Source of the DNA: a virus
Length of the DNA stretch: 32,030 bases
IMG/VR virus record: IMGVR_UViG_3300027771_000058
Location: 1 to 32,030 of that record
Strand: one strand, 5' to 3'
Positions within the stretch are counted from its first letter, which is position 1; every line of letters starts with the position of its first letter. Both the position numbers and the translations under genes were made by a program. Of this stretch, positions 1-32,030 are shown piece after piece. The notes beneath the pieces are model-generated. The model did no database searches and was not told the origin of the DNA. It worked only from the letters and a program-made list of their open reading frames with translations.

Positions 1-72
1 GCGTAGTACGCATTTTGTGGGGCGACAGCAGATGCTGGCCTTGCTGTAACACACACAACTTATAATAGATAA
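1..72 (+). CDS. 3' end of an upstream gene, frame uncertain
   Basis: The window opens in the last codons of a gene that I cannot identify. Frame 1 reads a plausible C-terminus (GATADAGLAVTHTTYNR, then TAA at 70-72) and stops just before the Shine-Dalgarno of the next gene, but it has an in-frame TAG at 4-6. Frame 3 begins VVRILWGD, which resembles the C-terminal IIIRWGE of the giant structural protein ending at 15835. A +1 shift near 29-31 would join the frame 3 start to the frame 1 end. By position it is probably the end of a tail-fibre or structural gene. Confidence is low because only about 20 codons are visible. Confidence 0.3.
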
Positions 73-86
73 AGGACATATAAAAC

Positions 87-659
87 ATGGATATGCAAAA
101 CATAACATATAGAAAAATAGATGAAAATGGTGCCCTAGATGCATCTGACACAGGCGTGTATGTTGCTAATAACATTATGGCAGTAATGGGAACTTGGGAC
201 TTTACTATAGAAGAACTTGCTGCTGCTGGCTATGTAGGAATTGGAGATTCTGATTTTACTTATGCTAATGGCATGTCAGGATCAGATACTGAAGAAGGCG
301 ACATTACTGACAATGGTGACGGGACATTTACACAAGAATGGGTTGTTACAGAATTATCAGATTCTGAAAAACAGGATCGATTTTTAACTTATACTAGATC
401 AAGCTTGTTGCTGCTCAGTGATTGGACACAAATTCCTGATTCGCCGATGAGTGACGCAGACAAAGCACTTTGGGCAACTTATAGACAAGCTATTCGAGAC
501 TTACCATCTACAATAACTTGGTCCGAAGTTGACACAGTGCATGATATAGACTGGCCATTGCGCCCAGGAGTTACATTGCGCCCAGGAGTTACTGAAGCCG
601 GACAGTCTGATGCTTCAGGACCTACTCCACGACATCCAGAAACAGGCGAACCACTGTAA
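87..659 (+). CDS. tail assembly chaperone-like protein (Phage_tail_APC type)
   Basis: This 190-residue protein has a conserved core at about residues 100-140 (LLLLSDWTQIPDSPMSDADK, then WATYRQAIRDLP). That core is characteristic of the phage tail assembly chaperone family (Pfam Phage_tail_APC), small proteins usually encoded next to tail fibres. The N-terminal half is acidic and unrecognised. An 18-bp unit is directly repeated at 557-592, duplicating LRPGVT near the C-terminus. The ATG at 87 follows AAAGGA (71-76) by 10 nt. The gene ends 14 nt before a long terminator-like hairpin. The family assignment rests on the W/Y/R motif by eye; the exact role (fibre assembly or adhesin) is inferred. 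Confidence 0.6.
   Translation: MDMQNITYRKIDENGALDASDTGVYVANNIMAVMGTWDFTIEELAAAGYVGIGDSDFTYANGMSGSDTEEGDITDNGDGTFTQEWVVTELSDSEKQDRFLTYTRSSLLLLSDWTQIPDSPMSDADKALWATYRQAIRDLPSTITWSEVDTVHDIDWPLRPGVTLRPGVTEAGQSDASGPTPRHPETGEPL
557..592 (+). repeat. 18-bp perfect tandem duplication in the chaperone-like gene
   Basis: The unit attgcgcccaggagttac occurs twice in tandem (557-574 and 575-592). It stays in frame and duplicates six residues (LRPGVT) in the C-terminal part of the 87-659 protein. Confidence 0.9.
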
Positions 660-666
660 AAACCAC

Positions 667-695
667 TTGACAATGCTTCCGTTTACTGTTATACT
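667..695 (+). promoter_or_regulatory. sigma-70 promoter of the halogenase/oxygenase operon
   Basis: TTGACA (667-672), a 17-bp spacer and TATACT (690-695) match the bacterial sigma-70 consensus in 11 of 12 positions. The expected start site is about 702, giving a leader of about 21 nt before the ATG at 723. The -10 lies in the left arm of the hairpin at 673-717, so transcripts from here would carry only the right arm. Host RNA polymerase would read it early in infection. Confidence 0.85.
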
Positions 696-722
696 TAAAT
701 AACAGTAACGGAGGCATTTTTT
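673..722 (+). terminator. intrinsic terminator that also contains the next gene's ribosome site
   Basis: The left arm (673-692) pairs with the right arm (699-717) over about 19 bp, with one bulged T (684), one G-U pair and a six-base loop (693-698). Six T residues (717-722) follow, and the halogenase ATG comes next. The hairpin can terminate transcription coming from the 87-659 gene. The Shine-Dalgarno GGAGG of the halogenase gene lies in the right arm at 710-714 and would be masked in any full-length read-through RNA. Confidence 0.8.
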
Positions 723-2300
723 ATGGCATTTAATAGTATAATAGTAGTCGGTGGCGGATCAGCTGGATGGATGGCTGCTTCAACCCTTGTTAGGAAGTTT
801 CCCAATAAAAATATTACACTAGTAGAAAGTGCCGATATTCCTAAAGTAGGTGTAGGTGAAAGTACACTAGGATTTATCCGAGATTGGACTAACTATCTCG
901 GAATAGATGACAAAGACTTCCTCCAACATACAAACGGTACATATAAGCTTAGTATTAAATTTACTGACTTTTATGATAAAGACTATGGCGGATTTCATTA
1001 TCCTTTTGGAGACCCTATAGAAACTGATGACGTTAATTATAATCATTGGTCATTAAAAAAAGTGTATTATCCCGAAACACACTCTAGTGACTTTGCTGAA
1101 AACTTTTGGCCTGTAATGGCATTAGTAAATGAAAACAAAATATCAACTAATGAAGACAATGGCCTTGATGATTTTAGGTTTGATTATAATACAGCCTTCC
1201 ATTTTGATTCTTTATTGTTTGGACAGTATCTTAAAGATCATTACTGCATACCTCGAGGTGTTAAGCACGTAGTAGGAACAGTTAAAGATGCACCAACTGA
1301 CGACAACGGCATATCTAAAATAATACTCGAAGACGGTACAGAGTTACAAGCAGACCTTTATGTAGACTGTACTGGATTTGAAAGTTTACTATTAGGCAAA
1401 GCATTAGAAGAACCGTTTGTATCTTATAGTGATATTTTACCAAATAACAAAGCGTGGGCTGTGCAAGTACCGTATACTGATAAAGAAAAAGAATTAGAAG
1501 TGTATACAAATTGTACTGCATTAAGTAATGGTTGGGTTTGGAATATTCCACTTTGGTCTAGGATAGGTACAGGGTATGTATATTCAGATGAGTTTATATC
1601 AGACGAAGACGCTCTACAAGAATTTAAAGATCATCTTAATTCAGATAAAATGACATTACATAACCCCAATAGGGTTACTGACGATCTTAATTTTAGAAAT
1701 ATTAACTTTAAAACAGGTATATACGAGCGTACATGGGTAAAGAATGTTTTAGGTATTGGATTAGCTGCTGCATTTATTGAACCTTTAGAAAGTAACGGCT
1801 TGTTAAGTGTGCATGAATTTATTTTAGAATTTTGCCGACATGCAGATCGTCCTGTAATTAACCAATTTGATCGAGATGTATATAATGCACATACAAGAAA
1901 GTTTTATCATAATTTTGCCCAATTTGTTGCATTGCATTATACATTAACTATAAGAAGCGATTCTGATTACTGGAATAAAAATAGAGCAAGAGTTTATGAT
2001 CCAAACTTAGAAAACAGTTCAAGCGGATTTAATGACTTATACATGAGGAAAACAGCCACACTTAAACATTCTGGAAGAGCAGGCATTGTTTGTATAGCTA
2101 ATGGCATGAACTACAACGTATATAATGAGATAGATATTTCAAAGCAAGAATTAGGCTTACAAATAAGTATGCGTGATCTATGTGACAAGTTTTTGTATGA
2201 TAGACGCAACAAAATAAAACAATGGAAAGCTGCTGTAAAAACCCAGCTTAGTGCTTACGACTGGTTATCGAAGCATATATACAATAACAAGGAACATTAA
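723..2300 (+). CDS. flavin-dependent (tryptophan-type) halogenase
   Basis: This 525-residue protein belongs to the flavin-dependent halogenase family (PrnA/RebH type), which uses FADH2, O2 and halide to halogenate a substrate. The motifs are intact: the FAD-binding GGGSAGWMAA (residues 10-19), VGVGEST (42-48), the catalytic lysine in NGTYK (K75), the signature WVWNIP (271-276) that suppresses monooxygenation, and the active-site glutamate in EPLESNG (E356). Length is normal for the family. VirX1 from cyanophage Syn10 is a characterised phage member, so a viral copy has precedent. It opens the early operon with GGAGG 8 nt before the ATG, and its stop directly abuts the next ATG (2301). It needs reduced flavin from the host because no flavin reductase is visible. 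The substrate is unknown. Confidence 0.9.
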   Translation: MAFNSIIVVGGGSAGWMAASTLVRKFPNKNITLVESADIPKVGVGESTLGFIRDWTNYLGIDDKDFLQHTNGTYKLSIKFTDFYDKDYGGFHYPFGDPIETDDVNYNHWSLKKVYYPETHSSDFAENFWPVMALVNENKISTNEDNGLDDFRFDYNTAFHFDSLLFGQYLKDHYCIPRGVKHVVGTVKDAPTDDNGISKIILEDGTELQADLYVDCTGFESLLLGKALEEPFVSYSDILPNNKAWAVQVPYTDKEKELEVYTNCTALSNGWVWNIPLWSRIGTGYVYSDEFISDEDALQEFKDHLNSDKMTLHNPNRVTDDLNFRNINFKTGIYERTWVKNVLGIGLAAAFIEPLESNGLLSVHEFILEFCRHADRPVINQFDRDVYNAHTRKFYHNFAQFVALHYTLTIRSDSDYWNKNRARVYDPNLENSSSGFNDLYMRKTATLKHSGRAGIVCIANGMNYNVYNEIDISKQELGLQISMRDLCDKFLYDRRNKIKQWKAAVKTQLSAYDWLSKHIYNNKEH

Positions 2301-3017
2301 ATGTCAGAAAACGAAGTATCTAAAATGTCAATGAACTTTCTCGTTACTCCAGGAGTAATGCAATCAAAGTTACCATTTGAACTTTTTGAAGGATTATCAA
2401 ACGCCATTAGTGAGATAACAGAAGAAAATGGTGAGAAATACAATAAAAATCTATTAGGACATATGAAAGAAGAATATTCATTAAATCATATTGTGCCTAA
2501 CATGGCTCCGTTTATAGAAGCTATGGCAAAAGAATGGGATGAAGGAACTCCAGGACATATTGGTACCTTTGAAGAAGCTGCAAAGAGCGACAGATATAGA
2601 CTATATCTTAGTAGTATGTGGGTTAATAAACAAAAAAAGTATGAGTTTAATCCAGTACATCATCATTCAGGTGCATTGAGCTTTGTTATATGGATTAATA
2701 TTCCGTATGATTTAAAAGAAGAAGAAGCTTATTTCCCTCCAGTATCAGGGCAAGGTTTTGACCCTGACGGCGGTGATGGAGCGTCTACATCAAAATTTAC
2801 CTTTTTTCATACTGATGCCTTAGGCAGCTTGCGTCCTACACCATTGCCTGTAGATAAGTCTTGGGAAGGAACTATACTAATGTTTCCTTCAACATTACAT
2901 CACTGCGTGTATCCGTTTTACACTTCAGATGACTATAGAATAAGTGTATCGGGTAATATTAGAATTGATGGTATTAACGGAACTGGAGTCGAAGGTGACG
3001 CAGATCTTAATAAGTGA
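2301..3017 (+). CDS. 2OG-Fe(II) oxygenase, 2OG-FeII_Oxy_5-like
   Basis: This 238-residue protein is a putative 2-oxoglutarate- and Fe(II)-dependent dioxygenase of a type common in T4-like cyanophages. The first metal ligands fall in YEFNPVHHHSGALSFVIW (H120-H122). The distal histidine lies in FPSTLHHCVYPF (H200 or H201), and the 2OG-binding arginine in DDYRISVSGN (R213). It probably hydroxylates a protein or small-molecule side chain; the substrate is unknown. It starts on the base after the halogenase stop, so the two are translationally linked. It is distinct from the second oxygenase type in this operon (2995-3522 and 6958-7458). Confidence 0.75.
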   Translation: MSENEVSKMSMNFLVTPGVMQSKLPFELFEGLSNAISEITEENGEKYNKNLLGHMKEEYSLNHIVPNMAPFIEAMAKEWDEGTPGHIGTFEEAAKSDRYRLYLSSMWVNKQKKYEFNPVHHHSGALSFVIWINIPYDLKEEEAYFPPVSGQGFDPDGGDGASTSKFTFFHTDALGSLRPTPLPVDKSWEGTILMFPSTLHHCVYPFYTSDDYRISVSGNIRIDGINGTGVEGDADLNK

Positions 3018-3522
3018 TGATACATTGCCAGTATGGCTGCATGAACGCTGTTGTCAAGAGCTTGAATTACCAACTGTAAATTGGCATTTTCCAGGATATG
3101 GCAGTAATGATACTGATCTTAATAAAGCATCGTTGGCTCATATACCATATCAACATGACGTAAAGCAAGACTTTTCACAGTGCGGATCGCTAGTGTATGC
3201 GTTAGATTGTTGGCTTTATGATAATAGAAACTTATTTGAACTTAACTATGTTGATCGATGTTTAATAAACTTTTATACAGCTAGTCAAAATACAGGATGG
3301 CACCAAGATATACCCGAAGATAAAGATAACGATTGGTATTCATTATTGTATTATGTAAATGCCAGCGACGGCGGCACTGAGTTTAAAGACCATCCTTCTG
3401 TTAAACACAAAGAAAACAGATTTTTGTTATTTAAGTGTACAGAATGGCATTCAGCAATACGTAATACAACTCCAAGAAGACTTAGTGTAAACTGGATATT
3501 ACGAGGGAAAAAGAAACAATGA
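2995..3522 (+). CDS. 2OG-Fe(II) oxygenase with HxD...H motif (copy 1)
   Basis: I place the start at GTG 2995, six bases after GGAG (2985-2988), giving 175 residues. This aligns the N-terminus (LPVWLHERCC) with that of its paralogue at 6958 (LPEWLHKKVN). An upstream in-frame ATG at 2944 would add 17 residues that the paralogue lacks. The core is INFYTASQNTGWHQD, with ligands H103 and D105, distal H152 in TEWHSAI and arginines R161/R162 before SVNWILRGK, an AlkB/prolyl-hydroxylase-like double-stranded beta-helix. The retained Asp argues for hydroxylation rather than Fe/2OG halogenation, which needs Ala or Gly there. It overlaps the preceding gene by 23 bp and the next by ATGA. Confidence 0.75.
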   Translation: MTQILISDDTLPVWLHERCCQELELPTVNWHFPGYGSNDTDLNKASLAHIPYQHDVKQDFSQCGSLVYALDCWLYDNRNLFELNYVDRCLINFYTASQNTGWHQDIPEDKDNDWYSLLYYVNASDGGTEFKDHPSVKHKENRFLLFKCTEWHSAIRNTTPRRLSVNWILRGKKKQ

Positions 3523-4166
3523 TAGAATACAACCCAACAAAGGCACAATCGAATACTATGTTATTGTTTGGCACTCCTGTATTTTTATATGATACGCACT
3601 ATAGTGATACTAACGTACATGACACAACTAACGAGCAAACGGAAATGACGTTAAATACAGCCCAAAACTTTTCTTCAGCTAATCATAATATTTTAGAATT
3701 AGATCATTATAGTGAAATAAAAAGAAGAATACTTGATGGCTTAGATGTGTATATAAATGAAGTAATGTGTATTGATAAAAAACATAGTTTTTATCTAACA
3801 CAGTCGTGGTTGAATATTAATCCACCTGGAACTGCACACCATAAGCACAATCATTCTAATTCGATAATTAGCGGAGTATATTATATAGAAACTGACGAAA
3901 CCGATAGTATAACGTTTTCATCAAATAGTAATACAAACATTACTGCTAATGAGACAATAGCAATAGATGTTTTAGAGTACAACTTAGCTAACTCACGTAA
4001 TTGGACTATTCCTGTTGGTACTAATGGTATTATATATTTTCCTTCTACACTACTGCACGAAGTAGCACCTAATAAATCAGATAAAACAAGAATAAGCTTA
4101 GCCTTTAATGTATTTGTTAAAGGCCTATTTGGAAAAAATGAAAATTTAAACGAGTTACATTTATGA
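3519..4166 (+). CDS. 2OG-Fe(II) oxygenase, 2OG-FeII_Oxy_5-like (second member)
   Basis: This 215-residue protein has the family pattern SWLNINPPGTAHHKHNHSNS (ligands among H107-H112), then GVYYIE, the distal histidine in FPSTLLHEVAPN (H180) and R191 in KTRISLAFN. The same FPSTL-H turn occurs in the 2301-3017 protein, so the two are distant relatives. It probably hydroxylates an unknown substrate. It is coupled by ATGA overlaps at both ends (3519-3522 and 4163-4166), which fixes its start and suggests stoichiometric translation with its neighbours. Confidence 0.75.
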   Translation: MIEYNPTKAQSNTMLLFGTPVFLYDTHYSDTNVHDTTNEQTEMTLNTAQNFSSANHNILELDHYSEIKRRILDGLDVYINEVMCIDKKHSFYLTQSWLNINPPGTAHHKHNHSNSIISGVYYIETDETDSITFSSNSNTNITANETIAIDVLEYNLANSRNWTIPVGTNGIIYFPSTLLHEVAPNKSDKTRISLAFNVFVKGLFGKNENLNELHL

Positions 4167-5119
4167 AACAAGAAATAGTTAATCAAAGAAATACAGCATT
4201 TTATATAAATGGAGGTATAGGCAGAGTTATTTGTGCTATTCCTGCATTAGAAAAATATCATAGAAATAATCCGCAAGATGATTTTATAATATTTTCAGAA
4301 TTTGCATACGAAGCATTTTCTGGGCACCCAGAATTACATGCTAGATCATATCCAGTTGGTCATGCGCATTTATTTAAAGATAAAATACAACAACGAAATT
4401 TAATAGTACCTGAGCCGTACGGTGTATGGGAATATTATAATCAACACTGTTCTATTTCTCAAGCGTTTGATATAATTATTAATGGATCATTAGATAAAGA
4501 ATTATCAAATTTAGCAATACATTTAAGTAATGAAGAAAAGGTTACTGCAACTAGTATTATTACAGATATGAAAAGTAAGCGTAATAACAAACCTTTGATA
4601 ATTTTTCAACCATTTGGAAAAGGCATCACACTAGGTGCTATAGAGACACCTACTGGACCTATTGACAACTCAGGAAGATCGTTTACAATAGCTGATGCTG
4701 CACGACTAATACGCTTAATTGAACATAGATATTGCATATTACTAATGAACGAATTTAACTTAGACTTTCAAAAGTTAGGAGTCAAAGAAGAAGTATTCTT
4801 TGTAGAAAATATAGATCTACGAAAATGGTTTGGCTTACTAGACGCAGCAGATGCATTTATTGGTTGTGATTCTGTAGGTCAACATGTTACACATGCAATA
4901 GATAAACCTTCGTATGTAGTATTAGGTTCAACATATCCTGAAAATGTTTCGTATCCAGAAAACAAGAATTTTAAAGTTTTTGATTTTAATAAAAGCAAAC
5001 GGGTGTATAATCCTATACGTATTACTTCAGACGACCATGCTAACAGGCAAAATGAACAAGCAATGGCACTAACCGAAAACCAAATAAAGAAAATTGCAAG
5101 CGCAATAATAAACAACTGA
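4163..5119 (+). CDS. glycosyltransferase family 9 (ADP-heptose:heptosyltransferase-like)
   Basis: This 318-residue protein resembles GT9 heptosyltransferases (WaaC/WaaF type), which transfer heptose from ADP-L-glycero-D-manno-heptose. The N-terminal glycine loop INGGIGRVICAIPALE (about 15-30) matches the family's GDxxxxxPxL region. The C-terminal Rossmann half shows FQPFGKG and then the signature LLDAADAFIGCDSVGQHVTH, followed by KPSYVVLGSTYPEN. HldE and HldD encoded at 16228-18185 on the other strand would supply exactly this donor, which supports the reading. The acceptor could be LPS or a hydroxylated phage protein and is unknown. It starts in ATGA overlap with the upstream oxygenase; 18 bp separate it from the carbamoyltransferase. 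Confidence 0.75.
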   Translation: MKQEIVNQRNTAFYINGGIGRVICAIPALEKYHRNNPQDDFIIFSEFAYEAFSGHPELHARSYPVGHAHLFKDKIQQRNLIVPEPYGVWEYYNQHCSISQAFDIIINGSLDKELSNLAIHLSNEEKVTATSIITDMKSKRNNKPLIIFQPFGKGITLGAIETPTGPIDNSGRSFTIADAARLIRLIEHRYCILLMNEFNLDFQKLGVKEEVFFVENIDLRKWFGLLDAADAFIGCDSVGQHVTHAIDKPSYVVLGSTYPENVSYPENKNFKVFDFNKSKRVYNPIRITSDDHANRQNEQAMALTENQIKKIASAIINN

Positions 5120-5137
5120 TAATTAAGGACAACGTAC

Positions 5138-6958
5138 ATGAGTAAACCAGATTTTTGGATTTTAGGCATTTCTCGAGGACACAATGCAGGAGTATGTCTT
5201 GTAAAAAACGGCGAAATAGTATTTTCAATTGAAGAAGAACGTCTCAGCAGAAATAAGTACGATGGCTCCCCGTTCGCTGCAATGACAAAGGTATTAGAAT
5301 ATACTGACAAAGTAGATTACATGTTTATGGCACATACTACGTCTATAGAAGCAGCTGGAAAAATTGAATTTACAGGTGATAACATATACACCGGAATGGC
5401 CCGTAAGCTAGGATTAATTGATCAACGTATAGAACCACAAAATCATCCTCAAGTAATTGATCTTAGTCATCAGCATCACAAACTGCATGCAGCATGTTCG
5501 TTTTATCGTTCAGGATTTGACAATGCAGTTTCTTTAGTCATTGACGGATGCGGATCAGTACAAGATGTAAATTACAATTATGAACCAAAACACCGTCCTG
5601 ATTCAATGTGGGAAATGAGTATGTGGGAAGTAGAATCAATTATAGATTGTAGTTACCCTTCGACATTTAAAACATTATATAAGCACAGTGCATGTAAAGA
5701 CACTATATTAACAAATATTGATCATAATGCATCCTCCGAATACTTAGGAGAAGAAGGAACTCATACTGCTGTTCATTCTGGTTCCGCAGGCATTACTAAA
5801 ACATACGAAGCAGCAACAAAATATGCAGGCTTTCAAGAAATTGAAGCAGGCAAAACTATGGGATTATTTCCTTATGGTGAGCCTAATAAAAATATACCTC
5901 CATTTTTTGTAGAGCACGGAGACGGCGTTATGCTATCAGATAGAAATATGTTTGTTTCGTTCTATCCTAGAGGAGCATTAGTTAACGCCCAAGCATACCC
6001 TGAGTTAGATACTAACCATGATCAACAAGGCGATCTTTCTTTACTTCAAAATAGAAGAGATCTTGCATATGCTGCACAACAAGAAACACAGGAACAAGTG
6101 TATAAGCTTATACTTAAAGCGGTTAAAATGTCGGGCAAAACACAAGTAGTATTTTCAGGCGGTTATGCCCTTAACTGTGTAGCTAATTACTTTTTATTAG
6201 ATCGCTTGCGTGACAAAGGTATTGAACTATTTGTTGAACCTATTTCAAATGATGGCGGTACATCTATCGGCGCTGCACTACTTGGCCATTACATGCTAAC
6301 CGAAGATATTAGAAAGAATAACGGACGTGACATTTATATGGGTCCTCCACGTAGTTATTCCAGCAATGAAATTACTGAAGCAGCTAACAAGTATAACGCA
6401 ACTATTGAAGACGCAGACAACCAACGTGTAATTGACTTAATGACCAACAAACATATTGTTGCATGTTTCCAAGGTCGTTCTGAAGCAGGCCCACGTGCAT
6501 TAGGTAATAGGAGCTTAATGTTTGATCCTACATTTGAAGATGGAAAAGACTTTGTTAACGAAATTAAACGTAGAGAATACTTTAGACCGTTTGCAGGAAG
6601 TATACTAGCTGAAGATGCGCATGAATGGTTTGATTTACGTGGTATGGAAGACAGTCCGCATATGATGTATGCTGTTAATTGTCAACCAGGTATTGCTGAA
6701 AAGATCCCTGCTATTATTCATGTTGACGGAACTTGCCGCATACAAACAGTTACACATGAACAGAATCCGCATTACTATAATATTATTAAAGCGTTTAAAG
6801 AAAAGACAGGATGTCCAATTATTTTTAATACTAGCTTTAACTTAGGCGGCGAGCCTTTAGTTGAAACACTAACTGATGCACTACACACATTAGCATATAG
6901 TAAGATAGAGTATTTGTATTTGCCTGAGTATAATAAATTATTGACTGTAAATAACTAA
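5138..6958 (+). CDS. carbamoyltransferase, NodU/CmcH/TobZ family
   Basis: This 606-residue O-carbamoyltransferase would use carbamoyl phosphate and ATP to carbamoylate a hydroxyl group, usually on a sugar. Visible family motifs are the N-terminal FSIEEERLSRNK (29-40), the metal-site histidines in HQHHKLHAACSF (H113-x3-H117), the ATP-site IDGCGS and FSGGYALNC, and the C-terminal SEAGPRALGNRS, REYFRPFA and FNTSFNLGGEP. Length is typical, so both the Kae1-like and C-terminal domains are present. AAGGA precedes the ATG at 5138 by about 9 nt. Its position after a glycosyltransferase suggests the carbamoylated group is on the transferred sugar. Its stop overlaps the next ATG by one base. Confidence 0.9.
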   Translation: MSKPDFWILGISRGHNAGVCLVKNGEIVFSIEEERLSRNKYDGSPFAAMTKVLEYTDKVDYMFMAHTTSIEAAGKIEFTGDNIYTGMARKLGLIDQRIEPQNHPQVIDLSHQHHKLHAACSFYRSGFDNAVSLVIDGCGSVQDVNYNYEPKHRPDSMWEMSMWEVESIIDCSYPSTFKTLYKHSACKDTILTNIDHNASSEYLGEEGTHTAVHSGSAGITKTYEAATKYAGFQEIEAGKTMGLFPYGEPNKNIPPFFVEHGDGVMLSDRNMFVSFYPRGALVNAQAYPELDTNHDQQGDLSLLQNRRDLAYAAQQETQEQVYKLILKAVKMSGKTQVVFSGGYALNCVANYFLLDRLRDKGIELFVEPISNDGGTSIGAALLGHYMLTEDIRKNNGRDIYMGPPRSYSSNEITEAANKYNATIEDADNQRVIDLMTNKHIVACFQGRSEAGPRALGNRSLMFDPTFEDGKDFVNEIKRREYFRPFAGSILAEDAHEWFDLRGMEDSPHMMYAVNCQPGIAEKIPAIIHVDGTCRIQTVTHEQNPHYYNIIKAFKEKTGCPIIFNTSFNLGGEPLVETLTDALHTLAYSKIEYLYLPEYNKLLTVNN

Positions 6959-7458
6959 TGAAACAGTTTGATAATTTTTTGCCGGAGTGGCTACATAAAA
7001 AAGTTAATAATCAACTTCTAGATCCTATGGTCAACTGGAATTATCCTAGCTCTGGAGGGAAAGATGGCGCTGGAGCATTTTTCACACAACCGTTTAACAT
7101 AACAAATAATACAAACAATTGGCATGGAACTGATACGCTAATATATGCACTTGATTATTGGTTAGATGCAAACAAAGATATATTTCAATTAGAGTATCTT
7201 CATAGATGCATGGTTAACTTTTATACAGCTGGGCAAAACACCGGGTGGCACCAAGATATGTATGATGAAGGATATTATAGTTTATTATATTATGTTAATG
7301 ATGCTGACGGCGGAACACAATTTAAAGATGCAACATATAAACATAAAGAAAATTCAGCTTTATTTTTTGATTGTCGAATTGACCATTGTCCTATAACTAG
7401 CACAGTACCTAGGCGTGTTAGTGCAAATTGGATATTGAAAGGTAAGCTTCTTAATTGA
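6958..7458 (+). CDS. 2OG-Fe(II) oxygenase with HxD...H motif (copy 2)
   Basis: This 166-residue protein is a paralogue of the 2995-3522 product. They share LPEWLH, DxWLDxN, VNFYTAGQNTGWHQD, YSLLYYVNxxDGGTxFKD, KHKEN and RRVSANWILKGK. Ligands are H98 and D100 (WHQD) and H143 (DHCP), with R152/R153 as candidates for 2OG binding. The Asp is retained, consistent with hydroxylase activity. It ends the early operon; a late promoter overlaps the region just after its stop, so downstream genes are under separate control. The substrate is unknown. Confidence 0.8.
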   Translation: MKQFDNFLPEWLHKKVNNQLLDPMVNWNYPSSGGKDGAGAFFTQPFNITNNTNNWHGTDTLIYALDYWLDANKDIFQLEYLHRCMVNFYTAGQNTGWHQDMYDEGYYSLLYYVNDADGGTQFKDATYKHKENSALFFDCRIDHCPITSTVPRRVSANWILKGKLLN

Positions 7459-7466
7459 TAAATATT
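7457..7466 (+). promoter_or_regulatory. T4-type late promoter
   Basis: GATAAATATT contains the ATAAATA core (7458-7464) of T4 late promoters. It lies 22 bp upstream of the ATG at 7486 and directly after the stop of the early operon. Confidence 0.75.
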
Positions 7467-7485
7467 ACAAAGATAGGGGTTTACT

Positions 7486-8235
7486 ATGCAACGACTTACA
7501 AAGTATTTAACCGACGGGTTAAAAAATACAGTATTATTTAAAAACAATTCAGGCACAAGTCATAATGGCCCCTGGAAACAAGTATATACTGATACATTAT
7601 TAGATCGATTTTATGTTGGAGAAATGTCGTCAGTTGAATATACTATATCATCAGACCTTGATACAACACACAAAGAAATAATTAAAGTATTAGTAACAGC
7701 AACAGACGATGTTGCTAGTATAGTAGTATATGCCAGAAATCATACAGTGCGTGAGTTGATTGCTGTATCTGCTACTGTAAACAAAAGCTACGTTGAAGTT
7801 GTAGTAAGTCCTGCTGTAACACCGGTTGTAACCCCAACATATGTTGTTACGGTAGTTAGTACTTCGCAGGGTAATAAATACTTTATAGACGGACTACGGC
7901 AAGATACTCTTAATCTAGTAGAAGGTAGCACATATAAATTTGATCAATCAGATTCTAGTAACAGTAACCACCCACTAAGATTTTCAGTAACCCCACACGG
8001 CATTCATGAGAGTGGTACTGAGTACACTACAGGTGTTACTGTAGTCGGAACCGCAGGAACCGCAGGAGCATATACTGAGATAGTTGTTGCTGCAAATACA
8101 CCTACCTTACACTATTATTGTGTTTATCACAATGGCATGGGCGGACAAGCAAACACACCTATAACTGGAAACGATGGCGTAAAGGTTATTTACACTGCAC
8201 AGTACTTTCATTGCCAAAATACGCTTACTCGTTAA
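7486..8235 (+). CDS. tail structural protein with a C-terminal cupredoxin-like domain
   Basis: This 249-residue virion protein has two parts. Residues 1-110 resemble a domain seen in marine T4-like tail proteins (VGEMSSVEYTISSD, IVVYARN, SYVEVVVSP). After a VTPVVTPT linker, residues about 118-225 form a cupredoxin-like beta sandwich. Its candidate type-1 copper ligands are H162 in NHPLRFS, C212 and H215 in YYCVYHNGMGG, and M218, giving the plastocyanin-like spacing C-x2-H-x2-M. It has its own late promoter, AGGGG about 10 nt before the ATG, and is followed by two further structural genes. The virion role is inferred from position. Copper binding is untested and could be a purely structural relic. 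Confidence 0.65.
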   Translation: MQRLTKYLTDGLKNTVLFKNNSGTSHNGPWKQVYTDTLLDRFYVGEMSSVEYTISSDLDTTHKEIIKVLVTATDDVASIVVYARNHTVRELIAVSATVNKSYVEVVVSPAVTPVVTPTYVVTVVSTSQGNKYFIDGLRQDTLNLVEGSTYKFDQSDSSNSNHPLRFSVTPHGIHESGTEYTTGVTVVGTAGTAGAYTEIVVAANTPTLHYYCVYHNGMGGQANTPITGNDGVKVIYTAQYFHCQNTLTR

Positions 8236-8246
8236 ATATTTTAAGT

Positions 8247-8256
8247 GATAAATACA
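8247..8256 (+). promoter_or_regulatory. T4-type late promoter
   Basis: GATAAATACA (core ATAAATA at 8248-8254) lies 24 bp upstream of the ATG at 8279, in the short gap after the 7486-8235 gene. Confidence 0.75.
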
Positions 8257-8278
8257 AGTGGATGGAGTAATGTAATAT

Positions 8279-9160
8279 ATGTCGACGATTGTAAATGCAC
8301 CCTTAAAATCTAAAAGCGGGTTTGAAAGCCCTAGCTTTGCTGTAGACTCATCAGGAAATATCACTGCTAAATCACTTATACTCGAAGGAGCAGAAGCTGG
8401 CGCTATTGCTGACTTTACGTTTACTGAAGTAGATGGAGACTTTAGAACTGTAGCTGGTAACGGCACTGACAATCCTGCACTAACAATGTATAGAAATACA
8501 TCTAAATCAATTGATCTAACATTAAGTACACTTACGTTTAGTATTTTTAGTAGTGTTGTAGGAACACTAACTTTATATAACGAAGGGTTGCGCCACAGTG
8601 ATTCATCAACTGGGTCAGCTGCCCAAGGAAAATCATCTGGTAGGCTTACGTTTAATATGGCCTCGGATGCGCCGGATCAATTATATTACGGTAACGCTAC
8701 TGGCACTATATATGGAACTATAACAGTATTAGATCCAGTTGGATTATATGGTAGTATAGCAGTTACTAACACAACGTCTGCAAGTAGTTCATTAACTGGC
8801 GCAGTTACAGTTGCTGGCGGCGTTGGCATTGCTGGTGACTTATATGTCGGCGGATCATTAAATATTGACGGTCTTGGTATTACAAGTATTGGCTCTCCTA
8901 CTGACTTAGATATTACAGCAGCAAATAAAATTTTTGTGAGGATAGACGGCAATTCAATAGGCACTATTGGACTTACCGGTTCGACCCTACCAGTAGTCAA
9001 CACTACTATAAATAACACAGTAATCGGAGCAATAACTCCTAACACAGCAATATTTACAGCAGCTACGATTGCAGCATTGCCTGCAACTGCTAGTGCTGTA
9101 ACTAACAAACAATATGTAGATAGTACCGCACTATCACTATCAATAGCATTTGGATTATAA
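8279..9160 (+). CDS. tail fibre/baseplate-type structural protein
   Basis: This 293-residue protein is rich in Gly, Thr, Ser and Ala. It has the phrase SSLTGAVTVAGGVGIAGDLYVGGSLNIDG (about 177-205, a beta-helix-like turn common in marine phage fibres) and ends near ATASAVTNKQYVDS, a pattern that often precedes a fibre tip or trimerisation segment. GGAG (8264-8267) precedes the ATG by about 11 nt. It lies three bases upstream of the giant structural gene and shares its late promoter. The exact location in the virion cannot be read from the sequence. Confidence 0.6.
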   Translation: MSTIVNAPLKSKSGFESPSFAVDSSGNITAKSLILEGAEAGAIADFTFTEVDGDFRTVAGNGTDNPALTMYRNTSKSIDLTLSTLTFSIFSSVVGTLTLYNEGLRHSDSSTGSAAQGKSSGRLTFNMASDAPDQLYYGNATGTIYGTITVLDPVGLYGSIAVTNTTSASSSLTGAVTVAGGVGIAGDLYVGGSLNIDGLGITSIGSPTDLDITAANKIFVRIDGNSIGTIGLTGSTLPVVNTTINNTVIGAITPNTAIFTAATIAALPATASAVTNKQYVDSTALSLSIAFGL

Positions 9161-9163
9161 AAC

Positions 9164-12100
9164 ATGGCAAAGACGCAAATAAAAAATTATGTATTTAAAC
9201 CTGGTATCGGGGCAAACGATAGTCGTTTTCCAAATGCTTACGGATTAATAAGCTCTAATAAATCTTTCATACAGAAAGAAATGAGTGCATTTATAGCTAA
9301 CAGGGTTGCAACAGCATTACAGTATACCCCCACAGCAGCAGTATACACTCCTACTACTGGAGTATTATTATTAACAATTGGCACACACAATTTAAATATA
9401 GGTGATGCAATTATTATTGCAGCAGGCGGAATAACATTTACTAACAGCTCTGCTGGAGCTGTTCCGTTCCTCGGTAAGGCATTAATAGTTACAGGAGTTA
9501 CAGCAAATGTAAATATTACAGTTGATGCTGGAGTATCAACTGACACTGCTACCCACACTTGGATAAGTTCTGTAACAAATGCTACACAGGATACGTTTTA
9601 TAATTATACAAATACTAGTGTACTAAAATGCGAAAGAGATGTCGGCTATATACTTGACTCGTACTTAAATGATTTGCGTTATGGCGGCAACGAGAAAACT
9701 TATAATAATATTAAGTATTACTGGGATCAAACTGTTGCACAAGTCGACGGATCTCGAGGTCCTGAATTAGTTGCACACTATTGGATTGGACAATTAATCC
9801 AAAATAATATTCTAGCACAAGTATCTTATACTTCTCTGCAAACTGAAGTAGTACAAACAACATCAGGCACTGCAACTGAAGCAACAGCACAATTTACACC
9901 AACTGATGCAACATACATTCCTACTACTGGAAAAATGACAATAACAATTGGCAGTCATACGCTTCAAGTAGGAGACGAAATACATATTGCTCCTGCAGGC
10001 ATAACATTTACTTGTGCTCTTGATGGCAACGCAACGCTACATCCGTATCCAAGAGCATCAGGTGTCCCAAACACCAAAGGCAAAGACCCGTATTATTACG
10101 CACCAATTACTATTACATCGGTAACTAGTACTACTGTAACTGCTAGTGTAGGCATTAGTTCAGATACATCATTACATACATTTTCAAGTGCTGTAACAAA
10201 TTCAGTAACATCTGGACCAGCAGCAAAAATTAACACACTAGCGTTCAACACAGTAGACACTATACAAAACGGTTTACTATCACTGCCTAAGCTTGTAGAT
10301 GAAGGTGTTGGTTCGGTTAAGTTCCAAGGCAAGTACAGTATTGACGAAATACTGCTGATTACTAACAGTACTAAAAGTGAAGTAATATATAACTTTACTA
10401 GTATTACTACTGGTGGCGTAGTAACCATTAATACTAACAGTGTTACTGAAGATCCAGACTTTGCTAAATTTTTACAAATTACTGACGGCATAACTACTAT
10501 TAAATTAAATTATAATACTAGCGCACATAGCAGTACAGATGACATACAACTTTTTGTAGAACAAATTGAAAACGGAAAGAGTGTTGTAACTACTAGACCA
10601 TACGACTTTGGTACAGATGCCATTGAACGTCCACGTGCAGCAAATCCATTATCAATGCTTGATGCTGACTTTGAGTACGGCTTGCAGCCTACTAAGTGGG
10701 CAGCTATAGCAACACTTAGAGGATATCCAAGTGTATACGAAGTACCAGGCACTGACACTCAAGTAGTTAGCGTAGTAACTGACGCATCAGCAGGCACAAG
10801 CGGAATTGGTCAATCATTAATTACTGTTACAACAGTAGGGCCACATGGCTTTACAGCAGGCACTCCTATTACTATTAAAGCACTTGAAGATAGTGTTAAT
10901 GGTGCAGCAAGAGCCGAGGGTAGCTTTGTTATTGTAGAAATCCCAACAACTAGTACTTTTACTTTTTATGCAAAATCTAAAGTTGGTACAGTTAATCCAA
11001 CAACATTATCTACAACATATACACAGTTAAGACAAGCTGGTTTTTACACAGGAGCAACAATTGGTAGTCCAGTATTTACAGTTGTAAGTAATGGTAGCTC
11101 AGGAACAATAACTACTCAATTAGGAATAGCAACTGGCGAAACAATTATACCATTTGATGGGAACGCCCCAGAAATTGGTTCTCCACTTACTAACGCAGCT
11201 ATACCAACAGGCTCGCAGGTAACTAGTATTATTGATACTAGTGCAGGCGGCGGCACCTACTTAACTCCAATAGTAACTGATAACACTGCTATTGCAGGAA
11301 CTCGAGTGTATCTTGAAGACACTACTGGTATAGTCCCTAACTTAGCCCTAGACAAAGGCGATGGCACTGCAACTTATATTAATAACGTAACAGCAACTTA
11401 TATTGATGTTACAGATGCATTTACAGCAGCTATAGTACCAAACAAAAAGACATATCCGGGCATCGGCGGGACAAACGATACTAACAACGGTATCAATGCA
11501 ACATTTAATATTGCGCTCGACGAGAACGCAGGACGCACATACACTGTTGCAGTAAATGCAGCAGGCACGCTTTATAAAATAGGTGATAGACTTAAACTAG
11601 ACGGCATAACGTTAGGCGGCGTGTCAGGCACTAACGATATAGTTATAACTGTAGCCTCTGTTGCAGCTAATGGCGGAATACTTACTGTAACACACGTAGG
11701 TGTACATTGGGACGGCTCATTATCATTAACTGGCATATCAGGAGCATATACACCCGCAGGTACTGGAGCACTTTGGGACTTAGCGTACACAGCAGGAGCA
11801 TATACTTCAGTTACCCAATCATCTGGAACAGTTGTATTTGCATCACCGGCAATGTCATATGCCGGTAGCGTTGGCTTCGGAGCAAAATTTGCTGTAACTA
11901 AAACAGGAACTACATATACTGCAACTATTACAACAGCAGGTCAAGACTTTGTAGTGAATGAAACATTTACAATACTAGGTGCAAACTTAGGTGGTGTAAC
12001 ACCAGGAAATAATGCAACAATAACAATTGACACTGTTGGTGCATCTGATGCTATTGCATCAATATCGATTACTGGTGTTGGTTTAGACACAACTGATGCG

Positions 12101-15100
12101 TCAGCAAGTTTTGTAGTAGCTGACTTGGTTGAAATACTAGGTTCTGATATAGGAGGCACATCGCCAGCTAATGATTTATATATTGTTGTTGATGCTGTTG
12201 ATGGAAGTGGAGCAATAACTGGATCAACAGCTACTGGTACTCCGCCTTTTGTAAATCTTAGCTTTTCAACATCAATAATAGGACTTGGAACATATGCTGG
12301 ATCATCTGGTACATCAGCAGTGTTTGGCATTGCTGCTTCAAACGGTAACTATGCTGTATCAATTACCCAAGCAGGCGGTGATTATCAGCCTACTGAGACA
12401 TTTGTAATACTAGGTACTTCACTAGGTGGCGCAACTCCAGCAAATGATTTAACGATTACAATTGATAATGTTGGAGGAACAGGAGATATTACTGCTATTA
12501 CAGCAACTGGTTCTGCTACAACAACTGGTAGCAAATACGCCGTAGCATCAGCAAACAAAGTTGGTGTAGGTGCAACTTTTGATGTTGCAATTGCGGGCGC
12601 CGGCTACACAACATCTATAAATGCAGGCGGTACTTTCTATGGATCTGGACAAGTATTAACAGTCAGCGGCGTAGTGCTGTCGGGTACAAGTCCTGCAAAC
12701 AACCTTACTATTAATGTTACTGCTATTGATGCTGTAGCAACTGGTGTAATTACTGGCATTTCAAGCTCAGGCACAGCAGCCACGGCCGGCGGCCCATACA
12801 CAGCAGTATCTCCGAGTAACATGCCAATCTTAGGTGCAGGCGCGACATTTGAAATTAACAAAAACTTTACATCTTATGATTCAGTTGCACCTAGTGCTCT
12901 AGGCACAGGCTACGCACTCGGCGACAGAATTATTCTTCCAGGAACAGCATTTGATGGCGCATCACCTGCAAATGATATAGTATTAACTGTATCAAATATT
13001 AATGCCGGCACCGGCGCTATTGGTGGAACAACCCCCAATGCAGCAATAGCTAATTATGGCACCAACCTTGATTTAATATCAACAATAACTATGACAGAAG
13101 CTACAACAGCACCTATATCAATTAATCAAAGTATTACGTTTAGTGCTATTGCAATTATTGATGCTACGTTTGATAATGCACACGGATTAGTACCTGGCGC
13201 TTCATTTATTACTACTATTACATCAGATGCTGGCAGCAACAATCATAACTTAACAGCAGGATCGTACATTGCTACAACTATACCTACAGTAAATAGTTTA
13301 AGATTCCAAGCAAGAGCAGTTGGAGCAATTGATGTTTCTAGCAACGTAATACAAGGCGCAGTATATCCAAGACCAGATAGCTTCTTTGTACACAGACCAT
13401 TTGATGGCGGCGTTATGTTAGGAACGGGCGGACCACAACACGGCGCACAAGCAATACGTCAAAGTAAAAAATATATTAGATATCAGTCTGGTAAAGGTAT
13501 TATGTATACAACTGGTGCATTGTTTGCTCCAAGTTACGATATACGCAGTATTACAGCAGACGGTGTTGAAGTTAACTCGTTAATTACTATTGTAACAGAT
13601 GACAACGATCATGGCGTACAACCAGGTGGCGTGATTAGACTTATAGGTGTAGAAACTCCAGGATTTAATAGTGGCGAACAAACTGCTGTTCCTCCAAAGT
13701 TTGATTATACTGTAGAGGAAGTAGTAGACGAGCGCACATTTAAAGTTCGCGCAGTACGTAGACTAGGAGCAACAACTGCTGTACTAGGATTTGGCTCACA
13801 AATGAGTGTTGTAGCTTGGCACGGTGCTACTGTACGTTCAGGAATCTTTGATGATCAAAACGGCATTTTCTGGGAGTTTGATGGCACTAACGTTAGTGTT
13901 AATCAGCGTACTGGCACAAGACAGCTTGCAGGAACAATTGCATTAACTGTTGACGATAACGCAATTGTAGGAACAAACACACGTTTCCAAGATCAACTAA
14001 AAGCCGGCGATAGAATTGTTATTAAAGGTATGACACATGTTGTATCGCATGTTAATAGTCAAACTGGCATGACAGTTACTCCGGACTGGCGCGGTGTAGT
14101 AAACATTACAGGTGCAAAGATTAACTTAGTAGCTGATAAAAAAGTAAAGCAAAAAGACTTTAACTTAGATAGGCTAGACGGCACAGGCCCAAGTGGATAC
14201 GATATTGATATTGCTAAAATGCAAATGATTGGTATTCAGTACAGTTGGTATGGTGCTGGTTTTATTGACTTCATGCTACGTGGCGCAAACGGCAACTTTG
14301 TATTTGCACACAGAATGCGTAACTCAAACATAAACACAGAAGCATTTATGCGCTCAGGTAACTTACCTGTACGCTATGAAGTTACTAACGAAGGTCCAAG
14401 CGGGAAGTTGGCAGCAGGTATGACTAATAGTCAAACTACTCTTGAATTGTTTGATGGAAGTTTCTTTCCATATGCTGGTACTATTTACATTGACAACGAA
14501 ATTATGACGTTTACTGGAAGAACAGACAACACACTAACAGGATTAACTAGAGGTGCAACATTTACAAACTTCCAAGCTGGCGCAAATAGAAGTTATACAG
14601 CAGCCGTAGCTGCTACACACGCTGATAGAACAGGAGTAATATTAATATCACAAACAATTACTCCGTTAATTAGTCACTGGGGTAGTGCGTTTATTACAGA
14701 CGGCGGCTTTGACTCAGATCGTGGTTACATTTTCTCATACGCAGAAACTGCTGTTGAAGTTACTACAACTAAACAAACAGCATTTATGATTAGATTGGCT
14801 CCTAGTGTATCAAACGCACTTATTGGAGATTTAGGAACAAGAGAACTATTAAACAGAGCACAGTTATTGTTAACAGGATTAGAAGTTACATCTGAATCAG
14901 GCGCTGGCGGCATTGTTATTGAAGGAGTGCTTAATCCTCAAAACTATCCAACTAACCCAAATGACGTTGGTTGGTCAGGTCTAAGCGGAGTTGCTCAAGG
15001 TGGACAACCTAGCTTTGCACAAATTGCTTCCGGTGGTGGTGTTACGTGGAGTACAGGTGCAGCAGCAACAACAGCTAATATAACTTCAGTACCAAATATA

Positions 15101-15835
15101 ACAGGCGTAATAAACAGTGGAAGTAGCAACTGGGGTAATAATACTCGATACATTAACATAAGTGCTAATGATTTTGAGGCTGTATTTGGAGAACGTGATA
15201 TCGGCTTAGTATTAGGTAAACCAATTACTGGCTCAGGCATTCCAAGCAACACTACTATTCAAGACGGCTATATAGACAACAGTGATAACTACGGGTATTT
15301 TAGACTAAGCAAACGGGCAAACGGCGTGTCAAGTGGCACGGTAGATGCATATACTATATCCTTTAATGTTGAAGGCACAAACAGAAACTACGGATACTTT
15401 ACTGTAGCATCGTTTGACGCATCAGCTGGAAAAGTTGGTACTACTGTTACCGGTGGCAACAATGGCATAACAGTTCCAGCAAACACTCAAATTAACTCTG
15501 TTACATTACTGTCCTACGCCGGCACTTCCTATTACGAAGTAACGTTTAACAATGCATTCACTGGTACATTACAAGCTAACTCAGGTACACTAGCACTTGA
15601 ATTTGTACAACCACCGTTTGCACAACCAGGTGAGACTATCTTCTCATTCATTGCTGTACCGGGTGAGCGTTCAACACTAGATCTTAACGATCTTAAAGAG
15701 CTTACTAATACACCATTAGGTGGCAGAGGAACATATCCAAATGGACCTGATGTACTTGCTATTAATGTTTATAAAGTTTCTGGATCAGCTATTGATGCAA
15801 ATATTATTATTAGGTGGGGCGAAGCGCAAGCTTAA
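9164..15835 (+). CDS. giant tail/baseplate-associated structural protein (2223 aa)
   Basis: This protein resembles the very large structural proteins of T4-like cyanophages. The N-terminus MAKTQIKNYVFKPGI and the segment CERDVGYILDSYLNDLRYGG followed by NNIKYYWD are recognisable. Two copies of a beta domain flank that region (PTTGVLLLTIGTHNL and PTTGKMTITIGSHTL). At about residues 790-1300 six degenerate repeats carry an LGGxxPANDxxIxV core. The C-terminal third reads like a folded receptor- or baseplate-binding region and ends in IIIRWGEAQA. It follows the 8279-9160 gene by three bases and is probably cotranscribed from the late promoters upstream. It is the most obvious candidate substrate for the hydroxylase/glycosyltransferase set, but that is speculation. 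Confidence 0.7.
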   Translation: MAKTQIKNYVFKPGIGANDSRFPNAYGLISSNKSFIQKEMSAFIANRVATALQYTPTAAVYTPTTGVLLLTIGTHNLNIGDAIIIAAGGITFTNSSAGAVPFLGKALIVTGVTANVNITVDAGVSTDTATHTWISSVTNATQDTFYNYTNTSVLKCERDVGYILDSYLNDLRYGGNEKTYNNIKYYWDQTVAQVDGSRGPELVAHYWIGQLIQNNILAQVSYTSLQTEVVQTTSGTATEATAQFTPTDATYIPTTGKMTITIGSHTLQVGDEIHIAPAGITFTCALDGNATLHPYPRASGVPNTKGKDPYYYAPITITSVTSTTVTASVGISSDTSLHTFSSAVTNSVTSGPAAKINTLAFNTVDTIQNGLLSLPKLVDEGVGSVKFQGKYSIDEILLITNSTKSEVIYNFTSITTGGVVTINTNSVTEDPDFAKFLQITDGITTIKLNYNTSAHSSTDDIQLFVEQIENGKSVVTTRPYDFGTDAIERPRAANPLSMLDADFEYGLQPTKWAAIATLRGYPSVYEVPGTDTQVVSVVTDASAGTSGIGQSLITVTTVGPHGFTAGTPITIKALEDSVNGAARAEGSFVIVEIPTTSTFTFYAKSKVGTVNPTTLSTTYTQLRQAGFYTGATIGSPVFTVVSNGSSGTITTQLGIATGETIIPFDGNAPEIGSPLTNAAIPTGSQVTSIIDTSAGGGTYLTPIVTDNTAIAGTRVYLEDTTGIVPNLALDKGDGTATYINNVTATYIDVTDAFTAAIVPNKKTYPGIGGTNDTNNGINATFNIALDENAGRTYTVAVNAAGTLYKIGDRLKLDGITLGGVSGTNDIVITVASVAANGGILTVTHVGVHWDGSLSLTGISGAYTPAGTGALWDLAYTAGAYTSVTQSSGTVVFASPAMSYAGSVGFGAKFAVTKTGTTYTATITTAGQDFVVNETFTILGANLGGVTPGNNATITIDTVGASDAIASISITGVGLDTTDASASFVVADLVEILGSDIGGTSPANDLYIVVDAVDGSGAITGSTATGTPPFVNLSFSTSIIGLGTYAGSSGTSAVFGIAASNGNYAVSITQAGGDYQPTETFVILGTSLGGATPANDLTITIDNVGGTGDITAITATGSATTTGSKYAVASANKVGVGATFDVAIAGAGYTTSINAGGTFYGSGQVLTVSGVVLSGTSPANNLTINVTAIDAVATGVITGISSSGTAATAGGPYTAVSPSNMPILGAGATFEINKNFTSYDSVAPSALGTGYALGDRIILPGTAFDGASPANDIVLTVSNINAGTGAIGGTTPNAAIANYGTNLDLISTITMTEATTAPISINQSITFSAIAIIDATFDNAHGLVPGASFITTITSDAGSNNHNLTAGSYIATTIPTVNSLRFQARAVGAIDVSSNVIQGAVYPRPDSFFVHRPFDGGVMLGTGGPQHGAQAIRQSKKYIRYQSGKGIMYTTGALFAPSYDIRSITADGVEVNSLITIVTDDNDHGVQPGGVIRLIGVETPGFNSGEQTAVPPKFDYTVEEVVDERTFKVRAVRRLGATTAVLGFGSQMSVVAWHGATVRSGIFDDQNGIFWEFDGTNVSVNQRTGTRQLAGTIALTVDDNAIVGTNTRFQDQLKAGDRIVIKGMTHVVSHVNSQTGMTVTPDWRGVVNITGAKINLVADKKVKQKDFNLDRLDGTGPSGYDIDIAKMQMIGIQYSWYGAGFIDFMLRGANGNFVFAHRMRNSNINTEAFMRSGNLPVRYEVTNEGPSGKLAAGMTNSQTTLELFDGSFFPYAGTIYIDNEIMTFTGRTDNTLTGLTRGATFTNFQAGANRSYTAAVAATHADRTGVILISQTITPLISHWGSAFITDGGFDSDRGYIFSYAETAVEVTTTKQTAFMIRLAPSVSNALIGDLGTRELLNRAQLLLTGLEVTSESGAGGIVIEGVLNPQNYPTNPNDVGWSGLSGVAQGGQPSFAQIASGGGVTWSTGAAATTANITSVPNITGVINSGSSNWGNNTRYINISANDFEAVFGERDIGLVLGKPITGSGIPSNTTIQDGYIDNSDNYGYFRLSKRANGVSSGTVDAYTISFNVEGTNRNYGYFTVASFDASAGKVGTTVTGGNNGITVPANTQINSVTLLSYAGTSYYEVTFNNAFTGTLQANSGTLALEFVQPPFAQPGETIFSFIAVPGERSTLDLNDLKELTNTPLGGRGTYPNGPDVLAINVYKVSGSAIDANIIIRWGEAQA
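11530..13060 (+). repeat. six degenerate protein repeats within the giant structural gene
   Basis: A module of about 60-90 codons recurs with the pattern Y-x-V-x-I-x-x-A-G-x-x-Y, then LGG-x-S/T-P-A-N-D, then a beta strand and a G-x-I turn. The PAND-like cores lie near 11612, 11988, 12150, 12422, 12677 and 12950. DNA identity is low, so the repeats are old and maintained at protein level. Confidence 0.7.
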
Positions 15836-15842
15836 TACGCTG

Positions 15843-16241
15843 TTAGACAGTTGGGGGCTGTTCAGAAGATAACCTTTGACTGTCTCCAGGCGCAACGCGA
15901 TAATTATCCTCAACACTGTCTGCTGTACTAACTTCAGTGATACTTGAGCCTGCTTGTAAGCAAACTAGTCTATGCGGTTGCAAAGGTGGGTTATGCCAAA
16001 CATCGCCTTCTTTTAATTCTTTTTCATATAACGCAGCATTAGTAGTATCAATCCATTGTACTTTAAATCGTCCAGTATTTACAAACCATGTTTCATCTTT
16101 TTCTTTATGAAAATGCATTGAAAACATTGCGTTTTCTTGTTCAAAGAACATAATTTTACCGCAGTACTTGTCATTAGTAGCCCAAATTAATTCGTAGCCC
16201 CACCCTTTTTGTACAACGCCTTGTAATCTAGTTGGTTCCAT
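15843..16241 (-). CDS. cupin, sugar-phosphate isomerase/epimerase-like
   Basis: This 132-residue single-domain cupin has a near-perfect metal motif 1, H43-x-H45-x4-E50-x6-G57 (HFHKEKDETWFVNTG), and a second motif GDVWHNPPLQPH with H90. It resembles the C-terminal cupin of type II phosphomannose isomerases and related sugar enzymes (KGWGYELIW at the N-terminus is typical of mannose-6-phosphate isomerase cupins). It is last in the minus-strand sugar operon and overlaps the end of hldD by 14 bp. Its tail (about 110-132) is Ser/Pro-rich and unrecognised. It ends 7 bp from the convergent end of the giant structural gene, with no clear terminator between. Confidence 0.7.
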   Translation of the reverse strand: MEPTRLQGVVQKGWGYELIWATNDKYCGKIMFFEQENAMFSMHFHKEKDETWFVNTGRFKVQWIDTTNAALYEKELKEGDVWHNPPLQPHRLVCLQAGSSITEVSTADSVEDNYRVAPGDSQRLSSEQPPTV

Positions 16242-17049
16242 TGATATAATCCTCTATTGATGTCCATTGCATATCTATTGCATTGTTAAGTTTAGTTAAG
16301 TTTGCACAAGTATACTTTTGGTATTGTGCCTTTATATTTTCAGGTATTGGAATATAATTTATAGCAGCGTTATGCTTTGTAGCAATTGCGTTTGCTACTG
16401 TTTCAAAACTAGTAGCTGTGCCAGTACCAATATTGAATATTCCAGTTGATTCCGAATCAAACATAAGTTCGTGTGCGCGACAAATGTCTTCGACACAAAC
16501 AAAGTCTCTTTTAAAATTTTCGCTATCTTCAAACAGTGTTATAACACCATCTTCTTTTGCTTGCTTAGTAAACTTAGTATAAGGACTTGCTTGATCGCCT
16601 TTATTTTCTTCCCCAGGCCCGTATACGTTAAAGTAACGGAAGCCTTGTATTTTAATTTGAAACTCTTCAAGATACTGATTTAAGAATCTGTCAAACAAAT
16701 ACTTTGACCATGCATAAGGACTTACTGGAAGTAACTTGCCATCTTCTGTAAAATGCGTAGTAGGACCGTATACACTTGCACTTGATGCGTATTGTAAATT
16801 AGTACCAAAGTTTTCGCATATCTGTGCAAGCCTAACAGTAAACTCAAAGTTTTGCTCTAGTATTTGATCTACATCAGTGTATGTTGTACTACTAATTGCA
16901 CCAGTGTGTATACACCAGTCAAAGTCTTCTGTACTAGGAAGTACACCAGGTTGCCATTCCCATCCTTCTACTTCGTGACCTTTACTTTGTAAGTAATGTG
17001 AAATATTTTTACCAATAAAGCCGTTGTTTCCTGTGACTAATATTTTCAT
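16228..17049 (-). CDS. hldD: ADP-L-glycero-D-manno-heptose 6-epimerase (HldD)
   Basis: This 273-residue NAD(P)-dependent short-chain epimerase has the Rossmann motif TGNNGFIG (6-13), the catalytic serines in YASSASVYG and the Y112-x3-K116 pair (SPYAWSK). The C-terminal block FNIGTGTATSFETVANAIA, then INYIPIPENIKAQYQKYT, closely parallels HldD and separates it from general nucleotide-sugar epimerases. It would convert ADP-D-glycero- to ADP-L-glycero-D-manno-heptose. Its start overlaps the hldE stop by ATGA, so the two consecutive pathway enzymes are coupled. It is slightly shorter than the bacterial enzyme (about 310 residues). Confidence 0.85.
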   Translation of the reverse strand: MKILVTGNNGFIGKNISHYLQSKGHEVEGWEWQPGVLPSTEDFDWCIHTGAISSTTYTDVDQILEQNFEFTVRLAQICENFGTNLQYASSASVYGPTTHFTEDGKLLPVSPYAWSKYLFDRFLNQYLEEFQIKIQGFRYFNVYGPGEENKGDQASPYTKFTKQAKEDGVITLFEDSENFKRDFVCVEDICRAHELMFDSESTGIFNIGTGTATSFETVANAIATKHNAAINYIPIPENIKAQYQKYTCANLTKLNNAIDMQWTSIEDYINGTN

Positions 17050-18185
17050 TTGCTTGCCTCTATAATCTGTGTTGTTGAATATCCTTCAACTGTAGGCACA
17101 AGATGCACCTCGGCCAAATCGTGTCCTACAACTTGTTCTACTGTGTAATCACCGCCCTTTACAATAACGTGCGGCTTTAATTTTTTAATTAATTCGTATG
17201 GTGTATCGTCACTAAACAATACAACTCTATCAACCCAAGGCAATATTTCTAATTGTCTAATACGCTTTACAGCATCATTAATAGGCCGGTCTTCACCCTT
17301 AAGACGCTTTACACTTGCGTCACTATTAATACCTACAACTAGTTTATCGCCAAGCGATTTTGCTTCAGCTAGTAGCTCAAAATGTCCTGTGTGTAGTATG
17401 TCAAAGACTCCGTTAGTAAACACTATGCGTTCTTCTATATCGCTTATAGTAAGCGTGTGTGTGCCTACGTGCTTAACTGCTTCCCTAGAACCTTTAACGG
17501 CAAGTTCTAAACACTTCTTATGATTGTATTGCTTTGTTAATCCGTATACAAATGCGGCCAAGAAACAATCTCCTGCTCCTGTAACATCTGATACTTCTAC
17601 AGATTCAACTGGAATATTGTAATCTACATTATCTATTGTAGCAACAACATTGTCCCCGGCTTTAGTTGTAATAATATTACTTTGCCAAAACGTAAATCCA
17701 AACTCGTCAAACTCTTTGTAGTTGGGCTTTACTAGCCATGCGTCCTTATACTGATTTGCATGTTCTTTAGGATCTACAATTATTTTACAATTAAATTTGT
17801 TAATGTGTTCGATAATTTCAAGCGACTCGTCTAGTACACCTTTATTATAATCACTTAATATAACATACTCGTATTCTGAAAAGTCTTGTAACTCTATAGT
17901 TTCTAATACCGCCTTACCATCTGCACTTATGTCATCGTCTATACGTGTAATATAATGTCCGTCACAAATTACTCTAGTTTTAATACTACTAGGTTGCCCA
18001 GTCTCAAACAGTGTTACATCTACACCTAGGCTTTTTAAGTTTTCATAAACAAGTCCAGCACCTCCAAGTGATTCAACTTCACGCCGATACTTGACAACAG
18101 GCACAGGAGCCTCAGGACTTAGTCGTTCTGAAGTGCCATAGATATATTTGTCGATTATTACATCACCAAGAACTAGTACTTTCAT
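17046..18185 (-). CDS. hldE: bifunctional heptose kinase/adenylyltransferase (HldE)
   Basis: The protein has 379 residues in two domains. The PfkB-type kinase (1 to about 245) starts KVLVLGDVIIDKY, has LSPEAPVPVV and GGAGLVYENL, and ends in the catalytic DVTGAGDCF (D206). The adenylyltransferase (about 253-379) has FTNGVFDILHTGH (HxGH at 265-268), LKGEDRP, VKGGDY and GYSTTQII. Together they make ADP-D-glycero-beta-D-manno-heptose from the 7-phosphate; a GmhB-type phosphatase acts in between. It is about 100 residues shorter than the E. coli enzyme (about 477), mainly in the kinase half. The start is supported by the family N-terminus. No Shine-Dalgarno is visible, and the promoter spacing suggests a leaderless mRNA. 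Confidence 0.88.
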   Translation of the reverse strand: MKVLVLGDVIIDKYIYGTSERLSPEAPVPVVKYRREVESLGGAGLVYENLKSLGVDVTLFETGQPSSIKTRVICDGHYITRIDDDISADGKAVLETIELQDFSEYEYVILSDYNKGVLDESLEIIEHINKFNCKIIVDPKEHANQYKDAWLVKPNYKEFDEFGFTFWQSNIITTKAGDNVVATIDNVDYNIPVESVEVSDVTGAGDCFLAAFVYGLTKQYNHKKCLELAVKGSREAVKHVGTHTLTISDIEERIVFTNGVFDILHTGHFELLAEAKSLGDKLVVGINSDASVKRLKGEDRPINDAVKRIRQLEILPWVDRVVLFSDDTPYELIKKLKPHVIVKGGDYTVEQVVGHDLAEVHLVPTVEGYSTTQIIEASK

Positions 18186-18191
18186 AGTGTT

Positions 18192-18220
18192 ATTATACTA
18201 TCTTTTAGGTTATTTGTCAA
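18192..18220 (-). promoter_or_regulatory. perfect-consensus sigma-70 promoter of the hldE operon
   Basis: On the minus strand TTGACA (18220-18215), a 17-bp spacer and TATAAT (18197-18192) are both perfect. It overlaps the end of the Nudix gene. Only six bases separate the -10 from the hldE ATG (18185), so the expected start site is at or next to the start codon. Confidence 0.88.
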
Positions 18221-18650
18221 GTAAATTAATTGTTTTAAAAACAGTTTCTAACTTAGTTAAGTTAACTTTACTTTGGAGTGTATTGCGTAGCCCGTGATGT
18301 AAAGGCTTGGGCCATTTAGTGAAGCTACACCAAGCATACCCGTCATGTTCCGTATTAAGCTTAGGAACAAATTCTTCTTGAATAACACAAAGGTATGTGT
18401 GGAAATAGAATCTACTATCAGGGGAAATAAAACTTTCTAAAGGAAGAGTTTTCTTAATCTCTGGAATAAATCCAATTTCTTCTTCTATTTCTCGTTTAAG
18501 ACCTTCCCATGGAGTTTCAGCACCTTCGTTAGTGCCGCCTACTAATCCCCATAAGTTATTCCGTCGTCCTTGGGCACGATGTAAGAATAAAAATCTATTT
18601 GTATCTAGTGTGTAAAACAGTGCTCCACTGCAAGTAATCATTTCGTTCAT
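18210..18650 (-). CDS. Nudix hydrolase
   Basis: This 146-residue protein has a complete Nudix box, G39-x5-E45-x7-R53-E54-I-x-E-E-x-G-F61, for Mg2+-dependent hydrolysis of a nucleoside diphosphate linked to another group. The N-terminal sequence (SGALFYTLDTNRFLFLHRA) and WGLVGGTNEG are like ADP-sugar/NADH or MutT-type enzymes. The substrate cannot be assigned. It starts 8 bp after the gp15 stop with only a weak ribosome site, and it ends inside the hldE promoter. It is probably transcribed with the late gp14-gp15 unit, and read-through would continue into hldE. Confidence 0.85.
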   Translation of the reverse strand: MNEMITCSGALFYTLDTNRFLFLHRAQGRRNNLWGLVGGTNEGAETPWEGLKREIEEEIGFIPEIKKTLPLESFISPDSRFYFHTYLCVIQEEFVPKLNTEHDGYAWCSFTKWPKPLHHGLRNTLQSKVNLTKLETVFKTINLLDK

Positions 18651-18658
18651 ACATGTAC

Positions 18659-20071
18659 TTACCCGCCGAGTTCAATTCTCCATGTACCAACTGGATAATC
18701 ACCGTCTACACTTAACAACCATTCGTTGTTATTAAATCTATACTGTACGCTTGTGTTTAAGTTGGTAGTGTATGTAATTTCAGTTGCAGCACTTGCATCG
18801 AACACAATATTCCACTTAGCACCGTCCCATTCAATAATATCGTTAGCACTTGCAACTAGCGCACTAGCATCTGCATTTTGCCATGCTACCGGAGATTGAG
18901 TTGCAGTAGCACTACCTACATCATCTAATAGTAACAGTCTAACACCACTAGTTTTGATAGCAGTTGGATTATAGTTAGTTGGGTCAATAATATAATCAAT
19001 ACTAGTTCTAGCATCTATTACAGTATCACTTGGAAAACTATCAGCATCCCAATTAATTGCTATTTTACCTTCATCAAATGGATGTAGTGTAAATGTACCT
19101 GTAACTGTTTTAGCATTATCGCTATTTGTAAAATAAATTCGACTTACATCAGCAGCATACATTCCAGGAAGAACTTCGAATATCTCTCTCCAGTTCTTAT
19201 TACCAACTATGCCATTTGAAAACAACTGAGCTTCTGTTCCATTTACAAACGCACCCCATGTTGCATAATTAACATTAGCCATATTTGCTGCTGTAGATGA
19301 TTGTGCTGATCTTCCAAATTTACCTTCAGTAACACCAGGACGCGGCACATCATCATATGCATTTAATATAGGCTTACTTACGCCGTCTTCAATAGTACCT
19401 AGAGTTTCATCAAACATACTTGTAATGATGTTTGTAATAACGCCCATCTTGCGTACTTTAGTAGGTGGACTAATGTATATAGGTATAGTAAATGTAAGTG
19501 TGCAAATATCTATTTCACTATCGATACCAACAGGAACACTTCTATTTGACCAAGTTACATTTTCTAAATTAATAACACTAATACTAGTCCAGTCAATAAA
19601 ATTATCTGTAGTTTGCATTTCTAGACTAGGATTAAATAATACAAGTATTTGTTCTAATAACTGTAATTTTTGATCTGTATTTGTTGTCCAAATATCTGCA
19701 TTTAATCGCATCATATAAGGAGTAGGAATTAAACGCTCGACTGTATAGTTTTTACCTTGAGTATTTAAATATTCTTTATTTACAGTGTCGTACTCACGTT
19801 CTCTAATATTTGTTTTGCGTGTATATGTTGCGTCTGTTAGACGATCTTTATCTAACTCTAATCCTGTTAAATAAACAGCAATACGTGGCGCACTAGGTAG
19901 CTTGTTCTCGCTATTCTCTCTAATGATGTTTGCTACTTGACGAGATAAATCACCGTAAGTAACAGGCACTTCTTTTTGCCCGCCTTTTCCGTCTTGTACA
20001 GGAAAGTTTGCAAGTACTCGCATCATTTGTGTAAGGTACCGTCTTACTTGACCATCGTAAAAATGTTGCAT
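18659..20071 (-). CDS. 15: proximal tail sheath stabiliser, T4 gp15-like
   Basis: This 470-residue protein has an N-terminal half that follows T4 gp15: HFYDGQVRRYLTQMMRVLAN at the start, a KEVPVTYGD strand, LIPTPYMMRLNADIWT, EQILVLFNPSLEM and TFTIPIYISPPTKVRKMGVI. In T4, gp15 forms the hexameric ring that caps the tail tube and sheath and joins the neck. T4 gp15 has 272 residues; about 200 extra C-terminal residues here contain short beta modules (IEWDGAKWNIVF, YRFNNNEWLLS). Its ATG overlaps the gp14 stop by one base. It is transcribed away from gp13, the opposite of T4. Confidence 0.8.
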   Translation of the reverse strand: MQHFYDGQVRRYLTQMMRVLANFPVQDGKGGQKEVPVTYGDLSRQVANIIRENSENKLPSAPRIAVYLTGLELDKDRLTDATYTRKTNIREREYDTVNKEYLNTQGKNYTVERLIPTPYMMRLNADIWTTNTDQKLQLLEQILVLFNPSLEMQTTDNFIDWTSISVINLENVTWSNRSVPVGIDSEIDICTLTFTIPIYISPPTKVRKMGVITNIITSMFDETLGTIEDGVSKPILNAYDDVPRPGVTEGKFGRSAQSSTAANMANVNYATWGAFVNGTEAQLFSNGIVGNKNWREIFEVLPGMYAADVSRIYFTNSDNAKTVTGTFTLHPFDEGKIAINWDADSFPSDTVIDARTSIDYIIDPTNYNPTAIKTSGVRLLLLDDVGSATATQSPVAWQNADASALVASANDIIEWDGAKWNIVFDASAATEITYTTNLNTSVQYRFNNNEWLLSVDGDYPVGTWRIELGG

Positions 20072-21231
20072 TATGAATTATCCGCCTTAGGTTTAAGTGC
20101 TTTGGACAAGCTTTGTCGCTCAGGCACAGATACCCCGTCTATAGTATTAGTATTAGTGTTATTAATAAACGACGATTTCTGTGTTGCTCGTTGAAGTGTA
20201 TTACTTAGTGTCATTCTAATATCGTCAGTAACTTTAACCCAACGTGCGCCGTCATATCGAAACATTCTATTTGGCAAAAAGTCTGAACGTAAAAAGTAGT
20301 CGCCGTCTTCGTTATTAGTTGGAAATTGTATGCCAAACCCAAATGGTGCACCGTTTGGAGCTTCGGAGCCTGTTCCTACTAAGTATCCTGAATAACCTTC
20401 TCTATTAGGTTTAGCACTAACTGCGTCTGCACCCATTAAATTACTTGCATCTATATCAGCATCATCTGCTGTTTGTAATGCAACACTACCGTCTTCATTA
20501 GTAGCAATAGAGTAATAATGGTTTGTGTCAAACCCACTCTTAGGAGCATCTACTGCTGCTTGTGCAACTACTGCATCAGAAATTTGCATTTCTTTTTCGT
20601 AAGTTGATAATAAATCTCTAAGCGTATTAGCAGAGCCTTCTTCCATAGGAAGATCCATTATTTCTGCGTATTCTTGACCATCGTATATCTGCTTTAGTTT
20701 TAAACGATATAAGTGTGGATACCAAGTATGGCTAAATCCTTCTGCTGCTCGGTTAACATCTTCTACAACGTAAAACCGTTTAAGTGCAACACTATGATCA
20801 TTAAGAGCATGTTCGTCTTTTAAGTGCGGCAATTCAATTACATCACCGCTCATTATTTTTCTACCAAGTGTTTTAACACTACTATTAATGTGTATGGTTA
20901 GCATTAGTGTATCGTTGCTTAGAAAAAGTCCAAATTGCGATAAGTCAAAGTCGATATCTTGAACATTGTAAATGCCACGCATACTATAAATGTCAGGATC
21001 ATACTTTCTGTCTCTGTTTTCAAGAAATAATAAGTCTTGTATATTAGTTTCTTTAACAGCATCATAAGTAGGTTGATCAGCAGTGCCTTCCCCTACCGCA
21101 GGGTTTTCTGCACCTAAGAATTTGTGAATATTAAGGTCGGTGCCGCCGATAGTAAACATTTCCTGGATTTGTTTGTCTAAGAAATAATAATCGTTGCCAC
21201 GTTCTGGTTTATATAATGATAAGCGAGGGAT
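20071..21231 (-). CDS. 14: neck protein, T4 gp14-like, with an apparent AUC start
   Basis: The neck protein that, with gp13, completes the head for tail joining. The first ATG is at 21159, but the frame stays open and clearly coding for 24 more codons upstream (xPRLSLYKPERGNDYYFLD, then KQIQE), which read like the conserved N-terminus of marine T4-like gp14. In that stretch there is no ATG, GTG or TTG before a stop at 21261-21259. The best start is ATC (21231-21229), 7 nt after AGGAG (21243-21239), giving 386 residues. The central region (FGLFLSNDTLMLTIHINSSV, then SGDVIELPHLKD and FYVVEDVNRA) aligns in pattern with T4 gp14. Transcription is from a late promoter at 21263-21256. Confidence 0.75.
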   Translation of the reverse strand: MPRLSLYKPERGNDYYFLDKQIQEMFTIGGTDLNIHKFLGAENPAVGEGTADQPTYDAVKETNIQDLLFLENRDRKYDPDIYSMRGIYNVQDIDFDLSQFGLFLSNDTLMLTIHINSSVKTLGRKIMSGDVIELPHLKDEHALNDHSVALKRFYVVEDVNRAAEGFSHTWYPHLYRLKLKQIYDGQEYAEIMDLPMEEGSANTLRDLLSTYEKEMQISDAVVAQAAVDAPKSGFDTNHYYSIATNEDGSVALQTADDADIDASNLMGADAVSAKPNREGYSGYLVGTGSEAPNGAPFGFGIQFPTNNEDGDYFLRSDFLPNRMFRYDGARWVKVTDDIRMTLSNTLQRATQKSSFINNTNTNTIDGVSVPERQSLSKALKPKADNS

Positions 21232-21255
21232 AGCTCTTCTCCTATTCGTTATACA

Positions 21256-21263
21256 TATTTATC
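21256..21263 (-). promoter_or_regulatory. T4-type late promoter, minus strand (gp14-gp15 unit)
   Basis: Read on the minus strand, GATAAATA runs from 21263 to 21256. It lies 24 bp before the proposed ATC start of gp14 and only 5 bp from the gp13 promoter on the other strand. Confidence 0.75.
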
Positions 21264-21268
21264 GTTAA

Positions 21269-21278
21269 GATAAATACT
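21269..21278 (+). promoter_or_regulatory. T4-type late promoter (gp13)
   Basis: GATAAATACT (core 21270-21276) lies 15 bp before the gp13 ATG at 21294, with TGGAGAA as the ribosome site between. It is divergent from the minus-strand late promoter at 21263-21256. Confidence 0.8.
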
Positions 21279-21293
21279 ATTGGAGAACTTCAC

Positions 21294-22049
21294 ATGACAA
21301 CAGCGACACAAAAACAAGAAGTATTTGATTATGTACACACATTTCTCGGAGGAGGAATGGTTGATGTTGAACTTGATCCAATACATTACCAAGCAGCCTT
21401 AACAAAGGCACTAACACGTTTTAGACAGCGTAGTGAAAATAGTGTAGAAGAGAGCTATTTGTTCTTAACTACGGTTGTTGATCAAAACGAATATGTATTA
21501 CCTAGCGTGGTAATGGAAGTTCGTAAATTGCATCGCAGGAGCATTGGATCACGTGGAAACGGCGGCAACGGCGGCAGTTTGTTTGAACCGTTTAACGCAG
21601 CTATGACAAACACATATTTGCTATCAGGATCTAAATTAGGCGGACTAGCAACGTACGATATGTTTTCACAGCATCAAGAATTAGTAGGACGTATGTTTGG
21701 CTCAGAAATTGAGTTTAAATGGAACAACACTAATAAGAAACTAACATTGCTACAACGCCCTAGAGCAGAAGAAGAAATTTTACTTTTTGCTTATAACTAT
21801 CGTCCAGATAGCGAGTTATTGAGTGATTACTTAGCAGTGCAGTGGATTAAAGATTATACACTTGCAGCATGTAAGTATATGCTTGGCGAAGCACGTTCAA
21901 AGTTTGCTACTATTGCAGGCCCACAAGGCGGTTCCACGCTAAACGGCGACACTCTAAAAGCAGAAGCACAGCAAGAAATGGATAAACTTGAAATTGAAGT
22001 ATCTATGGCAGTTGCTGGCGGTACAGGATACGGCTTCATAATAGGCTAA
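21294..22049 (+). CDS. 13: neck protein, T4 gp13-like
   Basis: This 251-residue protein resembles the gp13 neck proteins of T4-like cyanophages. It has YVHTFLGGGMVDVELDPIHY with ALTKALTRFRQRSENSVEESY at the N-terminus, DQNEYVLPSVVMEVRKLHR, and a C-terminal LAVQWIKDYTLAACKYMLGEARSKFA helix. In T4, gp13 and gp14 form the head-to-tail connector. It has GGAG about 9 nt before the ATG and a dedicated late promoter. It is followed directly by a sigma-70 promoter for an unrelated early gene, with no independent terminator except the RNA hairpin at 22063-22103. Confidence 0.8.
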   Translation: MTTATQKQEVFDYVHTFLGGGMVDVELDPIHYQAALTKALTRFRQRSENSVEESYLFLTTVVDQNEYVLPSVVMEVRKLHRRSIGSRGNGGNGGSLFEPFNAAMTNTYLLSGSKLGGLATYDMFSQHQELVGRMFGSEIEFKWNNTNKKLTLLQRPRAEEEILLFAYNYRPDSELLSDYLAVQWIKDYTLAACKYMLGEARSKFATIAGPQGGSTLNGDTLKAEAQQEMDKLEIEVSMAVAGGTGYGFIIG

Positions 22050-22055
22050 AAACAC

Positions 22056-22084
22056 TTGACAGCTCCTAACTTTTAATGTATAAT
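22056..22084 (+). promoter_or_regulatory. perfect-consensus sigma-70 promoter of the dNMP kinase-like gene
   Basis: TTGACA (22056-22061), a 17-bp spacer and TATAAT (22079-22084) are both perfect. The expected start is about 22091, giving a short leader before the ATG at 22110. The spacer contains the left arm of the inverted repeat at 22063-22103. Confidence 0.9.
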
Positions 22085-22103
22085 ATATATAATTAGTTAG
22101 GAG
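22063..22103 (+). promoter_or_regulatory. inverted repeat masking the ribosome site in read-through RNA
   Basis: CTCCTAACT (22063-22071) is the exact reverse complement of AGTTAGGAG (22095-22103). The right arm is the Shine-Dalgarno of the next gene; the left arm lies between -35 and -10. RNA started at this promoter lacks the left arm, whereas RNA coming from gp13 carries both arms and would hide the ribosome site. No T-run follows, so it looks like a translational rather than a transcriptional control. Confidence 0.7.
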
Positions 22104-22109
22104 ATTCAT

Positions 22110-22619
22110 ATGAACAAACCCAAGTTATTAGTAATAGGTCATGGACGACATGGTAAAGACACAGTTTGTGAGATGCTACGTGACAGTTACGGGTACACTT
22201 TTGAAAGCAGTTCGAAATTTTGCAGTTTACAATTTATATATAATGACCTAAAGGAAAAGTATGGATACGCTAATGAGGAAGAGTGTTATGCTGACAGGCA
22301 TAATCACAGAGCAGAATGGTATAATGCTATTTGTGATTATAATGTTCCTGATGCAGCAACTTTAGGTAGAGAGATGTTTGAAGCTTACGATATCTATTGT
22401 GGGTTACGCAACAAACGTGAATTCTTTGCAATGCAAAACACTGGCGTATTTGATTACTGTATTTGGGTTGATCGCAGTATACATCTAGAAGCTGAATCTA
22501 CCGACTCAATGAGCTTAGAGCAATGGATGTCTGACTTTACAATTGACAACAATGGCACATTAGAAGATTTAAAGTTTAATTTAGATCAGTTAATGACTCA
22601 CTTAGAAGTCAGGACGTAA
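22110..22619 (+). CDS. deoxynucleoside monophosphate kinase-like P-loop protein
   Basis: This 169-residue protein has an N-terminal P-loop, VIGHGRHGKDTVCEML (G10-x4-G-K-D-T), as in phage dNMP kinases (T4 gp1-like) that phosphorylate dNMPs for DNA synthesis. Aromatic and acidic residues at 70-130 (DAATLGREMFEAYDIY, then GLRNKREFFAM) are typical of the substrate lid. It is shorter than T4 gp1 (241 residues), so substrate range is unclear. The strong early promoter fits a nucleotide-metabolism role. TTAGGAG precedes the ATG by 6 nt. It overlaps the end of the convergent HNH-like gene by 18 bp. Confidence 0.7.
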   Translation: MNKPKLLVIGHGRHGKDTVCEMLRDSYGYTFESSSKFCSLQFIYNDLKEKYGYANEEECYADRHNHRAEWYNAICDYNVPDAATLGREMFEAYDIYCGLRNKREFFAMQNTGVFDYCIWVDRSIHLEAESTDSMSLEQWMSDFTIDNNGTLEDLKFNLDQLMTHLEVRT

Positions 22620-22937
22620 ATCTCCCTGCTTCCAGCGTATACCTTCTTTTTGTATTGTGCGCTGACAGTTAGCACATATAGTTTTAAGATTAGTGTGTCT
22701 GCAATTCTTTAAATCTCCATCCATGTGAAATACATTAAACACTTCTGGGTACGTACTTCTAAACCCGCATTTCTCACATGAATCTTTCTTATCGTATCCA
22801 CGTTGTTTCCATAACGGTATTCCGTGACCAATGCCATTACGCAAACACGTTTCGCATTTCTTTCTATAATAAGTTTTTCCATCTTTGCGGTAGTTAATAG
22901 CCGCCGGTCGTTGCTTGCATATACATAAAGGTCTCAT
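22602..22937 (-). CDS. HNH-like zinc-ribbon protein
   Basis: This 111-residue basic protein has four cysteine pairs (C5/C7, C28/C31, C54/C57, C88/C91) and an HNH-type core, FHMDGDLKN, then NLKTICANCQ (H71, D73, N83, C88, C91). The closing histidine of the HNH signature is replaced by Q92, so nuclease activity is uncertain. Proteins like this are frequent in marine T4-like phages and are usually listed as endonuclease-like or hypothetical. GAGG lies about 10 nt before the ATG, partly within a small CACC/GGTG hairpin. No clear promoter is visible; the gene is inserted convergently between late genes. Confidence 0.65.
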   Translation of the reverse strand: MRPLCICKQRPAAINYRKDGKTYYRKKCETCLRNGIGHGIPLWKQRGYDKKDSCEKCGFRSTYPEVFNVFHMDGDLKNCRHTNLKTICANCQRTIQKEGIRWKQGDLRPDF

Positions 22938-23004
22938 ATTGTATTTACCTCACCTTTTCGGTGCCTTTTTCGGGTGTGTTTGTTAGGTGTTTTATTGTCA
23001 ATGT

Positions 23005-23014
23005 AATAAATACT
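23005..23014 (+). promoter_or_regulatory. T4-type late promoter (gp18 sheath)
   Basis: AATAAATACT (core 23006-23012) lies 42 bp upstream of the sheath ATG, leaving a leader with AGGAGA just before the start. The bases after the core (CTGTA) are shared with the gp19 promoter. Confidence 0.75.
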
Positions 23015-23056
23015 GTATAAGAACACAAACACTTACCATCCAACAGGAGAGATAAC

Positions 23057-26000
23057 ATGGCATTAGTATCACCAGGTGTAGAAGTCAAAGTAATTGACGA
23101 ATCATTCTACACACCAGCAGCGGCTGGAACGGTCCCTATGATCTTTGTAGTTACAGCTAGTAATAAAACTAAAAGTAGCGGCACAGGAACAGCAGTAGGT
23201 ACTACTAAAACAAACGCAGGCAAACCATACTTAATCACCAGCCAACGCGAGCTAGGTGAAACATTTGGCGATCCACTATTTTACAGTGACACCAACGGTA
23301 ATATGATTCACGGCGGAGAGCTTAACGAGTACGGTTTACAAGCTGCTTACTCTACATTAGGCGTTTCGAATCGTGCATATGTAGTTCGCGCAGATTTAGA
23401 CGCAACAGAGCTTACAGCAAGTGCAACAGCACCAGGTGGCGAAGCAGCAAACAATGCATACTGGAATGATACTAGCATTAGTAACTACGGTATACTTGAA
23501 TGGAACGGCTCGGCAGTTAGTGTTGTAGGCGGACAAAGCTTTACAGCGCAATCACGCACGGTACTTACAGTAGTAACTGACTTAGTTGGTAACGCATTAG
23601 CTGGAGTACCAAAAGCATCAATTGGCCAAATTGGCGATTATGCAATTGACGCAAACGACACAATGAACCGTTTGTATTACAAGTCACCAGGATATGGCAC
23701 AACTGCACAAAGAGCAACTAACACAGGTACTTGGGTAGAAGTCGGCGGCAATCCTTGGAAGGCAAGTTGGGCTGCAACACGCGGCACAACAACAAATCCA
23801 GTACTAACTACAAGTGAAACTATTAGCATTAACGGTACTGCTGTTGCATTAACAGGTACAACTATTGCCCAGCTTGTTGGAATTATTAACGCAGCAGGTA
23901 TTGCAGGCGTAACATCAGCATTAGTTGATGGATCAATTGAGCTTTATGCAGATGCAGCAAGTCAGTCAAACGGTTCAGTTGCTGATGGCAAAATAGCAGT
24001 TGCTGAAGGCTCAGCTGGATTGATGGGTGACTTAGGTATAACAGCAGCAACATACAGCGGTCCAAGATTAGAAGCAGCACCACATACTAGTGTTCCTACA
24101 TATAAAACTGGAGCAACTTCTCCAGCACCAAGTGGAAGTGTTTGGATTAAAACAACTACTCCAAATGGCGGAGCAAACATTAGTGTAAAGCAGTACAGCA
24201 CAGCTACACAGCTTTGGTCAACTGTAACAGCACCAATGTATACTACAGCACAAGGCGCAATTTACGGACTTGATAAAACAGGCGGCGGTGCAAATCTTGC
24301 AGCAGGCGCACTATATGTTAAGACTAACGTAGACGAGCTTGCTAACCCAATTGGTAACTACAAGTTATATTCTAGAGTAGCGTCAGGCGCAACTAGCGTT
24401 ACTGGTACTACCGTAGCCGCTGCCGTAACAGCAGCAACTTACACATTTACTATACAAGAAACTAAAGCTAATAGTGCAGTACTAACATCAGCAGTAACAG
24501 TAAGTGTTACATCTACAGCAGCTTCTACTGATGCTGAATTACTTGCAGCAGCTATTAACGCTAAAGGATTAGTTAATGTTGTAGCATTAGTTGACGCAAA
24601 CAATAAAGTAGTAATCCAGCACAAATTAGGCGGCGACATTTATCTTGTTGATACCGACGGCGGACTAGCACTATACGGTTTTGCAGCAGCAACTACAGCT
24701 AACTTATACACTGGTCCAGCAGCAACTGGCTTAGTAGCTTCAAACTGGAAGCCATTGGTTTACACAGCATCAAGCACAGTTCCATTAAGTTTAGCAACAT
24801 CCAAGCAGTTATGGTACAACAGTGTAACTGATGAAGTTGACATCCTTGTACATAACGGTAGTGACTGGGTTGGTCTTAACTACGTTGGAGGATCTGGTTT
24901 ATCAGCAGTTTCTAGTCCATATAGTGGCACTAGTCCAGATGGTCCACAAGTAGCAGCAACAGCTCCTACTGTACAATCAGATCTAACAGCACTAGTTGAA
25001 GGTGATATTTGGGTTAGTACAGCAGACGTTGAAAGCTATCCAGCAATTTACAGATGGAACGCAACATTATTGAAGTGGATCTTACTTGATAAAGCAGATC
25101 AAACTACAGAAAATGGTGTACTATTTGCAGATGCACGAGAAGGCGACACAGGCGGTACAGCAACAGACGCACCAAGTGCAACTATTGCAGAACTACTTAT
25201 AAGTGACTTTGTAGACACAGATTGCCCAGATCCAGCACTATACCCAACTGGTATGTTGTTATGGAACTTACGCAAGAGTGGATTTAACGTTAAGCGTTTT
25301 GAGCGCACTTATGTAGACGTAGCTGCTAAAAACATCCGTCAGCAAACAGCTGGTGTTGGTGCTTCGATGGCAGCTTACTATCCACATCGTTGGGTTACTG
25401 ATTCAGGTAACCAAGCTGATGGTTCAGGCAGCTTTGGACGCCATGCACAACGCAAGAGTGTTGTACAAGCACTACAGGCATTAGTTAACAGCAATCAAGA
25501 TATACGTGACGAAGAAAGTCGTCAGTTTAACTTGTTAGCTGCTCCTGGTTATCCAGAGCTAATTGGTGAAATGATCACACTAAACTACGATAGACGCTTA
25601 ACAGCATTTGTTGTTGGTGATACACCATTCCGTTTAACACCAGATGCAACTTCATTAAATGAATGGGCAACTAACGTTAAACTAGCACTTGAAGATAATG
25701 ATGACGGTGCAGTAAGTAGAGACGAGTACTTAGCTATGTACTACGGTTCGGGCTTCTCAAGTGATAACGCTGGTAACAACATTGTTGTTCCACCAAGTCA
25801 CATGGCGCTACGTACTATTATACTAAACGACCAAGTTGCTTTCCCCTGGTTTGCTCCAGCAGGAACACGACGCGGTGGAGTAAGTAATGCTTCGAGTTCA
25901 GGTTATATTACTAGCGAAGGCGAATTTAAGTCAGTAGCATTGAACACAGGACAGCGCGATACATTGTATTCAAACGCAATTAACCCAATTACGTTCCTAG

Positions 26001-26380
26001 CAGGAGCAGGGCTTGTTGTATTTGGACAAAAGACTCGTGCAAAAAATGCAAGTGCATTGGATCGCGTTAACGTAGCACGTTTAACTGTTTACTTACGTGG
26101 ACAGCTAGAGCTATTAGCGAAACCTTACTTGTTTGAGCCAAATGACAAGATCACACGTGATCAAGTTAAAGCGGCAGCTGATGCGCTATTACTAGAATTA
26201 GTAGCACTAAGAGCACTTTACGACTTCCTAGTTGTGTGTGATGAAAGTAACAACACACCAGCGAGAATAGATCGTAATGAGCTATACTTAGACATTGCTA
26301 TTGAACCAGTAAAAGCTATTGAGTTTATATACATACCGCTTAGAATTAAGAACACAGGCGAAATTGCAGCACTAGGTTAA
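23057..26380 (+). CDS. 18: tail sheath protein, T4 gp18-like
   Basis: This 1107-residue contractile sheath subunit has the N-terminal MALVSPGVEVKVIDES, then GTVPMIFVVTASNKT and LGETFGDPLF, as in T4-like sheaths. The C-terminal 390 residues are the conserved core (SDFVDTDCPDPALYPTGMLL, then FAPAGTRRGG, TFLAGAGLVVFGQKT and a final IEFIYIPLRIKNTGEIA). T4 gp18 has 659 residues. The extra 450 or so lie in the middle (about 130-680) as Ala/Thr/Gly-rich beta domains, probably exposed on the outer surface. AGGAGA lies 6 nt before the ATG. A strong terminator follows the gene. Confidence 0.92.
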   Translation: MALVSPGVEVKVIDESFYTPAAAGTVPMIFVVTASNKTKSSGTGTAVGTTKTNAGKPYLITSQRELGETFGDPLFYSDTNGNMIHGGELNEYGLQAAYSTLGVSNRAYVVRADLDATELTASATAPGGEAANNAYWNDTSISNYGILEWNGSAVSVVGGQSFTAQSRTVLTVVTDLVGNALAGVPKASIGQIGDYAIDANDTMNRLYYKSPGYGTTAQRATNTGTWVEVGGNPWKASWAATRGTTTNPVLTTSETISINGTAVALTGTTIAQLVGIINAAGIAGVTSALVDGSIELYADAASQSNGSVADGKIAVAEGSAGLMGDLGITAATYSGPRLEAAPHTSVPTYKTGATSPAPSGSVWIKTTTPNGGANISVKQYSTATQLWSTVTAPMYTTAQGAIYGLDKTGGGANLAAGALYVKTNVDELANPIGNYKLYSRVASGATSVTGTTVAAAVTAATYTFTIQETKANSAVLTSAVTVSVTSTAASTDAELLAAAINAKGLVNVVALVDANNKVVIQHKLGGDIYLVDTDGGLALYGFAAATTANLYTGPAATGLVASNWKPLVYTASSTVPLSLATSKQLWYNSVTDEVDILVHNGSDWVGLNYVGGSGLSAVSSPYSGTSPDGPQVAATAPTVQSDLTALVEGDIWVSTADVESYPAIYRWNATLLKWILLDKADQTTENGVLFADAREGDTGGTATDAPSATIAELLISDFVDTDCPDPALYPTGMLLWNLRKSGFNVKRFERTYVDVAAKNIRQQTAGVGASMAAYYPHRWVTDSGNQADGSGSFGRHAQRKSVVQALQALVNSNQDIRDEESRQFNLLAAPGYPELIGEMITLNYDRRLTAFVVGDTPFRLTPDATSLNEWATNVKLALEDNDDGAVSRDEYLAMYYGSGFSSDNAGNNIVVPPSHMALRTIILNDQVAFPWFAPAGTRRGGVSNASSSGYITSEGEFKSVALNTGQRDTLYSNAINPITFLAGAGLVVFGQKTRAKNASALDRVNVARLTVYLRGQLELLAKPYLFEPNDKITRDQVKAAADALLLELVALRALYDFLVVCDESNNTPARIDRNELYLDIAIEPVKAIEFIYIPLRIKNTGEIAALG

Positions 26381-26391
26381 TATGCGCATAT

Positions 26392-26420
26392 AATGAGTGA
26401 GGAAAATTCCTCACTCATTT
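26392..26420 (+). terminator. terminator after the sheath gene
   Basis: A perfect 13-bp inverted repeat, AATGAGTGAGGAA (26392-26404) and TTCCTCACTCATT (26407-26419), is followed by only a short T stretch. It ends just upstream of the gp19 late promoter. Confidence 0.75.
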
Positions 26421-26423
26421 AAG

Positions 26424-26433
26424 CATAAATACT
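26424..26433 (+). promoter_or_regulatory. T4-type late promoter (gp19 tail tube)
   Basis: CATAAATACT (core 26425-26431) is 19 bp upstream of the gp19 ATG at 26451, directly after the sheath terminator. Confidence 0.75.
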
Positions 26434-26450
26434 GTACAGGAGATAACAGA

Positions 26451-27095
26451 ATGCCAATTACAACATTACAAAACATCAGTGTACCTACAGAAGGTGCTGG
26501 ATCCAACTCATCATTATTGATGCCTAAGTTACAGTATCGCTTTAGAGTATTACTAGACAGCTTTGGTACAACTGGTGGACCAGATGGAACTAGAGAAATA
26601 TCAAGACAAGTAGTAGACGTAACTCGTCCAAACGTTAGTTTTGAACAAATGACAATTGAAGCTTACAACAGCAAAACTTATCTTGCTGGTAAGCACACAT
26701 GGGAACCAATTACACTAACACTACGCGAAGATGCAAACAACAACGTACAAAAAGTTGTTGGACAGCAGCTACAAAAGCAGTTCGATTTCTTCGAACAAGC
26801 AAGTGCAGTGTCAAGTGGTACATACAAATTCCAAACTAGTATTGAAATTTTAGACGGTGGCAACGGAGCAAATGGTGCTAACGTTATTGATAAATTCCAA
26901 TTAGTAGGCTGCTATATTGAATCAGCAAACTATAATTCATTAGCATATGCTACAAACGAAGCTGTAACAACTTCACTGACTATACGTTATGACAACGCTA
27001 TTCAGTTTGGTGCAGACGATTCGTTCGAAGGTATTGGCGAAGCAGTTGCAAGAGCAACAAACGCTGCTATTGGTGGCACTACTGTTACTGGCTAA
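26451..27095 (+). CDS. 19: tail tube protein, T4 gp19-like
   Basis: This 214-residue tube subunit has PKLQYRFRVLLDSFG at the N-terminus, RQVVDVTRPNVSFEQMTIEA, then TWEPITLTLREDANNNVQKV and a C-terminal TSLTIRYDNAIQF strand, all standard for T4-like gp19. T4 gp19 has 163 residues; the C-terminus here is extended. I chose the ATG at 26451 because AGGAG lies 8 nt before it. An upstream GTG at 26397 is in frame but lies in the terminator hairpin and before the promoter. Confidence 0.88.
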   Translation: MPITTLQNISVPTEGAGSNSSLLMPKLQYRFRVLLDSFGTTGGPDGTREISRQVVDVTRPNVSFEQMTIEAYNSKTYLAGKHTWEPITLTLREDANNNVQKVVGQQLQKQFDFFEQASAVSSGTYKFQTSIEILDGGNGANGANVIDKFQLVGCYIESANYNSLAYATNEAVTTSLTIRYDNAIQFGADDSFEGIGEAVARATNAAIGGTTVTG

Positions 27096-27125
27096 TACAA
27101 TTAGCTAAGATTGGTATTTTACATA

Positions 27126-27160
27126 GAAAGCGGAGATTGTTAATTCAGTCGCCGCTTTTC
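27126..27160 (+). terminator. terminator after gp19
   Basis: GAAAGCGG (27126-27133) pairs with CCGCTTTT (27152-27159), continued after an A/G mismatch by GATTG/CAGTC with one wobble and a six-base loop. TTTT completes it. Confidence 0.7.
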
Positions 27161-27190
27161 TCTATATAATATACATGGTTAAATCATAAG

Positions 27191-27200
27191 GATAAATATT
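27191..27200 (+). promoter_or_regulatory. T4-type late promoter (27204 gene)
   Basis: GATAAATATT (core 27192-27198) ends only 5 bp before the ATG at 27204, so the expected start site is at the start codon. The candidate Shine-Dalgarno AAGGA (27188-27192) overlaps the promoter core and would be present only in read-through RNA. Confidence 0.65.
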
Positions 27201-27203
27201 AGT

Positions 27204-28427
27204 ATGAGTTTAAAAGATTTATTCCTAAACAATCTGCAGTCAGCAAACCACTTGCGTGACGCACGTCATGCCCACCAAATTTATACACAAAGTAATTTTG
27301 CATTTGCACCTAAAACAAAACACATGTATCATGTTAGGTTTGAACCTAACAGAGAAGTAGGCAATAATGCAGATTCAAATACATTTAGATTCCAAAAAGA
27401 ATTAGGAATACTTGTTAAGAGTGCTGATTTGCCTAGCTTTAGAGCAAGCGTAGAAAACAAACAACAATACAATCGTAAAAAGAATGTACAAACTAGAGTT
27501 GATTATCAAGACTGTAGAATTGCATTTCATGATGATAATACTGGTGTTACTAGAGCATTATTAGAAGAGTATTACAGATATTACTTTGATGACGCTAACA
27601 GAATTGTTGGCGGCAATGAAGCAGCTTATGGACCTAGAGACAAATATTTTGGCAGGGTTCCTAATTACGGACTTAACAATGATAAGAAAAATCCATTTTT
27701 TGATTATATTACAATTTATCAACTCTCGCGCAGAGATTGGGTTGCATACACATTAGTTAATCCGTTGTTAACTTCATGGGATCACGGAAGTGTTGCAAGC
27801 AGCGGCAGCGAGTTTAATGAAAATACAATTAGTGTTGCTTATGAAGCTGTACAATATTCTAGCGGTACTACAAGTTTCGAACCACCAGTAGGTTTTGCAG
27901 ATGCAGCTACAGGCTACGATGTAACACCGAGTCCGTTAGGCTATCTTGATAATGCAATGACTAGTGGATTTGACGGAAGCAAAGGTTTAATACCTGCGTT
28001 AATTGGTCTCGGCACTTCTTCTTTACTAAGAAAAGCGTTTGGTAATCAAAACAATAAAGATAAAAATATACTTAAACAAGTAGCAACTGGAGTTATTGGC
28101 GGCTTAGTAACTAGTGTATTATCTAGTAATAAGTTACCGGTTTCTGACAGTCAAAATATTCAAACATCGTCAACATCAAGATCGGCCGATACCACAGTGC
28201 TTAGTATTAGTGCAATAAATAGTCAGTTAGCAAATCCAGCAGTTTCTAATGTATTGGTTCCGGCATTAATTAATAGCGGCGCGCTACCCAACGTAACTGT
28301 AAATACATATAATAGTTCTACAGCATCACAAAAAGCTTCATACGTGTCACAACTAACAACTAAGATATCTAGCGGTGATCAAAAATTAGCACAAATTGCA
28401 TCTAATGCAATAAACGGAGGAATATAA
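27204..28427 (+). CDS. tube-like or baseplate structural protein (gp19/gp48/gp54-type fold candidate)
   Basis: This 407-residue protein is encoded directly after gp19. Residues 40-220 contain a tube-like pattern: KTKHMYHVRFEPN, FQKELGILVKSADLPSFRAS, RVDYQDCRIAFHDDNTGVTR, and later ENTISVAYEAVQYSSG. These parallel gp19 (strand, domain-swap loop, closing strand), so it may be a baseplate or terminal tube protein such as T4 gp48 or gp54. The C-terminal 150 residues are Ser/Asn/Ala-rich with a Gly-rich stretch (LIPALIGLGTSSLL, then ATGVIGGLVTSVLSS). The exact T4 counterpart cannot be fixed from the sequence. GGAGGA at its 3' end serves the next gene. Confidence 0.55.
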   Translation: MSLKDLFLNNLQSANHLRDARHAHQIYTQSNFAFAPKTKHMYHVRFEPNREVGNNADSNTFRFQKELGILVKSADLPSFRASVENKQQYNRKKNVQTRVDYQDCRIAFHDDNTGVTRALLEEYYRYYFDDANRIVGGNEAAYGPRDKYFGRVPNYGLNNDKKNPFFDYITIYQLSRRDWVAYTLVNPLLTSWDHGSVASSGSEFNENTISVAYEAVQYSSGTTSFEPPVGFADAATGYDVTPSPLGYLDNAMTSGFDGSKGLIPALIGLGTSSLLRKAFGNQNNKDKNILKQVATGVIGGLVTSVLSSNKLPVSDSQNIQTSSTSRSADTTVLSISAINSQLANPAVSNVLVPALINSGALPNVTVNTYNSSTASQKASYVSQLTTKISSGDQKLAQIASNAINGGI

Positions 28428-28430
28428 TTT

Positions 28431-28802
28431 ATGTCAAAAACAATGTCAGATAATAGTAATGCTCCAGCAATAGAGCCTACAACAGAATACTTTAATAATT
28501 TTTATAATCTAGATATAAATTATAATCCTAGTGAAGTTGATGCTGTTATTGGGTATTTTCTTAAACGGGGATTCCAAAAAGTTTCAGCAATTAACACAGC
28601 AAGCGTATTACTACAGCAAGCCAAGATCGACGACTTAAATGTACAAGAATTATTAGACACATTAAAGGGCGTAACAGAAGTACAACTAAGTTTAATTGTA
28701 GCTCAAATACTTAACTTTAATAGAGAAAAAACAAGTGTTTTAGGATTTAGAGACACAGAACAAACGTCAGAATTATTTGATTTAAGAAACGTTGTAATCT
28801 AA
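28431..28802 (+). CDS. unknown small protein between tube and head-completion genes
   Basis: This 123-residue protein was not recognised. It is mostly helical with no cysteines. The C-terminal part reads VSAINTASVLLQQAKIDDLN, then TLKGVTEVQLSLIVAQILN and a final RDTEQTSELFDLRNVVI. GGAGGA inside the end of the preceding gene is well placed for its ATG. It lies three bases after that gene and two before gp4, so it is part of the late morphogenesis operon and probably a virion or assembly component. Confidence 0.6.
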   Translation: MSKTMSDNSNAPAIEPTTEYFNNFYNLDINYNPSEVDAVIGYFLKRGFQKVSAINTASVLLQQAKIDDLNVQELLDTLKGVTEVQLSLIVAQILNFNREKTSVLGFRDTEQTSELFDLRNVVI

Positions 28803-28803
28803 T

Positions 28804-29241
28804 ATGTCTCGCTTTGCACAAGGCAAGTTTGTACCTAAAAATCCTAAAAAATACATCGGCAACAAAGTTCCTACATATCGATCCGGCTGGGAATATACTT
28901 TTATGAAGTTCTGCGACGAGCACCCTGCAATAGAGCAATGGGCAAGTGAAGCAGTACGTATACCGTATCGAAATCCTTTAACTGGCAAGCAAACAGTATA
29001 TGTGCCAGACTTCTTTATTTCGTACGCAGATAAGGGTGCTAAAAAACGTGTAGAACTAATTGAAGTTAAACCTGCTAACCAAGCAATGCGAGAGCGCCTT
29101 GGCAATAGCAAACATAATCAAGCACATTATGTAGTTAATCAAGCAAAATGGGAAGCTGCTAGATCGTGGTGTAAACAACAAGGCATAATGTTTCGTATTG
29201 TTACTGAAGATGATATATTCCATAATGGAAGGAAGAGATAA
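28804..29241 (+). CDS. 4: head completion nuclease, T4 gp4-like
   Basis: This 145-residue protein resembles T4 gp4 (gp50), which trims DNA protruding from filled heads before tail joining. The family pattern is present: N-terminal SRFAQGKFVPKNPKKYIGN, then YRSGWEYTFMKFCDEHP, and a PD-(D/E)xK core with P68-D69 (VPDFFISY) and E87-V-K89 (LIEVKPAN), followed by VNQAKWEAARSWCKQQG. Length matches T4 gp4 (about 150). It has no strong Shine-Dalgarno and may rely on coupling with the gene two bases upstream. A late promoter overlaps its stop codon. Confidence 0.85.
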   Translation: MSRFAQGKFVPKNPKKYIGNKVPTYRSGWEYTFMKFCDEHPAIEQWASEAVRIPYRNPLTGKQTVYVPDFFISYADKGAKKRVELIEVKPANQAMRERLGNSKHNQAHYVVNQAKWEAARSWCKQQGIMFRIVTEDDIFHNGRKR

Positions 29242-29246
29242 ATAAT
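29237..29246 (+). promoter_or_regulatory. T4-type late promoter overlapping the gp4 stop (gp16)
   Basis: GATAAATAAT (core 29238-29244) contains the gp4 stop codon TAA (29239-29241). It lies 24 bp upstream of the gp16 ATG at 29271. Confidence 0.7.
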
Positions 29247-29270
29247 AGTAGCATATAATGGAATTAATTC

Positions 29271-29774
29271 ATGACAAAAAAATTAGAAGACTTATTAAAC
29301 TTACCTGACTCTAAAGAAATTATTAAAGACGCAGAAGTCCAAGAAGTAGAGCAGAAAAAGTATGAAGTAGAACAAGCAGATACTTTTCGTGATATTGCCG
29401 AGTTTGATAAGATTGCTAGTGCATTACCAGCAGTTAAAGGATTAGGTCAAAAAGCAGATGACGAACTAGAAGTAATAGCTGCAAAGGCTATGGAAGCATA
29501 TGACGACTTAATGGACTTAGGTATGAATGTAGAAGCACGTTATAGCAGTCGTATATTTGAAACTGCCGGCGGCATGCTTAAAACTAGTCTTGATGCTAAA
29601 GTTGCAAAAATGGATAAGAAATTAAAAATGATTGAACTACAACTTAAAAAAGAAAAGATGGATAAAGACGGTAAAGCAACAGGCGAAGGCGACATTGTTA
29701 ATGGCGCAGGCTATGTAGTTACTGATAGAAATAGTCTTTTAGAGAAGCTCAAAGGCTTAGATAAAGATAAATAA
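29271..29774 (+). CDS. 16: terminase small subunit, T4 gp16-like
   Basis: This 167-residue protein matches the T4-like DNA packaging small subunit (Pfam DNA_Packaging). The diagnostic central helices are YDDLMDLGMNVEARYSSRIF and ETAGGMLKTSLDAKVAKMDK, followed by KLKMIELQLKKEKM. It would form the ring that recognises or nicks concatemeric DNA and stimulates gp17. The N-terminal 45 residues are acidic and probably flexible. It is separated from the large subunit gene (31830) by three genes, whereas in T4 genes 16 and 17 are adjacent. Confidence 0.85.
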   Translation: MTKKLEDLLNLPDSKEIIKDAEVQEVEQKKYEVEQADTFRDIAEFDKIASALPAVKGLGQKADDELEVIAAKAMEAYDDLMDLGMNVEARYSSRIFETAGGMLKTSLDAKVAKMDKKLKMIELQLKKEKMDKDGKATGEGDIVNGAGYVVTDRNSLLEKLKGLDKDK

Positions 29775-29775
29775 T
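29766..29775 (+). promoter_or_regulatory. T4-type late promoter overlapping the gp16 stop
   Basis: GATAAATAAT (core 29767-29773) overlaps the gp16 stop codon (29772-29774) and lies 26 bp upstream of the ATG at 29802. It is identical over ten bases to the site at 29237. Confidence 0.7.
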
Positions 29776-29801
29776 ACATATAGAACAGGGATCCGAGCAC
29801 A

Positions 29802-30359
29802 ATGAGATCATTTACAGAAGTACTAACAGAGTCTAAAAAGACTTATGAATTTAAAATTGGAGTAGCTGGTCCTTTACCGGAAAGCTTTACTGACCGGTTA
29901 GAAACATGCCTTAGAAAATATAACATTTCTAATATAACATCCGGCAAGAAAACACCAATACAGGAACGTCCACTAGACTTCCCGCAATTAAGTAATATGG
30001 AAGTTACATATTTTGAATTAGCAGTAGAATACCCAACAACTAGTCAAGTACTACAAGAGTATATTGCTAAGTGCTGTGGTTGCGATCAGGCACATATTAT
30101 TGTACGCAACGCAAACGATCCTAGAGAAGAATACCAAGAAATGGACGACAAAACACCATACGTATCCAAACTAGAAACAGAAGACATGGGTGGCGAGAGC
30201 GCACAAGATAGTGTTGCAGGAAGCCGTGTAATGAGCCTTTTAAAAGAACTTGAAACTGCTCAAAAAGAAGATAAGCACAGCGGTGCTGAAGGCGCTCCAG
30301 TTGGGGAGTCAACAGACATCACTGATGATGAAAATACTAAAGCAGTTGTAGGAGGCTGA
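29802..30359 (+). CDS. probable prohead-associated protein with an N-terminal LTE cleavage motif
   Basis: This 185-residue protein is of a type that recurs next to packaging and head genes in marine T4-like phages; its function is not established. The N-terminus MRSFTEVLTESKK contains L8-T9-E10, which fits the L/I-x-E recognition of T4 prohead protease gp21. Residues 15-110 look folded (EFKIGVAGPLPESFTDRLET, then KKTPIQERPLDFPQ and VEYPTTSQVLQEYIAK). The C-terminal 70 residues are acidic and Ser-rich. GGAGG near its 3' end serves the next gene, which starts 4 bp after its stop. Confidence 0.55.
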   Translation: MRSFTEVLTESKKTYEFKIGVAGPLPESFTDRLETCLRKYNISNITSGKKTPIQERPLDFPQLSNMEVTYFELAVEYPTTSQVLQEYIAKCCGCDQAHIIVRNANDPREEYQEMDDKTPYVSKLETEDMGGESAQDSVAGSRVMSLLKELETAQKEDKHSGAEGAPVGESTDITDDENTKAVVGG

Positions 30360-30363
30360 TATT

Positions 30364-31401
30364 ATGAATATGAAGAAATTAATTGAATCAATGGACAACA
30401 TCGATGAATGTGGAATGGCCGAAGGACCCATGGGAATGGCTCCACCTGCAATGTCTCCACCAGCTCCAGAGATGGACAAGGGAACACCTGTAAGTGTAAA
30501 CGTATCAATGAATGCAAGCGGCAAAGAACATGTAGCTGATTTGTTAGATATGATGAAGAACGCAGGACTAGGCGATGCAGCTCCGGCAGCAGACGCAATG
30601 ATGTCACCGCGTATGGATATGGAACGATTGTCAGGCATTATGGGTAGTCCAGAACATGATCATGATGATGATGATAAAATGAAACTTCCTAGCTTAGGCG
30701 ATCTTGACGGTGGCGAAGACGAAGCATATGCTAACGAAGTAGCAGATCCAATGGATGACGCAGAAACTGCTTTAGCAGCTGATATTGAAGATCCAATGGA
30801 TGATGAAGACGAAGAAGAAGATTTAGCAGCTGATATGGGCATGGATGACGAAGAAGTCGAAACTGAAGATATGTCCGGCGAAGGTTCTTACACTATCAAA
30901 GTTAAAGGCAAAGATATGGACAGCCAAAATGAGCTTGCAAGAATAGCATCTCTTTCAGGTGTAGCTGCTCCACAAGAAATGGAAACTGAAGCTGACGACG
31001 GTGGATTTAGCGATGCTACTACTGAACCAAATGCAAAGTACGGTGACATGAGTGACGCTATCCCAGATGGCAATGATTTAAACCGCAAGAAAAAGTCATA
31101 CCCTGCTACAGCCGACGGCGACAATCCAATGGCAGTTGAAACAATTAAAGCAGCATTGTATGCAGCATTAACTGAAAAGAAAGCAAAGCCTGACTTTTTA
31201 GATGTTGATAAAGATGGTGACAAAAAAGAGCCAATGAAAAAAGCACTTAAAGATAAAGGTGGCAAGCCTAAAAAAGGTAAAGTACCTCCGCAGTTCCAAA
31301 AAGAAGAAATGACTGCTGAAGGCCGTGGCAAAGTAATGGCTGGCAAAGGACGCGGCAAGAAGAAGCCTAAGTTAATGGCTGGACGTGGACGCGGCAAATA
31401 G
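30364..31401 (+). CDS. probable prohead core/scaffold-like protein, acidic with basic tail
   Basis: This 345-residue protein has strong charge polarity. Residues about 100-175 are almost continuous Asp/Glu with Met. The last 80 are Lys/Arg/Gly-rich, with GRGKVMAGKGRGKKK and a terminal AGRGRGK repeat. The N-terminus MNMKKLIESMD contains LIE (6-8), and LTE recurs before KKAKPDF, both fitting the T4 prohead protease motif L/I-x-E. An EF-hand-like loop DVDKDGDKKEP lies near residue 280. These traits suit an internal scaffold or core protein that contacts DNA, possibly processed during maturation. GGAGG lies 8 nt before the ATG. A UACG-loop terminator follows. Confidence 0.6.
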   Translation: MNMKKLIESMDNIDECGMAEGPMGMAPPAMSPPAPEMDKGTPVSVNVSMNASGKEHVADLLDMMKNAGLGDAAPAADAMMSPRMDMERLSGIMGSPEHDHDDDDKMKLPSLGDLDGGEDEAYANEVADPMDDAETALAADIEDPMDDEDEEEDLAADMGMDDEEVETEDMSGEGSYTIKVKGKDMDSQNELARIASLSGVAAPQEMETEADDGGFSDATTEPNAKYGDMSDAIPDGNDLNRKKKSYPATADGDNPMAVETIKAALYAALTEKKAKPDFLDVDKDGDKKEPMKKALKDKGGKPKKGKVPPQFQKEEMTAEGRGKVMAGKGRGKKKPKLMAGRGRGK

Positions 31402-31430
31402 TAAGTCTTACTAATTAGTATACTAACCAG

Positions 31431-31452
31431 ATAGGTCCTACGGGACCTATTT
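31431..31452 (+). terminator. terminator with a C(UACG)G tetraloop
   Basis: ATAGGTCC (31431-31438) and GGACCTAT (31443-31450) form a perfect 8-bp stem closed by the unusually stable cUACGg loop. A short T stretch follows. It ends the 30364 gene and precedes the next gene by about 20 bp. Confidence 0.75.
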
Positions 31453-31457
31453 GCTTG

Positions 31458-31465
31458 AGTAAATA
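31458..31465 (+). promoter_or_regulatory. variant late promoter candidate
   Basis: AGTAAATA resembles the late core but has G-T-A in place of A-T-A. It ends 5 bp before the ATG at 31471, which would make the transcript nearly leaderless. The call is weak. Confidence 0.35.
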
Positions 31466-31470
31466 GCTGT

Positions 31471-31821
31471 ATGGTAAAAGAGAATATTAATTGGGAAGCA
31501 TACTTCGATAGTATAAAGCCTGTATGTCCTTGGAGTGCAGCAGCATGGAAAAAGGGCGAAATTAAAGTTACAAAATGGCGCGGAGAGTGGGAACACTTAG
31601 AAAATAACCAAGCCATTGTTTACATTGTACCCAACTATAATCGTAGGCGTTTAAAGAAACTTTGTAGTAAACTAGACACTAGTTTACAATACGAGTGGTT
31701 GTGGAGCGAGCCAAGATACGGCAAACATGCTGCACCTACACATATTTTAATCCAACAAGACAGACGTAAACTATTTGACCTTAGGTTCGACATTGGATAT
31801 TACAACGATATAATAGGATAA
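31471..31821 (+). CDS. unknown protein upstream of gp17
   Basis: This 116-residue protein was not recognised. It is rich in Trp and Arg (YFDSIKPVCPWSAAAWKKG, then VTKWRGEWEHL, NYNRRRLKKLCSKL, YEWLWSEPRYG) and ends FDLRFDIGYYNDIIG. No Shine-Dalgarno precedes the ATG, and an in-frame stop at 31456-31458 leaves no upstream canonical start. It lies 8 bp before the large terminase gene, so a role in packaging is possible but not shown. Confidence 0.6.
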   Translation: MVKENINWEAYFDSIKPVCPWSAAAWKKGEIKVTKWRGEWEHLENNQAIVYIVPNYNRRRLKKLCSKLDTSLQYEWLWSEPRYGKHAAPTHILIQQDRRKLFDLRFDIGYYNDIIG

Positions 31822-31829
31822 GTATTAAT

Positions 31830-32030
31830 ATGGCAGCATCATTAGACGGCGTCTTAATTAAGAAGGCAAACAGACAAGAAACTTTTACTGAAGAACAAGT
31901 TGCAGACTTAGTAGCCTGTATGGATCAAGATCAAGGATACTTATACTTTGCTCGTAAGTTTGCTTATATTCAGCACCCCGTAAAGGGTAAACTGTTGTAC
32001 GATCCTTACGAGTATCAGTTAGGATTAATG
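31830..32030 (+). CDS. 17: terminase large subunit, T4 gp17-like (5' part)
   Basis: The first 67 codons of a gene cut by the window edge. The visible part MAASLDGVLIKKANRQETFT, then EEQVADLVACMDQD, YFARKFAYIQHPVKG and YDPYEYQLGLM, is the N-terminal region of T4-like gp17. The 'FARKF..I.HP..G...F.PY.YQ' pattern comes just before the ATPase domain in this family. The ATPase and nuclease motifs would be downstream. No strong ribosome site precedes the ATG, and it follows the 31471 gene by 8 bp, so coupling is likely. Confidence 0.85.
   Translation, partial: MAASLDGVLIKKANRQETFTEEQVADLVACMDQDQGYLYFARKFAYIQHPVKGKLLYDPYEYQLGLM

Follow-up and report, generated by a model that had tools for sequence, protein, structure and literature searches.

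The dNMP kinase-like gene and the tryptophan halogenase gene of a virus described as marine and T4-like are each preceded by what is probably (a probability of roughly 0.75) a sigma-70 promoter nested in a hairpin that sequesters the ribosome-binding site, with the gene translated from its own promoter and not from read-through mRNA. The window, meaning the whole stretch of DNA analysed, is an IMG/VR virus record of 32,030 bases, carrying T4-like structural genes (tail sheath stabiliser (gp15), tail sheath, neck and tail-tube) along with auxiliary genes encoding tryptophan halogenase, 2OG-Fe(II) oxygenases and a carbamoyltransferase. No match emerged when the phage collection was searched for sequence nearly identical to positions 20000-24000. 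The features of the kinase locus are as follows.

21294-22049, + strand: neck / head-tail adaptor gene (phrog_211), late, co-directional with the kinase and 5' of it
22056-22061, + strand: -35 box TTGACA of the kinase promoter, matching 12/12 consensus positions together with the -10 box, with a 17-nt spacer
22063-22071, + strand: arm one, CTCCTAACT, inside the -35/-10 spacer and 5' of the predicted transcription start, by sequence a 9-bp perfect complement of arm two
22079-22084, + strand: -10 box TATAAT of the same 12/12 promoter, between both arms
22095-22103, + strand: arm two, AGTTAGGAG, holding the Shine-Dalgarno (SD) AGGAG at 22099-22103, from sequence and folding
22110-22619, + strand: dNMP kinase-like gene (phrog_38514; weak matches to phrog_139 dNMP kinase and Pfam dNK)

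The original prediction had described 22063-22071 as the exact complement of the SD-bearing 22095-22103 at a site devoid of a T-run, and the sequence agrees on both points, with nine perfect base pairs and no T-run. Read-through RNA crossing the site has a predicted fold of -16.7 kcal/mol with the SD within the stem, while RNA begun at the predicted start, near 22091 and upstream of the ATG at 22110, has a predicted fold of -0.1 kcal/mol. An arm match of at least 9 bp arose in 192 of 200,000 shuffled spacers (about 0.1%), and matches of this length occur in 2.3% of real spacer/leader pairs, compared with 0.2% of swapped pairs.

The companion hairpin that had been proposed at position 667 is present, with 20 pairs, a predicted fold of -26.0 kcal/mol and a following TTTTTT.

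667-672, + strand: -35 box TTGACA of the halogenase promoter
672-692, + strand: arm one of the 20-pair halogenase hairpin, which has one bulge (predicted fold as above)
690-695, + strand: -10 box TATACT at the hairpin tip
699-718, + strand: arm two, holding the SD GGAGG and followed by TTTTTT, from sequence and folding
723-2300, + strand: tryptophan halogenase gene (Pfam Trp_halogenase, 1e-103), controlled by the hairpin promoter at 667

The arms of the two window sites share no sequence, bearing out the earlier reading of unrelated sequences with one architecture. Seven relatives of the halogenase site (L201, L203-L208) each fold into 17-23 pairs despite sequence turnover, their arms varying from CTTCCG/CGGAG to CTCCTTTGAT/ATCAAAGGAG, with a sizeable internal loop in L201 only. 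A T-run lies directly 3' of the stem at the window site and in L201, L204 and L205, whereas L203, L206, L207 and L208 retain the stem without it; termination is therefore not the conserved property.

The kinase gene is flanked by late genes, a setting in which masking of read-through RNA would count. Late promoter cores of T4 type (NATAAATA) precede late genes of the window, at 21269 (neck), 23005 (sheath) and other positions.

21269-21276, + strand: core of a late-type promoter, GATAAATA, with the neck gene 25 nt downstream
23005-23012, + strand: core of a late-type promoter, AATAAATA, preceding the tail-sheath gene and 3' of the kinase

Of 74 non-identical kinase loci, 53 have a late-type core placed in this way before the neck gene, against a background motif density of 0.17 per kb per strand. 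The neck-gene stop codon ends 7 nt 5' of the kinase -35 box, and a terminator scan from the neck stop to the kinase start predicted none, suggesting that termination between the two genes is not effective. With a late-type promoter before the neck gene and nothing predicted to stop transcription in between, late transcription should therefore enter the kinase unless stopped first, and late read-through at this locus is, as judged from sequence, well supported. Back-to-back late-type cores, at 21263 (-) and 21269 (+), lie between the neck gene and the gp15-side cluster. A 111-aa ORF, zinc-finger/HNH-like by eye, runs antisense between kinase and sheath at 22602-22937 (-), and the same position holds ORFs of 111-113 aa in L340, L369 and L558.

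Under the proposed mechanism, polymerase entering from the late operon 5' of the site would transcribe both arms, and the read-through RNA would fold with its SD paired, leaving the kinase (or the halogenase) untranslated from the late polycistronic mRNA. Transcription from the nested promoter would start 3' of arm one, leaving the SD free and the gene translated, so that translation would be coupled to the gene's own, presumably early, promoter. The label "early" for both promoters rests on the sigma-70 consensus and on analogy with T4.

The enrichment of anti-SD pairing at sigma-70 promoters of related genomes, which the original prediction had proposed as its check, was computed and exceeded both the swapped and the non-promoter controls. 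The test set comprised related loci with promoters matching at least 11/12 consensus positions followed by an SD and an ORF, collapsed to 48 clusters, among which those of one gene family share ancestry while their regulatory sequences do not align. Loci from the first pattern scan were excluded from all statistics because that scan had selected for anti-SD sequence. The swap test compares spacer-leader duplex energy with that of swapped partners, a control retaining both spacer and SD motifs. Own pairs averaged -6.96 kcal/mol, compared with -4.84 kcal/mol (sd 0.27) for swapped pairs (0 of 5000 permutations), and 16 of the 48 clusters fell in the best 5% of spacer-leader pairing. Removing the kinase and halogenase families reduced the excess without abolishing it (p=0.015 over 26 clusters). 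Promoter-free SD starts of the same geometry, taken from the same phages, showed no mean excess (-4.14 vs -4.07, p=0.215); 13 of 400 formed a minor tail of strong stems within the best 1%. A held-out set of loci anchored on another gene, the query being apparently the sheath N-terminus, contributed 8 new clusters, giving p=0.023 when arm one was taken as far as the -10 box and p=0.067 otherwise; one cluster was in the best 5%, and L558 in this set has a perfect 10-bp match, GTTCTCCTAG/CTAGGAGAAC. A broad viral sample, for which TTGACA-17-TATAAT, GGAG and ATG were the sole criteria regardless of spacer content, gave 119 promoter clusters that again showed the pairing (0 of 4000 permutations, with 16 clusters in the best 5%). 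The SD-accessibility measure alone was not significant there (p=0.15).

Comparison of kinase orthologues, covering 80 viral loci with kinase relatives at 84-100% identity, found a TTGACA promoter just 5' of the kinase in nearly all of them, followed by promoter-to-ATG sequences of several unrelated classes. Near relatives (L031, L042) carry a 9-12-bp stem with G-U exchanges, L320, L345, L329 and L558 carry different stems, and some orthologues are leaderless. Among 59 distinct SD-type kinase sites, the SD is predicted to be paired in read-through RNA and open in own-promoter RNA in most, with about 10 behaving otherwise; L326, L054 and L293 have an SD promoter without predicted masking. Swapping in a foreign spacer weakened the predicted masking (0.44 vs 0.35 unpaired; S1). 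A phrog_139-type kinase in L211 and a similar protein in L340 occupy the same neck-kinase position and also have hairpin promoters. Cultured relatives of the kinase, in Rhodobacter, Marinobacter and Shewanella phages, lie within runs of nucleotide-metabolism or replication genes. Across consensus pairs of the halogenase and kinase alignments, 31 cells are G-U and 2 are A-C (15 vs 1 in one alignment and 16 vs 1 in the other), cells that are not independent, the sequences being related, and pair 15-41 of the kinase alignment is found as U-A, C-G and U-G. Such tolerance of G-U points to a helix in sense-strand RNA rather than in DNA. Among independent clusters the G-U excess is 13:5, compared with 56:34 in swapped pairs, and at this level the asymmetry is only suggestive.

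Several other explanations of the complementarity were weighed. A hairpin serving chiefly as terminator of the upstream operon, overlapping the next promoter by happenstance, would account for the T-run after the stem at the window's halogenase site and in L201, L204 and L205, as well as in L373 and L077, but is unlikely given that the kinase site and four halogenase relatives have none, SD pairing being what persists. L373 is also one of three loci, with L394 and L411, encoding small 'GSLRYT.SGRK'-like proteins with strong promoters; its small-protein gene follows a replicative helicase, and the promoter lies within a long hairpin with a T-run and an SD. Decidedly unlikely is the proposal that two motifs, conserved independently of each other, happen to be complementary, namely the preference of this phage group for CTAA-like spacers and the TTAGGAG SD: CTAA does occur in the spacer of some leaderless, SD-free promoters, and some kinase clades show weak pairing of the CTAA/TTAGGAG kind, but the own-pair excess stays large against a swap control that keeps both motifs, and many stems (L320, L278, L558 and the halogenase set) have unrelated letters.

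An inverted repeat acting as a DNA operator, with a repressor straddling the -10 box, agrees with a -10 box flanked by arms and with the true spacer palindromes found at some sampled phage promoters. It is nevertheless very improbable, since the arms differ wholly between sites and hence offer no common binding site, orthologue mismatches are G-U and not A-C, and arm two overlaps the SD. The palindromes in question are perfect and fill the -35/-10 spacer at L073:8778 (+) (CACCAAGACGTCTTGGTG) and at syn9 18628 (NC_008296; CACCCTGGACAGGGTG); they are likely repressor operators, a different design. Chance, helped by selection of a striking site in the original prediction, could draw on the many candidate sites in the window and on a 9-bp match rate of 0.1-0.2% of trials, but replication in independent and held-out loci makes this the least credible of the explanations. 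The nested promoter within an SD-masking RNA hairpin remains the preferred reading.

The pairing effect is confined to a minority of promoters, and the general rule that had been envisaged for early promoters does not hold, many such promoters being leaderless and some SD promoters unmasked. The suggestion of selection for silencing read-through from late genes stands in part: enrichment and co-variation argue for selected anti-SD pairing, and a late-type promoter lies upstream at the kinase locus. Several strong examples in the broad sample lie 3' of DNA-metabolism genes (helicase, RNR, MazG), and silencing of read-through therefore fits better than silencing of late genes; in general, the hairpins may guard against read-through of any kind. 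Orientation of the upstream gene did not set hairpin promoters apart, since nearly all promoters, with or without a hairpin, are co-directional with it. In PA5oct, Phosso, SCTP-2, T4 and cyanophage records, an exact-consensus promoter scan inspected by eye revealed no clear instance of the design; for T4 this negative extends only to exact-consensus promoters, of which it has none.

The closest known parallel comes from T4 genes e, soc, 49 and I-TevI, in which the SD is sequestered on upstream transcripts, with a late promoter giving unmasked RNA for e and I-TevI (PMC3014915, PMC2988022); the genes under such hairpin control are all late genes (PMC2988022). As in this class, the SD is predicted by folding to be paired on RNA started upstream, with support from swap tests and co-variation, and the transcript of the nested promoter is predicted to be without the 5' arm. 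The order is reversed, however: in T4 the nested promoter is late (TATAAATA) and the masked transcripts are early or middle, whereas here the nested promoter is TTGACA-17-TATAAT and the late-type motif lies upstream. The stems here also differ from the T4 class in that each gene has its own, unrelated stem sequence. In IS10 and IS50, the transposase promoter lies near an inverted repeat, and the transposase start is hidden by RNA folding only on transcripts that read in from outside. Those elements shield a transposon from host transcription, whereas the present design would concern gene timing within a phage, and its genes encode a dNMP kinase-like protein and a tryptophan halogenase instead of a transposase. 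The morons of lambdoid phages are extra genes inserted with their own promoter among late genes; to our knowledge, their description includes no masking hairpin. PeSL, reportedly described by Arbiol in 2010 and Comeau in 2014, is said to be a composite promoter-terminator cassette for recombination in T4-type phages. PeSL cassettes (see PMC4503421) share with the present sites an early promoter and an intergenic stem-loop in T4-like phages, and differ in that the arms here share no sequence between sites and pair with the SD.

If the reading is correct, the T4 hairpin device would be an instance of a general, reversible logic in which a hairpin enclosing a promoter selects the transcript to be translated, and by which the onset of late transcription could turn a gene either on or off. 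It would account for early metabolic genes placed among structural genes without late production, supply a sequence signature by which further cases could be sought in phage genomes, and offer a compact insulation part, a promoter with a built-in lock against read-through.

A third strong sigma-70 promoter of the window has neither SD nor hairpin.

18192-18220, - strand: sigma-70 promoter (12/12) from the promoter scan, apparently leaderless, with the ATG (18185) at the predicted start

The gene 3' of it, at 17046-18185, is HldE-like (sugar kinase/nucleotidyltransferase). Among 53 strong-promoter clusters of related loci, the distance from the -10 box to the ATG is exactly 6 in 14 and 5 in one; no cluster has 7 or 8, most of the remainder lie at 17-37, and no background TATAAT sequence had an ATG at distance 6. 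Leaderless promoters are typical of the HldE-like gene and of some dNMP kinase orthologues. Genes with the ATG at 6 should, from their sequence, be translated from 5'-terminal AUGs, and their read-through RNA would offer ribosomes no SD. It is tentatively proposed, at somewhat less than even odds, that hairpin masking and the leaderless start are interchangeable devices tying translation of genes in late operons to their own sigma-70 promoter. Such an arrangement would mirror the late-gene hairpins of T4 and be common in marine T4-like phages. Promoter-locked translation would itself be the selected trait, since kinase orthologues at the same locus carry the hairpin in some phages and a leaderless start in others.
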